Of a stretch of 64,000 nucleotides of DNA, positions 1-64,000 are shown in pieces. Location: NCBI GenBank assembly GCA_026134085.1, contig JAOQIN010000003.1, forward strand, positions 31,335 to 95,334. The letters run 5' to 3'. Made by a program: the position numbers and the translations under genes. The stretch comes from Candidatus Methanoxibalbensis ujae. Lineage in GTDB: Archaea > Halobacteriota > Syntropharchaeia > Alkanophagales > Methanospirareceae. Position 1 is the first letter of the stretch. Each line of letters opens with the position of its first letter. The notes beneath the pieces are model-generated. The model was not told the origin of the DNA. It searched no databases and was given only the letters and a program-made list of their open reading frames with translations.

Positions 1-71
1 GCAGATAAAAGAAGTCCCGACTTGTCGGGATTTGGAGAAATCTTTGATTTCCCTTTTATCCGCTGTTATAT
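1..71 (-). repeat. attC-like site 1 (truncated by window edge)
   Basis: GCAGATAAAAG...CTTTTATCCGC arms, inner hairpin GAAGTCCCGACTTGTCGGGATTTGG, core GTTATAT at 65-71. Confidence 0.75.
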
Positions 72-127
72 GACCCGAGGGGCAAGGTTGCTTCGCAACC
101 AAAGAGTGCAAAGCCCGCCAAGATTCT

Positions 128-1594
128 TTACTCATATTTATCCCTCAATTTACTCTTACTCATTTGATCAGGCTTTCTGAAGTTCGCAGTGTAATTCTTT
201 TTCCTGCCGCAGCTCTCAATGAATTCAAAGCCCTGCTTTTCAGCCAACAAACGGACAACCGGCAAAGGTAAAAAGTCAGGGTCTCCCGGCTGTTCTGTGA
301 TGGATAATAAACCGGAGGGTTTTAAGACTCTGTATATAGCACCCAAACACCTTTCCTTATCTGAAACTTCACCTAAAACTGCAACGAGAAAGACAACATC
401 AAATTCATTCTCATCAAACGGAAGATCAACAGCATCTCCCTGAGTAAATCCAACATTATGCAGACCCGCCGACTGAATCTTACGACGTGCTTTTTCAAGC
501 ATCTCTTTTTGCAAGTCAAACAATTCCAGATGTCCCTGCGGTATGCGCCGTGCAACTTCAACACTGAAGTAGCCGGGACCAGGACCTATCTCAAGCACAT
601 TGAAATCCTCTTTGAGATGAAGCCTATCAGCCAGCTTCTGGGGAGAAAGAATAAGTCTCCGCAAAGGAAAATCCAACCAGAAGGATATTTGAGAGGGATA
701 AGTCCCCTTGCCGAAAAAACGCCTTAGGATCCCCTTCTCCGCTGATCTCATTTGGCAGCCTCTTATACGGGTCAAAGTTTTCGGTCCAAAAATGAGCGTT
801 ATTACCACTGATAAAATAATAATCAAAATCAGACTGTATAGCCTGCCCTGCTCTGTCAATGGAATGAGATTTCCACTGAAATTGCACATGAAGTGAAAAA
901 GTATAGCGGAGAGAGTGCTGCGGTTGGTGTTGTTGTAAATCCAGGTGAATAGAATTGAAAGAAAGATTGGGCTGAAAATAAACGTCCAGAAATCCAATGT
1001 GCCAAATTTTAACACATCGTGCTGCCACTGTCCTTTCATGAAGAAAAGGGGAAGATGCCACAATGCCCATACCACGCCCAAGAGAAGGCTTGAGAAAAGG
1101 GCATTATACCTTGCCTGCAAGCCATCCAGAGCATAACCACGCCAGCCCAGCTCTTCTGGTAATGGTCCATAGAGCAGGATAAAAACGGCAAAAGGAAGAA
1201 TTCTCCATGGTTCAAACAGCAGATTTCTGGCTGTTTCAAACTCAGGCCACGGTGAGCCTGCAAGAACGCTTAACAGAAGGGCAAGAGTGTTCAGCACAGG
1301 AAATGTGAGCCAGATGACCAGATGCCATCTTTTACCAATCCGCCTGATGTCAAATACACGCTGCCAGTAATCTCTCCATTCTTCTTTATCGTGGGTGCGA
1401 GAGATTAAGATGATTTCCGCAATTGCAGGGCCGAACAACCCAAGGGCACCGAGAACTATTGCTGGGAATGTAAAGACATTCCAGCCCAGCAATATAACCC
1501 ATATCCAGAAGAACCATGAAATGCCAAGGGCCAGAGTAAAAAACCGCCATGGATTTGCAGCTTTTGAGTTTTTTGTGCTCATTATTTTATCCAT
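128..1594 (-). CDS. Fusion: CPBP/CAAX-type intramembrane metalloprotease + class I SAM methyltransferase
   Basis: PEELGWRGYAL and WHLPLFF motifs with TM segments in N-half; VLEIGPGPGYFSVEVARR / DVVFLVAVLGEV / RVLKPSGLLSITE in C-half; single 488-aa ORF. Confidence 0.8.
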   Translation of the reverse strand: MDKIMSTKNSKAANPWRFFTLALGISWFFWIWVILLGWNVFTFPAIVLGALGLFGPAIAEIILISRTHDKEEWRDYWQRVFDIRRIGKRWHLVIWLTFPVLNTLALLLSVLAGSPWPEFETARNLLFEPWRILPFAVFILLYGPLPEELGWRGYALDGLQARYNALFSSLLLGVVWALWHLPLFFMKGQWQHDVLKFGTLDFWTFIFSPIFLSILFTWIYNNTNRSTLSAILFHFMCNFSGNLIPLTEQGRLYSLILIIILSVVITLIFGPKTLTRIRGCQMRSAEKGILRRFFGKGTYPSQISFWLDFPLRRLILSPQKLADRLHLKEDFNVLEIGPGPGYFSVEVARRIPQGHLELFDLQKEMLEKARRKIQSAGLHNVGFTQGDAVDLPFDENEFDVVFLVAVLGEVSDKERCLGAIYRVLKPSGLLSITEQPGDPDFLPLPVVRLLAEKQGFEFIESCGRKKNYTANFRKPDQMSKSKLRDKYE

Positions 1595-1619
1595 GCTTTT
1601 TACTCCTCTCCTGTTGATC

Positions 1620-2309
1620 TCATAAACTATACCTTAAAACGATTGTAACAAAAATCAAAACAGGGGACGAAGTTGCTGGAATTCCACGGTACCACGGTTT
1701 GTTCTTAAAAGATAGCATACCAATAATGTTCGGAATCTGCCCAACAATGATAGCACTGATAGCCATCCAAATAGCATGTATTCCCCAAATTTTTAGAGTA
1801 GCCCCCACAATAAGGGCAAAAACAAACATATCTCCAATGCCAGTTATTTGATATAATCCTGAGAAACCTGGAATGGGCATGCAAATCGATAGCCTTTTTG
1901 CAATTGTTTTATTCTCAATTAGTTTTCGGTTAGGAGTCCCCTTCCCAAACCGTGTAAAACTGATGAAATCTATTATAGCGATGGGTATCAGAAAACTTAT
2001 TAACTTCTCCTGGCTTGAAAGCCAATAAGCAGCCAATATTCCTAATAAAATTCCACCAAGCATATATGATACATTGTGTAGATATAAAACATTATCTCGA
2101 AAAGGTTGCCGCCATGTCCAAATGGCCAAGACTATCACTATTGCGAGAGCAATTATAATTGATAGGATAGATAAATGCGAAATCAAAAATGCAAGCAGGA
2201 TGTTGGTTAAGCTCAACATGATTATATAAAAAATTATCCGGAAATAAGCAAATTTATTTCTATTTTTCTCTTTTGTAGTGAGATTTTTATTCTTCATTTT
2301 CTTCACCAT
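1620..2309 (-). CDS. Multi-TM membrane protein, possibly presenilin/signal-peptide-peptidase-like aspartyl protease
   Basis: 229 aa; IIDF upstream, GIGDMFVFALI, and PATSSP near C-term resembling D / GxGD / PAL arrangement. Confidence 0.5.
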   Translation of the reverse strand: MVKKMKNKNLTTKEKNRNKFAYFRIIFYIIMLSLTNILLAFLISHLSILSIIIALAIVIVLAIWTWRQPFRDNVLYLHNVSYMLGGILLGILAAYWLSSQEKLISFLIPIAIIDFISFTRFGKGTPNRKLIENKTIAKRLSICMPIPGFSGLYQITGIGDMFVFALIVGATLKIWGIHAIWMAISAIIVGQIPNIIGMLSFKNKPWYRGIPATSSPVLIFVTIVLRYSL

Positions 2310-2366
2310 TTGTTAATTTCATGATGTTATATATTTTTTCTGTTTAAAAATGGGGTTCGGAATTTA

Positions 2367-2436
2367 ATATAACAATTTGCAGGTATGCGAAGTGCCGCAG
2401 GCATTTGAGTGGGCAAAGCGAACCCGCCTGTTATAC
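2367..2436 (-). repeat. attC-like site 2
   Basis: ATATAAC ... GTTATAC cores, inner GAAGTGCCGCAGGCATTTGAG. Confidence 0.75.
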
Positions 2437-2508
2437 GATCCGAACGAAGTGAGGACGAGGAGCGAAGCGACGAAGCGTTCCGCCCAAAGCTCCATGAAAT
2501 CTTATGTT

Positions 2509-3291
2509 CTACCATATTAAAATCTCCCCATATGTTATTTTTGTCCCCTTTTCAGCAGTTTTTGTTTTTTTAAGTATTATTTTGCGTATATGTCTTAAAT
2601 ATTCTTCTCTGAATATCACAAATCCATTATCAAATTTAATGAAATTTTTATTGAACACATCTAACGCATTTTTGCATTTTACCTTGGTAGTTTCTCTTAC
2701 GCGAGGATTCAAAATTTTACTTTTTAATTCATTTACATCAATAACTAGGTATGGAACTTCCACAACAATATCGGCATGAGTTTGTTGCCTTTTCGTAAAT
2801 CTACGATTCGAGGCTTCTCGCCTATAAGACACTTTTTTAACCTGAATAGCGATTTTTATTTTGTTTAATTCCACAATCGCGTCTATTCCCATCATGTCCA
2901 ATTCTGCGGACGAGATTAATTTTTCTTTAAAAAGAGCATTCCATAGGTATTGAAAATGAAACTGGGTAAGAATTGACATCCATATACGATACAACCTTGC
3001 TTTAAATCCCTCTTCAACAAATTGCAAAGAGCATCCATAAAAATACTTTTTTATAAAGTCATAGATATAAGGGTTGAGTTTTTCTCTCCAATAGATCTTA
3101 AAAATTTCATCATAATCCTTAAAATCAGTAGAATCCCAATAATATTTATAGTATATTTCAAGAGGTAACAATTCTCGTGGCAAATCCCGCTCAACAGTTT
3201 TTATTTGTCTCAGATGTGCATATTTTTGTACCTCTATGTTTTTGAGAAAATCTACGAGTTTCTTTAAGTCTACTTTCCAGTTTCTTACCAT
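2509..3291 (-). CDS. Type II restriction endonuclease, TaqI-like
   Basis: 260 aa; ELDMMGIDAIVELNKIKIAIQVKKVS PD-(D/E)xK-like core; overlaps cognate methyltransferase gene. Confidence 0.75.
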   Translation of the reverse strand: MVRNWKVDLKKLVDFLKNIEVQKYAHLRQIKTVERDLPRELLPLEIYYKYYWDSTDFKDYDEIFKIYWREKLNPYIYDFIKKYFYGCSLQFVEEGFKARLYRIWMSILTQFHFQYLWNALFKEKLISSAELDMMGIDAIVELNKIKIAIQVKKVSYRREASNRRFTKRQQTHADIVVEVPYLVIDVNELKSKILNPRVRETTKVKCKNALDVFNKNFIKFDNGFVIFREEYLRHIRKIILKKTKTAEKGTKITYGEILIW

Positions 3292-4643
3292 AATAACACC
3301 TCTTTTAATTTTTTAAGTTCTTTTTTTGCAGGCAAAGGAAGCAATTTTAATTGTGTTATATTGAAATGATAAGTTATATCCCTAAACACATCCTTTACAT
3401 ATTTTTTTATTATTTTTGAATTCAAAAATTCAACTACTTCTTCATCAGTGAGATCAAATTGCATATTTGTCAAAGTATGCTTTCTCAATAAATGATAAAC
3501 ATCACCCATCCACGGATACGCCCTGTAATCATATGCAGCACCTACTTGTCCATCTCCCCTGAAACCCAAGCCAACGACTATGTGCGGTTTGTCAAAAAAC
3601 TTTCTTAACTTTGTTTTTTTATTTCTATCTATCCAATATCCAGTCACAGCTTTATAAATCACTTCACCTATTTTCAAGTTCCTCCCATTGAGAACTGGAA
3701 GTAAGTTGTCCTTATTTATTTCCTTTGCCCTGATGATCTCTGAATTATGTTTTATCTCCGGTGTTCTTGGCGATATCTTTATTGTGTATATATCGCCAAC
3801 TCTATAACTGCAAATTTCATCAACCTTCCTGCTAAATTCTGTGGAGAATGACACAACTTCTCCTTTCCAACTGTCATTTCTTGTAATCAGTTTTGGGCTG
3901 CCATTGTTATAATCAAACAACCTCAGCTTACCCCTTTCTGATCTTGTTTTTACAAATTTTAAAACGACAGTAGTCACGTCTGCCTCTGGTTTAAAAACCT
4001 CACCACCCATATATACAAGTTCAATTTCACCTCTTGAAGCGAGAAAACTACGAAGTTTTTTGAACTCATCGAGAATCATGAATGTTGCAGGAACAATAAA
4101 TATAAGTTGGCCATTTTCTTTTAATAATTTTACAGACTTTTCTATGAATGCTCCATAGACATTGTATTTTCCATACCAGGTTTCATATATTTCTTTATAT
4201 TTTCTTTTTGTCTCATTATCTACACGAATGGTATAATGCTCTGATAAGCTTGGAATACCATAGGGTGGATTTCCTATGATTATGTCAAATTTTTCGTCTG
4301 TCTCCCATAGTAAATAATCACTGTGAATGATTTTTATATCCTGTGCGAGGTTGCTCTCATTTATATAATCAATCACCTCTTTATTAATTTCTACACCTAT
4401 TTTTGGGGAGGAATTTTCAAAAATATGCCTCTTAATTCTTTTGATCCCAGACAAAAACTGACAGATTCCGCATGCTGGTTCAAGGATCTTAGCAGTTTGA
4501 GGCAACTCATTTTCATTTATTAGATTTACCATAAAATCAACTATCCACTGAGGCGTGAAAAAAATACCCCAATCTCTCTTTATATGTTTGATTTTGTTGT
4601 TTACTACATTTGCATGAGCCTCAACCTTTGTACTATCCATCAT
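3285..4643 (-). CDS. N6-adenine DNA methyltransferase, M.TaqI-like
   Basis: FFTPQWIVDFMV, ILEPACGICQF, GVEINKE, DYLLWE, GNPPYGI, KYNVYGAFIEKSVKLLKENGQLIFIVPATF, GRNLK, as remembered from the M.TaqI family. Confidence 0.9.
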   Translation of the reverse strand: MMDSTKVEAHANVVNNKIKHIKRDWGIFFTPQWIVDFMVNLINENELPQTAKILEPACGICQFLSGIKRIKRHIFENSSPKIGVEINKEVIDYINESNLAQDIKIIHSDYLLWETDEKFDIIIGNPPYGIPSLSEHYTIRVDNETKRKYKEIYETWYGKYNVYGAFIEKSVKLLKENGQLIFIVPATFMILDEFKKLRSFLASRGEIELVYMGGEVFKPEADVTTVVLKFVKTRSERGKLRLFDYNNGSPKLITRNDSWKGEVVSFSTEFSRKVDEICSYRVGDIYTIKISPRTPEIKHNSEIIRAKEINKDNLLPVLNGRNLKIGEVIYKAVTGYWIDRNKKTKLRKFFDKPHIVVGLGFRGDGQVGAAYDYRAYPWMGDVYHLLRKHTLTNMQFDLTDEEVVEFLNSKIIKKYVKDVFRDITYHFNITQLKLLPLPAKKELKKLKEVLLW

Positions 4644-4713
4644 GATCTTCCTTTATGTAGTATGCTTTTAAAATACTTTTAAATTTTTTATCAGAGTTTC
4701 AGGGCGAAATGTC

Positions 4714-4787
4714 ATATAACCCCGCATATACAACGTTGCGACGAAGTGTGAAGGCAAGGAGTAGCCTTGGCGTCTGTGCTGTGCCAT
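4714..4787 (-). repeat. attC-like site 3 (one degenerate core)
   Basis: ATATAAC core then CGCATATACAACGTTGCGACGAAGTGTGAAGGCAAGGAGTAGCCTTGGCGTCTGTGCTGTGCCAT; closely related to site at 14170-14249. Confidence 0.6.
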
Positions 4788-4848
4788 CTGATGTGCTGTG
4801 CCGTTCTCTGTCATAGCTGAGCAAAAACTCGAGCGAGAAAAACCGCCC

Positions 4849-5124
4849 CTATCTCTGCTGATTGATTGTCATGCAGTTGCTCCACTCGCTCGCTGAAATA
4901 AAATATTGAAATAAAATAGCTAACATAGCAGTCGCAACAGGAAATGTGAGACACCACAATGCGAGAGATACCATCGTAGCTGCCATTATTCCCAATCCAC
5001 CTGAGATAACACCTGCAATACCTGCCGCAACATTTATAAATAAAAAGTCGTTGTAACTGGAAAAGGTGATGGAAAGTGAAGAAAAGGGATCTATATTTGG
5101 TGGTATTTGTCTGTAGTCTTGCAT
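4849..5124 (-). CDS. Small membrane protein, hypothetical
   Basis: 91-aa ORF with hydrophobic segments; overlaps + strand ORF by 49 bp. Confidence 0.4.
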   Translation of the reverse strand: MQDYRQIPPNIDPFSSLSITFSSYNDFLFINVAAGIAGVISGGLGIMAATMVSLALWCLTFPVATAMLAILFQYFISASEWSNCMTINQQR

Positions 5125-5450
5125 CTAACCTACTCGTTCAGCTCACTCCCTCAGTAAACTGGCCCCCAATTTTTTATGTATTCATCATAACACTTTTCAC
5201 AACACTCCTCTCCCTTTATCTGCTCATTCTCAATGGCATATTCATGAAACTCTCCAAAGCCGGACTGTTCCTTTTTCTTCTGATATTCCCCCTCATAATG
5301 TTCTTTACGTTTTGGTTCGGTCTGTGGGGTTATTGTGATTTGCTGAATCTGAGCAAAACAGGTGATTGCGTACTTGTAGCTCTGATAGTCCTTCCTGTCA
5401 CAATTGCTGTCGCTGTGGTTGGTCCGATCCTTACGATTTTAAGGAAGTAA
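5076..5450 (+). CDS. Small membrane protein, hypothetical
   Basis: 124-aa ORF with TM segments. Confidence 0.5.
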   Translation: MKKRDLYLVVFVCSLASNLLVQLTPSVNWPPIFYVFIITLFTTLLSLYLLILNGIFMKLSKAGLFLFLLIFPLIMFFTFWFGLWGYCDLLNLSKTGDCVLVALIVLPVTIAVAVVGPILTILRK

Positions 5451-5552
5451 TGAGATGCTAAGAGCATGATATTTTCGCCCATAAATTAAGAGGTATTTTG
5501 TAATTTTTTCTGTTGGCCTCTCAGATAAGAAATCTGATATCATAAATAACCC

Positions 5553-6278
5553 CTATGTATATCTACTTGTTTCATTTGTTACCTCATCCATTTTATCCAG
5601 ATCATTCTGTTGAAATTGTTTCATAAACTGTTCCATCGGGAAGGGCTTTCCATGCCCCGGAGTTTTTATTCTCAACTTTTTCAGTTTCTTGACACTTTCA
5701 TTTGCTACTGTTAAGTCGTCCATAATAGAGCTGAGAACTGGTTTGTCTTTATTTTCAAGCAGATCTCCGCAAAAAAGATCGCCATCTGCTGTCAGTATTC
5801 CTATTGAACCTTTTGAGTTCCCGGGAATATGAAGAACTTTTGCATTGAATCCGTATTCAGTGAGATCATATCCCTCATCAATACATAAATCCGGTTTGAA
5901 TCGCTCCTTTTTGCCAAATCTGAACAGGATGCGAGCCATCATTCCAAGGAGAACATTGCCTTTTCTCCTGTTCCAGAACATGTCTCCACGTTCGCTCATT
6001 CCCGAATCACCATGATGCATCGCTATCCCTGCACCGAACTTTTCACGGAGATGAGCTGCATTGCCTGTGTGGTCAAAATCTCCATGGGTTAAAACGATAA
6101 GTTTGAGATTGCCGGGTTTACACCCCGCTTTTTCAAGTTCTTTTTCAAGTTCGGCGCGCTTATTTGAACATGCTGTGTCGATCAGGATATAGCCGGTGTC
6201 GGTTTCTATGAGGTAGCAATTTACGGTACCTAACTTATAAGGCAGTGGTAAAGTAATGGTCTTGAGCTTTGTAGACAT
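5553..6278 (-). CDS. MBL-fold metallo-hydrolase
   Basis: LTHGDFDHTGN motif, LHIPGNSKGSIGIL, PGHGKP. Confidence 0.9.
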   Translation of the reverse strand: MSTKLKTITLPLPYKLGTVNCYLIETDTGYILIDTACSNKRAELEKELEKAGCKPGNLKLIVLTHGDFDHTGNAAHLREKFGAGIAMHHGDSGMSERGDMFWNRRKGNVLLGMMARILFRFGKKERFKPDLCIDEGYDLTEYGFNAKVLHIPGNSKGSIGILTADGDLFCGDLLENKDKPVLSSIMDDLTVANESVKKLKKLRIKTPGHGKPFPMEQFMKQFQQNDLDKMDEVTNETSRYT

Positions 6279-6317
6279 TTTATCCTTCCTCCTTTTCTTG
6301 CCGACAGGGCGCTATCT

Positions 6318-6698
6318 TCACTCCAGCTCGTGTCCCCTTTCGACTCGGGACTCTGCGAAGCTGCAGAGTCGTCTATCGCACGGCTCGTAAGAAGCTGGAC
6401 ACAGCAAGGACACAGTCCAGCCCACGATTCCTCCAAATGCCAGTAGGCGTATCAGAGCTGGATAGGAGGATTCCCAGATCCACAGCCCCACCATGCCGGG
6501 GAGAAACAACACCCAGACGATTATCTGTGCGATCAAAGGCAAGCCTCGCATCCAGTTCCAGACCAAGTCCAGCCACTCCAAGTTCATGACCAGTGCGACA
6601 ATGAACCCGCCCCACCACATCGCGAAAATCACGACGGCGTAGGTGCTGAGTACTCGTGTAACAACATCGCTCCAGAACGATGGATCCTTCATAATCAC
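6318..6698 (-). CDS. Membrane protein, hypothetical
   Basis: 126-aa ORF with TM segments in cassette. Confidence 0.4.
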   Translation of the reverse strand: MIMKDPSFWSDVVTRVLSTYAVVIFAMWWGGFIVALVMNLEWLDLVWNWMRGLPLIAQIIVWVLFLPGMVGLWIWESSYPALIRLLAFGGIVGWTVSLLCPASYEPCDRRLCSFAESRVERGHELE

Positions 6699-6737
6699 TC
6701 ATCCCTTCTTCATGGCTATGCCTCTTTATATGCTTTC

Positions 6738-6806
6738 GCTTAACGTTTCGCGGATAAAAGACGAAGGCTTGGAAATCTTTGATTTCACTTTTATCCGCTG
6801 TTGGGC
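6738..6806 (-). repeat. attC-like site 4
   Basis: GCTTAAC ... GTTGGGC cores; arms CGCGGATAAAAG/CTTTTATCCGC. Confidence 0.85.
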
Positions 6807-7077
6807 GTCCCAATGGGCAAAATTTTTCTAAAAAGAAGTTTTGAGTTTTCGAGAGCTCGGTTTTATTCTGCTTATGGCTTTATTATCAAACTACATGGAG
6901 TATCTGAGCTATAAGCTTGGCGTTACTTTCTACGATGTTGTCAATCTTTGCTCCGTTGAGATAGTACAAGCATTTGCTTACGTGATCACGTGGTCAGTTT
7001 CAATGATTAAAATCCCGAAAAGATTAGATCAGTCTGAGTTTGAGTGGGTGCTGTGTGATATTGTATTGGATATTGTG

Positions 7078-7770
7078 TTAGATGTCTTGGAGGGGTCGAA
7101 TGGTTGTACCGGTTCCGCCTCCTGGGTCTAGGTCGAGGATGATAAGGAGTCCCCTATACCCCTCTTTCTTCACGACTATTTCGTAGACTTCTCCAAGCTT
7201 AAACATGTGACTTAATTCTCCATTGCTATCGGTGTAACCTACGAATGTGCCGTTTATGTAGACTTCAGCTTTCTCGACGGGACGTCCATTGGAGGTAATG
7301 CGCATAACTTTGAACTGCTTATCATCGTACAACCTTTCAAGCTTCATGCTAAAAGACAGATATCCTTTAAGTCTTACGTTGACGAACGTTGCTTGGGGGA
7401 AGAAACCTTCCTTTTCGGCGTAAATTTTGTACCATCCTTCCTCCTCGAAAACATGGGTGATTTCTCCGCTTGAGTTCGTCTCGCCTATGTACATTCCCTT
7501 CGTCGATAAGTTGTGGTCCTTCGCGACGTAAACCTTGGCTCCCTTGACGGGGTTGCCTCTGAAATCTCTGACAATTATCTTGACTCTCTCGCCGATTGTT
7601 GGGTTCTCGGGTATGAGGTCTATCTTCAGCTTGTTAGCTTCTGGCTTCTCTGGCTGCTTTGTCTCCATTACTTCAACTTCAATAATTTTCATGTTTAACG
7701 CTAAAGTGCTAACTATCAGCATGACTATAGCTACGGCTGTAGCTAGGAAGATGGCTCCCCTTCTATGCAT
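7078..7770 (-). CDS. Membrane-anchored protein with carboxypeptidase-regulatory-like/Ig-like repeats
   Basis: N-terminal TM; repeats GNPVKGAKVYV..G.TNSSGEITH and GRPVEKAEVYINGTFVGYTDSNGELSH. Confidence 0.6.
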   Translation of the reverse strand: MHRRGAIFLATAVAIVMLIVSTLALNMKIIEVEVMETKQPEKPEANKLKIDLIPENPTIGERVKIIVRDFRGNPVKGAKVYVAKDHNLSTKGMYIGETNSSGEITHVFEEEGWYKIYAEKEGFFPQATFVNVRLKGYLSFSMKLERLYDDKQFKVMRITSNGRPVEKAEVYINGTFVGYTDSNGELSHMFKLGEVYEIVVKKEGYRGLLIILDLDPGGGTGTTIRPLQDI

Positions 7771-7831
7771 CTGTATCCTTCGATAAATTTAATGTGTTCA
7801 CGTATTTAAATATTTCATTCTTTCATTCTCG

Positions 7832-8466
7832 CAATATCTTCTGATCAGGCAGTCTTCGCATTTGGGATTCCGCGACCTGCAAATTCGCCTTCCAAATTCT
7901 ATCAGTATTGGGTTTTCGTTCTTTGTTTTGGTGGTATCTCAGATTCGAGTTTCGCTCTCAAACTCTCATAATTGTCTCTTTCACCGGCTATTCCCAATCT
8001 TTTCATTATTCTGAAAATGTGAACATCAATGGGTAGTACCTGTTCTCCCTTAATCGCCATTAAAAAGACATCTGCGGTTTTCGGGCCAATTCCCTTTATT
8101 GAGGTCAGTTTTTTCTTTACCTCGTCATAAGGAAGTTTCAATATTTTTATCTTTCCATCGTATTTTTCAACTAAATCTTCGGCGATATTTTTGATTCTTC
8201 TGGCTCTGATCCTATATAAACCCGCCGGTTTAATAACTTTCTCAATCTCTCTCATTTGCCTTTGCCACATCTTCAATGCCATTAAACCTCTCACTAAATC
8301 TTTCAGTGGCAGTTCTCACATTTTTCCAATACATTCGCTGGGAAAGGATTATACTAACCAATGTTTCGAACGGAGTATATCTTTCCCACCACTCGTTGAT
8401 TTTGTATTTCTTAGGATCTCCTCTATCTTTTGAAGTTTTGTTCCCATACTCATCACTTGGCAGCAC
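7832..8466 (-). pseudogene. Endonuclease III-like DNA glycosylase, frameshifted at least twice
   Basis: N-part YTPFETLVSIILSQ (8242-8466), middle LTSIKGIGPKTADVFLMAI (7902-8294), and C-part FGRRICRSRNPKCEDCLIRRYCEN (C-x6-C-x2-C-x5-C) in a third segment; three reading frames joined by indels. Confidence 0.8.
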
Positions 8467-8635
8467 TCGCCTTACAGATGTATCTCATCTTACATCGTGC
8501 GCATCCCTTTTTTCTTCCGAACTGATTTAGCACCATTATCGCCAGGAAGCCAGTTAGACTTATTCCACCAGATACTGAAAATTCCCCGTGCAGAAACATC
8601 GCAACGGGAATGGCGATGATTGGAATAATTGTCAA
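8453..8635 (-). CDS. Small membrane protein with Cys cluster, hypothetical
   Basis: 60-aa ORF ending GCARCKMRYICKASAAK. Confidence 0.35.
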   Translation of the reverse strand: MTIIPIIAIPVAMFLHGEFSVSGGISLTGFLAIMVLNQFGRKKGCARCKMRYICKASAAK

Positions 8636-8953
8636 TAGACCTCAGGTTAAACAAGCCGGTTTCACTCCCACATCATAATTACCGGATTTCTGAATAAACA
8701 CGAACTCGATTTACCCCAGCCGGTGCCGCACAACTTGCCGTAGTAATAGCAATGCGTGCAAAGATGTTCCCTTAATGAATCCGAGCATTAAAAAAGCAAA
8801 TAACATATAAATGAACGGACAATCCCTCAAGTTTCAATGCAGACATACTGTGAGCTGCGAATCCAAACCAGAGCAATAGCAAAACATTTGTTAAAACCGC
8901 CGTTGCCTTTAATTCTCCAATCCATTTTCGTATAGTTTTTGTTTTTCCATATT

Positions 8954-9883
8954 TCACACTTTCTTTCTATTTTCCACATTATAAGCACATATTAAATAAT
9001 AAATTACCCATCCCCTGAACTCGCCCCACCTTTCCGTAAATTTTCTAACGGTATCTCCTGATTGAAGTTTTCCGTCAAAGTAGAAGTGTGAAACTGCTTT
9101 TCTGGCTCCGAGGTCATCGGGAACGCAGAGATCCATTCTTCCTAATGTCGTTATCAGTATTAACTCGGCAGTCCACCTTCCGATTCCCTTAAATTTCATC
9201 AACTCTTCAATTGCTCCCTCATTACCCAATCTTTTAATTTTCTCCAAATCGTATCCATCGGCAACTTTCAGTGCGAGTTCTTTGATGTATCTGGCTTTCT
9301 GACGGGATAACTTACACTTCCTCAATTCGTTCTCATCGGCATTTGCCAACACTTGAGGTGAAGGAAAATCGTAATATGGTTCGCCATCGATTTCTATTTT
9401 CTCTCCGAATCTTTTGACCAATTCCCCAGTCATGACATAGGCAACCCGTAAAGAAATCTGCTGCTGGATTATCACTCTGATCGCTCCCTCAAATATACTC
9501 GCCCCGATTCCCGGCGGTCTCAGACCGTAAAGTTCTTTCTTTATCTTACGAAGTATCTCATCTTGTTCCATAAAATCATACAATGCTCTGAGGTCATCTC
9601 TCAATCTAAAAATGTCCGCGATTTTATCCGACAGATATCTCTTCTCTTTCGTATTGAGTTTGGAAAATGCGTTAACCCTCAACTTTGGCTTTTCCACAGT
9701 GCCAACAGAAGTAACCTCCATTGGAACTAATCTATCTCCAATTTTAAAACTCCGTCTCCAAATGCCATCTTTATAAATTTCTGGCTGTGGCTCTTTCGAT
9801 GAAGAATAAAATTTCCACTGCAGATCAAAATCATAGGGCGGAGTTGGTAGGAGTTCGAATGAAGTTTTATCCATGATAATCAC
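8954..9883 (-). CDS. AlkA/OGG-like HhH DNA glycosylase
   Basis: FEGAIRVIIQQQIS, LMKFKGIGRWTAELILITTLGRMDLCVPDDLG HhH-GPD motif. Confidence 0.85.
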   Translation of the reverse strand: MIIMDKTSFELLPTPPYDFDLQWKFYSSSKEPQPEIYKDGIWRRSFKIGDRLVPMEVTSVGTVEKPKLRVNAFSKLNTKEKRYLSDKIADIFRLRDDLRALYDFMEQDEILRKIKKELYGLRPPGIGASIFEGAIRVIIQQQISLRVAYVMTGELVKRFGEKIEIDGEPYYDFPSPQVLANADENELRKCKLSRQKARYIKELALKVADGYDLEKIKRLGNEGAIEELMKFKGIGRWTAELILITTLGRMDLCVPDDLGARKAVSHFYFDGKLQSGDTVRKFTERWGEFRGWVIYYLICAYNVENRKKV

Positions 9884-9961
9884 TTAAATTCAATTTATTT
9901 AATAATTTTTTCACACGTCGTGTCAAATCAAGATTTGAAAATAGCGAACCCTCGAAATTTC

Positions 9962-10046
9962 GCCTAACGTTTTGCGGACATACGAAGTTCTGCTTTGCGA
10001 AATTTGGGCGTAGCCGAAGGCGAAGCCACATATCCGCCTGTTGTCC
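9962..10046 (-). repeat. attC-like site 5
   Basis: GCCTAAC ... GTTGTCC; arms GCGGACATA/CATATCCGC; inner GAAGTTCTGC..GAAATTTGG; minus-strand R' reads AACGTTAGGC. Confidence 0.85.
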
Positions 10047-10099
10047 GAGTGCGTTAGCGCCGAAGCGAAGCGGAGAGTTCACGGAGCCCCGCCGAGAAA

Positions 10100-10489
10100 T
10101 TAAACTTGCTTTTCTCTTATTATCAAAAAAACTATTGAAAGTATTAACCCTGTTGTATAAAGAGGAGAAATTGTAAAGTAAAATGGAAAGAATAGGTTAG
10201 GTATTACAGAAATGGTTGTGACTAAAACTTCGGTGAAATTGTAACCAAAATATAAAACTGATGAATATTCTCCCAAATTTTTCTTCTTCAGTAAGGTATA
10301 AGCGATTACTACTCCAACAAGACCATTCGCTAATAAACATATTGAAGTGTTTATGCCACCTAATTTAATGCCAAAGAAATGGGTTTCTGGAGTTATAAAT
10401 GAAGTAAAAACTAAACCGAAGAAATTTAGTCCAAGAAGAAATATGAGTATGTACCTCACAATATTGGCTAAATTTATGTTTTTCATCAT
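10100..10489 (-). CDS. Membrane protein, hypothetical cassette cargo
   Basis: 129-aa multi-TM ORF between attC-like sites 5 and 6. Confidence 0.5.
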   Translation of the reverse strand: MMKNINLANIVRYILIFLLGLNFFGLVFTSFITPETHFFGIKLGGINTSICLLANGLVGVVIAYTLLKKKNLGEYSSVLYFGYNFTEVLVTTISVIPNLFFPFYFTISPLYTTGLILSIVFLIIREKQV

Positions 10490-10551
10490 AGTTTATATTA
10501 AATACTAAATTATTTTAAAAACTTCTTCCTAAGCGGGGCGGAGTGAATTTC

Positions 10552-10649
10552 GGACAACGTCTGGGGCGTATGCGGAGTTGCGGAGCGAAGCGACGCAATT
10601 TGGGTGTAGCGACCATAAGGGGGCAAAACCGCATACGCACCTGTTGTCC
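10552..10649 (-). repeat. attC-like site 6
   Basis: TCGGACAAC ... GTTGTCCGA (9-bp perfect core complement). Confidence 0.85.
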
Positions 10650-10693
10650 GAGTGCGAAAGCACCGAGCAATCCGAAGGCGAGAGTCCCGCCGC

Positions 10694-11095
10694 TCATATT
10701 TTTTCTTCCTCCATCCATATTTTAAGATAGCTTTTTAACGTTTGAACGAAATTTTTGGCAGTTTCTAACATATCTCTTGCCTCTCCTTCAGTGACGATAA
10801 AACCTATGCCGTAATCCCCTATCAATCTTTTATCATAGGCATCGTTAAGCGTTTTCCTCAAACCTCTATCAAAAATTCCTGTTTTTATAAAGTGTTCTCC
10901 AAATAAACTTATCCAAATAAACCTATCACTCCTTTATGAGAAGAAGCACTCAAGTTCTTGGTAAGAAGTGCCGCTTCTGCCATGAAAAACATCGCATAAT
11001 AGTTGAAACACAGGAATCGTAATCTCCAATATTAAGGGTTTGTTCTGCTGTTTTTAGAAATTTCCTTTTTCTATGAAATCCTTTATCTCCTTCAT
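10694..11095 (-). pseudogene. HEPN-domain toxin-like protein, frameshifted
   Basis: Pieces [69 protein letters not shown] in different frames; start overlaps end of MNT gene. Confidence 0.75.
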
Positions 11096-11412
11096 ATCCT
11101 TATCCCCTCTTTCCTCACATTTATTACAAATGGATAATTATAGTTTTCAAAGAAGGTCTTAGGAAGAGCAATAACCGAAACAAGTTCTCCCTTCTCAAGT
11201 AATATGTCAAACAGAAGGTCACTCAAACTTCTCCTCACCTCAAAGGGATCAATTGAATCATCAATGAGCACAAGTAAATCTATGTCTGAATCTTTTGTCG
11301 CTTCGCCTCTCGCATGAGAACCATAAAGAATAATCTTTTTAATCTTATCTCTATATCTTTCTATCAGATGACATTTCACTTGATTTACCAGTTGAGTTAT
11401 TCTCTTATCCAT
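11092..11412 (-). CDS. MNT-type minimal nucleotidyltransferase (HEPN-MNT toxin-antitoxin partner)
   Basis: IILYGSHARGEATKDSDIDLLVLID. Confidence 0.9.
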   Translation of the reverse strand: MDKRITQLVNQVKCHLIERYRDKIKKIILYGSHARGEATKDSDIDLLVLIDDSIDPFEVRRSLSDLLFDILLEKGELVSVIALPKTFFENYNYPFVINVRKEGIRI

Positions 11413-11445
11413 TTTTTCACCACTTTAAACGGGGTTCGGGATTTC

Positions 11446-11519
11446 GGACAACGTTCTGGTATGTGAAGTTTTGCCTTGCGAAATTTGCACGAGCGTTAGC
11501 GAGCCACCTCCTGTTAGCA
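11446..11519 (-). repeat. attC-like site 7
   Basis: GGACAAC ... GTTAGCA cores, inner GAAGTTTTGCCTTGCGAAATTTG. Confidence 0.75.
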
Positions 11520-11589
11520 GACTTGAAGGGCAAGGTGCGAAGCATTGCAGAGTGACAAAGCCCGCCACACATCCAGACAATCACTGAGT

Positions 11590-12054
11590 TTATTTTCTAA
11601 TGGTCATTTTGCATCCTTTGTCTGTAAATTCCGCCGTCAAATTCACTCCTAAATTCTCGGCAACGGGCTTGAAGTAACCATTTATGCACCCACCACAATG
11701 TTGCTCCTTCGTTATCGGAGCTCCTTTCTCTGCAAATTCCAGGGCTACCTTTAGATTGTTGCATTCCTTAATCTCCAAAGTAACACTTCCATCCTCATTT
11801 GGCACAACATCCACATCGCTACCAAAGACATTTTTGCATGTTATCGCCTGGGTCATCGCAAAACCCATAGGGTCATCTTTTCCCATCGCTTTAAATTGTT
11901 CAGCAGATTGCTTTGCCACTCGTTGATTGTATTCTTCCAATCCCTGCGGCCCCAGTTTCTCCATGATGAAGCCAATTGCTCCATACATCTGCTCCACCCA
12001 CATTTGGGTGAACATCTTTTGTCTTTCTTTTTCCGGCAAAGTCGGTATTTCCAT
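11590..12054 (-). CDS. Hypothetical, cysteine-containing protein
   Basis: Conserved-looking portion begins MEIPTLPEKERQKMF; ends CGGCINGYFKPVAENLGVNL..; longer ORF extension to 12471 judged spurious. Confidence 0.6.
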   Translation of the reverse strand: MEIPTLPEKERQKMFTQMWVEQMYGAIGFIMEKLGPQGLEEYNQRVAKQSAEQFKAMGKDDPMGFAMTQAITCKNVFGSDVDVVPNEDGSVTLEIKECNNLKVALEFAEKGAPITKEQHCGGCINGYFKPVAENLGVNLTAEFTDKGCKMTIRK

Positions 12055-12130
12055 CTCTTTTACCCCCTGTTTGAATGTTGTTTTATGATTGCATATAAAC
12101 TTACTCCTTCTCAAGGCGGGCCTGGGCATT

Positions 12131-12200
12131 TCACTGGGGATATGTGAAGTTTCCCGTAGGCAAATCTGGATGAACTTTTCACCGCGCCATCTCCCAGCAT
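12131..12200 (-). repeat. Decayed attC-like sequence (core sites lost)
   Basis: GGGGATATGTGAAGTTTCCCGTAGGCAAATCTGG ... CCATCTCCC resembles inner part of other sites. Confidence 0.45.
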
Positions 12201-12551
12201 GAAACATAAATTTACCGAAGGCTGATATACCTCCACCAAAAGAGTTTGTTCCGGCATAGAGCTCCATCATAACGGTATAGTGAAAGATAACCAGGGGTGA
12301 ATGATCGCACTCTGTAGTGTCCCACCATGAGACCCAGCACAAATGGATTGTAAAGTGAGGTCTCAGTCGAATACCATAAGCGAGGGCAGCTCCTTCATAA
12401 TGCCTTCTGGCAGGAAAAAAAGCCGAAAGCGTGGGCAAGAGCTGGGAATGTAAAGAAAAACATGAAAGCATACCCTGTTCTTACCCAAAGACTTTCGTGG
12501 CCTGAGTCTTTTATGCTTCATTTTTCAGTGCCCCCTACTATCGGCTGTTTC

Positions 12552-12636
12552 ATCTAACATATCGCAAATATGCGAAGTTTGGCGTAAGCCAAATTTGGCA
12601 ATCTTTGATTGCGAAACCACATATTTGCTGTTATGT
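12552..12636 (-). repeat. attC-like site 8
   Basis: ATCTAAC ... GTTATGT; arms GCAAATATG/CATATTTGC; inner GAAGTTTGGCGTAAGCCAAATTTGG. Confidence 0.85.
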
Positions 12637-12687
12637 CCCCCGATAGGGTAAATTGCGAAGCAATTTGAGTTCCGCCGCCGAGCATTA

Positions 12688-13216
12688 TTATAATTCTACT
12701 GTGGCAATTATTGGTAAATGATCGGACAGTCTTGGCTTTTGATTAAAATTTCGTTCTCATCACCAACCTTGATTTCCTCAACTTTGACATCTTTCGGGAT
12801 AAAAAGATAATCCAATTGATATGGTTTCTTGTTCGCAGGAGAAATAAAAGTAAAAGCTTTTGGGATGAATTTAAGAGAGATTATAACCTATTTGATAGTT
12901 CTTTTTTCTGCTAGTATTCCCCAATCTTTATATTTACATCGAAACTTTTCATCCATATTGAAATCTCCGCCAATAATGATCGTTTGCACTCTATTCATTA
13001 TTCCGAATATAGCTTAACATACTAAAAACTTGGAGAACTCATTTTCATCAAGTCCAATATAATTGTAAACATAAATACTATTCTTTTCTCAGCTAATTCC
13101 ATTTTGGCAGAAACATAAAAATCTACAAGCACATCAATTTCTGAATTATTGGAAATTATGTTTTCTTCTTTTACCTGCATTATATCCAGATTTTTCTTAA
13201 TCAATACAGCATTCAT
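12688..13216 (-). pseudogene. Endonuclease/exonuclease/phosphatase (EEP) family nuclease, degraded
   Basis: Frames give NAVLIKKNLDIMQVKEENII, YNYIGLDENEFSKFLVC, QTIIIGGDFNMDEKF, and LSDHLPIIATVEL stop; no single ORF spans them. Confidence 0.75.
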
Positions 13217-13401
13217 TTCACCACGGATAATATGGTATTTTTTCTTATCGCATAAGCATATAAACTAAATAATCCCACCTCAAAATCTAGTTTATTAAAA
13301 TAGTAAAATTTTTTCTTGTATATGCAGCTCTGTTTATGTTCCATGTAACGATTTTCAGCTTCATTTTCAATCCCCCTCTATTTGTGAGGCGGCGGAATTA
13401 G

Positions 13402-13497
13402 ACATAACGTCCCCGGTGTATCTGAGTATCTGAAGTCCGCCGAAGGTGGATTTGGGCAGGTGCTGTAAGGCACGAAGCCAGATACGCTCTGTTAGCG
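13402..13497 (-). repeat. attC-like site 9
   Basis: ACATAAC ... GTTAGCG; inner GAAGTCCGCCGAAGGTGGATTTGGG. Confidence 0.75.
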
Positions 13498-13509
13498 GAA
13501 CTTTTATTT

Positions 13510-14121
13510 TTAAATAAATAAAAAAAGAGTCATTATATTAGCCGACGAGTGTGTTATCCAGCTCGGAATGATACTGCCATTTCCCACCTTTTCATTTATG
13601 TATCCCATTAAATAGCCAATTGTCCCTGTAAGCAATACTATCGCTGTTATTCCAACAATATTTCTAATTATCTCCCAGAATAAAACCCCATGCATTAAGC
13701 CAAATAATATACTTTGTAAAAGATTTCCATAATTAAATCCCAATAAATTGATGAACCTTTTTCCAAGAAAACCCCTGAACAAAATTTCTTCCGACATTGC
13801 TGTTGCCACCATTGATTTGATTAAAACAATCAGTATCGCATCCACACAAAATCCCATTTGTTTTACAGCTCCACCGACTAAACCTTCAGCCCTAAGAGAA
13901 TCAAGTAATCCAAGTTTCCAATACACCAGCCAAGAACCACCAAAATACAACAGTGCTACAACTATTGAGATCGGAATAGATTTTCTCTCAGGTTTAATTA
14001 GTCCAATATACCTCAAAAAGCCAGTTATCTTCTTATTTTTCACTAGATAAAAAATCAAAGGTATTGCTGAAAAAATCGCAACTTGGATTAAAGCCGAAAT
14101 TAAAGTTATTAAAACAATCAT
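13510..14121 (-). CDS. CPBP family intramembrane metalloprotease
   Basis: MSEEILFRGFLGKR, LMHGVLFW, WITHSSANI motifs with TM segments. Confidence 0.85.
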   Translation of the reverse strand: MIVLITLISALIQVAIFSAIPLIFYLVKNKKITGFLRYIGLIKPERKSIPISIVVALLYFGGSWLVYWKLGLLDSLRAEGLVGGAVKQMGFCVDAILIVLIKSMVATAMSEEILFRGFLGKRFINLLGFNYGNLLQSILFGLMHGVLFWEIIRNIVGITAIVLLTGTIGYLMGYINEKVGNGSIIPSWITHSSANIMTLFLFI

Positions 14122-14169
14122 TTTTATTACCTCCTTTATTACCTCCTTATTTTATATTTACAATCCGAG

Positions 14170-14249
14170 GATGTCTCCAGCATATACGACGTTGCGACGA
14201 AGTGTCCTGAAGGGCAAGGCGTAGCCGTGGCGTATATGCTGTGTTATCT
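14170..14249 (-). repeat. attC-like site 10 (one degenerate core)
   Basis: AGCATATACG ... CGTATATGCT perfect 10-bp arms, GTTATCT core. Confidence 0.65.
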
Positions 14250-14294
14250 GATGTGCCGTTCTCTGTGTCGCCAAAAACCGAATCGTAAACCTCA

Positions 14295-15080
14295 TCAAGA
14301 TATACCTCCAATCCGATTTGCTTTTTTGGAGATGACTCGCCCTGCTCGCTTAAAGAACACGCTCAACAATGCTCCTGAAACGATCAGCGCAATCCAATCG
14401 ATCACGATGACAGCAACCTCATATCTGTATTCGAGGTCGCTTCCGTAGAGCAGAGCGAGGACGATGAGCGATCCGACTGCCAGGACAGAACTTGCGCCGA
14501 ATACAAGCCGTATTATCCACTCAAGCCTCTCACGCCGGCCGAACGCGAGAGCGACAAACAGGAAGGACACGCCCATCATCAGGTGGCCGACTTCCTCCAG
14601 TGCAATAAAAACCCCGTGCGGATTGTATTGCGAGAGGAGCGAGAGCCCCTCAACCTCGCCCTTCAGGAGACTGGGCTGCATAACCGCAAGTTGAATGAAG
14701 TAGTTTGTGGCGAGCACAGCCGCAGAGATCACGGCAAAGGACAATGCGACTTGGCTGAATACCCGCCTGTCGGCAGAGGCAGAGGCGTAGTGGTGGATGC
14801 AAACAACGAGCACAACAAATAGCAGTGACATCAGGAATGCTGGATACATCCAGAGGTAGTCATTTGGAACGAATACGGCGGCATCGGTATAGGGATATGT
14901 AATACACGAATCCAACATACAGAACGGCCCGGACCGTGGAGGGGCGGTTGTGACGGCGATAACCAGAGCCACCGCTGCAGCTACTGCTGTTGAGATTGAG
15001 GTCCAGAATCCAAGCACACTCTGTCTGGCGGAGTTTGTAGTTTCGGCATCAGTAACCTGATTTGATCTTAATTGAGACAT
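14295..15080 (-). CDS. Multi-TM membrane protein, hypothetical
   Basis: 261 aa, several TM helices; appears GC-richer than neighbouring cassettes. Confidence 0.6.
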   Translation of the reverse strand: MSQLRSNQVTDAETTNSARQSVLGFWTSISTAVAAAVALVIAVTTAPPRSGPFCMLDSCITYPYTDAAVFVPNDYLWMYPAFLMSLLFVVLVVCIHHYASASADRRVFSQVALSFAVISAAVLATNYFIQLAVMQPSLLKGEVEGLSLLSQYNPHGVFIALEEVGHLMMGVSFLFVALAFGRRERLEWIIRLVFGASSVLAVGSLIVLALLYGSDLEYRYEVAVIVIDWIALIVSGALLSVFFKRAGRVISKKANRIGGIS

Positions 15081-16577
15081 TTAATTTTCCTCCTTCGCTG
15101 GCTCCACATTCGCTTTGACGTTCGCTTTGTTTGCTCACGGATCTTATTTCTTTTTCGTTTCTACTTATCATTTTTGTCTTTCTCGGGCAAAGCATTCAGC
15201 GTCCTGAGGATATGCTTGAGGCAAATTTGGGCTCTGTAGCCATTCCTGTCAGCAGAGGCCATTCCTGTCAGCAGAATGGCGAGGCACGAAGTAAGAGTTC
15301 AGACGCCGCCGAATTTCTGTATCATTTCACTTTTTTACACTTTTTTATAATCAGACCTATCAGGCCTTCATGCTGCCTTAACGAATTTTTCTTTTGCGTC
15401 ATTGCATGCATACACGGAGACAGCTCCAGGCTCATCGTCCCAAAGGTGTGGCTTTCTCAATTCTCAAGTTGTCGTAGCTCTCAAAGATGTAACGATGTTC
15501 ATCAGCCTGTCTCCTGTTAGGAGATTCAGAAGTCGTTGGTAAGTGCCTCTCTCTGACACCTTATTTTTCATAGTAAACCACTCCCGGCTTGAACATCCAA
15601 CGAGAACCACCATCTCTGACACGGAGAGCGTTAAAGATGGCAAGGCTTTTTCTATTGCCGCAACCTATCAAATCAACCCTTTTTCCACTTCCTTTCCTCT
15701 CTCTTCGTTCCTTTTATTTTTTCATAAACGTGAGAGTTCAGACCTGATTCTTGCTCCGTTTGCCCAGTCTGTCAGAATTTCAAGTTGAAGCAGATGACAA
15801 TGCGGTGTAACCAGCTGAGAAATGCTCAGTAGCATCCCCCTTTTCAGTTCCTGTCATCATCAATATAACAGGAAGCGGATCCTGCCAGACGCTTCTTCTG
15901 GCACATAAGCCGAAGCGGGGCCCATGTCTCTGCGGGTGAGCCTGAGGCTCTTGCAAAGGCTTTCCCAAATTCTTCTAAATCCAATTAGCTTGGCATACTT
16001 CTCATCGTATCCGAGAGCTCGCATCTGAGAGCTAAATCATGAGCATTCTGGGCCTGTGTGAGGCATCAGATATAGGCATCAGGTATGATCTTCCTCCTTA
16101 ACCACCATTGTTTCCCTGCAGGACTTGTTTCTGTTTCCCATTCGCAAAGAGCAGCACGGTGAATTCCTGGCAGGTGTGGGAGACCAAGTGAGACCGGAGG
16201 TGAAGGTATCATTTCCCTGTTTTATTGTCTTAAATGGCTACTGTGAAATGTTTGGCGAGAAGCAAAGATAGCTTCGGCACTTCGCCAAAATCTGCGGGGC
16301 TTCAGATGCGCTCGGAAAGATGCTTACGTGCTCCCCAAAACCAGACAAGCCAGACACAACAATGTCTGAGGAGCCAGCATAGTCAGCATATGCATCGTCA
16401 AATGATGTGCTCTCACCCATCCCTGTGCTCACATCTCATCATTTATATTTCATCAATATTTCATCACAAACGCCTATATGTCATTATCATCTCCCTCTTT
16501 TATTGTTTGTTTTTATTTCTCAAATTTAATGCAGGCAACGAGTTCGCAGCGGGTGTGTGCAGGGAAAACTTCTTTAA

Positions 16578-17267
16578 GTGATCAATGAAGAGTGTAGAGA
16601 GGAGGTGTGGGAAATGGATATAAAATGGCATGGACATGCGTGTTTTGAGATATCTGCTGCTGGCATGAAAGTTGTGACGGATCCTTATGACAGCAGCATA
16701 GGATATGAGATGCCTGCGATCGCGGCGGACATAGTGACAGTGAGTCATGACCATTATGATCACAACAATGTGAGTGCGCTTGCAGGTGAGCCTGCAGTCG
16801 TGCGAGGAGCGGGAGAGCATGTTGTGAAAGGCATTCGGTTCGTTGGCATTGAGACATTTCATGACACAAGAATGGGGGCGGAAAGAGGCATAAACACTGT
16901 TTTCGTGTGGGAGATGGAGGGCATACGCCTGTGTCATCTCGGTGACCTAGGGCATGTGCTTGATGATGAACAGGTTGCTGCCATAAGGGGGGAAGGTGAC
17001 ATTGATGTGCTCTTTGTCCCTGTGGGCGGCGTGTTCACTGTTGATGCGGAGGATGCGAGCAAGGTTGTTGAGCAGATATCTCCGAGGATTGCGATTCCCA
17101 TGCACTACAAGACGAAAGGGCTGAAGCTGAACATCGCGGACGAGCGCGAATTTCTGCGCGGGAAAGAGGACAGAGTGCGCCGGGAGGAAGTTCTGACAAT
17201 CACAAGGGACACTGTTCCGACTGCTGCCGAAGCGGAAATCGTGGTATTGGAGAGATGGAAGCGCTGA
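16578..17267 (+). CDS. Metal-dependent hydrolase, MBL fold (UPF0173-like)
   Basis: MDIKWHGHACFEISAAGMKVVTDPYD, TVSHDHYDHNN, HLGDLGH. Confidence 0.85.
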   Translation: MINEECREEVWEMDIKWHGHACFEISAAGMKVVTDPYDSSIGYEMPAIAADIVTVSHDHYDHNNVSALAGEPAVVRGAGEHVVKGIRFVGIETFHDTRMGAERGINTVFVWEMEGIRLCHLGDLGHVLDDEQVAAIRGEGDIDVLFVPVGGVFTVDAEDASKVVEQISPRIAIPMHYKTKGLKLNIADEREFLRGKEDRVRREEVLTITRDTVPTAAEAEIVVLERWKR

Positions 17268-17368
17268 ACCAAGTGGCTCACACTCTGTTTGCTGTGGGCG
17301 GAATTCTCCTTCCTGCACTCCCACTGTGGTGGGTGCTTATGAGTAATGATCATTATGAGTAATGATCA

Positions 17369-17731
17369 TTGAGAGATACACAGAGTGGAAGAGAAGGAGG
17401 ATTTGCGACCATGATTGTTGTTAACACAGATTTTGTGCCCGGGAAGGAAATATCAGAAGTGCTTGGTATCGTGAAAGGAAATGTCATCTGGGCAAAACAT
17501 GTCGGAAAGGACATCCTCGCAGGTTTCAGACAGCTTGTGGGCGGTGAGATAAAAGAATACACTGAGATGATGACAGAAGCACGGGAGGTTGCACTGAAAC
17601 GCATGACGGAAAAAGCGGAAGAACTCGGCGCTGACGCTGTTATAAATGTGAGATTCATCACATCAATGGTGATGCAGGGAGCCGCTGAAATACTCGCTTA
17701 CGGAACAGCGGTGAGATTAAAAGAGAAATGA
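17369..17731 (+). CDS. YbjQ/UPF0145 family protein
   Basis: VLGIVKGNVIWAKHVGKDILAGFRQLVGGEIKEYTEMMTEARE..GADAVINVRF. Confidence 0.85.
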   Translation: MRDTQSGREGGFATMIVVNTDFVPGKEISEVLGIVKGNVIWAKHVGKDILAGFRQLVGGEIKEYTEMMTEAREVALKRMTEKAEELGADAVINVRFITSMVMQGAAEILAYGTAVRLKEK

Positions 17732-17881
17732 TAAAGGAGAAATGACTGACGGGCGCTCGCATGTGCCAGATTTGAGCAATGTGCCAGATTTGAGCATTTT
17801 CAGATCTCAACTTCTCTGATGAGGCAACGTCTGATAAAAAAGGTCTGATAAAAAAGGCAACGAGTTTTGTAAATAGAAGAA

Positions 17882-18790
17882 ATGCTGATAGGCGCGCCTG
17901 TATGGCTTGGAAATCGCCCTTTCAGGCAGACGCTCTCATCACTGAGGCATGCAGGCTGCGATTATCTGGAGTTCTCACTTGACTTCCCTCTTCCCGAATG
18001 CATGCGCACATCCGATGATTTCAGGCAGATGCTTGATGAATTCGGCCTGAAAATTGCTTTTCACTCGCCTTTGGATGTGCAGACAGTGCATCCACGCAGC
18101 GAGATATTTGAGGCAGGCATGAAAATACTGAAGAGATGCTTTGAGTTCTGCTCCCGATTTCCTTCAACATTGTACTACAATCTCCATCTACATCCAAGAA
18201 TAACTACAATGAAACTGAAGGATATAAGGGAGAAGATTAAGAAAATATGCACGAAACAATGTGAGGAAATTGCAAGAATTGGTGAGGAATTTGGGTTGAC
18301 GCTGACTGTTGAGAATGATTTCATGCCTTTTGAGATGTCAGAGCTCATATTTGAAGCCGTTTCAGAGACTGGAATGTGGTTCACACTTGACATCGGTCAT
18401 GCGATCATATCTGATATGCATTTCCGCAAGCAGAATGCGAGCAGCGGTGGGGGGGTCCGGCGAGGACATGAGGAGAAAAATGGAAGAGATGCGAATGTGT
18501 TCAGAGCCTCGGAAATCAGAGCATCGGAGATAATCAGTCGCTGGATGGAGAGGTGTGCCGACAGGGTGCTTGTTGTGCATATTCACGATTGTGCACTTCG
18601 TGGCTGTGAGAAGACTGACCACATATCCCTCGGCCGTGGTGATCTTGACATTGAAGAGGTGTTGAACACTGTCAGGCGTGCAGATTTCAAATATATGCTT
18701 GTTGAGGCTTTCTGGCGAAACAGGCAGAAGGAGGAAATGACATACGATGAGATGCGCCGGAACATTGAAATATGCAGATCAATATTATAA
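17882..18790 (+). CDS. Sugar phosphate isomerase/AP-endonuclease-2-like TIM barrel
   Basis: TVENDF, WFTLDIGHA, VVHIHDCALRG..DHISLGRGDLDIEEVL. Confidence 0.75.
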   Translation: MLIGAPVWLGNRPFRQTLSSLRHAGCDYLEFSLDFPLPECMRTSDDFRQMLDEFGLKIAFHSPLDVQTVHPRSEIFEAGMKILKRCFEFCSRFPSTLYYNLHLHPRITTMKLKDIREKIKKICTKQCEEIARIGEEFGLTLTVENDFMPFEMSELIFEAVSETGMWFTLDIGHAIISDMHFRKQNASSGGGVRRGHEEKNGRDANVFRASEIRASEIISRWMERCADRVLVVHIHDCALRGCEKTDHISLGRGDLDIEEVLNTVRRADFKYMLVEAFWRNRQKEEMTYDEMRRNIEICRSIL

Positions 18791-18795
18791 TAAAA

Positions 18796-20220
18796 TTATT
18801 TAAATTTTTTCAGAATTTTCCCTATGGGTGTGCCACTGCGGGTCATGAATCCCCCTCTCCCCCTCTCAGCTGCGCTCAGCCCTTTAAGCATGCGCTGCAT
18901 CATGCGATGATATTTTAGGAGTTCGCTCACCTCAGCGGTTGTGGTCCCTGAGCCACGGGCAATTCTCCTTATGCGAGATGCGTTTATTATGCGCGGATCA
19001 TTTAGCTCTTCATCTGTCATTGAATCCATCATTGCCTTGAATCTCCTGAGTTTTTCCTCAGTTATTTGAGATATTTCATCATTTAAATCTATGTTCAGAG
19101 TGCCAAATGGCATCATTTGAAGCAGTTTCTTCAGAGGTCCCATTTTTCTGAGCGCTTCAAGCTGCTTATACATGTCTCTCAATGTGAATTTTCCTCTCAG
19201 TATTTTCTCACCGAGCTCATCAACCGTTTCTTCATCTGTCTGCTGTTTGACGCTCTCCTCAGCGATTTCCATAAGCGTCTGTATGTCTCCGAAGCCGAGC
19301 AATCGTGATATGAATCTTTCGGGGATGAAGCGCTCAATATCGTCTATCTTCTCGCCTGTTCCTATGAACGCGATTCCAGCGTTTGTCTCCGAAACTGCTG
19401 AAAGAGCTCCGCCGCCTTTTGCAGTGCCGTCCATTTTTGTGAGTATGATGCCTGTTATGCCGACTGCCTCGTCAAACGCCTTAGCCTGCTCTGATGCGAG
19501 TTGACCTATCGCCGCATCTATGACGAGAAGGCGCTGCTCTGGATTCACAGCATCGTTAAGCGCACGCAGCTCCTCTATCATATCAGATTCAAGCGCATGT
19601 CTTCCTGCTGTGTCTATTATTTTGACATCATACTTCTCAAACAGCTTGAGACCTTCAAGTGCAACATCAACAGCATCTATGCCACTCATAAGACCCTCTT
19701 CCATTCGCACGGCACCGTCGCCGCTGAAATCACATCCGGATGTTGAGATGCCGCCATCATAGAAAGGAACACCCATGGATGAGCAGAGCTGCTTCAACTG
19801 CTCTGAAGCTGCAGGTCTGTGGACATCAGCACATATTACAGCGGGCTTCAGCCCTTTTTTCTGGAAGAACCTTGCGAGCTTCGCACATGAAAGCGTCTTT
19901 CCAGAGCCGTTCAGGCCGAAGACGAGTATTTTCTGCGGAGAGAGTGGAACTTCAACACCCCTTCCAAGAATCCTCAAAAGCTCTTCATACACAACGCGTA
20001 TGGCATACTCCCTCGGGTTCAGTGTGGCCCCTTCCTCACGCAGCACACGCTCCCTGACACGATTTGACATTCTCTTCACGAGGGATATCTTCACATCCGC
20101 CTGAATGAGCGCACGCTGAATGTCCCTGACAACTTCATCAATCACTCTCCTGTCTATGCGATTCGCTCGTATGAGCTTCTGCACAGCTCCCCGTAATGTC
20201 CTGCTCAAACCTTCATGCAT
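18796..20220 (-). CDS. srp54: Signal recognition particle GTPase SRP54
   Basis: [47 protein letters not shown]-like [20 protein letters not shown] domain. Confidence 0.97.
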
Positions 20221-20494
20221 CTTTTCTCATATCGTCCTCATATTATTTCGCTGTTTCTTTTCGCCTTTCGCTGTTACTTTTAGCCTTGCAGTGAGATGTG
20301 GGAAATGTCGGTTTTTGCCGACACCACTGGTAAGAAGGGAAATCTGTCCGGAGGAATAATTGAAATTGAGTATGAAAGGGCATCGTATATCTTGCGGAGA
20401 TGTGAATCATTCCACGGTCTATGGACGACCTCGTGTATGGCGTGTATGGTGATGGGATCTGCTGCGGGATCATTCCAGCTGCTGAAGTGGGGAA

Positions 20495-21001
20495 ATGGCG
20501 CGTGTTATTGGCATAGACCCGGGGATTGCTGAAACAGGTTGGGGAATCGTGGAACTGGGAGACGATGGATTTCGCTGTGTTGCACATGGGTGCATCCGGA
20601 CAAGGCAGGATCAGCCAAAGGAGATGAGATTGAAAACAATATATGACTCACTGCTGAAAATAATAAGCCAATATGAGCCCGATATAATGGCGATTGAAAA
20701 GATATTTTTCAATGCAAATGTGAAAACAGCTATGAGCGTTGGTCAATCACGGGGTGTTTGTATGTTAGCCGCTGCAGTTTCCGGGTTGAAAACATACGAA
20801 TATAATTCATCTGCTGTAAAAAACATAATAACCGGACGGGGAAGAGCATCAAAGAAGGAGGTTGCTCGCTGTGTATGCGAGATTTTGCATATGGACAAAA
20901 TTCCCAGACCATACGATGTGACAGATGCTCTCGCAATAGCGCTCGCCCACCTATTGAAGCAACAGCAGAGGTCAAGCGATGCATCTGCTTCCGGACCATG
21001 A
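20495..21001 (+). CDS. ruvC: Crossover junction endodeoxyribonuclease RuvC-like
   Basis: MARVIGIDPGIAETGWGIVE, MAIEKIFFNANVKTAMSVGQSRGVCMLA, PYDVTDALAIALAH; four expected acidic positions present. Confidence 0.92.
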   Translation: MARVIGIDPGIAETGWGIVELGDDGFRCVAHGCIRTRQDQPKEMRLKTIYDSLLKIISQYEPDIMAIEKIFFNANVKTAMSVGQSRGVCMLAAAVSGLKTYEYNSSAVKNIITGRGRASKKEVARCVCEILHMDKIPRPYDVTDALAIALAHLLKQQQRSSDASASGP

Positions 21002-21361
21002 CTATAAATTCAAAAGCAGCGTGAATGATATGAACCAGCCGAAAAGAGTCATAAAGGAGAGATAAAGGAAATCTTTCGCATCTTTGAGCATGTTGTAGCG
21101 AGGATATATGAACCTCTGTATCAGTATGAATATCATAGCAATAAGTAATCCATCGCCCTCTGCAGGATTTGTCAGCGTAAAGGACAGGATGCCTGCGATG
21201 ATGCCGAAAATTGTTGGGAAAATCACTTTCTTCACACCCAATATGTATTCTTCATTGCCTCGCAAAGATGCAAATGCATGACGCTCTGCGTTCTTCGTGC
21301 TGTCGGTGCTCCTGCTTTCAGTTCTCTTTCTTTCAGTTTCGGTCATATCATCAGATATCAT
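21002..21361 (-). CDS. Small membrane protein, possibly archaeal EMC6-like
   Basis: 119 aa, charged N-term then about three TM segments (FPTIFGIIAGILSFTL, GLLIAMIFILIQRFIYP, LSFMTLFGWFISFTLLLNL). Confidence 0.45.
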   Translation of the reverse strand: MISDDMTETERKRTESRSTDSTKNAERHAFASLRGNEEYILGVKKVIFPTIFGIIAGILSFTLTNPAEGDGLLIAMIFILIQRFIYPRYNMLKDAKDFLYLSFMTLFGWFISFTLLLNL

Positions 21362-21377
21362 TATCAGTCACCTTCAG

Positions 21378-22307
21378 TCACCGGTGTGATATCATGCGCT
21401 CTATTGCCCTTCTCGCATCTGCTGCGACATCCTCAGGAACTCTCACAACTGGTTTTTCTCTCTCCAATGCCGCCTCTATTTTGGGAAGTGAATGCATTTT
21501 CATCTGCGGGCACACAGCATTCTCTGATATCGGATAAAACTTTTTTGATGGGTTCTGCTTTTTCAGTCTGTATATCAGGCCTATTTCCGTGCCTATCACG
21601 AATTCACTCGCTGAGGATTTGCTGCAATACCTGAGCATGCCGCTTGTTGAGGCGATGAAATCAGCATTCTCCTGAACCTCAGGAACGCATTCAGGATGCA
21701 CAACAACCTCTGCATATGGATGAGATGCGCGAGCGGCGATGAGGTCTTCAAGTGATATCTGGTGATGTGTCGGGCATATTCCATATTCTGGAACTGTTAT
21801 GATCCTCTTATCGCTTCGCTTCCTCACAAAATATGAGAGATTCTTATCGGGACCAAATATGATATTTTGTGAGGACATGGCATTCACGATTTCAGGAGCG
21901 TTCGCGGATGTGCATATGCAGTCCGCAAGCGCCTTTGCGTGTGCGCTCGTGTTTACATACAGCACGACCTCAGCATCTGGATGCGCTCTCCTTGCCTCTC
22001 TTATCATCTCCGCATTTAACATCTGCGCCATCGGGCATATCGCTCCGACATCTGGAAGCAGCACTTTCCTGTCGGGATTCAGAACATAGGCTGTCTCCGC
22101 CATGAAATCAACACCGCAGAAAACAATGATGTCCGCATCAGTATTCTGAGCGGCTATCGCAAGCTCAAGCGAATCACCGACGACATCCGCAATCTCCTGA
22201 ACCTCGGGTCTCTGATAGTTGTGTGCAAGAATGAGAGCTCTCTTCCTTCGCTTCAGCCGTTCTATGCGCTCCTTCAGATCCATCAACCTCAACTGAAAAT
22301 CTTCCAT
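21378..22307 (-). CDS. nadA: Quinolinate synthase NadA
   Basis: ALILAHNYQRPEVQEIADVVGDSLELA, VDFMAETAYVLNPDRKVLLPD, HPECVPEVQENADFIASTSGML, ENAVCPQMKM; start likely MEDFQL. Confidence 0.95.
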   Translation of the reverse strand: MEDFQLRLMDLKERIERLKRRKRALILAHNYQRPEVQEIADVVGDSLELAIAAQNTDADIIVFCGVDFMAETAYVLNPDRKVLLPDVGAICPMAQMLNAEMIREARRAHPDAEVVLYVNTSAHAKALADCICTSANAPEIVNAMSSQNIIFGPDKNLSYFVRKRSDKRIITVPEYGICPTHHQISLEDLIAARASHPYAEVVVHPECVPEVQENADFIASTSGMLRYCSKSSASEFVIGTEIGLIYRLKKQNPSKKFYPISENAVCPQMKMHSLPKIEAALEREKPVVRVPEDVAADARRAIERMISHR

Positions 22308-22584
22308 CCTCGTCACCTGCGTCCAATGTACATCTTTCCTAATTTCTATCCCCCATCCTAAAAGGTTCACGCCCCGTTTTCCATTTCTTCTCCATCTCCC
22401 GACCCATTCACATTTGGCAGCTGGAACATCGAACATCAGACTCACGCAGGAGGGCTCTGCATGTCTCTCTGTTGAGACGGAGGAAGTATAAAACTGAAAC
22501 TGAAACAGTTCTGAAACAGAAACAGAGAGAGTGAATCAAGAGATGAAACAGAAAATATAGAGCAAAGGTACAGAGCAGCTGAGA

Positions 22585-22674
22585 TAGCGGGGGATGGATT
22601 CGAACCATCGATCTCCGGGTTTCTCCGCCTGCGCTTATGAGCCCGACGGGATATCCTGACTACCCCACCCCGCT
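22585..22674 (-). tRNA. Initiator-type tRNA-Met (CAU) with a 15-nt intron at 37/38
   Basis: RC AGCGGGGTGGGGTAGTCAGGATATCCCGTCGGGCTCATA[AGCGCAGGCGGAGAA]ACCCGGAGATCGATGGTTCGAATCCATCCCCCGCTA; A1-U72 and three G-C pairs 29-31/39-41. Confidence 0.95.
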
Positions 22675-22699
22675 GCTATGATTTTTTTATTCACACTCA

Positions 22700-22707
22700 T
22701 TTAAATA
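22700..22707 (-). promoter_or_regulatory. TATA box for tRNA-Met
   Basis: TATTTAAA on the minus strand about 26 bp upstream of mature tRNA 5' end. Confidence 0.6.
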
Positions 22708-22867
22708 CTTTGCGCCACGCCATCGTCACATCATCACATGGCGATCAAAGGCAAAGGCAGAGCAGTTTCCGCGTTGCAGCCTCTGCTTGAAAAAGGTTTC
22801 CATATAAAAATGAATTTGGAAAAAATAGAAAGATTTAAAAGAGGCGAGCGATGGATGGTAGAGGGGG

Positions 22868-23161
22868 ATGGACGAGGAGAAGCTTATAGAGAGTGCACAT
22901 GTGCTTTTCCACCCGATAAGATACAGAATTGTGAAGGTGCTGAAAGAGCGACCGATGCACATAAACGAGATAAGCGACAGGATCGGGAAGGATCGGAGAC
23001 TTGTCTCGCATCATCTGCTCACACTTGAGGAACATGGGTTCCTCGCAAGCAGATACTATGTGTCGCAGATGCCACGGTCAAAGGGAAAAGCAATACGAAT
23101 CTACTGGAACACGGAGAAGGTGAAGGAAGTCATGGAAGAACTTCGTGATATGCTGTATTGA
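22868..23161 (+). CDS. ArsR-like winged-helix transcriptional regulator
   Basis: FHPIRYRIVKVLKERPMHINEISDRIGKDRRLVSHHLLTLEEHGFL. Confidence 0.85.
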   Translation: MDEEKLIESAHVLFHPIRYRIVKVLKERPMHINEISDRIGKDRRLVSHHLLTLEEHGFLASRYYVSQMPRSKGKAIRIYWNTEKVKEVMEELRDMLY

Positions 23162-23342
23162 CCCGCTGATGCTCTCTGCTGAGGCGAATTTCTGCAGAGT
23201 CCGTTTGAGCCGAGTGAGGAATACTCCCGCATCCCGAAGCAGCCTCTGCCAGCACATGTTGTGTCGCTCAATACCGTGCGGACAATGGAATGAATGGATG
23301 TGCCTGGCTTTATGCTCATTGAATTCATGACATTAAATTCAA

Positions 23343-24824
23343 TCATGATGTCTCATCAAGCTCAAAATCTGTCAATGTCCGCTGTTTCCTTCGCTCTTCT
23401 TTTTTATCTTTTGGCTCCCCATCTCTCAGCTTGGGCTCTCCTCTCTCTCTTTTCTCTCTCTTTTCTTCTCTCTCCTCTCCACATTTTTCTCTCTTCTCCT
23501 CCCCTCTTTCATCACTTTTTTTCACATGCGCTTCTGCCGTCACTGTATCCGCTGCTTTTCTCATCCATTTTTTCGCAAAAAATTTCTCCTCTTTTTCATG
23601 TTTAAAAATTTCATCAATTTTTGCAAGTATGCGCTCTGCTTTTTCTGAGTCTGTGAGGAGCATTATCTCCTCCTTTTTCAGATTTAAATCTGCTGAGATT
23701 TCAGCTGCATGTGAGATGTCATTCTCAAAAATGATTTTGAGCAGGGGCATCAGCATGCGAGCGGATTTTATGGATATATGAGCGTGTTCGCCTATTTTTC
23801 GTGCAAGTTCTTCTGAAAGAGTGTCTGAGCGTCGCCATGAGGGAGGGCGATATTTCTGGAATGTTGCTGCTGCGCGTTGCTCAGCCACCTCTGCGATGCA
23901 AGCCATGAGACTGCTCGCATATTTCCAGAGATGGAAATTCCCAGTTCTTCTTGTGCGACCGATGAACTTATCTGCAAGGCGCATGCAGTGCATGCCGAGC
24001 GGATGTGCTGCGTGTGAGATGTTCTCATATATCCATCGTTCCACATCTTCAGGAGTCATGTCAAGGTTTATGAGCATGAGATAAGCATTTTCAGCACTGC
24101 ATCCGTGGAATATACGGCTCATAACAGTGAATATTGTTTCTTCTCTGTCTCGCTCTGATATTGCCATATCTTTAAGCGGTTTTTCAACTGCATAAGCATC
24201 TGAAGCGATTGAAGCAGCTGCCTGAAGGTCATTTATTGCAGATCTAAGATCGCCTTTTGCATTTTTTGCAATTAAACGCAGCACGGATTCGTCTATATTC
24301 AGATTTTCTGATTCACATATGTTGCGCAATACACTCATAACTGCATGTTCGCTCAATCTTCTGAAGCGAATGACTTTGCAATAGCGTCTCAGAGTGCTGC
24401 TTATCTTGTGTAAATCGTTTGCTATGAGCACGATCGGCTGCTCACTCCTTTTCACAATCTCGGTTATCGCCTTTATGCCTCCTCTGTCCTCCTTTCCATG
24501 AATGTTGTCGGCTTCATCGAGGATTATCAGCCTCGTTTTGCCGCCGCCGCTCAGCGTCTCACTTTCAGCGGCATGCCCCACTATGTTTTTTATGATGTCC
24601 GCACTTCGCTTGTCAGATGCGTTGAGCTCAACGAAATCCCACCCCTTCTCAGAGGCGAGTGCGAGTGCGGCGGAAGTCTTCCCGCATCCAGGCGGTCCGT
24701 GAAGGATTGCCGCCCGGTGCTTTGGGAAAGAATCAGCCCACGCACGCAGCTCCTCCACTGCGCTTGGATTTCCGACAACCTCGCTCAAACGCCTCGGACG
24801 ATACTTCTCAGCCCACGCCGTCAT
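23343..24824 (-). CDS. rfcL: Replication factor C large subunit
   Basis: WAEKYRPRRLSEVVGN, LHGPPGCGKTSAALALA, LDEADNIHGKEDRGG; Lys/Glu-rich tail. Confidence 0.97.
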   Translation of the reverse strand: MTAWAEKYRPRRLSEVVGNPSAVEELRAWADSFPKHRAAILHGPPGCGKTSAALALASEKGWDFVELNASDKRSADIIKNIVGHAAESETLSGGGKTRLIILDEADNIHGKEDRGGIKAITEIVKRSEQPIVLIANDLHKISSTLRRYCKVIRFRRLSEHAVMSVLRNICESENLNIDESVLRLIAKNAKGDLRSAINDLQAAASIASDAYAVEKPLKDMAISERDREETIFTVMSRIFHGCSAENAYLMLINLDMTPEDVERWIYENISHAAHPLGMHCMRLADKFIGRTRRTGNFHLWKYASSLMACIAEVAEQRAAATFQKYRPPSWRRSDTLSEELARKIGEHAHISIKSARMLMPLLKIIFENDISHAAEISADLNLKKEEIMLLTDSEKAERILAKIDEIFKHEKEEKFFAKKWMRKAADTVTAEAHVKKSDERGEEKREKCGEEREEKREKRERGEPKLRDGEPKDKKEERRKQRTLTDFELDETS

Positions 24825-24910
24825 TTCGATCTTTCATGTTTCCCGTCTGTTTTCCGGCTCATATTTCCAGCTCATATCAAACATTAACAGTTCATGTTAT
24901 GTTAGTAACG

Positions 24911-26044
24911 ATGCGACTGCTTGCAACAGGCTATTCCGTGCGACAGATGGCATGCTCAGGCGCGAGGGCATCACATGAGATCATCGCTGCCGATGCATTC
25001 GGCGATATTGACACAAGAGAATGCTCATATGCATTCACAAAACTGAACTTTCCACTGAATGAAAGGGAAATAAAACATATTGAGATGATTTCCGAAAATG
25101 TTGATGGTATAATTGTGGGTTCAGGGTGCGAAACTGCAAAATTAAGTGAGAAAATTGAGAAGAAAATCATAGGTAATCCACCTGATATCATGAAAGAGGC
25201 TGCAAATAAGGAGAAACTGTCAGAATATCTGGATGATCTCGGAATACCACACCCGCGAACATACACCAAAAGCGACATTTCATCTTCAGCACGGATGAGG
25301 TTTCCACTGGTTGCGAAGCCCATATATGGTGGCGGCGGCACATCAAACATCCTGTGCAGGAACGAGCTGGAGCTGAGGCATGCACTGAAACATAAGAACA
25401 TCATATTTCAGGAGTTCGTGAAGGGGATGCCAGCAAGCGTATCTGTCATCTCAACAGGCAAAAAGGCAATTTCTATATGTGTTAATGAGCAATTAATCGG
25501 GCTGAAATCGCTGAATTGCACACATCAGTTCGTGTATTGCGGAAATATATCTCCATTAAAGACGAAATTTGAGAGAGAGATGTGTGATATTGCGGAGATA
25601 ATTGTTCTTGAACTTGGATTGATTGGTTCCAATGGTGTTGATTTCATAATTACGGATGATGGATTTTTTGTTATAGAGGTGAATCCGAGATTTCAGGGCT
25701 CTCTGGACACTGTTGAGCTATGCACGGGACTGAATGTTGTGGATGCGCATTTGAAAGCGTGTGGCGGCGAGCTGATTGAGGGGAATATCAAACTGCGCTC
25801 GGTGGATTGTCATGATCTTCATTATGCTGCGAGACTTATAATTTTCGCCGAGCGAAACTGCATTGTGGCAAAGCAAATGAAGAAAAAATATGATTGCAAA
25901 TTCATTGCTGATATTCCGCCGAGGGGTCGTGTGTTGAGGAGAGGTGAGCCTCTGGCATCCGGGATAGGAGTTGGTAACAGCAGAGAAGATGCTTTTGAGG
26001 CTGCAATGGATGCCGTTAAAAGTGTTAAGCGGTGTGTGATATGA
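24911..26044 (+). CDS. ATP-grasp family ligase
   Basis: MRLLATGYSVRQMACSGARASHEIIAADAFGD; FPLVAKPIYGGGG, GLIGSNGVDFIITDDGFFVIEVNPRFQGS. Confidence 0.85.
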   Translation: MRLLATGYSVRQMACSGARASHEIIAADAFGDIDTRECSYAFTKLNFPLNEREIKHIEMISENVDGIIVGSGCETAKLSEKIEKKIIGNPPDIMKEAANKEKLSEYLDDLGIPHPRTYTKSDISSSARMRFPLVAKPIYGGGGTSNILCRNELELRHALKHKNIIFQEFVKGMPASVSVISTGKKAISICVNEQLIGLKSLNCTHQFVYCGNISPLKTKFEREMCDIAEIIVLELGLIGSNGVDFIITDDGFFVIEVNPRFQGSLDTVELCTGLNVVDAHLKACGGELIEGNIKLRSVDCHDLHYAARLIIFAERNCIVAKQMKKKYDCKFIADIPPRGRVLRRGEPLASGIGVGNSREDAFEAAMDAVKSVKRCVI

Positions 26045-26889
26045 TGTGCTCCCTCCTGCAGATCGCACCTACAATCGCGAAGATGTTCGCGATACCGCTG
26101 AGCTCTGATGCCGAACCTCTGAACGAGGTGCTGCAGCTTCAAAATCAAAATCAAATTCAAATTCAAAATCAAAATCAAAATAAAAACAACAGTGATTTTC
26201 GCGTTGTTTTGATAGTCATTGACAGCTTTGATTGCAACATATTTAGATCATTTGCATCAGATTTCCCTGAGATCAACGCACTTGTTGATAGGGGCATACT
26301 CCTCCCATGTGATACCGTGAGCACGCACACAACACCTGCAATAGCATCAATCCTCACAGGTCTACCACCAGAATCACACGGAATTACAACAGAAAATGAT
26401 GTTGGGAAATCAAATATTGATTCAATACTTGAGATTATTGATGCTTACGGCTTCAAAACTGCAGCAATTTTGGAGGAAAAAGGTGCCGAACCTCTGAAAA
26501 ACAGGATAAGCCTTGTTTTTCCGGTCAGAGACAGGGAGGACATCATGAGCTATGACAGTGAAGTTGCGAGAGATGTTATCAGTGCGCTGAGTGATGGTGC
26601 TGTGATGATATTTGCACATCTCCGCACGATTGACAGATTTGCACATCGTGCATATGACATGCATGTTGCTGCGAGGTTCACGGATGCAATTGTCGGCCAT
26701 ATCGTGCGTGCTATCAGAACGACAGACGCAGAGACAATTTTGATCATGTGCGGAGACCATGAGGCACACACGCAGAATGAAACGCCAGATGAGGAAGCCC
26801 GGGTGCCACTGATCGCAGTGCCGCTCAACACTCAGCTATCAAGCGCAGCGATAAGCATAAGCGATAAGCTGATGGAGAATCATGACTGA
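26041..26889 (+). CDS. Alkaline-phosphatase superfamily phosphodiesterase-like protein
   Basis: VVLIVIDSFDC, STHTTPAIASILTGLPPESHGI, GDHEAH; start overlaps previous stop (ATGA). Confidence 0.75.
   Translation: MMCSLLQIAPTIAKMFAIPLSSDAEPLNEVLQLQNQNQIQIQNQNQNKNNSDFRVVLIVIDSFDCNIFRSFASDFPEINALVDRGILLPCDTVSTHTTPAIASILTGLPPESHGITTENDVGKSNIDSILEIIDAYGFKTAAILEEKGAEPLKNRISLVFPVRDREDIMSYDSEVARDVISALSDGAVMIFAHLRTIDRFAHRAYDMHVAARFTDAIVGHIVRAIRTTDAETILIMCGDHEAHTQNETPDEEARVPLIAVPLNTQLSSAAISISDKLMENHD
26138..26187 (+). repeat. Hexanucleotide repeat encoding an Asn/Gln tract
   Basis: CAAAATCAAAATCAAATTCAAATTCAAAATCAAAATCAAAAT inside a CDS. Confidence 0.9.
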
Positions 26890-26944
26890 AAAATGAAAAA
26901 ACAGAAAGAGTGAAAAAGAATAAAACATAATAATTTTAAAAAGG

Positions 26945-28006
26945 GTGGAGGATCCATCAGATATGCTGAAAATTGTTTCAGAGCGTAATACGGGAGTGAA
27001 AGAAGTAAGGAACAGCAAAACATTTGATATAGTGCGGCGTATGGGGGTGATAACAGCCGACAAAGTGCGTTTGAAGAGGCATCCAGTGAGCAAACCTGTT
27101 ACTATTTTCAATCCAGCACTCATGATAGAGGGTGATAAAGCCTCGATATACGGGCGAATAATTCTCGGTTATTTCACATATGCGAGTGCTGTTGCGGAGA
27201 TAACTGTTTCGGTGGACGATATACTCTCAGAAACAATATCTGAGAGATATCTGACAGCCGAGATAAAGCTGATACCCGACAACAGGTTTGACATATGGGG
27301 TGTTGAGGACCCCAGGGTCAGCGAGGTTGATGGAAATCTGTTCATGACATACTGCGGGCGCACAGTAAACTATTTTGACGCATCAAAGCGGGCGAACAGG
27401 ACATTTCCGATAGCAGCAATACGTGAAAACGGAATATGGAGGAAGACATGCGTTTTCCGTCTTCCAGTTGAGTTCAGAGACTTTCTTGTGAGCGATAAAG
27501 ATGCGTTTATATGCAGGGTTGGCGATCGTATAAGGCTTTTCCACCGTCCGCACATGATGGATGAGCGGTTTTATCTCGCGGCAAGCGAGGTTTCTGATGA
27601 TGCGCTGCATATGAGAGATCTCACAGAGGTCTCAGTGAGCAACACACACCTCATATGCGAGCGTGCGAAATTTGAGGAGCGAATAGGATGGGGAACTCCT
27701 CCAATAAAAGTGGCGAAGGATGAATATCTTCTGCTGCTACATGGTATAAGCATGGAAATATATCGCGTGTTCGCTGTTCTGATGAATGAAAATCTGGAAA
27801 TAACAGCAGTGTCTCCACACTACATAATGGAACCGCGGGAGAACTACGAGGTATATGGAGACAGACCGTTTGTTGTATTTCCATGCGGCGCTCAGGTAGT
27901 TGACGACGAAATAATCATATCATATGGAGCTGCTGATTCAGCAATAGGATTTGGTGTCATAGATCTGAGTGAGCTGCTGTCAATCCTCGACTCAAACAGG
28001 ATATAG
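26945..28006 (+). CDS. GH130-like mannoside phosphorylase/hydrolase
   Basis: TIFNPALMIEGD, DIWGVEDPRVSEVDGNLFMTYCGR, WGTPPIKVAKDEYLLLLHG. Confidence 0.8.
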   Translation: MEDPSDMLKIVSERNTGVKEVRNSKTFDIVRRMGVITADKVRLKRHPVSKPVTIFNPALMIEGDKASIYGRIILGYFTYASAVAEITVSVDDILSETISERYLTAEIKLIPDNRFDIWGVEDPRVSEVDGNLFMTYCGRTVNYFDASKRANRTFPIAAIRENGIWRKTCVFRLPVEFRDFLVSDKDAFICRVGDRIRLFHRPHMMDERFYLAASEVSDDALHMRDLTEVSVSNTHLICERAKFEERIGWGTPPIKVAKDEYLLLLHGISMEIYRVFAVLMNENLEITAVSPHYIMEPRENYEVYGDRPFVVFPCGAQVVDDEIIISYGAADSAIGFGVIDLSELLSILDSNRI

Positions 28007-28013
28007 GCGTGAG

Positions 28014-29153
28014 TCAGTGATGTTGCTGTTCTTCACTGTCAAATGCTCGCAGAAGCTCTTTCTGCCGTCTGCTGAGTTTTTTGGGCACGCGCATCTTGAG
28101 CTTCACAAGCATGTCGCCGCGATGTCTGGGGTTTTTTATTGAGGGCATGCCCTTTCTTTTCACCCTTATCACAGAATCAGGGTCTGTTCCGGGGGGAATC
28201 TTCACATGCACATGATCTCCATCTATTGTTCTGACTCTTATCTCGTCGCCGAGTGCGAGCTGAGCGAATCTCACGGGCACTTCACAGATGAGGTCGTCGC
28301 CTATACGCTTGAAATGCGGATCCTCTCTCACCTTGACAACTACGAAAAGATCGCCGGGAGGTCCACCTGAAGTTCCTGCGGCTCCCTCTCCCGCAATTTT
28401 CAGATGCATACCATCCATAACTCCAGCTGGAATGTGAATGCGAATGCGCTTCCTCCTCTCACGGCGACCGCTGCCACCGCACACATCACATCGTCTCTCA
28501 ACTATATTTCCGCTGCCACGACAGTTCGGGCATTGGGTGATTGAGATGAAATGTGAGAATCCGTAATGCTGTTCCCTCCGGAGCTGACCTGTGCCGCCGC
28601 ATGTGGGGCATGTGCGCAATCCTCCGGGAGCAGCGCCTGATCCTCCGCAAACATCGCATACCTCCTCCTTCAACACTTCTATGTCCCTCTCAACGCCTCT
28701 CGCAGCCTCTTCAAGGCTTATCTCCACCTCACAATACACATCTGCTCCCTTCCTCGCAGCCTCCCCTCTCTCCCGCTCACGCCATCTTATAAAATCCTCA
28801 AACAGCGAGCCTCTGCCAAATCCAAAATCAAATCCGAAATCCCTGAAAAAATCGCCGAATATGTCTTCAATGTCGCTGAACCTCGTGAACTTTGACCAGT
28901 CAAATCCCCCAGGACCGAAATCCACGGCTTCATGTCCATATCTGTCGTAGGCAGCACGCTTCTCAGGATCAGAAAGCACCTCATACGCCTCAGAAATCTC
29001 CTTGAACTTCTCCTCTGCCTCCTTTGGATTGTCCTTGTTCAGATCAGGATGATACTTCTTCGCAAGTCTTCTGAACGCTCGCTTTATCTCCTCCTGCGAT
29101 GCATCCCTGCTCACACCAAGAATCTCATAGTAATCCTTCTTCCTGCTGCTCAA
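28014..29153 (-). CDS. dnaJ: Chaperone DnaJ
   Basis: [33 protein letters not shown], CxxCxGxG zinc repeats. Confidence 0.97.
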
Positions 29154-29304
29154 CTCCTCTCGCCCCTATCCTCCCTCTATTTGATCATATTTTCCACCTT
29201 TCCACCTGACATTTTCCGCGGCTCTCTCCGCTGACATATAAACTTCAATTTCAAATTTCAAATAAATTTCCCGCTGGCTTCATCACGCCATTGGCATGAG
29301 ATGG

Positions 29305-29880
29305 TTAAGAATTATGTCTGTGAGACAAATCATGCGCATTTTCTTTGCTTTCTGCATTGCTCACAATTACTTTTATCTTTTTCTTCAGAACAGGAACGAG
29401 CTTTTTTACGACAAGTTCACCATCTCTCTCAATCCTGTATTTGTTCACCGGCACATCAGGAACGTCGCCGTTCACCTCATATATGTAAAATCCATTTTCG
29501 CCGTTTATAGAAACAATGAACTCCTTCTCATCTATTTTCCTCACACCAATCCCCGAAACTTCTTTCAGAACATCCAAGACACTCTTTCCCTTCTCCACTT
29601 TTACCTCGTAATCTTCGCCAAACACATCCAGAATCTCATATAATCTGTCTTTATTGATGCTTAACACTCTCGTCCTTCCGAATTCTTCGGATACAACGAG
29701 TCCTGCATCTTCCAATATACGCACATGTTTGGCTGCTACAGGCACTGAGATACCTATTTCCTGAGCAAGCCCCGTGATGTGATATTTGCGGTGCATCAGC
29801 AGCTTTAGCATCTCCATTCTCGTCTTGCTGCTGATCGCCTTGAACATCTCTATATTCATATCGCTCACATTTCTTTCCAT
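29305..29880 (-). CDS. ArsR-family winged-helix regulator
   Basis: MFKAISSKTRMEMLKLLMHRKYHITGLAQEIGISVPVAAKHVRILEDAGLV. Confidence 0.85.
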   Translation of the reverse strand: MERNVSDMNIEMFKAISSKTRMEMLKLLMHRKYHITGLAQEIGISVPVAAKHVRILEDAGLVVSEEFGRTRVLSINKDRLYEILDVFGEDYEVKVEKGKSVLDVLKEVSGIGVRKIDEKEFIVSINGENGFYIYEVNGDVPDVPVNKYRIERDGELVVKKLVPVLKKKIKVIVSNAESKENAHDLSHRHNS

Positions 29881-30812
29881 AACTTGTGTAAGTTATCTGC
29901 CAATTGTCTTATATAACTTTGGCGTTCAAGATCTGTGAGCCAGTAATCCGGAATTTCAGAAACGGTGTGGAATGCTCCGCTTATCGCGCCTGTCATCGCA
30001 GCGATCGTGTCCGTGTCGCCGCCGACGCTTATCGCAAATTTTATGCTCTCCACGAAATTTTCTGTGTGGAGGAAGGAAAATATGGCTGTGGGAACTGAGT
30101 TCAGCGCTTCTATTCCGTTCCCGAGCTCACTGATGACGCGCTTCCTGACTTCATCATCATGTCTCTCCATGCGCAGGATCTCCTCAATTCTGCTCAGTTT
30201 TTCCATGTATGAGGAGGAGATGGGCGCTTCCTTCAACGCACGCAGCATCTTGAGCCTCTCACCGCCTGTATCGCTTCTCACAGCGAGTGCGACCGCATAT
30301 GCCTGAAGCGCGGCACCTTCCTTCGCGAGTTGATGTGCATGTGTTATGAGGCTTGATTCATATGAGACCTCCACAAGCTTGTTCACATCGTCGTGATAAA
30401 GCAGGCCAACAGGCACAACACGCATCGCCGCACCGTTTCCGTATGAGCCCTCACCGCCGAAAAGCGAGAGAGATGCCTCCCTCCACCTCTGACATCCGAT
30501 GCGACGGAGAATTCTGAAGACTTCCTCAGTCCCCGGGCCGTATCCCCTGCTCCCATCGTAGTTTCGCAAAAACTGCATCGCCATGTGCTCACCGTTGAAT
30601 CCTCTGCACGCGATGAGCGACTCCGCAACCCCTATCATCATTTCAGTATCGTCTGTGTATCTGCCAGAAACCATTTTCCATCCTCTTTCATCATATAAAC
30701 GTGCTGCACGCTCGCCGCTGAATCCCTCAACAGGCGCCCCTATCGCATCGCCAACCGCAGCACCAAGCATCGCACCTTCAAACTTCCTCAGCAGAATTTC
30801 ATCGCCTGTCAT
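29865..30812 (-). CDS. ADP-ribosylglycohydrolase family protein
   Basis: GAMLGAAVGDAIGAPVEG, YTDDTEMMIGVAESL, SVGGDTDTIAAMTGAISGA. Confidence 0.95.
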   Translation of the reverse strand: MTGDEILLRKFEGAMLGAAVGDAIGAPVEGFSGERAARLYDERGWKMVSGRYTDDTEMMIGVAESLIACRGFNGEHMAMQFLRNYDGSRGYGPGTEEVFRILRRIGCQRWREASLSLFGGEGSYGNGAAMRVVPVGLLYHDDVNKLVEVSYESSLITHAHQLAKEGAALQAYAVALAVRSDTGGERLKMLRALKEAPISSSYMEKLSRIEEILRMERHDDEVRKRVISELGNGIEALNSVPTAIFSFLHTENFVESIKFAISVGGDTDTIAAMTGAISGAFHTVSEIPDYWLTDLERQSYIRQLADNLHKLWKEM

Positions 30813-30901
30813 TATGCTCTGTTATGAACGAACAGTGAAATAGTGATAGTGAAATAGTGAAATAACGAAATAACGAAATAGCAAAATAAATAGCGAATTC
30901 C

Positions 30902-31672
30902 ATGCTTTTTTATCAAAAAAACCGCTTTTCAGATATGGCACGCAGGATACCGAGATTGATGTTGGGCACCTCGCCCTTCATAGGGGCTGCGCAGTTTGGC
31001 AGGAGAGCACATGAATATCGCATGAGATTTTTCCATAACGAAGAAAACATGGTGGAAATTTTTGTGAAATCAGCAGAATATGGTGTGAAGGCTGTGCAGT
31101 TGATTGTTTATGAGCCTCTTGTCAATGCCCTGAAAAGGGCTGAAATGGATACGGGCGATGATTTTTTTGTTGTTGCAACAGTGACAGGCAGCAGATTTGA
31201 GCATGATTTGAGTGTTTTGGAGGACATCAATCCCGAAATTATCGCAGTTCATGCGCTTTTCTGCGATTCACTTGACGAGCGGATAGGGGGATGGACCGCG
31301 AAAATAAGAGATGTTGGAGCAATTCCAGCTGCGGCAACACATATTCCTGGAGACACGATACCCGAAATGGACAGAGCAGGGTATGATGTTGAGTTCTACC
31401 TCGCACCGCTGAACCCTGTGGGGTATGCGATGCTTCCTGACTTTGAAAGTGCGATAAGAGCTATTAAAATGACTGATAAGGGAATAATAGCGATAAAGCC
31501 GCTCGCAGCCGGAAATATCAGGCCGGATCGTGAGGTGTTTTCCTTCATATTCAAATATGCGGATGCTGTGAGTGTGGGCGTAACATCAGATGGCGAGATG
31601 AGGGAGACATTTTCGGCTGCCCGCGCCGCAGAGGCGAAAGACGAGCGCAACTGGAGGGTGACTGAGATATGA
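30902..31672 (+). CDS. TIM-barrel protein, function unknown
   Basis: 256-aa ORF PRLMLGTSPFIGAAQFGRRA..., GIIAIKPLAAGNIRP; overlaps hisC start. Confidence 0.65.
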   Translation: MLFYQKNRFSDMARRIPRLMLGTSPFIGAAQFGRRAHEYRMRFFHNEENMVEIFVKSAEYGVKAVQLIVYEPLVNALKRAEMDTGDDFFVVATVTGSRFEHDLSVLEDINPEIIAVHALFCDSLDERIGGWTAKIRDVGAIPAAATHIPGDTIPEMDRAGYDVEFYLAPLNPVGYAMLPDFESAIRAIKMTDKGIIAIKPLAAGNIRPDREVFSFIFKYADAVSVGVTSDGEMRETFSAARAAEAKDERNWRVTEI

Positions 31673-32757
31673 GAGGAGTGCGTGAGTGTCTCAAGCATGT
31701 CACGGAATACAAGCCTGGCAAAACTGTGAAGGGTGCGATAAAGCTGAGTTCAAATGAGAACCCGCTTGGAACGAGCAGGGAAGTTGTCAGTGCGCTTTCT
31801 GAGATGCTGAGATATGAGATAGACCTCAGCAGATATCCCTGGTATGAGCGGGAGGATGTTCTGCGTGAGGAGATTGCTGCATATCTGCATCGCTTTCATC
31901 ATGTGCGCATTCCGAAGGAGAACATAGTCATAGGTGCAGGCTCGGACGGCATTCTTGACACACTCACCAGAATTTTCATGGAGGTGAACACAAACGCTGT
32001 CATACCGATACCGACATTCTCGCTTTATGAGTCTCTCGTTCTCCTCTCAGGAGGATATCCCGTATTCGTGTCTCGCATAAAAGGGGACAATTCTTTCCGA
32101 ATTTCCGCTGAATCTCTCATAAGCGCAAGCGATGAGCGCACGAAGATGCTTTTCCTATGCTCGCCAAACAACCCCACCGGGGATTCTGTCGGGAAGAAAG
32201 ATATGATGAGCATTGTTGAACAGTTTGACGGCATTATCATCATAGATGAGGCTTATGCTGAGTTTGCATATCATTCTTTCATTGATATGCCGCTGAAATA
32301 TGAGAACATTGTTGTGACTCGCACATTTTCAAAGGCTTTTGCGCTTGCAGGACTTCGCATAGGCTATGCAGTTCTTCCTGACTGGCTTGTGAGCACATTT
32401 AAAAAGACGTCTCTCCCATTCAGCGTGAACAGTGTTGCGATAGAAGCAGCTATAATCGCACTTCATGATTATGAGCATCTGCGCATGAGCATAGAGCATG
32501 TGAGGCGTGAGAGAGAGTTTCTGAAAGCGGGACTGAGTGAGCTCCTCAATGTTTATGACTCGGATGCGAACTTCCTGCCTGTTGATGTGTCGCCAATGAA
32601 ATCAGCATTCGTCTGCGATGAACTTCTGAGCCGCGGAATAATCGTGAGAGACTGCTCATCATTCAGAGGTGCTGGAGACACGCTGATCCGCATATCCATC
32701 GGCAGGAGAGAGGAAAATGAGAGGCTGATAAGCGCATTGAAGGAGATAATGGCATGA
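31669..32757 (+). CDS. hisC: Histidinol-phosphate aminotransferase
   Basis: KLSSNENPLGTS, CSPNNPTGD, IIIDEAYAEFA, TRTFSKAFALAGLRIGY. Confidence 0.95.
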   Translation: MRGVRECLKHVTEYKPGKTVKGAIKLSSNENPLGTSREVVSALSEMLRYEIDLSRYPWYEREDVLREEIAAYLHRFHHVRIPKENIVIGAGSDGILDTLTRIFMEVNTNAVIPIPTFSLYESLVLLSGGYPVFVSRIKGDNSFRISAESLISASDERTKMLFLCSPNNPTGDSVGKKDMMSIVEQFDGIIIIDEAYAEFAYHSFIDMPLKYENIVVTRTFSKAFALAGLRIGYAVLPDWLVSTFKKTSLPFSVNSVAIEAAIIALHDYEHLRMSIEHVRREREFLKAGLSELLNVYDSDANFLPVDVSPMKSAFVCDELLSRGIIVRDCSSFRGAGDTLIRISIGRREENERLISALKEIMA

Positions 32758-32930
32758 GCTCCGGTTGTGCGCTGTGCTGTTGCTGTGATCTGAGTTGAGG
32801 ATCCGAGTTGATTTGAGGATTGTATTGGGGTCTGGGTGTGCTGTGAGTTGTGAGTTGTGTATTGTGTGTTATGTGCTGTTTGACCGCAACCTGACCGCAA
32901 CCTCTTTTATATATAAAGAAGTATTTATCA

Positions 32931-34181
32931 TTGATGTTACTTGAGATTCCGAGACACACGGAGATATTTGGGTCTTTGAAGCTGCACGAGTTGCAGCGTG
33001 TTATAAAGCTGGATTCCGGAAACTATGATGCACCTCATGCAAACAGCATTCCGAGAGATGCGCTGATGGAAGTTCTCAGGCGTTCTGCGATGATTATACC
33101 TATAAAAAACGAAAAAATTCACCTTCTTGATGGAGTTTTAAGAGCAGTTCCGCACGATACAACAATAATAATTGTGTCAAACAGTTCAAGAGATCCTCAG
33201 GACAGATATAAAATGGAGAAAGATGTTGTTAAACGCATTGCTGAACTCACAGGTCAGGAGATAATAATGATTCATCAGAAGGATGATGGTCTTGCGATTG
33301 CGTTTCACGATATTGGATACAAGCACATACTTGACGATAACATGCTTGTGAGGGACGGCAAGGCTGAGGGCATGATAATAGGGATACTCATAGCGAAGGC
33401 TATTGGCAAGGGTTATGTCGGTTTCATAGATGCGGACAATTACATTCCGGGGTCTGTGAACGAGTATGTGCTTGATTATGCTGCTGGTTTCTGTATGTCC
33501 AAGAGCCCCTACTGCATGGTGCGCCTTGCATGGAGATACAAGCCCAAGGTAATAGAGGAGCGCCTTTATTTCAGGAAATGGGGTCGTGTGAGCGAGAGCA
33601 CAAACAAGTATCTCAACATGCTCCTCTCAGTGTGCACTAATTTTGAGACCGGCATAATAAAAACGGGAAACGCAGGAGAGCATGCTATGACCATGAAGCT
33701 TGCTGAGATACTGCAGTTTTCAACAGGATACTCAATTGAGCCATATCAGTTCGTTTATCTTTTTGAGGAGTTCGGATTGTGTGCTCAAGAGCACTCTTCC
33801 TTTCCTGATGCAGTGAAGGAGGGGGTTGAAATATTTCAGATAGAGACACTTAACCCGCATATTCACGAGGAAAAAGGAGAAGAACACATCACAAACATGC
33901 TGCTTGCATCGCTTTCAACAATATATCACAGCAGAATTTGCAGCGATTTCGTCAGAGAAGGTCTCATGCACGAGATAGAGGAGATGACAGGAAGGCGGGA
34001 GATGCCGGAGGAAAACATCAAAATGCCTCCCATCGGCAATATAGATGCGGATCTCTTCATGAAAATAATTGAGAGCAGTTCAGATACATTCAAATGGTTC
34101 AGCGCTCAGACATCATCAGCTTCCCACACAGCAGCCACATTTGATGACAGGGAATCTGTGAGAGAGGTAATGGAGGAGTAA
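32931..34181 (+). CDS. mpgS: Mannosyl-3-phosphoglycerate synthase
   Basis: IPIKNEKIHLLDGVLRAVPHD, GYVGFIDADNYIPGSVNEYVLDYAAGF, KTGNAGEHAM. Confidence 0.93.
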   Translation: MMLLEIPRHTEIFGSLKLHELQRVIKLDSGNYDAPHANSIPRDALMEVLRRSAMIIPIKNEKIHLLDGVLRAVPHDTTIIIVSNSSRDPQDRYKMEKDVVKRIAELTGQEIIMIHQKDDGLAIAFHDIGYKHILDDNMLVRDGKAEGMIIGILIAKAIGKGYVGFIDADNYIPGSVNEYVLDYAAGFCMSKSPYCMVRLAWRYKPKVIEERLYFRKWGRVSESTNKYLNMLLSVCTNFETGIIKTGNAGEHAMTMKLAEILQFSTGYSIEPYQFVYLFEEFGLCAQEHSSFPDAVKEGVEIFQIETLNPHIHEEKGEEHITNMLLASLSTIYHSRICSDFVREGLMHEIEEMTGRREMPEENIKMPPIGNIDADLFMKIIESSSDTFKWFSAQTSSASHTAATFDDRESVREVMEE

Positions 34182-34194
34182 TGGAAGAGTAAGC

Positions 34195-35184
34195 ATGTGG
34201 TGTGTTCTGTTCTCGGATATTGACGGCACATTGCTTGATACTGAGTATTCTATTGATGTTGTTCTCCCAAAAATATATGCATTAAAATGCCCTCTTATAT
34301 TCTGCACCACGAAAACACATGCTGAGATTGAATATTATAGAAAAATATGCAATGTGAATGATCCTTTTATCGTTGAAAACGGAAGTGCTATATATATTCC
34401 TGATGGTTATTTCCCGTTTTTTGATGAATTATTTGATTATGTGCGAGATGAGTGTGATGAGTGTGAAGGAGAAGTGAGTGTTGAGGTGCGCGATGGATAC
34501 ATAGTGCTTGAACTCGCCGCTGATGCGGGCACTGACAGATACATGCATATGAGGCGTGTGTTGAGGGAGATCTCACATGAGACCGGTGTTGAAATCAGGG
34601 GATTCGGAGATATGAGCGTCAGGGAACTGGCGGATGTGAGCGGGTTGAGTGTTGAGCTTGCGGCGCTTGCGAAGTGCAGAGAATACAGCGAGAGCTTCCT
34701 GATTGTATCGTCATCGTCTGTCGCCATGAGTTCTGAGGGCAGTTTCATGTGTGAGAAGAAAGAGAAGGAGAGAGAGGAAGACAGCATGAAAGGAAGCATG
34801 GAAGTGCGTCATATCATGGAAAAAGCATCAGAAAGAGGATTTCGCATATCTCACGGCGGAAGATTCTTCACGATATACAGCGGAGAAGTGGATAAGGGGA
34901 GAGCAGTTCGCATACTTAAAGCGCTTTTTGCCAGGGAACACAGAAACAGAAACAGAAACAAAGACAAAAACAAAAACAGAAAAACATATGGCATAGGAGA
35001 CAGTGCGAACGACATTCCCATGCTCTCCGAGGTTGACATTCCGGCACTCGTCCGAAGACCTGACGGCAGCAGTTGCGTGGATATTGTGCCTGAGCCTCTG
35101 AGATCCAGAATTTATGTGACGAGAGGAGCAGGTCCTGAGGGATGGGTGGAGTTTGTCCGGAAATTTGGACTGGTGCATGAATGA
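34195..35184 (+). CDS. mpgP: Mannosyl-3-phosphoglycerate phosphatase (HAD)
   Basis: LFSDIDGTLLDTEYS, FCTTKTHAEIEYYRK, PFIVENGSAIYIP, GIGDSANDIPML. Confidence 0.92.
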   Translation: MWCVLFSDIDGTLLDTEYSIDVVLPKIYALKCPLIFCTTKTHAEIEYYRKICNVNDPFIVENGSAIYIPDGYFPFFDELFDYVRDECDECEGEVSVEVRDGYIVLELAADAGTDRYMHMRRVLREISHETGVEIRGFGDMSVRELADVSGLSVELAALAKCREYSESFLIVSSSSVAMSSEGSFMCEKKEKEREEDSMKGSMEVRHIMEKASERGFRISHGGRFFTIYSGEVDKGRAVRILKALFAREHRNRNRNKDKNKNRKTYGIGDSANDIPMLSEVDIPALVRRPDGSSCVDIVPEPLRSRIYVTRGAGPEGWVEFVRKFGLVHE

Positions 35185-35189
35185 TGTTT

Positions 35190-36248
35190 TCATATTTTCA
35201 ATCCGCAGAGAAGTGCGATGAATATTGCTGCTGCTATTATGTCTGCTGAAGTTCCCGGGTTTATGCCATGTGTGATAAGTTCGTCATCATATTTCTCTAT
35301 TTCATTATAATAATTATTATAATCATTATGATTGTCATAAACATTCTCACAATCAAAAAATCCATTCAACTTTTCAAGGAGTTCCGCAGCTCTTTCACGC
35401 ACATATCTGCTCTTTTCCGCTCCGAACTTCATCCGCACGAAGGTGTCCTCTTCAGAGGCGAGCAGATGAATGTAGGCATAAGATATGACATCTGATATGA
35501 TATGTTTTCCGCTGATATGTCTTCTGCGGGCATTATGCCTCGCGATTTCAGTCAGATTGCATTGCATGCGCGTGTCAGTGCATGTGCTGCTCATCTCAAG
35601 TATGAGATCCGCATATTTGAATGAACGCGGAAATCCTCCAACGAGTTCTGCGGATATAGTGTCGTATGAGGCTGAGATTGAGAGTATATCATGCAGTGTC
35701 AATCCTCTTCGCAGTATCTCATTCACCGCATCAGGATCACGAACATCAAGGTCATCAACATGCTGAACACGCACATTTGCCTTTTGAAACGCATTATACA
35801 GCTGAACAGCATCCTCAACTGTGCTTTCTCGCATTATTTCAATTGCGTGCTCACGCATCTCCATCATCATCGCGGTATACGAGCCATCATGAAGCTGCTC
35901 ATGAGATTTTCCGGCAGCCATTGCGAGCGGTATGAAAAGAAGTATGGAGCCAAAGTGCGTGTTTCCGCCACTCTGCCATCGCATGCTCTCTTCAACTCCT
36001 TCTCTCACAAGCCTTCCTATATTTCCGCCTGTTTTACCAGTGACGCCTATAAGTGCAGCATATCTGAACACCGGAAACAGCGCTACAGCAGATGCCATGA
36101 AATGCTCGTATTTGGTATCAGGAAAATCATGCATCCTGCTCACATTACCCGGCTTTGGATACGCTGAAACCTCCAGAAGAAGAGCAAGAACACCGCAGCG
36201 CGCAATGTCATCTTCATATGCATGATGTCTCGCTGCCCCATGCCTCAT
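35190..36248 (-). CDS. CitG/MdcB-like triphosphoribosyl-dephospho-CoA synthase family
   Basis: LALLLEVSAYPKPGNVSRMHDFPDTKYEHFMASA, GGNTHFGSILLFIPLA. Confidence 0.85.
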   Translation of the reverse strand: MRHGAARHHAYEDDIARCGVLALLLEVSAYPKPGNVSRMHDFPDTKYEHFMASAVALFPVFRYAALIGVTGKTGGNIGRLVREGVEESMRWQSGGNTHFGSILLFIPLAMAAGKSHEQLHDGSYTAMMMEMREHAIEIMRESTVEDAVQLYNAFQKANVRVQHVDDLDVRDPDAVNEILRRGLTLHDILSISASYDTISAELVGGFPRSFKYADLILEMSSTCTDTRMQCNLTEIARHNARRRHISGKHIISDVISYAYIHLLASEEDTFVRMKFGAEKSRYVRERAAELLEKLNGFFDCENVYDNHNDYNNYYNEIEKYDDELITHGINPGTSADIIAAAIFIALLCGLKI

Positions 36249-36312
36249 ATTCTATGTATTATGTCAACTGATGGCTATGTGATAGTTATGTCAGCTGACG
36301 GATGTCAACTGA

Positions 36313-36385
36313 TAGCCCGGCCAGGATTCGAACCTGGGTCGTGAGGTCCAGAGCCTCACATGATTGACCGCTACACCACCGGGCT
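36313..36385 (-). tRNA. tRNA-Gln (CUG)
   Basis: RC AGCCCGGTGGTGTAGCGGTCAATCATGTGAGGCTCTGGACCTCACGACCCAGGTTCGAATCCTGGCCGGGCTA. Confidence 0.95.
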
Positions 36386-37007
36386 GCTCCCTTCTCCCTC
36401 AGCTCTTTTTTGTTCTCATTAAATTAAATGCTTTGTGGCATAAACCATAATTATATTTTTATATTTTATGGCAGCGAGAGGGGATAAGTTGCCGGAAAGG
36501 AGAAATTCTTTTCAGCTCTGGAGAAGAGGAATGGGGAAGAGGATGAATGAAGGAAAGAGAGAGGAGAGGAAGACCAAATGTTTTGCTATTTTCATGATAT
36601 TGCATGATTGCATATGAACAGCAGATAGGGCAGATAGAAGTGAGAGCTCCATCATAAGGCTCCATCATCATTCTGTTATTGCTGTGGATAGTTCTGGAGC
36701 AAAAGTAGCAAATCTGAGTGAATTCGTCATAAATGGAGGGTAAGGATAGACTTCAAGAGCCAAAATGGTGAGAGTTTTCAAGAAAGGAGAGTATGTGCTG
36801 TTGGGAAAACATTATGAAGGAAATTAAATATTTCATGTCAAACATTCCGAATGAAATTAATTTTATGGACATATAAATAATAATCTGCATCAATAAATCC
36901 GCATCAATCAAAAATGAATTTGGGAAATTCAATTACAGAATTGTGCCACAAAGCGAAATTAAGATGCAGTCGCCCGGCAGGTATTGTCGCTGTTGCGCTC
37001 TCACGCG

Positions 37008-38036
37008 CTATCTTGGCGGCTTTCTGAAAATTCGTTCCTGCACGTTCACGCATATGAACTTTTCCCTTGCCTCACCCGTCAGCGTCTCTGTTTTTCCTAT
37101 TATCAGAAATCCTCCATCATTCAGTGAGTTATAGAAGTCCATGAACAAGCGTTCCTGAAGCTCTCTTGAGAAATATATCATCACATTCCGGCAGAAAATC
37201 ACATCAAAATACCGGAGTTTCTCGCCGGATATCAGGTCATGCTTCCTGAATCTAACAAGTCTTTTCACAACATCTTTTATTCTGTATCCTCCATTCTCGC
37301 TGTGAAAATATTTTTTCAAAATGTTCGGCGGAATGTTTTTGAGTGAAAATTGCTGATAAAATCCCTGCATGGCCTTTTTCAGCGCATCATCATCTATGTC
37401 AGTCGCAAGAATGGATACCAGAAGATTTCCCAGATCATCGCCGAGCTCCTCAAGCAGTATAATTGCGATCGTGTAGGGCTCCTCGCCAGACGCACATCCC
37501 GCACTCCATATTCTCAATGTGCCCGACCTCTCTGTGCCCGACCTCTCCGCGCCTGACCTCAAAGCTTCCCGGCGAACGCCTAAGCCCACGCAGCCCGTCG
37601 CACGCATGCCATCATCATTCCCGCCATGCTTTTCGCAGTCGCCCCTCGCACCGTAATCACAGCTGCCCGGCACATTGCCACGCCACTTCTCAGCCTCTCC
37701 GCATACTTTTTCCCCTCTGCTTTTTCTTCCGATCTTTCTGCTCAATATCTCCGGAAGCACTTCATTCCTGAATGCAAAGAATGTGCCCGGATCTCTGAAA
37801 AATTCGGTAACATTTATCGCAACACTGTCCATAATGTGCGCATATTCTTCAGGATTTTTTTCCAGATAGCGGAGATATTGTGCATACGAATTCACACCTA
37901 TCGCTCTCATTCTGCCGGATATTCTTCTTTTTATGTATTCTCTTTTGTATCTGGAGAAATCAAGACTGGTTTTTGAATATATCCTGTTGATCAGCACATT
38001 GAAAGCGAGTTCCTCGCTCATTTCTTTATAATTCAA
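37008..38036 (-). CDS. cheR: CheR-type protein-glutamate methyltransferase
   Basis: FSRYKREYIKRRISGRM, VTEFFRDP, IWSAGCASGEEPYTIAI, FDVIFCRNVMIYF; low-complexity insertion before the SAM motif. Confidence 0.93.
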   Translation of the reverse strand: MNYKEMSEELAFNVLINRIYSKTSLDFSRYKREYIKRRISGRMRAIGVNSYAQYLRYLEKNPEEYAHIMDSVAINVTEFFRDPGTFFAFRNEVLPEILSRKIGRKSRGEKVCGEAEKWRGNVPGSCDYGARGDCEKHGGNDDGMRATGCVGLGVRREALRSGAERSGTERSGTLRIWSAGCASGEEPYTIAIILLEELGDDLGNLLVSILATDIDDDALKKAMQGFYQQFSLKNIPPNILKKYFHSENGGYRIKDVVKRLVRFRKHDLISGEKLRYFDVIFCRNVMIYFSRELQERLFMDFYNSLNDGGFLIIGKTETLTGEAREKFICVNVQERIFRKPPR

Positions 38037-38101
38037 AATGAATGGGGAATTGCATTTCGCTCATTTAAACCTTTTTTAATGATGTTCTGCCATCTATCAT
38101 C

Positions 38102-38557
38102 GTGATGTGTGAAATATGCGGAACTGTCCGAAGGATAGGCACGATTCACACACCTTTCAGAGAAATCAGCGAGGTGCCCAGACAGAGCAACATCGTCAGC
38201 GAAATATGCAGAATTGAGATATTCAGAGAATATGAAGAGGGGCTCAGGGACATAGAGACATTCACACACATAATCGTTCTGTACTGGCTGCATAGAGTAT
38301 CAGGATTTTCAATGCTCACAAAAACACCCTGGGATGACAGACTGCACGGAGTTTTCGCAACAAGATCTCCCTACAGACCGAACCCAATAGGGCTTTCAGT
38401 TGTGAAACTGATCGGTAGAGAAGGGAATGTGCTCATTGTCAGCGGTATTGATGCAGTAGATGGCACTCCGTTGATAGATATAAAGCCTTATGTGCCCAAA
38501 TTTGATGAGAAGCCCAACGCAAATGCCGGATGGCTTGACAAAACTGAACGAAGATAG
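38102..38557 (+). CDS. TrmO/TsaA-like tRNA methyltransferase
   Basis: IGTIHTPFRE, GVFATRSPYRPNPIGLSVVKLI, DGTPLIDIKPYVPKFD. Confidence 0.92.
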   Translation: MMCEICGTVRRIGTIHTPFREISEVPRQSNIVSEICRIEIFREYEEGLRDIETFTHIIVLYWLHRVSGFSMLTKTPWDDRLHGVFATRSPYRPNPIGLSVVKLIGREGNVLIVSGIDAVDGTPLIDIKPYVPKFDEKPNANAGWLDKTERR

Positions 38558-38589
38558 CGGGGAAAGGCCACAAAGGCTCAGAAAAAGAC

Positions 38590-39663
38590 TCAGAAAAGGA
38601 TCACGATTGCGATCATCAGAAGTTTCGTCAGCATGCTGAAAGCATAATTTGCAATGCTTATTTTCACGCCCAGCCTGCCGAAAAGCGAGACATACATGGA
38701 GAAGCTGTGCTTCACATATATCATCGTGATCGTGAGCATACTTCCGACGAGCAGTGTGAGTATCGCCTGCTTCGCATCTATGATGCCGCTGTTGAGCAAT
38801 GTGATAACTGTCGCATATCCTGCCGAAAAATGAACCAAATCCGCTATTATCGCAGATATGCACGCACCAGGAAGACCTAAAATGCGCAGAACAGGCTCAA
38901 AAAAGGACCCTATTAAGTTCATACCGCCTGAAATAAGAAGAAAATCCATTATAAAAAATGCTATTATAAATGTTGGAAGGATTTTTTTGAGCGTTTTTGC
39001 TGATTTTCTTATTGAGATCAGGATAATGAGGTTTTTTGAATGATTGTGGAGATCTGATGGGATGGATGATTTCGCCGACGATGATGATTTCGCTGACGAT
39101 TGTGATGATTGAGGAGATTGAGGGGATGATGGGGATGATGAGGATGATGAGGATGAGGAAGATAATGAGGATGATGGAGATGATAAGGGAGGCGCAGAGG
39201 ATGTGTGGCTCAATGAAAATCTTGCGATGAAGAATGCGATGAGGCTTTGCAGGAATGAGGAGAAGAGGTTGAGCACAATATGAACAGTGCCTATGAAAGG
39301 GCCGAGTATGAACACGGCGAGGATGGCATGCCCTCTGAAGAGTGATTCACCTGCGACTATGGGAAATGTCGCCATTATTGAGGTAAGCAGTGCCTCCTTC
39401 CCGCCGACATTTCCGGACTGATAGAAGCCTGCCAGCATTGCCTTTCCGGCGGTCGGATTTATGAAACATGTGAGCAGCGAGCTTATACACTCCTTCGGCA
39501 GCCTTGATGCACGGCAGAAAGGCAGGAGAAGCGGTGTGAACCTATCTATAACGCCGCTCTCCATGAAAATATTTGCAAGTATTACTCCTATGACAATCAA
39601 TATGACGGTTTTCGGAAGAAATCTCATCATGTCGTTTAAAATCGCCTGTAACACATATTCCAT
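38590..39663 (-). CDS. Nucleoside-recognition (GATE) domain membrane protein
   Basis: GVIDRFTPLLLPFCRASRLPKECISSLLTCFINPTAGKAM; Ser-rich central repeat. Confidence 0.75.
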   Translation of the reverse strand: MEYVLQAILNDMMRFLPKTVILIVIGVILANIFMESGVIDRFTPLLLPFCRASRLPKECISSLLTCFINPTAGKAMLAGFYQSGNVGGKEALLTSIMATFPIVAGESLFRGHAILAVFILGPFIGTVHIVLNLFSSFLQSLIAFFIARFSLSHTSSAPPLSSPSSSLSSSSSSSSSSPSSPQSPQSSQSSAKSSSSAKSSIPSDLHNHSKNLIILISIRKSAKTLKKILPTFIIAFFIMDFLLISGGMNLIGSFFEPVLRILGLPGACISAIIADLVHFSAGYATVITLLNSGIIDAKQAILTLLVGSMLTITMIYVKHSFSMYVSLFGRLGVKISIANYAFSMLTKLLMIAIVILF

Positions 39664-40092
39664 TTTATGTTATCTCCTCCTCTGCTCTGTTCCCTTTATA
39701 ATATTGTCATGAATTTCATTTTATTCATGGAGATCTCCTGCCAGATTTGGGGTGGAGGATTAAGTCGTCAATGATATCCGAATGCCTTGTGCTCGGGAGG
39801 TGTGTGTTATTTATCTGTGGGGCATCTGACAGCCATTATAATTACCGTGAGGACGCACTTGTTATGGCAGCACTTGTTATGGCATTGTCGTGAGTGAAGA
39901 GCGGAGAGGATGAGAGAGAGGAGAGGATGAGAGAGAGATAAGCGAGGAGGATTTGAGATGTGAGTGTGTAATTGGATGAAAGATGATGAATGTATGATGT
40001 ATGATATATGATGTATGGATGGGATGTATGGATGTGATGGATGGGTTCGGATATGATTGGCAGGAAAATGAAGTGAGAGGAGGTTATGGAAA

Positions 40093-41382
40093 ATGCAGGA
40101 GAACACAACCACAAAATATATAGTTCATGCTCAGTTCAAAGCGGAGGGTTTTGTTGAGAGATCGGATGTAGTGGGAGCGATATTTGGTCAGACGGAGGGG
40201 TTGCTTGGAGAGGATCTTGATCTGCGTGATCTGCAGAAGAGTGGCAGGATAGGCCGTATAGAGGTGACTGTATCCACGCATGGCGGGAAATCAAGTGGTG
40301 ATATTCTCATACCGTCGAGCCTTGACAAGGTGGAGACAGCTCTGCTCGCGGCTGCACTTGAGACCATAGATCGTGTGGGTCCGTGTATTGCGAGGGTTGA
40401 AGTGAAGAAGATAGAGGATGTCCGTGCGGAGAAGCGACGAAAGATAGTTGAGCGCGCGAAAGAGCTGCTGAGGCAGTTCACTGAGGAGAGCCTTGAATGT
40501 GAAAAGATGGTTGAAGAAGTGCGAGAAGCGCTTAAGGTGGAGGAGATAACGCAGTATAAAGGACTTCCAGCAGGTCCGAATGTTGAGAATGCGGATGCGA
40601 TAATCATCGTTGAAGGTCGTGCGGATGTTTTGAATCTGCTGAAATGCGGCATCCGGAATGTTGTTGCTGTGGAGGGCACGAACATACCTGAGGTTATCGT
40701 TGACTTATGCCGGAGAAAGACAGTAACCGCTTTCTTTGACGGAGACAGAGGCGGCGAGCTCATACTGAAGGAGCTGCTTCAGGTTGCTGATGTTGATTAT
40801 GTGGCTCTCGCACCTGAGGGAAAGAGCGTTGAGGACATGACATATAAAGAAATCGTGAAAGCACTGCAGAACAAGATCCCCGTGGAGCAGTATGAGCAGA
40901 TGTTGGAGAGGAAAGAGCATCAACAGCACAAACTTCGCCTCTCAAGAAAAAGAGGCCGAGACAGTGCCGCAGCCGCAGCAGATGCGGTTGAGGATGTGGG
41001 AGGCGGCGAGAGCGCAGCAGATGATGAAAAAAATACTCAATCCTCTCCCGCTCCTCTCACACAGCATCAGATGGAGCATCAGGGAGGCAAGCGCGCGATA
41101 ATGCAGTTTCTGAAAGCACTTCATGGCACATTCAACGCGGTCATGCTTGATGATTCATGGAACATCGTGATGGAGACATCAGTGAGAGAGCTCGTAAACA
41201 ATCTGAGGACATGTGAGGAAGTCACAGGCGTCGTCTTTGATGGAGTCATCACTCAACGCATCATAGATGTCGCAACAGAGAAACATATAAAATTCGTGGC
41301 AGGACTGAAAAAAGGAGAAATAGTGCGTGCTCCCGTATTTCTCAAAATATTCACGCTGTCAGATGATGCCGCATCAGGTTGA
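40093..41382 (+). CDS. dnaG: Archaeal DnaG-type primase
   Basis: KYIVHAQFKAEGFVERSDVVGAIFGQTEGLLGEDLDLRDLQKSGRIGRI, IIVEGRADVLNLLK, AFFDGDRGGELILKEL. Confidence 0.97.
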   Translation: MQENTTTKYIVHAQFKAEGFVERSDVVGAIFGQTEGLLGEDLDLRDLQKSGRIGRIEVTVSTHGGKSSGDILIPSSLDKVETALLAAALETIDRVGPCIARVEVKKIEDVRAEKRRKIVERAKELLRQFTEESLECEKMVEEVREALKVEEITQYKGLPAGPNVENADAIIIVEGRADVLNLLKCGIRNVVAVEGTNIPEVIVDLCRRKTVTAFFDGDRGGELILKELLQVADVDYVALAPEGKSVEDMTYKEIVKALQNKIPVEQYEQMLERKEHQQHKLRLSRKRGRDSAAAAADAVEDVGGGESAADDEKNTQSSPAPLTQHQMEHQGGKRAIMQFLKALHGTFNAVMLDDSWNIVMETSVRELVNNLRTCEEVTGVVFDGVITQRIIDVATEKHIKFVAGLKKGEIVRAPVFLKIFTLSDDAASG

Positions 41383-41425
41383 TCCTCTCCAGCCCTCCAG
41401 CTCTCCAGCCCTCCAGCGGATCCCT

Positions 41426-41520
41426 TCATGGCATCATCGTGGCACCCTCATGGCATCATCGTGGCACCATCATGGCATCATCGTGGCACCATCATGGCAT
41501 CATCATGGCATCATGGCATC
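41426..41520. repeat. 22-bp tandem repeat between convergent genes
   Basis: TCATGGCATCATCGTGGCACC(C/A) x3 plus a degenerate partial unit. Confidence 0.9.
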
Positions 41521-42488
41521 ATTCTCCGCCACATCTTGCCCCCGGCATCACGCACAATTCGTGCTCTCAGCTTGCAGAATGCGCACACATCGGATGATGA
41601 GACTTCACCGCACACACTGCACACACCGCACACGCCTCTTTCCCCAATGGTCTCCTCAGATGATGCCTCAGATGCGAGTTTTGCGATGCCCCTCACGAAA
41701 TTTTGCGTAAATCCTGTTTTTCTTCTCTCTATTTCGCGAACTATGTCCTTCCAATCATCTCTGTGTGGTGCGAAAGGGCATCTGTCCTCAAGCAATGGCA
41801 GATTTTCCGCACTGACATAGAGCCTGTTCTCCTCCTCCGTGCGCTCAAAAAGAGGGCGTGCTTTCGTCACAACGGATTCTGCGAATGATTCTGCTCTCGG
41901 CTTGAACTTCAGGATCCATGATATATTTCCGCCAACGATATTTTTCAGCGCAAATGCAGCAATATCATCAGATGTGTGCCCGGTGACGACGACATCAAAG
42001 CCGTGCATGCGTGCTGTCCGATTCATTATATATCGCTTGGCTGTTCCACATGCAGCACATCGCTTCCGCATGCGAGCATCTTTTATCGTAAATCCGAAAT
42101 CCGCAAGATTCACTGTGAGAAGAGGCATCTCAATCATTTCTGAGAGCTCTTTCACAACTTTCTCCGCTCTGTCTGAGTATTCACCAGTGCCCAGGTTTAT
42201 GTGGAGCATCTCAAGCGACCAGTTGAAATCATTTATTTTTTTGAGCACATGTGCAAGCGCTACACTGTCCTTCCCTCCTGAAACAGCAATGAGAACACGC
42301 TCATTTTCTCGCAATATGCAATGTCTCTTTATGCTCCGTCTGACAAGCGCCTCATAAAACCGAGGATAACATGCCTCACATAGAGAAATGCGATATGTCC
42401 TGAATGTTGTCACCGCAGGCTTGCCACATTTGTCACATCTCACATCTCGCATGCCTCCCCTTTCCTCTGCTTTCTTTTCTTCTTCCAC
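41511..42488 (-). CDS. Ncs6/TtuA-family tRNA thiolation protein
   Basis: CDKCGKPAV, RVLIAVSGGKDSVALAHVL, CAACGTAKRYIMNR, VVTGHTSDDIA, C-terminal CxxC pairs. Confidence 0.9.
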   Translation of the reverse strand: MEEEKKAEERGGMRDVRCDKCGKPAVTTFRTYRISLCEACYPRFYEALVRRSIKRHCILRENERVLIAVSGGKDSVALAHVLKKINDFNWSLEMLHINLGTGEYSDRAEKVVKELSEMIEMPLLTVNLADFGFTIKDARMRKRCAACGTAKRYIMNRTARMHGFDVVVTGHTSDDIAAFALKNIVGGNISWILKFKPRAESFAESVVTKARPLFERTEEENRLYVSAENLPLLEDRCPFAPHRDDWKDIVREIERRKTGFTQNFVRGIAKLASEASSEETIGERGVCGVCSVCGEVSSSDVCAFCKLRARIVRDAGGKMWRRMMP

Positions 42489-42582
42489 TCTCCTTTTTCT
42501 TCCTGCCCGCCATCACTTCCCGCCCGCCATCATCAGCTCAGGTCGCTGCCGCATCTTACCGATATCAGAGCTCAGCTCATCA

Positions 42583-43293
42583 TCATATCTGATTGCGCAG
42601 TTCACGGATTTCAGGTGCGTTGCAGACATTTTCAGGCTTGCCGTTTGTGAGTTCGCATATAAGTGCTGTGAGCACATTTGCCTCTTCCTCCTTTCCGAGA
42701 GTTTCGCCGGATCCTGTCCGGTAGAACTTGCAGCCGAGGACGATTGTCGGATATCCTCCCGTGGAGAACCTGGAGAATATGTCGCGATCGGCGTTTGTGT
42801 CGTTGTAATTGTCATGCACGGATATGTGCCCTTCAAATTTTGCGGTGACATTTTTGAATATTGGATGCTCCCACACGCAGTGAGAACATCCGGGAATACC
42901 GAAGAAGTAAACGACAGGCTTGCCATCTTCCATGCATATATCGCTCTCGCTCACCATGAAATTCCCTATTGTCGGGATCGGAAACGCATAAGAAAGTATG
43001 GATTTTCCATCTTTTTGGATGAGATAGAAGACCTCCTCACGCGTGCCCCGAATTTCTGTGAGGTTCATCCTCACTCTATACAGGGAGGCATTGCTGACTG
43101 GCGTGACCTCAACAACATCTGCATTCACACCCATGCGCGATAATATATTCAACGCATTCTCTCCCGCCTCATGAGGGCTTATTACAGCTTTTTCAGACGG
43201 CGCGACTTGAGATGCATACACGAAGCCGACTGCAATGCCAACGCCCACACCGCATATTGCTGCGAGTATTGCGACCACAACATATCTTTCCAT
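42583..43293 (-). CDS. Membrane-anchored thioredoxin-like protein
   Basis: N-terminal TM; VVYFFGIPGCSHCVWEHPIFKNV; TGGYPTIVLG. Confidence 0.7.
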   Translation of the reverse strand: MERYVVVAILAAICGVGVGIAVGFVYASQVAPSEKAVISPHEAGENALNILSRMGVNADVVEVTPVSNASLYRVRMNLTEIRGTREEVFYLIQKDGKSILSYAFPIPTIGNFMVSESDICMEDGKPVVYFFGIPGCSHCVWEHPIFKNVTAKFEGHISVHDNYNDTNADRDIFSRFSTGGYPTIVLGCKFYRTGSGETLGKEEEANVLTALICELTNGKPENVCNAPEIRELRNQI

Positions 43294-43424
43294 GGGATAT
43301 CACATGTGATGCATTCTTAAAATTCCTTATGCTTGCGGAGGCTGTGCTGTGATTGATGCTGTGTGAGGCGGAGAATTGTAATGGCGCAATTTTTTTATAG
43401 AATGATGCGGAAGGGCGTGAGCGG

Positions 43425-44798
43425 ATGACTGTTGGGATCCTGGGAGGCGGACTAACGGGTCTGACTCTCGGCTTTCTGATAGAGGATTCGGAGATCCTGG
43501 AGAGGGAGAATGAGTGCGGTGGTCTCTGTCGTTCAACGAGCGAGGAAGGCTTCACATTTGACTGCTTCGGCTCTCACATAATATTCTCAAGAGATCGGGA
43601 AGTCTTGAATTTCATGCTGCGCATGCTGGGCGATAATGTTGTCAAGTGCAGGCGAAACACGAAGATCCTCTACAACGGGAGGCTCGTGAAATATCCATTT
43701 GAAAACGGATTGGCTGACCTGCCATTGCGTGAGAACCTGAAGTGTGTCGCCTCTTTTCTGTTTGCAAGGGCGAAGAAGTGCTTACACCGCTGCGACGGCT
43801 TTTCATCATTCCATGAATACCTTCTCGCAAATTTCGGCGGAGGGATCTCATCAAAATACCTTATTCCATACAACGAAAAAATATGGAAACGCCCGATAAG
43901 CGATTTGAACGCATCCTGGGCAGCGGGCAGAGTCCCCTCACCGAGCGTGTTTGATGTGCTCCGTTCATCTCTCGGCTTTAACTCGGAGGGTTACACACAT
44001 CAGTTGAACTTTTATTATCCAAAAAGAGGAGGGATAGAGGCATTAATAAACAGTATAGAGCGGAAATGCGCCGATAAAACCGTGTGTAATTTTGAAGTTA
44101 AGGCAATCTGGCACTCAAACGACAAGTGGTATGTCTCAAATGGAGAGGAATGCATGAAATATGATAAAATTGTGGCGACAATTCCTGTTTTTTCTGTTGT
44201 TGATGCGTTGAGAGAGGGGGGAGAAAATGTTCCTGCGAGCGTCGTTCATGCGTCAAGAGGGCTGTCTTTCAATTCGCTCATAACAGTCATGATCGGTTTG
44301 GAGGGGGAGCCTCCTGTGAATGCGAGGATAGAAATTGAGGAAGGTGCAGATGCTGAAACAGGCGAGAATATGAGAGGAATTTCATGGCTTTACATTCCCG
44401 ACGCAGACTGCCTGCCTCACAGGGTTGCGTTCCCTTCAAATTACAGCAAATATGTTGCGCCGGAGGGCAAGACAGCAGTGCTTGCTGAAATCACATGCGC
44501 ATGCGGAAGTAGTGGAATCTGGAATATGAGCGATCATGATATAATGGAAAGAACAATAAATGATCTGAATCGCAAGGGAATACTGAACAGAAATTACATA
44601 TGTTTCGCGAAAGTGGTGAGAGCCCCTCTCGCTTATATAATATATGACAGGAATTATGAGCGGAATGTATTGACTTTGAGAGAATATTTTGGGAAAAAAG
44701 GGATAATTCTCGCGGGCAGATTTGCAAAATTTGAGTATATGAACATGGATGATTGTGTGAAAGACGCTATTGAAATTGCGAGAATGCTGGTCGCGTGA
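43425..44798 (+). CDS. FAD-dependent amine oxidase/protoporphyrinogen oxidase-like protein
   Basis: VGILGGGLTGLTLGFLIED..ECGGLCRS; IILAGRFAKFEYMNMDDCVKDAIEIA. Confidence 0.85.
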   Translation: MTVGILGGGLTGLTLGFLIEDSEILERENECGGLCRSTSEEGFTFDCFGSHIIFSRDREVLNFMLRMLGDNVVKCRRNTKILYNGRLVKYPFENGLADLPLRENLKCVASFLFARAKKCLHRCDGFSSFHEYLLANFGGGISSKYLIPYNEKIWKRPISDLNASWAAGRVPSPSVFDVLRSSLGFNSEGYTHQLNFYYPKRGGIEALINSIERKCADKTVCNFEVKAIWHSNDKWYVSNGEECMKYDKIVATIPVFSVVDALREGGENVPASVVHASRGLSFNSLITVMIGLEGEPPVNARIEIEEGADAETGENMRGISWLYIPDADCLPHRVAFPSNYSKYVAPEGKTAVLAEITCACGSSGIWNMSDHDIMERTINDLNRKGILNRNYICFAKVVRAPLAYIIYDRNYERNVLTLREYFGKKGIILAGRFAKFEYMNMDDCVKDAIEIARMLVA

Positions 44799-45113
44799 TC
44801 GTGTGAGCTGTGAGTGAGTTGAGCGCGGAATATCTGCCTCCTCACCTCATCTGACTTGAAGCCTCACTGTCTGTGCATATGCATGGGCAACGGATGAAGC
44901 CGAGCTGCATGCGCCTGTTCCGCCACAAGCTTTTGCTGTTGCTTTCTCTTCGCAGACGCCACTTCTTGGTCACTGTCACTTTATTTTATTCTTATTTTTT
45001 TATTCTTATCTCTATTTTATCGCTTTATTTATCGCGCTCGCGCTGAGGGTTGTGCATATTGCGTTGTGCATATAAGGTGCATATAAATCATCAATCAATA
45101 TAGAGGGAGAAGA

Positions 45114-46703
45114 ATGAAATTTGACACGGAGCGGATAAAAGAGGAGATCTGCAAGGATTTTGAGCGTGTTTGGCTTGAAGGCTCCTCGTATATAGAGGAG
45201 AAGGGTTTGAATGAGCGTTTTCCTCGCTCTGTGATGAGGGAGCGGGTTGGAAGGTCGCATCCTGTATTTGACACAGTTCAGCGATTGAGGGAGGCATATC
45301 TGCGGATGGGCTTTGAGGAGGTTGTGAATCCGGTTTTTGTGAGTGAGGAAGATGTCAGGAAGCAGTTCTGGAAGGAATCTCTTGCGGTGCTTGACCGATG
45401 TTACTATCTTGCGGGTCTCCCACGACCTGACATTGGAATTTCGGAGGAGCGTATCACAGCGATTGAGAGACATCTCGGCAAAACACTTCGGGCTGATGAA
45501 ATTGAAGCGCTCAGGAGCACACTTCACAGATACAAGCGCGGCGAGATCGACGGTGATGACCTTCTCAACGAGATCTCCGCATCTCTGAATGTGAGTGACG
45601 CGGTTGTGGCTGCGATCATTGATGATGTTTTTCCCGAGATGGTTGAGCTATCTCCCGTCGCAACGAGTATGACGCTTCGCAGCCACATGACTTCAGGATG
45701 GTTCATCACGCTTAAGGCGCTCTGGGGGAAGAAGCCAACGCCCATAAAGCTTTTCTCAGTTGACAGATGCTTCAGGAGGGAGCAGCGTGAGGGAGAGACA
45801 AGACTTCGCAGCTATCATTCGGCGAGCTGTGTGATATGCGATGAGCATGTGAGCATTGACGAGGGTATGGATGTTGCGACCCGCCTCCTTTCTCAGTTCG
45901 GTTTCACGAGGATAAAGTTCAGGGAGGATGAGAAGCGCTCAAAATATTATGTTCCCGGGACGCAAACGGAAGTTTTCTGCTGGCATCCTCGCCGCAAAGA
46001 ATGGGTTGAAGTCGCCACATTCGGCATATATTCGCCCACTGCACTCTCGCAGTATGATATTCCCGTGCCTGTTATGAACTTTGGACTTGGTGTTGAGCGG
46101 CTTGCGATGATATTGTATGATGTTGATGATGTCAGAAAGCTTGTCTTTCCGCAGTTTCATGAGTGGCATCTCTCCGATATTGAGATTGCATGCATGATAC
46201 GCGTTGAGAGAACGCCAGTCACGAAGGAAGGTGAGCAAATTGCGAGGGGCATTGTGAGGATATGCGAGGAGCATGCGAACGCACAGTCGCCATGCGAGTT
46301 CCTCGCGTTCAGCGGTGAAATACTGGGAAGGCGTGTTGATGTGTATGTGGTTGAGCGGGAGGAGAACACTCGTCTTTGCGGTCCTGCGTTTTTGAATGAG
46401 GTTGTGGTGTATGATGGCTCAATATATGCGGTGCCCCGTGATGAAAAATGGAAATTCATGTTTGAAGATGGGATATCCACAAATATACGGTTTGTTGATG
46501 CGTTCGCAGCACTCGCCGCTCATGAAATTGAGAGAGGAGCATCAAATGTGCGTGTGAGAATTGTGAGAAGCGCATCAGACATAAACCTGCGCATAGATGA
46601 TGTTGCGGTCAGATATATCACAGCAAAAAACAGAAAAATAGACATCAGAGGTCCTGTATTTATCACAGTTGTCGCAAGGTGCAGTTCTGCTGTGGAAGAT
46701 TGA
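45114..46703 (+). CDS. sepS: O-phosphoseryl-tRNA synthetase
   Basis: MKFDTERIKEEICKDFERVW, RSHPVFDTVQRLREAYLRMGFEEVVNPVFV, TSMTLRSHMTSGWFITL, FSVDRCFRREQ. Confidence 0.95.
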   Translation: MKFDTERIKEEICKDFERVWLEGSSYIEEKGLNERFPRSVMRERVGRSHPVFDTVQRLREAYLRMGFEEVVNPVFVSEEDVRKQFWKESLAVLDRCYYLAGLPRPDIGISEERITAIERHLGKTLRADEIEALRSTLHRYKRGEIDGDDLLNEISASLNVSDAVVAAIIDDVFPEMVELSPVATSMTLRSHMTSGWFITLKALWGKKPTPIKLFSVDRCFRREQREGETRLRSYHSASCVICDEHVSIDEGMDVATRLLSQFGFTRIKFREDEKRSKYYVPGTQTEVFCWHPRRKEWVEVATFGIYSPTALSQYDIPVPVMNFGLGVERLAMILYDVDDVRKLVFPQFHEWHLSDIEIACMIRVERTPVTKEGEQIARGIVRICEEHANAQSPCEFLAFSGEILGRRVDVYVVEREENTRLCGPAFLNEVVVYDGSIYAVPRDEKWKFMFEDGISTNIRFVDAFAALAAHEIERGASNVRVRIVRSASDINLRIDDVAVRYITAKNRKIDIRGPVFITVVARCSSAVED

Positions 46704-46720
46704 CAGGAGGTGTTTGCGGC

Positions 46721-47356
46721 ATGTTGATTGTGGTGGCTGGCATGCCAGGTGCGGGCTCATCAACAGTGATCCAACGCGGTCTTGAGATGCTGCGCCACAT
46801 GCGTTCTTCAGATGCGGAAGCAGTTGAGAAATCTGAGGAGGCATCAGAGCGTGCCGAATTCGTGCATTTGAATTATGGGGATGTGATGTTTGAGATAGCC
46901 TCACAGGAAGGCATCATAAACAGGGATCAGATCAGAAAACTCCCTCATGAAACTCAGACACTCATACAGAAAAAGGCATGCAGGAGAATTGCGGACATGA
47001 GCAAAGATGCGAACATAGTCCTTGACACACATTGCACAATAAAAACACCTTTCGGATATCTTCCAGGTCTCCCTGCGGATGTCCTCCACGAGTTGTCTCC
47101 TCGCCTGTTCGTGCTCATAGAGGCCTTTCCTCATGAGATCGCAAGAAGAAGAAAGACAGATAAAACGAGAATGCGGGATGAAGAAGCGGAAGAGGACATA
47201 GCAGAGCATCAAGCAATGAACAGAGCAATCTCAATGGCTTACGCCTGCCTCACCGGCGCGCCCGTGAAAATTATTGAGAACCACGACGGCGAAATCGAAA
47301 AAGCAGCAAGAGAGTTCGCAGAAACTGTGATGAAGCTGCATACGCTGCAACACTGA
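46721..47356 (+). CDS. adkA: Archaeal-type adenylate kinase
   Basis: MLIVVAGMPGAGSSTV, FVHLNYGDVMFEIA, VLDTHCTIKTPFGYLPGLP; GGAGG upstream of ATG. Confidence 0.92.
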   Translation: MLIVVAGMPGAGSSTVIQRGLEMLRHMRSSDAEAVEKSEEASERAEFVHLNYGDVMFEIASQEGIINRDQIRKLPHETQTLIQKKACRRIADMSKDANIVLDTHCTIKTPFGYLPGLPADVLHELSPRLFVLIEAFPHEIARRRKTDKTRMRDEEAEEDIAEHQAMNRAISMAYACLTGAPVKIIENHDGEIEKAAREFAETVMKLHTLQH

Positions 47357-48318
47357 AGAGATTGCTGTGCACTGTGCTGAAGTGCTGAAGTGTGCTGAAG
47401 GAAAGAAGAGGGGAAAGGAGGCGATAACATGAAAGGTCTGGCTGTTATGTTCATTTTATCTTTCTGTTTCAACATGTGAAAGCGTGGCGAGGGCAGTCAG
47501 ACTGAATCCCAAACCGAATCCAGTTCAAATAAGAGGGGTTTCATATTTTTAATGATTGGGAGAGCATCTCCCGTCGCAATAATCAATTCTCCGCACAGAA
47601 ACACAGAAACACTTATAAACTAAAAAACATGAAAGAATCAGAAAAATAAATAAAACGAAATAAAAAGATCGAATGAAAAGAAAAAGGAAAGATTAATACT
47701 GAATAAATAAACAATTTCAATATTATTCTGAATCAATATTATTGAAACCAGAACAATACTTTTTTAAGTATGGACTATCTCTGAAAGACAGATTGTAGAA
47801 AATTTTACAAAATTGTAGAAACTGACTCTGTCTTTGGAAGAGCATTGTAATGAAAAACTGATAATCGTCGGAGCATAAAGCAGGTGAGGCAACAATAGGA
47901 ACTGGATGGGGTTTCAGATGCTGAATGATGAAGTGAGGAACCGGAGGATCAAGTGGCAGTTCACCATCCCTATTGGAATTGCACCCTGCCTTGATTTCTG
48001 GCGTCAAGAAGATGCGACACTCCAAGCCCCTCTCCATCCATCATCCAATGCAAAGACGTAAAGGAGAGAAGACAGGAAGCGACAACTCCAAAGCCATACA
48101 CCTCCTGGTCCGAAGAGGATGTTGAAAACATAGACTTCGCAACTTAAATGGCAACTTAAATGAACATAATGTGATGGTCACTTGGCTGACATCGCCATAG
48201 AGTGAGAGAGGTAAGTGGATTTATATCCCTATTTCCTCATTCAATTTCCTCATTAAAAGGAGCAAAGCCGAGAGCGGATTTCCTTTCCATTCCATTGCAT
48301 GATTCGTATGAATCTCCG

Positions 48319-48972
48319 TCAGATGCCCTCATATTTTCCTATCAATATCCATGAAATATGGTGATGAACTTCGCCATTGGCATGAGGTTCATAATATTCG
48401 TGCTCGTATAGCTCTTTGATATTTAGGAAAGCAAAATCCTCAATCAGTTCTTCTCTGGTGCAGAAATGAATATACACTTTTTCCTGAAATGAATTGTCAG
48501 AAACGGGAATGCCCTTTCCGTAATGTTCAGGATCTCTTACTGAAAGTGTGCTCAAGAACAGTAATCCGTTTGGTGCCAACGTTCTCATAATTGTTTTTCT
48601 GAGTTCTCCTCTTTCATCCTTTTTTAGGAGGTGATACAGGTTTGAGACAAATACAAGATCATATTTGCCATCTCTCAGCTCTGTGAAATTGCAGCACTCA
48701 AATTTTACATCGTCCACTTTTTGCGTTTTAAATGCCGTATCTGAGGCAATTTCTATAGCTTTTCTGGAAATGTCTATCCCCAAAATCCCGCATCCAAGAT
48801 TGTCCGAAAGGTAGAATACATCACGACCATACCCACAGCCAATGTCCAATATGCTAAATATTCTCTTTTTTAATTTACATTTCTGTAAGTATTTGACTGC
48901 AGCAATGGCCAACTCACTTGGTCTTTCTCCCCAAATATGTTCATTGCTTTTATACTCGTCATCCCAAAACAT
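48319..48972 (-). CDS. Class I SAM methyltransferase
   Basis: MFWDDEYKSNEHIWGERPSE, ILDIGCGYGRDVFYL. Confidence 0.9.
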   Translation of the reverse strand: MFWDDEYKSNEHIWGERPSELAIAAVKYLQKCKLKKRIFSILDIGCGYGRDVFYLSDNLGCGILGIDISRKAIEIASDTAFKTQKVDDVKFECCNFTELRDGKYDLVFVSNLYHLLKKDERGELRKTIMRTLAPNGLLFLSTLSVRDPEHYGKGIPVSDNSFQEKVYIHFCTREELIEDFAFLNIKELYEHEYYEPHANGEVHHHISWILIGKYEGI

Positions 48973-49147
48973 TTTCAGTCCCTCCTGCCGGCTACTCTTT
49001 TACTTTTCGGCGGACTTCACCATATCATAACCTGTGCTCAGATGAATCATTTAAATAAAAGGCGGGGACATGTGAAACAGAAAAAAGAAAAAATAGAAAA
49101 AGAATAAAAAAATAAAAAAAGAAAAGAAAAAAAAAGGAGGGAGAGAG

Positions 49148-49669
49148 ATGGGCGGGGGTTTGTTGAAGTTTGTTTTGCGTGTGATTCCATCGCTGATATT
49201 CGTCCTCTGTGTTCTCGCAGCATTCGCAACACACGAATTTTCGCTGAAATCAACGCTGTTATCGGCTTCTCCTGAAGAGATTCTTGCTGCGATGCTCCCT
49301 TCGCTGAACACAAGCATGAACGGGGAATTTATAGAAATTGTGGACTCAGGCACTGAAGGAGACAAAAGGTTCATCACGCTTTCAGCCCGCTCGCCTTTTC
49401 CTGCGAATCTGACGGTGAAATCTGGTTCGCTATACGCAGAAGGCGTTAAGTTCGAGTTAGTGGAGCCCGTTGAGATTCCTGCAGGAGGTTCTGCAATTCT
49501 GCGATTTGAAGCGCCGTTGGCTTCTTCCGCACAGCAAACCTTTGAGCCTGAAGTGAGCAAAATCACATTGAAAATGGATGTGAAAGGTGTGGAGATTGAA
49601 TTTAACAGCTTCGCAACGCAACTGTCGACAGCAGCGACAGCAGCGGAGGGTAAGAGCCGAAAGGGGTGA
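49148..49669 (+). CDS. Hypothetical membrane-anchored protein
   Basis: 173-aa ORF, N-terminal TM, RBS-like GGAGGG; translationally coupled to next ORF. Confidence 0.6.
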   Translation: MGGGLLKFVLRVIPSLIFVLCVLAAFATHEFSLKSTLLSASPEEILAAMLPSLNTSMNGEFIEIVDSGTEGDKRFITLSARSPFPANLTVKSGSLYAEGVKFELVEPVEIPAGGSAILRFEAPLASSAQQTFEPEVSKITLKMDVKGVEIEFNSFATQLSTAATAAEGKSRKG

Positions 49670-50340
49670 CGACAGTGGAAAACGCATCTGAGAGGCTCTG
49701 GAAGCGGTTGAACTTTTTTGGCGTTCTCGCAGGCATCTTGACACTTTTACTGCCGTTTTTGGGGCCATGGTGGCACCTCACCATCGGCACAGACGGCGGC
49801 ATTTTCAGCATCCGTGCATCTCCATTTGAATTTCAATTTCAATCCCTCATTCTCAACAAGCAGATTTCAACGGCAGAAACGACAGCATCATTCTTTCCTC
49901 TTTTCTGGTGGCTCAACCTCGCCTTCAAACTCTGTTATGTTTACTTCGGCGTTGCTCTACTCGCAGGCTCGCTTCTCTCACTCTCGGAGAAGCACGCTGA
50001 AAGTGCTGAGACGCTTGTCCGCTTCTCATCGCTGAAACTCCTCTGGCTCGTCGTCGCATTTGTCATCGTGCTCTTCATCACAACATTCATTGTGAATTCA
50101 GCACCTAAGCTCACAGGAGGTGCGATATCAGAAGATTTCTCCATGCCCTTTGCTGGAGTGGAGTGGCTCACTATGCCCTTCACTATGCCCTATGGCAATT
50201 TCCGCATATCTGCGCCTATCGATGTTGGTTTCACAAGCATTTTTGCAGTCGCTGTCATCGCATCGGCTCTTGGAATCGCAGCAAGAATATATCAGAGAAG
50301 GATGGGGTATCATCCTCATGAAAAACCGCAGGTGCAGTGA
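49666..50340 (+). CDS. Hypothetical multi-TM protein
   Basis: 224-aa ORF with several TM helices, overlaps previous stop. Confidence 0.6.
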   Translation: MTTVENASERLWKRLNFFGVLAGILTLLLPFLGPWWHLTIGTDGGIFSIRASPFEFQFQSLILNKQISTAETTASFFPLFWWLNLAFKLCYVYFGVALLAGSLLSLSEKHAESAETLVRFSSLKLLWLVVAFVIVLFITTFIVNSAPKLTGGAISEDFSMPFAGVEWLTMPFTMPYGNFRISAPIDVGFTSIFAVAVIASALGIAARIYQRRMGYHPHEKPQVQ

Positions 50341-50541
50341 GGAAGTGCAATTATATTTTTCTTGCTGCGACATTCAAGTGAGCGATCCATAGATTTATTG
50401 CTCCTTTCGTCTGCTCCAGAAGCCATGTATTTGGATGGACGCAGTCCAGGTTCGGCATGCGGAACAGGCGATCCCTGAATGATGAGAAGCCAACGAAAGA
50501 AGAGTGAGAGCACGAAAGAAGAATGAGGGCACGAAGGAAGA

Positions 50542-51600
50542 ATGAGAGCAAATGAACATGTAAGCGGAGGGGAAAGAACAGCGAAAGTCAGGCTTTCCGT
50601 CGGGATTCCGGCGCACAATGAAGAGCGAAACATAGGCAGTCTGCTCAGGAATGTTCTTGGGCAGCGTTTGAGCGATTGTGTTGAACTTGACAGCGTGATT
50701 GTTGTTGTCAGCGGGTGCACAGACCGCACAGCGGAAATTGTGGAGGAGATAGCCAGTGAAGACACACGGGTGCGCTTGATTCGTGAAGAAAAGCGCAGAG
50801 GTAAAGCGTCAGCGGTCAACCTGATACTGAAGGAGTCAAGAGGATGCGATATTCTGGTAATGCTGTCCGCAGACAACATTCCCACAGCCGGAAGCATTGA
50901 GGAGATCATAAAACCATTCCTCCACGAATCGTCCCTTCACGAATCAAAACCATTCCTCCACAAATCGTTCCTCCACAAATCAGGAGAATGCGCTGAGCAT
51001 AGAAACTGCGACTGCGAGGTGGTGCGGCGAATAGGATGGCGAATAGGATGTGTGAGCGGAAGACCATTGCCCGTGAACGATAATCGCACACTTTTCGGCT
51101 TTGCATCTCATCTGCTGTGGAACCTGCATCACTTGATTTCAATGCGATATCCCAAACTCACAGGCGAATTTTATGCGATGCGTGTTGGAATTGTTGACAG
51201 ATTGCCGACAAATATAGTGAATGATGACCTTTACATTGAATATGCTGTGAGGAGAAAGGGTTATGCGATAGTTTATGCGGATAAAGCAAAATCTCTCATG
51301 CGAGGTCCTGAGACATTGGGCGACTTCATCCGTCAGCGCGTGCGTGTCCATATCGGGCATTATCAGATCGCCGGAATGACGGGATACAGACCAAAAACAA
51401 CGAGCATAAGCGACACAATAAGGCATTTGATCGCATTGACTTCGTTTCATAATATGCATTTCATCGCAGCATCTGCTTTTTTTGAGATGATTGCCCGTAT
51501 TGTGGCGTTTTTCAAATTCCATTCCGGGAGGATCCCCGTCATGTGGATGCCAGTCGAGACAACAAAAACACTTCAAGACGGGCTGCATCAGCGTCAATAG
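50542..51600 (+). CDS. Family 2-like glycosyltransferase
   Basis: LSVGIPAHNEERNIGSLLRNVL, VVSGCTDRTAEIVEEIA, KRRGKASAVNLIL, LVMLSADNIP. Confidence 0.9.
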   Translation: MRANEHVSGGERTAKVRLSVGIPAHNEERNIGSLLRNVLGQRLSDCVELDSVIVVVSGCTDRTAEIVEEIASEDTRVRLIREEKRRGKASAVNLILKESRGCDILVMLSADNIPTAGSIEEIIKPFLHESSLHESKPFLHKSFLHKSGECAEHRNCDCEVVRRIGWRIGCVSGRPLPVNDNRTLFGFASHLLWNLHHLISMRYPKLTGEFYAMRVGIVDRLPTNIVNDDLYIEYAVRRKGYAIVYADKAKSLMRGPETLGDFIRQRVRVHIGHYQIAGMTGYRPKTTSISDTIRHLIALTSFHNMHFIAASAFFEMIARIVAFFKFHSGRIPVMWMPVETTKTLQDGLHQRQ

Positions 51601-51624
51601 CTGCGCCATTATGCGAGCTGCATA

Positions 51625-52863
51625 TCATGCGAAATAGCTGCATATCATGCGAAGTAACACGCTCAACGCACTTCTGAAATTGCACAGCATGTTTGTGTAA
51701 GATGCGTTTGCGAGGGGGCAGTAGCAGGCACCAGCCTTTATAGCACGGCGGATTTCAGATGCTCGTGCTGAGCGCCAGATGCGATTGAAATCGTAGTCGC
51801 AGGCGCGGAGATTGCCGAATGAATATGTGTTTCCGAGCACGCAGCACGCCCACACATCACCTTGTGGTGATATCTGGCATGATGCAAATCCAGCATAACA
51901 CGGGACAACCTGACGGCGCTCCTCAAACACGCGCTTCATCATTTTGTAATACTCCATTCTGAAAGACTGCGTCATGCGCGTGATGAAATCTCCATGCACA
52001 CGCACGGATCTCATGATCTCAGCAAGCGCATTTGAAAGAGAATCCGCACGCGGCGTGATTTTACATCCGACCGTCATCAATTCCTCCCTCTCCTCAGCAA
52101 CCTCAAAAATGTGTGTATCAGCACCCAAGCCTCTCACAAACTCCGTTATCTCATGAATACTGTTCAGATTGTATATTGAGATGACAGTATGAACCCCTAT
52201 CTTGAGATCATATTCGTTTTTCAGCGCTCTCAATCGCTTATATGTGTCAATAAATCGCGAGAAATTGTTTTTAAATCCCCTTATCCAGTCATGCATATCT
52301 CCCACACCGTCAAGCGAGAGATTTATTATGAGCGCTGAACGTGCACCACCCCTTCCACTGCCTCCTCTGCTGCATTTCATTTCAATGAAACTTTTTCTGT
52401 CGTGTGTGCGCCTGAATTCAAGCATCTCCCGCACACGACGCTCTATCAGGCGAGGCATTGTCGCATTCGTCGGCACATTCACGATGTTGGGCTCACAGTG
52501 TTCTATAAGCGCACTGTAAATATGGGAGATGTCATCACGCAAAAAAGGCTCCCCTCCGCTCAGCGTCACCCAATACATGTTTTTACCAATTTTCTCAAAA
52601 ATATGATCATATTCTTCAAGATCAAGCTCATCATGATAATCTCTGAACCTCCATATGTTGCATGTTTTGCACCTGGAATTGCATTTATTGGTCACGCTTA
52701 TCGTGAAATTTACGGGATATGCCGGAAATCCAAGGCTTCTGAATGCTTTCAATTCCAGAATCCTCAGCAGCAAACGCAAGTTATGCATGAGATGGCACCT
52801 CCCGATCATCACCCGCTCGTCACACTCGCAACGCATGGCAGACGGCACACGCATCAACAGCAC
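51625..52863 (-). CDS. Radical SAM protein with C-terminal Cys cluster
   Basis: VTNKCNSRCKTCNIWRF (CxxxCxxC), WVTLSGGEPFLRDD, ASCQISPQGDVWACCVLG. Confidence 0.92.
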   Translation of the reverse strand: MLLMRVPSAMRCECDERVMIGRCHLMHNLRLLLRILELKAFRSLGFPAYPVNFTISVTNKCNSRCKTCNIWRFRDYHDELDLEEYDHIFEKIGKNMYWVTLSGGEPFLRDDISHIYSALIEHCEPNIVNVPTNATMPRLIERRVREMLEFRRTHDRKSFIEMKCSRGGSGRGGARSALIINLSLDGVGDMHDWIRGFKNNFSRFIDTYKRLRALKNEYDLKIGVHTVISIYNLNSIHEITEFVRGLGADTHIFEVAEEREELMTVGCKITPRADSLSNALAEIMRSVRVHGDFITRMTQSFRMEYYKMMKRVFEERRQVVPCYAGFASCQISPQGDVWACCVLGNTYSFGNLRACDYDFNRIWRSARASEIRRAIKAGACYCPLANASYTNMLCNFRSALSVLLRMICSYFA

Positions 52864-52895
52864 GCATCAACAGGCAGCACCACTCTGCAGCGCTG

Positions 52896-53975
52896 CTAGT
52901 AGATTCGCAATTCTGCAATATCATCGTCGCGTGCAGGTTTCACGAAGAATGATTGTTTTTTGTCCGCATATCTCACGATCACTTCAACGCCCGGCATATA
53001 TCTCGCATCCGAGTAGCGTGCGGTTATTCTTGCGGCGGTTTCTATTGCCGCTCTCACCTCATCAACATCTGAATCAACCTCCGATGAGAGATCAGCATCC
53101 ACAGCCCTTTCTATTATATCCGCGCTGAGATTCTCATTCTCGAGAAGAGTTATCGGGCTGCCAATGCGAGGCACTTCAAGCACGACATCTGAGGGGCGCT
53201 TCATGGACAACAGCCGATTGTTCTCATCTGCATTTCTTCCGACGATGATTTTGAACTGTTTGAACCTGAAATGTCTGCCCACTTTCAATCGCTCGACATC
53301 GCTCACAGACACATGCGATTTATGTGCGAAGAGGTCCCTCAATTTAGCTGCAAACTCTCTGTTCGTGAGCAAGCAGCCGCCTGCCGGCGAAGCCACATGG
53401 GATAGAGAAATGCCCAAATTCCGTGCAAGTGCGATCTGCATCTTTCGGCTTCTACCTCGTATCGCAAGCAGATTTTTCCTGTCAATCCAGCCCTCAATCT
53501 CGGGAATTGTTCTGGGAAGAAGCTTTGCTGACAGAGGCCTCAAAACAAAACCTTCCAATCCCGCCTCCCTCGCGGTGAGTCTCAATGCCCTCCAGTGCTG
53601 GCTCATAGGTCTTTCGTCAAGAACCTCACCTGTGATTATAAAAGAAGCGCCTGTGCGTTCAGCAATATCCCTCGCCTTCCTCAACATGAATATACGACAG
53701 TCTATGCACGGGTTCATAGCAGTGCCATATCCAAATTTCGGATTTCTGACAACCTGCAAAAACTCCTCATCCGCACGGACAATTACAAGGGGAATGCCTA
53801 TCTCAGCGGAAGATGAGATTGCATAATTCTCACTTTTTATAAATGGCATCTTCACATGCACTCCAACAACAGATATTCCCTGATCCTTCACAATTTTCGC
53901 CGCAAGCACAGAGTCCAAACCACCTGAAATAAGTGCAATCGCCTTCATTTTCCCCGCGGCAAGCGGTGCCGGCAT
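52896..53975 (-). CDS. MnmA/ThiI-like PP-loop protein
   Basis: AIALISGGLDSVLAAKIV, NPCIDCRIFMLRKARDIAERTGASFIITGEVLDERPMSQHWRAL. Confidence 0.85.
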   Translation of the reverse strand: MPAPLAAGKMKAIALISGGLDSVLAAKIVKDQGISVVGVHVKMPFIKSENYAISSSAEIGIPLVIVRADEEFLQVVRNPKFGYGTAMNPCIDCRIFMLRKARDIAERTGASFIITGEVLDERPMSQHWRALRLTAREAGLEGFVLRPLSAKLLPRTIPEIEGWIDRKNLLAIRGRSRKMQIALARNLGISLSHVASPAGGCLLTNREFAAKLRDLFAHKSHVSVSDVERLKVGRHFRFKQFKIIVGRNADENNRLLSMKRPSDVVLEVPRIGSPITLLENENLSADIIERAVDADLSSEVDSDVDEVRAAIETAARITARYSDARYMPGVEVIVRYADKKQSFFVKPARDDDIAELRIY

Positions 53976-54028
53976 GCAGATTTATCTGATCAATCTGACT
54001 GATCACGGTGCCCTATCACGATAACTTA

Positions 54029-55462
54029 TCACGAAAGCGAATACCGATCACTGCTCTCCGGGTTGATCAATTTGGATATCGCTTCAGACCACTGCTTGCG
54101 CCATGGCGGCGTCTCAGGAACGGGCGTTGTCCGTGCGTCTTTGCGGATCACCACAATCACATCCTCGGGACATGCCTTCTCACATGCTCCGCAGAATATG
54201 CATACTGATGTCTCAACATCAACACGCCCTCTCATCCCGTCACGCCTCTTCTCTCCATTCTCCTGATCTCCCTCTTTTTTCTCCTCTTCCTCCTTTTTCA
54301 TCTCTCCCTCCCCTTCCCTCTCCTCCTCTTTTTTCTCCTCTCCTTCCCACACGACGAACCACGCGTTGAAAGGACACACATCACGACATATGCTGCAACC
54401 GCTTGGATCGCATTTTTCAATGTTTTGCAACATGATATCGCCATAAAAGGGCTTCTCAACAGAAATTGCATCATAAGGGCACACAAACACACACCAGCCG
54501 CACTTCTTGCACTTTCGCTCGTCCACAATCAGCCGACCTCCACACTTGAGTCGTGCTATCATGTCCTCGGTCAGAGGCACAATGCTGTCCTTCCCATCAC
54601 ATCCGCCTTCTTCGCCCACTTCGTCCATGCTTTCCCCGCCTGTTTCTGCAACACGCACTTTTATTGCGTTTTCAGGACATAATATCACGCATATTCCACA
54701 ATAATCGCATGCATTTTCATCAACGATCAGATCTGCAAAAGGCACAGGCTCTTCAACAGAAAATTCACGCTCAACAATCATAAAAGCATCGCAGAACTTC
54801 GTGCACACACCGCATAAACTGCATTTTTCCATATCCACTTCTATCTCTCCGCTGCGAGTATCGTCAAAAGGCGCTATCTCCTCCTTCTTGGGAAGTGACC
54901 ACTCAACTTCAAGCGCATCCATAGGACACACACGCTCACATAACATGCATGGCAGACACTTCTCCTCATCAACATTTATCGTGGGATTCAGATGTGGATA
55001 TCCCTCAACCTCCATGAAATTCTTCCACTCCCCGTGTTCATCTCGACCTGTTCGTGCATTATCATTGTCTGCTCCTCTCACTTTATCCACATTTTTCGTG
55101 CATATGAACATTTCAAATGCGTTATAAGGGCAAAAAGCAGCACACATACCACAAAATGGGCACTTATCAACATCCATTATCACAGGAGGTGCGTCCAATC
55201 CGGCTGCAATCTCCGTCACAGGTCCCAATTCCAATGCATTTGTGGGACAGATATCAACACAAATTCCGCAGCCATTACAGCTTTTATAATCATAAACAAG
55301 TTCTCTTCTCTCAACCTCCCTCAGTGCTGTTTCTCCTCTCTCCTCAGATTGCTCGCCGCTTGCCTCTGCCTCCGCATATGTGGAGGGTGCTGGCGCCACC
55401 AGACATGTCTGAAAATACACGAATTTCGTGTCCCTCACATCCATGCCACGCTTCACTATCAT
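54029..55462 (-). CDS. Polyferredoxin with about eight [4Fe-4S] motifs
   Basis: Repeated CxxCxxCxxxCP-like motifs; Glu/Lys-rich insertion before the last cluster. Confidence 0.9.
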   Translation of the reverse strand: MIVKRGMDVRDTKFVYFQTCLVAPAPSTYAEAEASGEQSEERGETALREVERRELVYDYKSCNGCGICVDICPTNALELGPVTEIAAGLDAPPVIMDVDKCPFCGMCAAFCPYNAFEMFICTKNVDKVRGADNDNARTGRDEHGEWKNFMEVEGYPHLNPTINVDEEKCLPCMLCERVCPMDALEVEWSLPKKEEIAPFDDTRSGEIEVDMEKCSLCGVCTKFCDAFMIVEREFSVEEPVPFADLIVDENACDYCGICVILCPENAIKVRVAETGGESMDEVGEEGGCDGKDSIVPLTEDMIARLKCGGRLIVDERKCKKCGWCVFVCPYDAISVEKPFYGDIMLQNIEKCDPSGCSICRDVCPFNAWFVVWEGEEKKEEEREGEGEMKKEEEEKKEGDQENGEKRRDGMRGRVDVETSVCIFCGACEKACPEDVIVVIRKDARTTPVPETPPWRKQWSEAISKLINPESSDRYSLS

Positions 55463-55490
55463 GCCTCACTCACATACATCCACTCACATC

Positions 55491-56633
55491 TCACACGCAG
55501 CTCTTTCTGACAGCGATGTCAAGGCCAAGTATAAATGTGTACGGCGAATAAGGGCGCACCTTGCGCGCATCGATCACATCAACCGAGACATCAAAGCCCG
55601 CAGACGAAGCTGCTTTTTCAATATGTGTCATCAGTTTCTGTTCAGCACGCCTTATAGCAACCTCTTTCCTGCCGCGCATTGCCCTGTCCTCTGTGTATGC
55701 GGATTCAATCGTGTAATAATGTATTATGCCTCTTTCCTTAAGCATTGTAACAGCTTCTTTCAGGAAAGTATGAGATTCCCTGGGCAGATTCATTATTATT
55801 CTGTCTGCAAAATTTTCAAATTGATTGTAAATATTGCTGACATTCTCATTTATCGCAACGATATTTGAGACTTTGTTGAGCTTCATGTTCTCTCTCAGGT
55901 AAAATATGGCATCTGGATTTATGTCAATTGCTATTATGATGCTTTTTGGTGAGCATTTGGCTATCTGAATTGAGAAGCATCCGACACCCGCGAACATATC
56001 TATTATGCGCTCTCCTTCCGCGGCTGCTGTGGAAGCAACGGCGGACGCAATTCTCGCACGCTCTGTTGCGAGTTTGGGATTGAAGTAAACTTTCTCAATG
56101 TCAAGTTTGAACCTGCAGCCGTTCTCCCTGTGTACTGTCTCTGTTCGCTGTTCTCCTGCTATTATTCTCAGATTCCGCCTGCGGAAAACGCCCTCAACAC
56201 CTGAGACCTTCATCGCGACGACCTTCACATGCTTGTGCCTTCGCATGATCTCCGCAGCCATCTCGGAGATTGATATTTTGGAATCGTCTGAAATCTCGGA
56301 ATCATCTGAAATGGAATCAGAAGCGTATGAATCGCTCACCGAAGCGTATGAATCGCTCAACTGAAGCACGGCAATGTCGCCGATGATCTCATATGGTATC
56401 CTCATCACAGACGTTTCTTCACTGACCTCAAACATTCTTCTCATAAAAACTGCCCTGTTAAGAATCCTCATAATTTCGTCAGATGGCTTTCCGAAAAGCG
56501 GGAAGAAAAGAAAATCGCCTTCAGAAACCACCCTCGCCTCCGTGCTCAACAGCGCGTGCTCACGCAGGATCGCACGCACCTCCTCACCATGCTTCTTCTC
56601 CACTCTCACACAGAAAAGCTCTTTTCTTGCCAT
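55491..56633 (-). CDS. tRNA (guanine-N1)-methyltransferase Trm5-like
   Basis: VYFNPKLATERARIA, IIDMFAGVGCFSIQIAK, IMNLPRESHTFLKEA. Confidence 0.92.
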   Translation of the reverse strand: MARKELFCVRVEKKHGEEVRAILREHALLSTEARVVSEGDFLFFPLFGKPSDEIMRILNRAVFMRRMFEVSEETSVMRIPYEIIGDIAVLQLSDSYASVSDSYASDSISDDSEISDDSKISISEMAAEIMRRHKHVKVVAMKVSGVEGVFRRRNLRIIAGEQRTETVHRENGCRFKLDIEKVYFNPKLATERARIASAVASTAAAEGERIIDMFAGVGCFSIQIAKCSPKSIIIAIDINPDAIFYLRENMKLNKVSNIVAINENVSNIYNQFENFADRIIMNLPRESHTFLKEAVTMLKERGIIHYYTIESAYTEDRAMRGRKEVAIRRAEQKLMTHIEKAASSAGFDVSVDVIDARKVRPYSPYTFILGLDIAVRKSCV

Positions 56634-56690
56634 AATACTGTATTTCCCTCTTAATCATCCTCCCATAAATAATTGCTCAGCTAATTATCT

Positions 56691-56753
56691 GGCAACGGTG
56701 GCAACGGTGGCAACGGTGGCAATGGTGGCAACGGTGGCAACGGTGGCAATGGA
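56691..56753. repeat. 9-bp tandem repeat (GGCAACGGT) x7
   Basis: Direct reading, two units with GGCAATGGT/A variants. Confidence 0.95.
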
Positions 56754-57384
56754 TAATGGAACCGCATAGTAACAGTGAGGAGAGAAAACCCTTCAGCTCA
56801 TGCATTTGAAAAGGATAAGCAGAAGCAGAATGACCTCCTCTTATGGCATACAGTGAGGAGAGGTTCCTCACAGAGGAAACTTCATCTGTCTCACTTTGCA
56901 TGGCACAGGTCTATCATTGCATAATTTTCCCATACTCCCGCTACAAATGCAGGTGGAGCATTTATTAAAGCAGAAATGAATAAAGGCAAAGAATAAAGGC
57001 AAACAACGGGGTTCATGTGGTTACAGAGGGGATAATGAGGGAACAAATAAGTGAAAAAAAATTGATTATAATTATTTTTGAACTTTTTTATATAATACTC
57101 ACTTAATATTCACCCCTCCATCAAAATTTTATTTACATATTTTTGTTTTTTCAGAAATTTACTTTTAATTTAATCCAGTTTGCAATATAAGTCCGATCAT
57201 TTCATCGGCCCTCCGTCCTTTCATATTCAATGTAATGGATTTGTTCACTTAATGTATACTTTACATACAAACTATTTGCACAAAGTGAACATATCCCATT
57301 GAATCAGGGAAAATCTTTTTATGAATATGATAAAGATAAGGAGATAAGGATTGAGGGGGAGCGGAGCGGCTATAATGCTGGATA

Positions 57385-57930
57385 ATGCTGGAGGATGGTC
57401 TGGAACATGAGACAGGATGGGATGATGAGAGATGGGGGGAAGAGATTATCATGTTGAATGATAATGCTGTGAATGATGCCGAATGTAATGCAGTTAATGA
57501 TGCAGCAAGTGTATTGATAGCGAGCAATTCAGCATTTATACGCATAATGTTGGCGACCACATTGCGCAAGATAGGATTTGATGTTATAGGTTTTGCGAGG
57601 AGGGGGGAAGAGGTTGTGTTGAAATGTGATGAATTACAACCAGATGTGCTTATTTTGGATGCGGAGCTTGATGATGGTTCTGACTGCATATCCGTTGCGA
57701 GGAGCATATCTGAGAATGGAGAGGCGCCTGCTGTCATCCTGATATTTCCCGTCTCCTCTGAGAGAAATGCTGAGGAAGCGGTGAGGGCTGTGAAGGCTGG
57801 TGTTGTCGGCTTTCTCATGAAACCCATCACTGAAGGAGATATAAAAACGAGAATAAGCGATTTGAGAGATTATTTGAAGGCACCACGGCGTGTGGCGGAG
57901 AGGGCAGAGAGTGTCGCGGAAAGCAAATGA
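57385..57930 (+). CDS. Receiver-like domain protein lacking the N-terminal acidic pair
   Basis: VLIASNSAFIRIML, PDVLILDAELDDG, FLMKPI. Confidence 0.75.
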   Translation: MLEDGLEHETGWDDERWGEEIIMLNDNAVNDAECNAVNDAASVLIASNSAFIRIMLATTLRKIGFDVIGFARRGEEVVLKCDELQPDVLILDAELDDGSDCISVARSISENGEAPAVILIFPVSSERNAEEAVRAVKAGVVGFLMKPITEGDIKTRISDLRDYLKAPRRVAERAESVAESK

Positions 57931-58049
57931 TTTGTTGTGACCTCCGCAAATGCATGGAGAGGAGGAGGGTATGCGGATGATATGAGGGCAGTTTTGTGAT
58001 ATGAGGGCGCTTTGTTTGATTATATGAAGGAAGGCGGGTGGTGTGAACT

Positions 58050-58547
58050 ATGAATGTTGAAGATGTAAACTGTGCTGAGGAAGAAAACTGTGCTGAGGAT
58101 GGAGGTAAAGAGGGATCAGAGGGTCGTGAAAGGGTCAGGATACTGCTTGTGGAAGATGATGAAACGCATGCATTTATCATAAGAAGAATACTGGAGCGAA
58201 GCAAATTGAATACTGAAATTTTTGAGGTGAGAGATGGAGAATCTGCTATGGATTTTCTGCTGAACAGAGGGGATTATGCGGATAAGAGCCTTTATCCGAG
58301 ACCTGATATTGTTCTGCTTGATCTGAGGTTGCCCGGTATTGATGGGACTGAGGTGTTGAGGAGGATAAAGGAAGAGGATGAGCTTCGCGATCTTTCAGTT
58401 GTGATATTGACATCATCTGAAAGTGATGAGGACATAATAAGGACATATGAGGACGGCGCATCTGGATATATTTTGAAATCCGCCTTTGTCCTGAAGAGTC
58501 CGCGGATGAATGGACTGCTTGACATAATCCTTTCACTTGTCAGGTGA
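58050..58547 (+). CDS. Response regulator receiver protein
   Basis: RILLVEDDETHAFIIRRIL, DIVLLDLRLPGIDG, VVILTSS, YILKSA. Confidence 0.92.
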   Translation: MNVEDVNCAEEENCAEDGGKEGSEGRERVRILLVEDDETHAFIIRRILERSKLNTEIFEVRDGESAMDFLLNRGDYADKSLYPRPDIVLLDLRLPGIDGTEVLRRIKEEDELRDLSVVILTSSESDEDIIRTYEDGASGYILKSAFVLKSPRMNGLLDIILSLVR

Positions 58548-58578
58548 CTTTATCTCCAATGTCAGGTGACTCCATCTC

Positions 58579-59775
58579 CTATTTCAGTGCGTGTTTTAGT
58601 GCATTTAATGCCATATCAAGTTGAGATCTGCTTATGACGAGAGGAGGAACAAGTCTTATCACAGTGTTTGCTGTGCAGTTCAATATGACACCGTGCTCCA
58701 GAGCCCTCTTCACAACTTTGTCACAGCGCTCTTCAAGCTCTATTCCTATCATCAATCCTCTCCCTCGCACCTCTCTCACAGATTCACATGAAGCCAGCTC
58801 ATCCCTCGCAACTCTCACAAAATATTCGCCGAGCTCCATAGAGCGTGAGACCAGATCATCATTCTCAATGACTCTCAGTGCAGCGAGTGCTGCCGCACAT
58901 GCGAGCGGATTTCCGCCAAATGTGGATGCATGTTCTCCACGCCCGAATGAGATGCCATCGCGAGCCAACATCGCGCCTATCGGAAAACCACCGCCGAGCG
59001 CCTTTGCCACAGTCATGATGTCGGGTTGAACGCCCTCATGATCCTTGCAGAACCATTTTCCGGTGCGTCCCAATCCCGTCTGGATCTCATCAAGTATCAT
59101 CAAAACATTTTTATCATCGCATATCTCGCGAACTCCTCTCAGATATCCATCAGGAGGAATCACAATACCTCCCTCTCCCTGAATTGGCTCAAGTATAACT
59201 GCTGCTGTCTCCTCATCTATTGCCTTTTCTATCGCATATGCATCTCCATAAGGCACAAAATTGACATCTTTTATCAGCAATTGCTCAAACATGCTGCGAT
59301 ATGAATGCGTTATGCTCAATGCACCGAGCGTCCTGCCGTGAAAGCTTCCCTCTGCTGCGATGAATTTTCGCTTTCCAGTGACCTTGAATGCGAGTTTAAG
59401 CGCTGCTTCAACACTTTCCGCACCTGAATTGCAGAAGAAAACACTGCTCATTCCTGTCAGCTCAACCAGCTTCTCCGCGAGATCAACCTGTGGAACGGTG
59501 TAATACAGGTTTGATGCGTGTATAAGGCGTTCAGCCTGTTCCTTTATCGCGTTCACCACAGCGGGATTGCAGTGACCGACATTGTTCACAGCAATTCCGG
59601 CAACACAATCAACATATTCCCTGCCGTTTATATCTCTGACAACCGCTCCCTTTCCCTCAACAATCACGATTCCAATCCTGTTGTATGTCTGCATTATGTG
59701 TTTTCGCTCTCTCTCAATCACATCCATCGATTTCAACTCCCTCCCCGTATGCTCGTCAGACACTCCACACCTCAT
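58579..59775 (-). CDS. Class III aminotransferase, acetylornithine/ArgD-like
   Basis: YVDCVAGIAVNNVGHCNPAVV, FFCNSGAESVEAALKLA, LILDEIQTGLGRTGKWF, GGGFPIGAM. Confidence 0.92.
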   Translation of the reverse strand: MRCGVSDEHTGRELKSMDVIERERKHIMQTYNRIGIVIVEGKGAVVRDINGREYVDCVAGIAVNNVGHCNPAVVNAIKEQAERLIHASNLYYTVPQVDLAEKLVELTGMSSVFFCNSGAESVEAALKLAFKVTGKRKFIAAEGSFHGRTLGALSITHSYRSMFEQLLIKDVNFVPYGDAYAIEKAIDEETAAVILEPIQGEGGIVIPPDGYLRGVREICDDKNVLMILDEIQTGLGRTGKWFCKDHEGVQPDIMTVAKALGGGFPIGAMLARDGISFGRGEHASTFGGNPLACAAALAALRVIENDDLVSRSMELGEYFVRVARDELASCESVREVRGRGLMIGIELEERCDKVVKRALEHGVILNCTANTVIRLVPPLVISRSQLDMALNALKHALK

Positions 59776-59778
59776 CCC

Positions 59779-60174
59779 TCACTTTTCACGCTTTCCTTTC
59801 TGTCTGCTCTTCTTTTTCTCTTTTCGTGCTTTTTTCTTCGCCTTAATTTCACGCTGACTCTGTTTCTCCGCTCTTCCACTTTTTATCTCCGACGCAATTT
59901 TGCGCAGAAGATTGATTTTACTGGTTCTGGAAGGATCGGTGATGACCACCCTGCCAGAGCGCTCCCAATGCGACCGCGGATATGATTTGTGATGCTCAAC
60001 ATCAACACTAAGACCAAGTGACCGGGCAGCTTCAGCTATCTCGTCCACGCTCGGCGACTTCACCGCATCCCTCTGAGAAATTTTTCTGCCATCACTCCTG
60101 CTCCTGTTCGCATCAATGTATGCCGGCCATATTATCATGGCGCTGTTTTCCATAATAAAAAATGGAAATATCAT
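59779..60174 (-). CDS. srp19: Signal recognition particle 19 kDa protein
   Basis: IIWPAYIDANRSRSDGRKISQRDAVKSPSVDEIAEAARSLGL..HHKSYPRSHWERSGRV. Confidence 0.93.
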   Translation of the reverse strand: MIFPFFIMENSAMIIWPAYIDANRSRSDGRKISQRDAVKSPSVDEIAEAARSLGLSVDVEHHKSYPRSHWERSGRVVITDPSRTSKINLLRKIASEIKSGRAEKQSQREIKAKKKARKEKKKSRQKGKREK

Positions 60175-60349
60175 AAACTAATGCATTCGCTCATTGCACA
60201 TAGATACACGAGGCTCCTCGCCGGACGCTCCTCAAGCTTGAGATTCTCACAGGGTGTCATCCTGGCGTGGGCGACTGACTCCTCTGCTCCATTCACACCA
60301 TGAGGAAACTCAATTGGAAAATGGAATTGGAGTTTGTGGTAGAATAGAG

Positions 60350-60425
60350 GTGATAAAAACGATAAAAGCAATAAAAGCAATAAAAACAAAAAATAAAAAA
60401 TAAAAAACAAAAAATAAAAAATATC
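60350..60425 (-). terminator. Poly-T archaeal-type terminator region (minus strand)
   Basis: Minus strand T-rich runs immediately 3' of the 60438-63731 gene. Confidence 0.5.
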
Positions 60426-60437
60426 AAAGGGCTGTTT

Positions 60438-63400
60438 TCAATTGAAACCCTCCGCGTACACTGCATCAAGCCCCATCATTTTAGGACGGTGCCAGCTGCC
60501 GGGTTTTCGTATGCGTATGTATTGCACATTGTTTTCATCGCACATAAAATCATAGCGCTGCCATCTGAATGAATTGCATGTGACGCTGCCTATATTTGTC
60601 CATGTGACTCCATCTGAGGACACATCCACATACATCTTCGGACGGAATATCATCATCCTGCGCGCCCACACACTCACTTTATCACATTGTCGTATATTTT
60701 TGTCAAATTTTATAACTATTGTCGCATTTTCTAACATCAGTGCACCTGTTCCATCGGGTTCGCCGAGTGCTTCATGTGCAAATATCACATGTCTCCTGCG
60801 GATGACCTTGCTGCCATAGCTCTCAACATGCTCGGAGAGGACTGTCACGATCCTCTTTTCAGAGCGTACATAGTCTTTCCATGAGCCTTTGGCGGCATAA
60901 ATCGTGTAATTGCCCACGGTGCTGAATGAGAATGTTGCGTTTCCGCTTGCATCAGTGAAGTATGTGCAGTTGTCTGCATAGACTGATGCGTTCTCAACCG
61001 GCTCAAACTGTGCTGAGGTGTCGTTGTATGCTGTCACCGTGACCGTTATGTTTTCGCCCACATGCGTGACTGTGCGGTCAATCGTGATGTTGAGCGGTTT
61101 TGTCGTCCATGAGCCGTAATACCAGAGGACACTGTCTCCGTCGGAGAGTGTGTATTCCGATGCACCGGCCCACGGCATGATGAAGTTCACACGATACATC
61201 CAACCGTCATAGCCGGATGCAGCTTCTCCAGCAACTTCATAGACATAAAGTCCCCATGGATATGCGGACACTTTGTAACCGAAGCCGGCTGTCTTGTTTG
61301 CCTCGTCAAGTGCGCCGAGCGCTGTGGGCTCGTTCAGGTAATAGATCCCATCATCGGTGATTATTGTTGAGTTGCTGAATGTCAAAGTTCCTGTCCATAT
61401 CGTGTCATTCCTGCCCTCTATCCTCACACCCACAGTCACTGTTAGCTTCGGAAGCACCGTGACATCCTCAACAAGGGAGTTGTTTGTCTCGTTTATCTCC
61501 TCAACCTCATCGTGGACATCAACAGTCACATTCAGCGTGAAGTTCCCTTCTTCTGGCGGTGTCCACAGGAGTTTGACTGTGCGGTTCTCACCTGCCGGCA
61601 GCGAATCCACGCGCACGACATCAACAATAGTGCCGTCAACGGCGAGTGATACATTTAAACCGGAGGCATCTGAAGCGCCGATGTTTGCAACTGTCGCTTT
61701 TATCTCGTTGGTCACTTCTGCACGCAGACGTTCAGGTGTCTTCACGGACTCGACAGTGAGATCAGCCTTCGGAACGCTGCGAAATGCGTAGACGGTGCCG
61801 TTTCCAATTGTCAAAACAAACGAATCATCGCCAGCCACTGCGACAGCGGGAGATGCTCCACCCTCCGAGGAATTCCAGAGGACATTGCCCGTGAATGCAT
61901 CAAGCGCATAGATGCCCGCGTAATCAAACCACTCTCCCGGCTTTCCGACGAACACCTTTCCATCCGCAACAGCAACTGACTGTGTCCAGCCGCCTATGCC
62001 GAGCTCAACAGGTGTCTCCCATATCAGGTCTCCTGTGGTTGCGTTGAAGCAGTATGTCCTGATGTCGCTGTATCCCGTGCAGCCTCCTGCAACATACACA
62101 TTTCCGTATGCCACCGATGGCGTTGAGTCCGTTCGCATGATAGTCTGATGCCATATGACATCGCCTGTTGATGCGTTCAGCGCATAAAGGTCGCCGTCGC
62201 CGTAGAAGTTGTATGTGGTGACGAACACAATCTTGCAACCTCCGACATCAGCAACCGCAGGAGAGCCGCAGGTGTCAAGCGGAGTGGTCTGATGCCATAT
62301 CACCTCGCCGGTGCTCGCGTTCACGCAATAGATGTTTCCACCGGGATATATCCAGGTGGTCAGGTAGAACACCTTCAGCCCATCAACCTCCGCGTATGCA
62401 GGCGTCCCCTGTGCGTATGCGGTTCCCCATGAACCCGTGTTTGTCTCCTCAAATGTCCACAGCAGCTCACCGGTCTCTTCGTCCAGACAGTAATAATGGC
62501 GACCCTGCCAGTCATTCGTTATGACTTTTCCGTCCGCGATCACAGGACCTCCATTGCACGATGCCTCTTCCGTCGGATGGTGGAAGACCCATATGAGCTC
62601 GCCTGTTGATGCGTTGTAGCATCTCGTGTCCTTGCCAGTTGCGGTGAAAACCTTACCGTCATGATATGCGGGCGATGACCACGAACCCCACTCAGCGGGC
62701 ATAAGCGTCACATTCCAGAGCTCATCGCCCGTCTCAAGGTCAAAACAGTGAAGCTTCGTATCCTCCTCGCCACCGAATCCCGAAGGACCGCTGTATGCAA
62801 ACACCTTCCCGTCTGCGACTGCGACAGATGTGCTCGCGATCGCTCCTATGTTCTGTGACCACGCAATCTCAAACTCATCTCCCCCCATCTCAGCCGGTGA
62901 GAATCCGATGTGAGCCTCATCATAATGGAACTGCGCCCACTCATCCCGCTTTATTATGACTGAGGTTCTCGTGAGCATGTTGTTGGTCTCATCACTCTCT
63001 TCCACATCATCATTGACATCCGCATACGCACATATCACATACGCATCCGCCTCTGAAGGAGTCCATGAGAACTCAACTTCAGCACTCTCCCCCGCACTCA
63101 GCGATGAGATCGTCCGCACACCCACAACATCGCCATCCGTCATGAACGAAACATCAAACTCAGAAGCATCCGCTGAACCCGTGTTCTTCACCTCCACCGC
63201 ATACACGTTTTCCTCGTTCACATATCCCGCGGTCTTCAGCGCGATTTTCCTCACAGTAATGTCAGGCTTAGGCGTTTTCAGCACGATGTCGTGCGTGAAT
63301 CCTCCACTCTCCATGTGGTCCTCTGTGACCTCACGCGCTGTCTCATTTGCATTTGATGTTGAGGAGTCGCTTCCATTTATCAGAAGTGTGTCGTTCGCCC

Positions 63401-63731
63401 TCACATGCTCTGAGTCCGTAACCGCAATGTATAATGAGGAATCCGCAGATGTCCTCACAGCAATATCCTCAGATGTCCCGATATTTCTCACACTTACCGA
63501 TGGATTCAACACGGGAGTGCCGTTCTCATAGGTGACATTGCCCATGATGACGAACGATGTGGGTGGCATCTCCACCACAGCAGCATTAATCGCCAGCTGC
63601 TCCACCTCCCTATCCGCAGCACGCGGCGGCAGATTTGGCATACCCCCCAATGCCGATACAATCGGAGCACACATCACCGCCACACACATCAATGCAGCAA
63701 CAACTCCATGCACACCTCTTTTCACATGCAA
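60438..63731 (-). CDS. Large secreted surface protein with CARDB-like and PQQ-type beta-propeller repeats
   Basis: Signal peptide; NTGSADASEFDVSFMTDGDVVGVRTISSLSAGESAEVEFSWTP; repeated GKVF..YCFN.STGELIW. Confidence 0.85.
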   Translation of the reverse strand: MHVKRGVHGVVAALMCVAVMCAPIVSALGGMPNLPPRAADREVEQLAINAAVVEMPPTSFVIMGNVTYENGTPVLNPSVSVRNIGTSEDIAVRTSADSSLYIAVTDSEHVRANDTLLINGSDSSTSNANETAREVTEDHMESGGFTHDIVLKTPKPDITVRKIALKTAGYVNEENVYAVEVKNTGSADASEFDVSFMTDGDVVGVRTISSLSAGESAEVEFSWTPSEADAYVICAYADVNDDVEESDETNNMLTRTSVIIKRDEWAQFHYDEAHIGFSPAEMGGDEFEIAWSQNIGAIASTSVAVADGKVFAYSGPSGFGGEEDTKLHCFDLETGDELWNVTLMPAEWGSWSSPAYHDGKVFTATGKDTRCYNASTGELIWVFHHPTEEASCNGGPVIADGKVITNDWQGRHYYCLDEETGELLWTFEETNTGSWGTAYAQGTPAYAEVDGLKVFYLTTWIYPGGNIYCVNASTGEVIWHQTTPLDTCGSPAVADVGGCKIVFVTTYNFYGDGDLYALNASTGDVIWHQTIMRTDSTPSVAYGNVYVAGGCTGYSDIRTYCFNATTGDLIWETPVELGIGGWTQSVAVADGKVFVGKPGEWFDYAGIYALDAFTGNVLWNSSEGGASPAVAVAGDDSFVLTIGNGTVYAFRSVPKADLTVESVKTPERLRAEVTNEIKATVANIGASDASGLNVSLAVDGTIVDVVRVDSLPAGENRTVKLLWTPPEEGNFTLNVTVDVHDEVEEINETNNSLVEDVTVLPKLTVTVGVRIEGRNDTIWTGTLTFSNSTIITDDGIYYLNEPTALGALDEANKTAGFGYKVSAYPWGLYVYEVAGEAASGYDGWMYRVNFIMPWAGASEYTLSDGDSVLWYYGSWTTKPLNITIDRTVTHVGENITVTVTAYNDTSAQFEPVENASVYADNCTYFTDASGNATFSFSTVGNYTIYAAKGSWKDYVRSEKRIVTVLSEHVESYGSKVIRRRHVIFAHEALGEPDGTGALMLENATIVIKFDKNIRQCDKVSVWARRMMIFRPKMYVDVSSDGVTWTNIGSVTCNSFRWQRYDFMCDENNVQYIRIRKPGSWHRPKMMGLDAVYAEGFN

Positions 63732-63829
63732 TCACCTCCTTTCTCACCCTTACACATGCCACACGCTACCATCTCACAAGCTGCTCAACATTTCAACATT
63801 TCAACATGCCATTCAATCCCGGACACGGA

Positions 63830-63866
63830 AAAAAAAGGAAAAGAAAAAAAAGAAAAGAAAGAAGGG
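63830..63866 (-). terminator. Poly-T terminator region (minus strand)
   Basis: Minus strand T/C-rich run just 3' of the partial gene at the window end. Confidence 0.4.
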
Positions 63867-63880
63867 GGTCTGTCCGATCA

Positions 63881-64000
63881 CTAACAGCTTTCCGTCAGTG
63901 TGAAAGGCGTTTTAGCAGCGACAAAGTAGCCCACGCCTCGCTCCATCGTGTTGAAATCGTTGAACACCGATGGTGCACCCGGCACATACACCTCAAACTC
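63881..64000 (-). CDS. C-terminal fragment of a secreted/surface protein (truncated by window)
   Basis: EFEVYVPGAPSVFNDFNTMERGVGYFVAAKTPFTLTESC stop. Confidence 0.5.
   Translation of the reverse strand, partial: EFEVYVPGAPSVFNDFNTMERGVGYFVAAKTPFTLTESC

Follow-up and report, generated by a model that had tools for sequence, protein, structure and literature searches.

Gene content and organization make it very probable that a chromosomal attC array of an ANME-1 archaeon holds, as one integron-type cassette, a two-gene Type II restriction-modification (R-M) system of the TaqI kind that is most likely specific for TCGA. The cassette spans 2.35 kb on the minus strand (2373–4719) and comprises a leader, the methyltransferase gene (M), the endonuclease gene (R), a 3′ element and an attC site. 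Coordinates refer to the window, the whole 64,000-nucleotide stretch analysed, unless another contig or locus is named. The window covers positions 31,335–95,334 of contig C23 (95 kb) in a metagenome-assembled genome (MAG) of 2.0 Mb that is 89% complete and whose host is presumed to belong to the ANME-1 (Methanophagales) family.

The restriction-modification gene pair

M and R form a two-gene operon on the minus strand, with the genes overlapping by 7 nt (ATGGTAA). From its open reading frame and homology, M (3285–4643) encodes a 452-aa TaqI-type adenine-N6 DNA methyltransferase with a TaqI_C specificity domain (PF12950, 73.8 bits). It is a full-length homologue of M.TaqI in searches against the structures of that enzyme (phmmer, E 7.7e-78, 265 bits, residues 23–437), with LEPACG at residue 54 and NPPY at residue 125. 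NPPY, TaqI_C and full-length homology were thus all found, in agreement with the M.TaqI-like layout given in a preliminary description of this DNA. The nearest full-length M proteins are mostly bacterial, and phage matches were limited to more distant methyltransferases (Thermus phage phiLo, 38%).

R (2509–3291) encodes a 260-aa TaqI-type restriction endonuclease, as indicated by its open reading frame, family profiles, conservation and a structural model. It matches the Pfam family RE_TaqI (PF09573) over nearly the whole profile with 201.1 bits against a curated cut-off of 26.1 (residues 9–238 on profile positions 1–228 of 229), and PADLOC REase_II with 188 bits. An alignment of 18 R proteins shows a conserved catalytic region with invariant D132, G135, D137, Q150, K153, S155, R157 and E159. 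In the predicted structure (pLDDT 89), D137 directly precedes strand 138–142, and strand 145–155 carries Q150 and K152/K153; this modelled placement is as expected for a PD-(D/E)xK-like core. A fold search with the model returned weak matches, mostly to nucleases of the PD-(D/E)xK kind. Searches with R gave no relevant match among PDB sequences and no match among plasmids (tblastn). The full-length family matches uphold the earlier identification of both reading frames as a TaqI-like R-M pair, and the conserved catalytic region bears out the PD-(D/E)xK core ascribed to R.

Family membership and the avoidance pattern described below predict that M would methylate the adenine of TCGA and that R would cleave TCGA sites that lack this methylation in invading DNA. 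As M comes first and R overlaps it, a captured cassette would bring protection and cutting together.

Avoidance of TCGA in this genome and in related hosts

Composition was analysed in 387 kb of stretches from the MAG, where TCGA occurs 284 times against 1072 expected (0.26); CTAG is the only palindromic tetranucleotide avoided more strongly. Within C23 the observed/expected ratio is 0.12 in housekeeping DNA versus 0.50 in the array. This is the strongest TCGA avoidance among the ANME-1 genomes sampled, with relatives lacking R at 0.43–0.98 and genome G012, which carries a second clade of R, at 0.57. Summed over eleven close relatives from other phyla (L029, L031–L033, L035–L039, L041 and L042), the DNA flanking the R-M genes contains 24 TCGA against 185 expected (0.13); ratios for other tetranucleotides in the same DNA are 0.76 (CCGG), 0.71 (GTAC), 0.64 (ACGT) and 0.41 (GATC). 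TCGA is absent altogether from the Kryptonia, Aquificaceae, Thermotogota and two WOR-3 loci, and a locus with M and no detected R (L046) has 34 TCGA against 38 expected. There are exceptions: L035 and L039 carry R yet show little depletion, L051 is depleted yet has no detected R, and depletion is weaker in the second R clade.

The avoidance in this genome and in the hosts of relatives from several bacterial phyla supports TCGA as the target and activity of the system in the past. The preliminary description had predicted TCGA by homology; the comparison of its frequency with expectation (0.12–0.26 in this genome) and the pattern in close relatives both agree with that prediction. TCGA avoidance nevertheless has other causes too, since ANME-1 genome G008 reaches 0.43 without R and ACGT is also avoided. 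ACGT avoidance is as strong as that of TCGA in this genome (0.14–0.31) and is seen in G008 (0.22), though not in most other ANME-1 genomes; a further restriction system may lie behind it.

These observations bear on whether the pair, while a cassette, is now an inactive relic, with the TCGA avoidance left by older or other systems. The array is less depleted of TCGA (0.50) than the remainder of its contig, ACGT avoidance shows that other forces act, and the attC upstream of the cassette is decayed. Moreover, the cassette is AT-rich (GC 34%) and therefore may postdate the genome-wide avoidance. Against this stand two intact reading frames with conserved catalytic residues, the strongest TCGA avoidance of the sampled ANME-1 genomes, and near-full avoidance in the hosts of the closest relatives. 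We consider an inactive relic improbable, albeit worth keeping in mind, and favor a system that has acted on its host.

Boundaries of the cassette

Integron recombination takes place at G^TT cores, and this rule was used to infer the exact ends of the cassette, whose extent was established by homology to a copy in an Aminicenantes contig (L031). The first base of the cassette is the T that follows G in the upstream core (G^TTATAT), and the last is the G of the core within its own attC. Its attC (site 2; 2367–2436, minus strand), detected with covariance models at 37 bits, is intact, with R″ GTATAAC at 2430–2436 and R′ GTTATAT at 2367–2373. The attC of the preceding cassette (site 3; 4714–4790, minus strand) was recognized by eye. 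Its R′ (GTTATAT, 4714–4720) and L′ are intact, R″ is eroded and reads AGATGGC, and the covariance models did not call the site. Its position is nonetheless confirmed because the Aminicenantes homology begins exactly at 4720.

Between the R stop codon and R″ lies a GC-rich element (GGGCGGAACGCTTCGTCGC...TTCGGATC; 2437–2486, minus strand) common to the Aminicenantes and WOR-3 copies. GC-rich, stem-forming segments occur between gene stop and R″ at many sites of the array, this one included, and may act as terminators or be extensions of attC sites of this type. The leader upstream of M (4644–4713, minus strand), read by eye, has AT-rich TATA-like runs and AAGGA before the ATG. It is possible that it supplies its own promoter and ribosome site, which may permit expression without an outside promoter.

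The pair therefore has a single attC 3′ of its genes and ends at G^TT cores, as an integron gene cassette does. The earlier view that the pair is bracketed by attC-like sites holds in that site 2 is intact and site 3 is real, with the reservation that site 3 is half-eroded. Likewise, the pair is one cassette as claimed, but its proper limits are 2373–4719, slightly off the 2436–4787 first given.

Copies in bacteria and archaea

The strongest evidence for cassette status, which the preliminary description had already proposed, is cassette-exact homology in a bacterium. In L031, an attC (3547–3637) is followed by M and R (3699–5842) and a second attC (5916–5997). DNA homology between the window and L031 extends from 4720 to 2429 (74.1% over 2315 columns), so that it opens with the initial G of the upstream GTTATAT and closes one base past R″, and the bodies of the flanking attC sites differ between the two. 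Homology that ends at the cores is the pattern left by cassette exchange at G^TT cores. Because a bacterium carries this cassette with identical edges, integron-type shuffling has probably moved this antiviral system between domains of life. A WOR-3 copy on a 257-kb contig (L029) has the leader and the GC-rich 3′ element in common with the window and looks as if it terminates in a decayed attC.

RE_TaqI was found in only two of 295 genomes sampled from the phylum, the window genome and a second ANME-1 MAG (L049 in G012), and in both the pair is bracketed by attC sites. The L049 pair, between attC sites at 3031–3092 and 5369–5461 of that locus, is a different and more distant TaqI-type pair. 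Two separate acquisitions are likely, judging from the M tree, in which L049 lies far from the window protein. Other relatives, e.g., L032, L034, L037 and L039, carry the pair without an adjacent attC, so it also travels by other means.

The attC array and its genomic setting

Two covariance models were used, the first built from six sites of the array zone and a later, broader one from 31 sites. They place nine attC sites within 1–14.25 kb of the window, all on the gene strand, the weakest with E 0.27, and none from 16 to 64 kb; sites on C23 are confined to an AT-rich zone. Besides the cassette’s own attC, these are, all on the minus strand, a neighboring site at 1–71 that begins 11 bases before the window, a second neighbor at 6738–6806 (GCCCAAC...GTTAAGC), sites at 9962–10046, 10552–10649 and 12552–12636, a weak attC-like site at 11446–11518 (E 0.27), an attC-like site at 13402–13496 (E 0.009), and one at 14169–14249 (E 0.0009) that is the final one before housekeeping genes. 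A typical site reads RYYYAAC-A(G)-GCGGATATG ... ACTTCGCATATCCGC-AAAAC-GTTRRRY, with outer core bases departing at times. Two-sided changes were seen in 12 of 16 pairs, and slid pairings performed far worse, in an alignment that was itself fitted to the structure. With at least two co-oriented attC sites and no intI, the array has the composition of a CALIN, as assessed with our own covariance models rather than IntegronFinder.

The array zone lies between blocks of housekeeping genes, is AT-rich (39% versus 47% GC) and has genes mostly on the minus strand. Archaeal housekeeping genes, e.g., the replication factor C large subunit and SepS, fill the window from 16 kb, and C23 before about 24 kb carries hydrogenase and other housekeeping genes. 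Outside C23, the first model (E up to 1) found 17 further places in this genome, clustered on C12, C1, C4, C26 and C59 and single on C7, C22 and C70. The first model also matches 33 of 51 ANME-1 genomes; two relatives supplied six control stretches of 20 kb (L089, L093–L095, L097 and L098), none of which gave an attC.

Several neighboring genes were noted. A single open reading frame at 128–1594 (minus strand), in the neighboring cassette, combines a class I methyltransferase domain with a CAAX-protease-like membrane domain (PF02517), which is an unusual fusion. A small nucleotidyltransferase in the array (11092–11412, minus strand) matches the PADLOC candidate defense family PDC-S09 (108 bits) and could be one component of a toxin-antitoxin pair. 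Two further genes, each recognized by eye from the reading frames, share a single long stretch bounded by attC sites: an endonuclease III-like gene split across two frames (7902–8466, minus strand) and a 309-aa DNA-glycosylase-like reading frame (8954–9883, minus strand). A tRNA gene (22585–22674, minus strand; Rfam 50.8 bits) has an anticodon loop that ARAGORN left unassigned (‘cata’).

The pair might instead be an ordinary horizontally acquired R-M system in a genomic island, its palindromes being unrelated repeats, e.g., terminators or REP-like elements, and no integron-type movement having occurred. The relatives without an adjacent attC fit this account, as does a scan of the window for AAC...GTT palindromes, which gave 28 versus 8–24 in simulated sequence, little or no excess over chance; it is the aligned covariance models, unlike the simple palindrome scan, that separate the array sites from chance. 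However, such an island would be hard to reconcile with L031 homology that ends exactly at the cores of attC sites whose bodies differ, with RYYYAAC/GTTRRRY cores on a single strand that show two-sided pair changes, or with the bracketing of another clade of the same R-M kind in L049. We therefore regard it as quite unlikely and retain the integron-type cassette as the preferred reading. That the array is bacterial DNA misbinned into an archaeal genome, as could be imagined for a MAG whose nearest full-length M proteins are mostly bacterial, is highly improbable given the recurrence of the attC model across ANME-1 genomes, and contamination was rejected because archaeal genes flank the array in both directions within its 95-kb contig (SepS and the replication factor C large subunit; hydrogenase genes upstream).

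Candidate recombinases

Neither an IntI nor an intact attC-associated recombinase was found in this 89% complete assembly. No protein exceeded the IntI cut-off in 51 ANME-1 genomes, and the IntI-specific region of a complete integron was not found. The best match to the IntI model in this genome (33 bits versus a cut-off of 265) comes from a frameshifted remnant on C7 that has an attC about 1.2 kb away. We rejected this match as an IntI remnant; comparison groups it with XerA-type ANME-1 proteins.

XerA-type tyrosine recombinases adjoin attC sites, co-oriented with them, in many ANME-1 genomes and in the Aminicenantes contig, and are mostly frameshifted (L102–L108, L007 on the C7 of this genome, and L031:2235–2612). 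The recombinase of L087 is XerA-type by NCBIfam (256.6 bits, cut-off 220) and scores 238.8 with the integron-integrase model versus a cut-off of 265; that of G018 has about 14 residues versus 55 positions in the integron model. Nine recombinase-attC pairs lie within 5 kb of each other versus about 1.2 expected, and eight are co-oriented. On G018:C14 (L102, 9024–15820), a recombinase with an open catalytic domain has at least five attC sites after it on the same strand, in an apparently complete array. A related broken recombinase lies upstream of the TaqI cassette in the Aminicenantes contig (2235–2612).

The cassette would enter and leave arrays through a tyrosine recombinase acting at attC, none being intact in this assembly. 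Because of the nine attC pairs, the G018 array and the L031 remnant, the XerA-type recombinase is a serious candidate for the cassette mover, with most copies broken. More tentatively, and at odds that we place well short of even, ANME-1, and bacteria such as Aminicenantes that have these cassettes in common with it, may run an integron-like system in which a XerA-type recombinase without the IntI-specific region moved the TaqI cassette across domains.

Relation to known systems and significance

The pair resembles the TaqI system of Thermus in that both proteins are full-length homologues, M carries TaqI_C, the catalytic region of R is conserved and genomic signs point to TCGA specificity. 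It differs in its archaeal host and attC-bounded cassette. Archaeal integrons and CALINs, with cross-domain cassette exchange, have already been published (Ghaly et al. 2022, PMC9668308) and share with our array the co-oriented archaeal attC sites and R-M cassettes; by comparison, the ANME-1 array has no IntI. Methylation and restriction functions account for 8.3% of annotated archaeal integron cassette proteins in that work (PMC9668308), so R-M cassettes are not very unusual, which weakens the preliminary description’s remark on the rarity of bicistronic cassettes; its suggestion that R-M selfishness could stabilize an array is likewise among its weaker points. The main text of PMC9668308 makes no mention of ANME. 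Bacterial integron defense cassettes of Xanthomonas (PMC12444791) likewise include antiviral systems, R-M among them, in bacterial arrays with canonical IntI; that paper cites 2025 work on Vibrio and mobile integrons. We found no description of a TaqI-type cassette, or of base-exact R-M cassette homology between an archaeon and a bacterium, in the non-subscription literature searched. The TaqI type, the ANME-1 host and the cassette-exact cross-domain homology thus appear to be new.

In one archaeon and one bacterium, the limits of an R-M system as an integron cassette can be drawn almost to the base. The case shows how R-M systems can pass between domains in ready-to-use form, with the methyltransferase leading. 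The avoidance of TCGA is a sequence-level sign of captured enzymes acting on their hosts. With these findings, attC arrays are seen in ANME-1 as well, one of the major groups that oxidize methane anaerobically; the XerA-type recombinases beside attC sites would make integron function without a canonical IntI directly testable.
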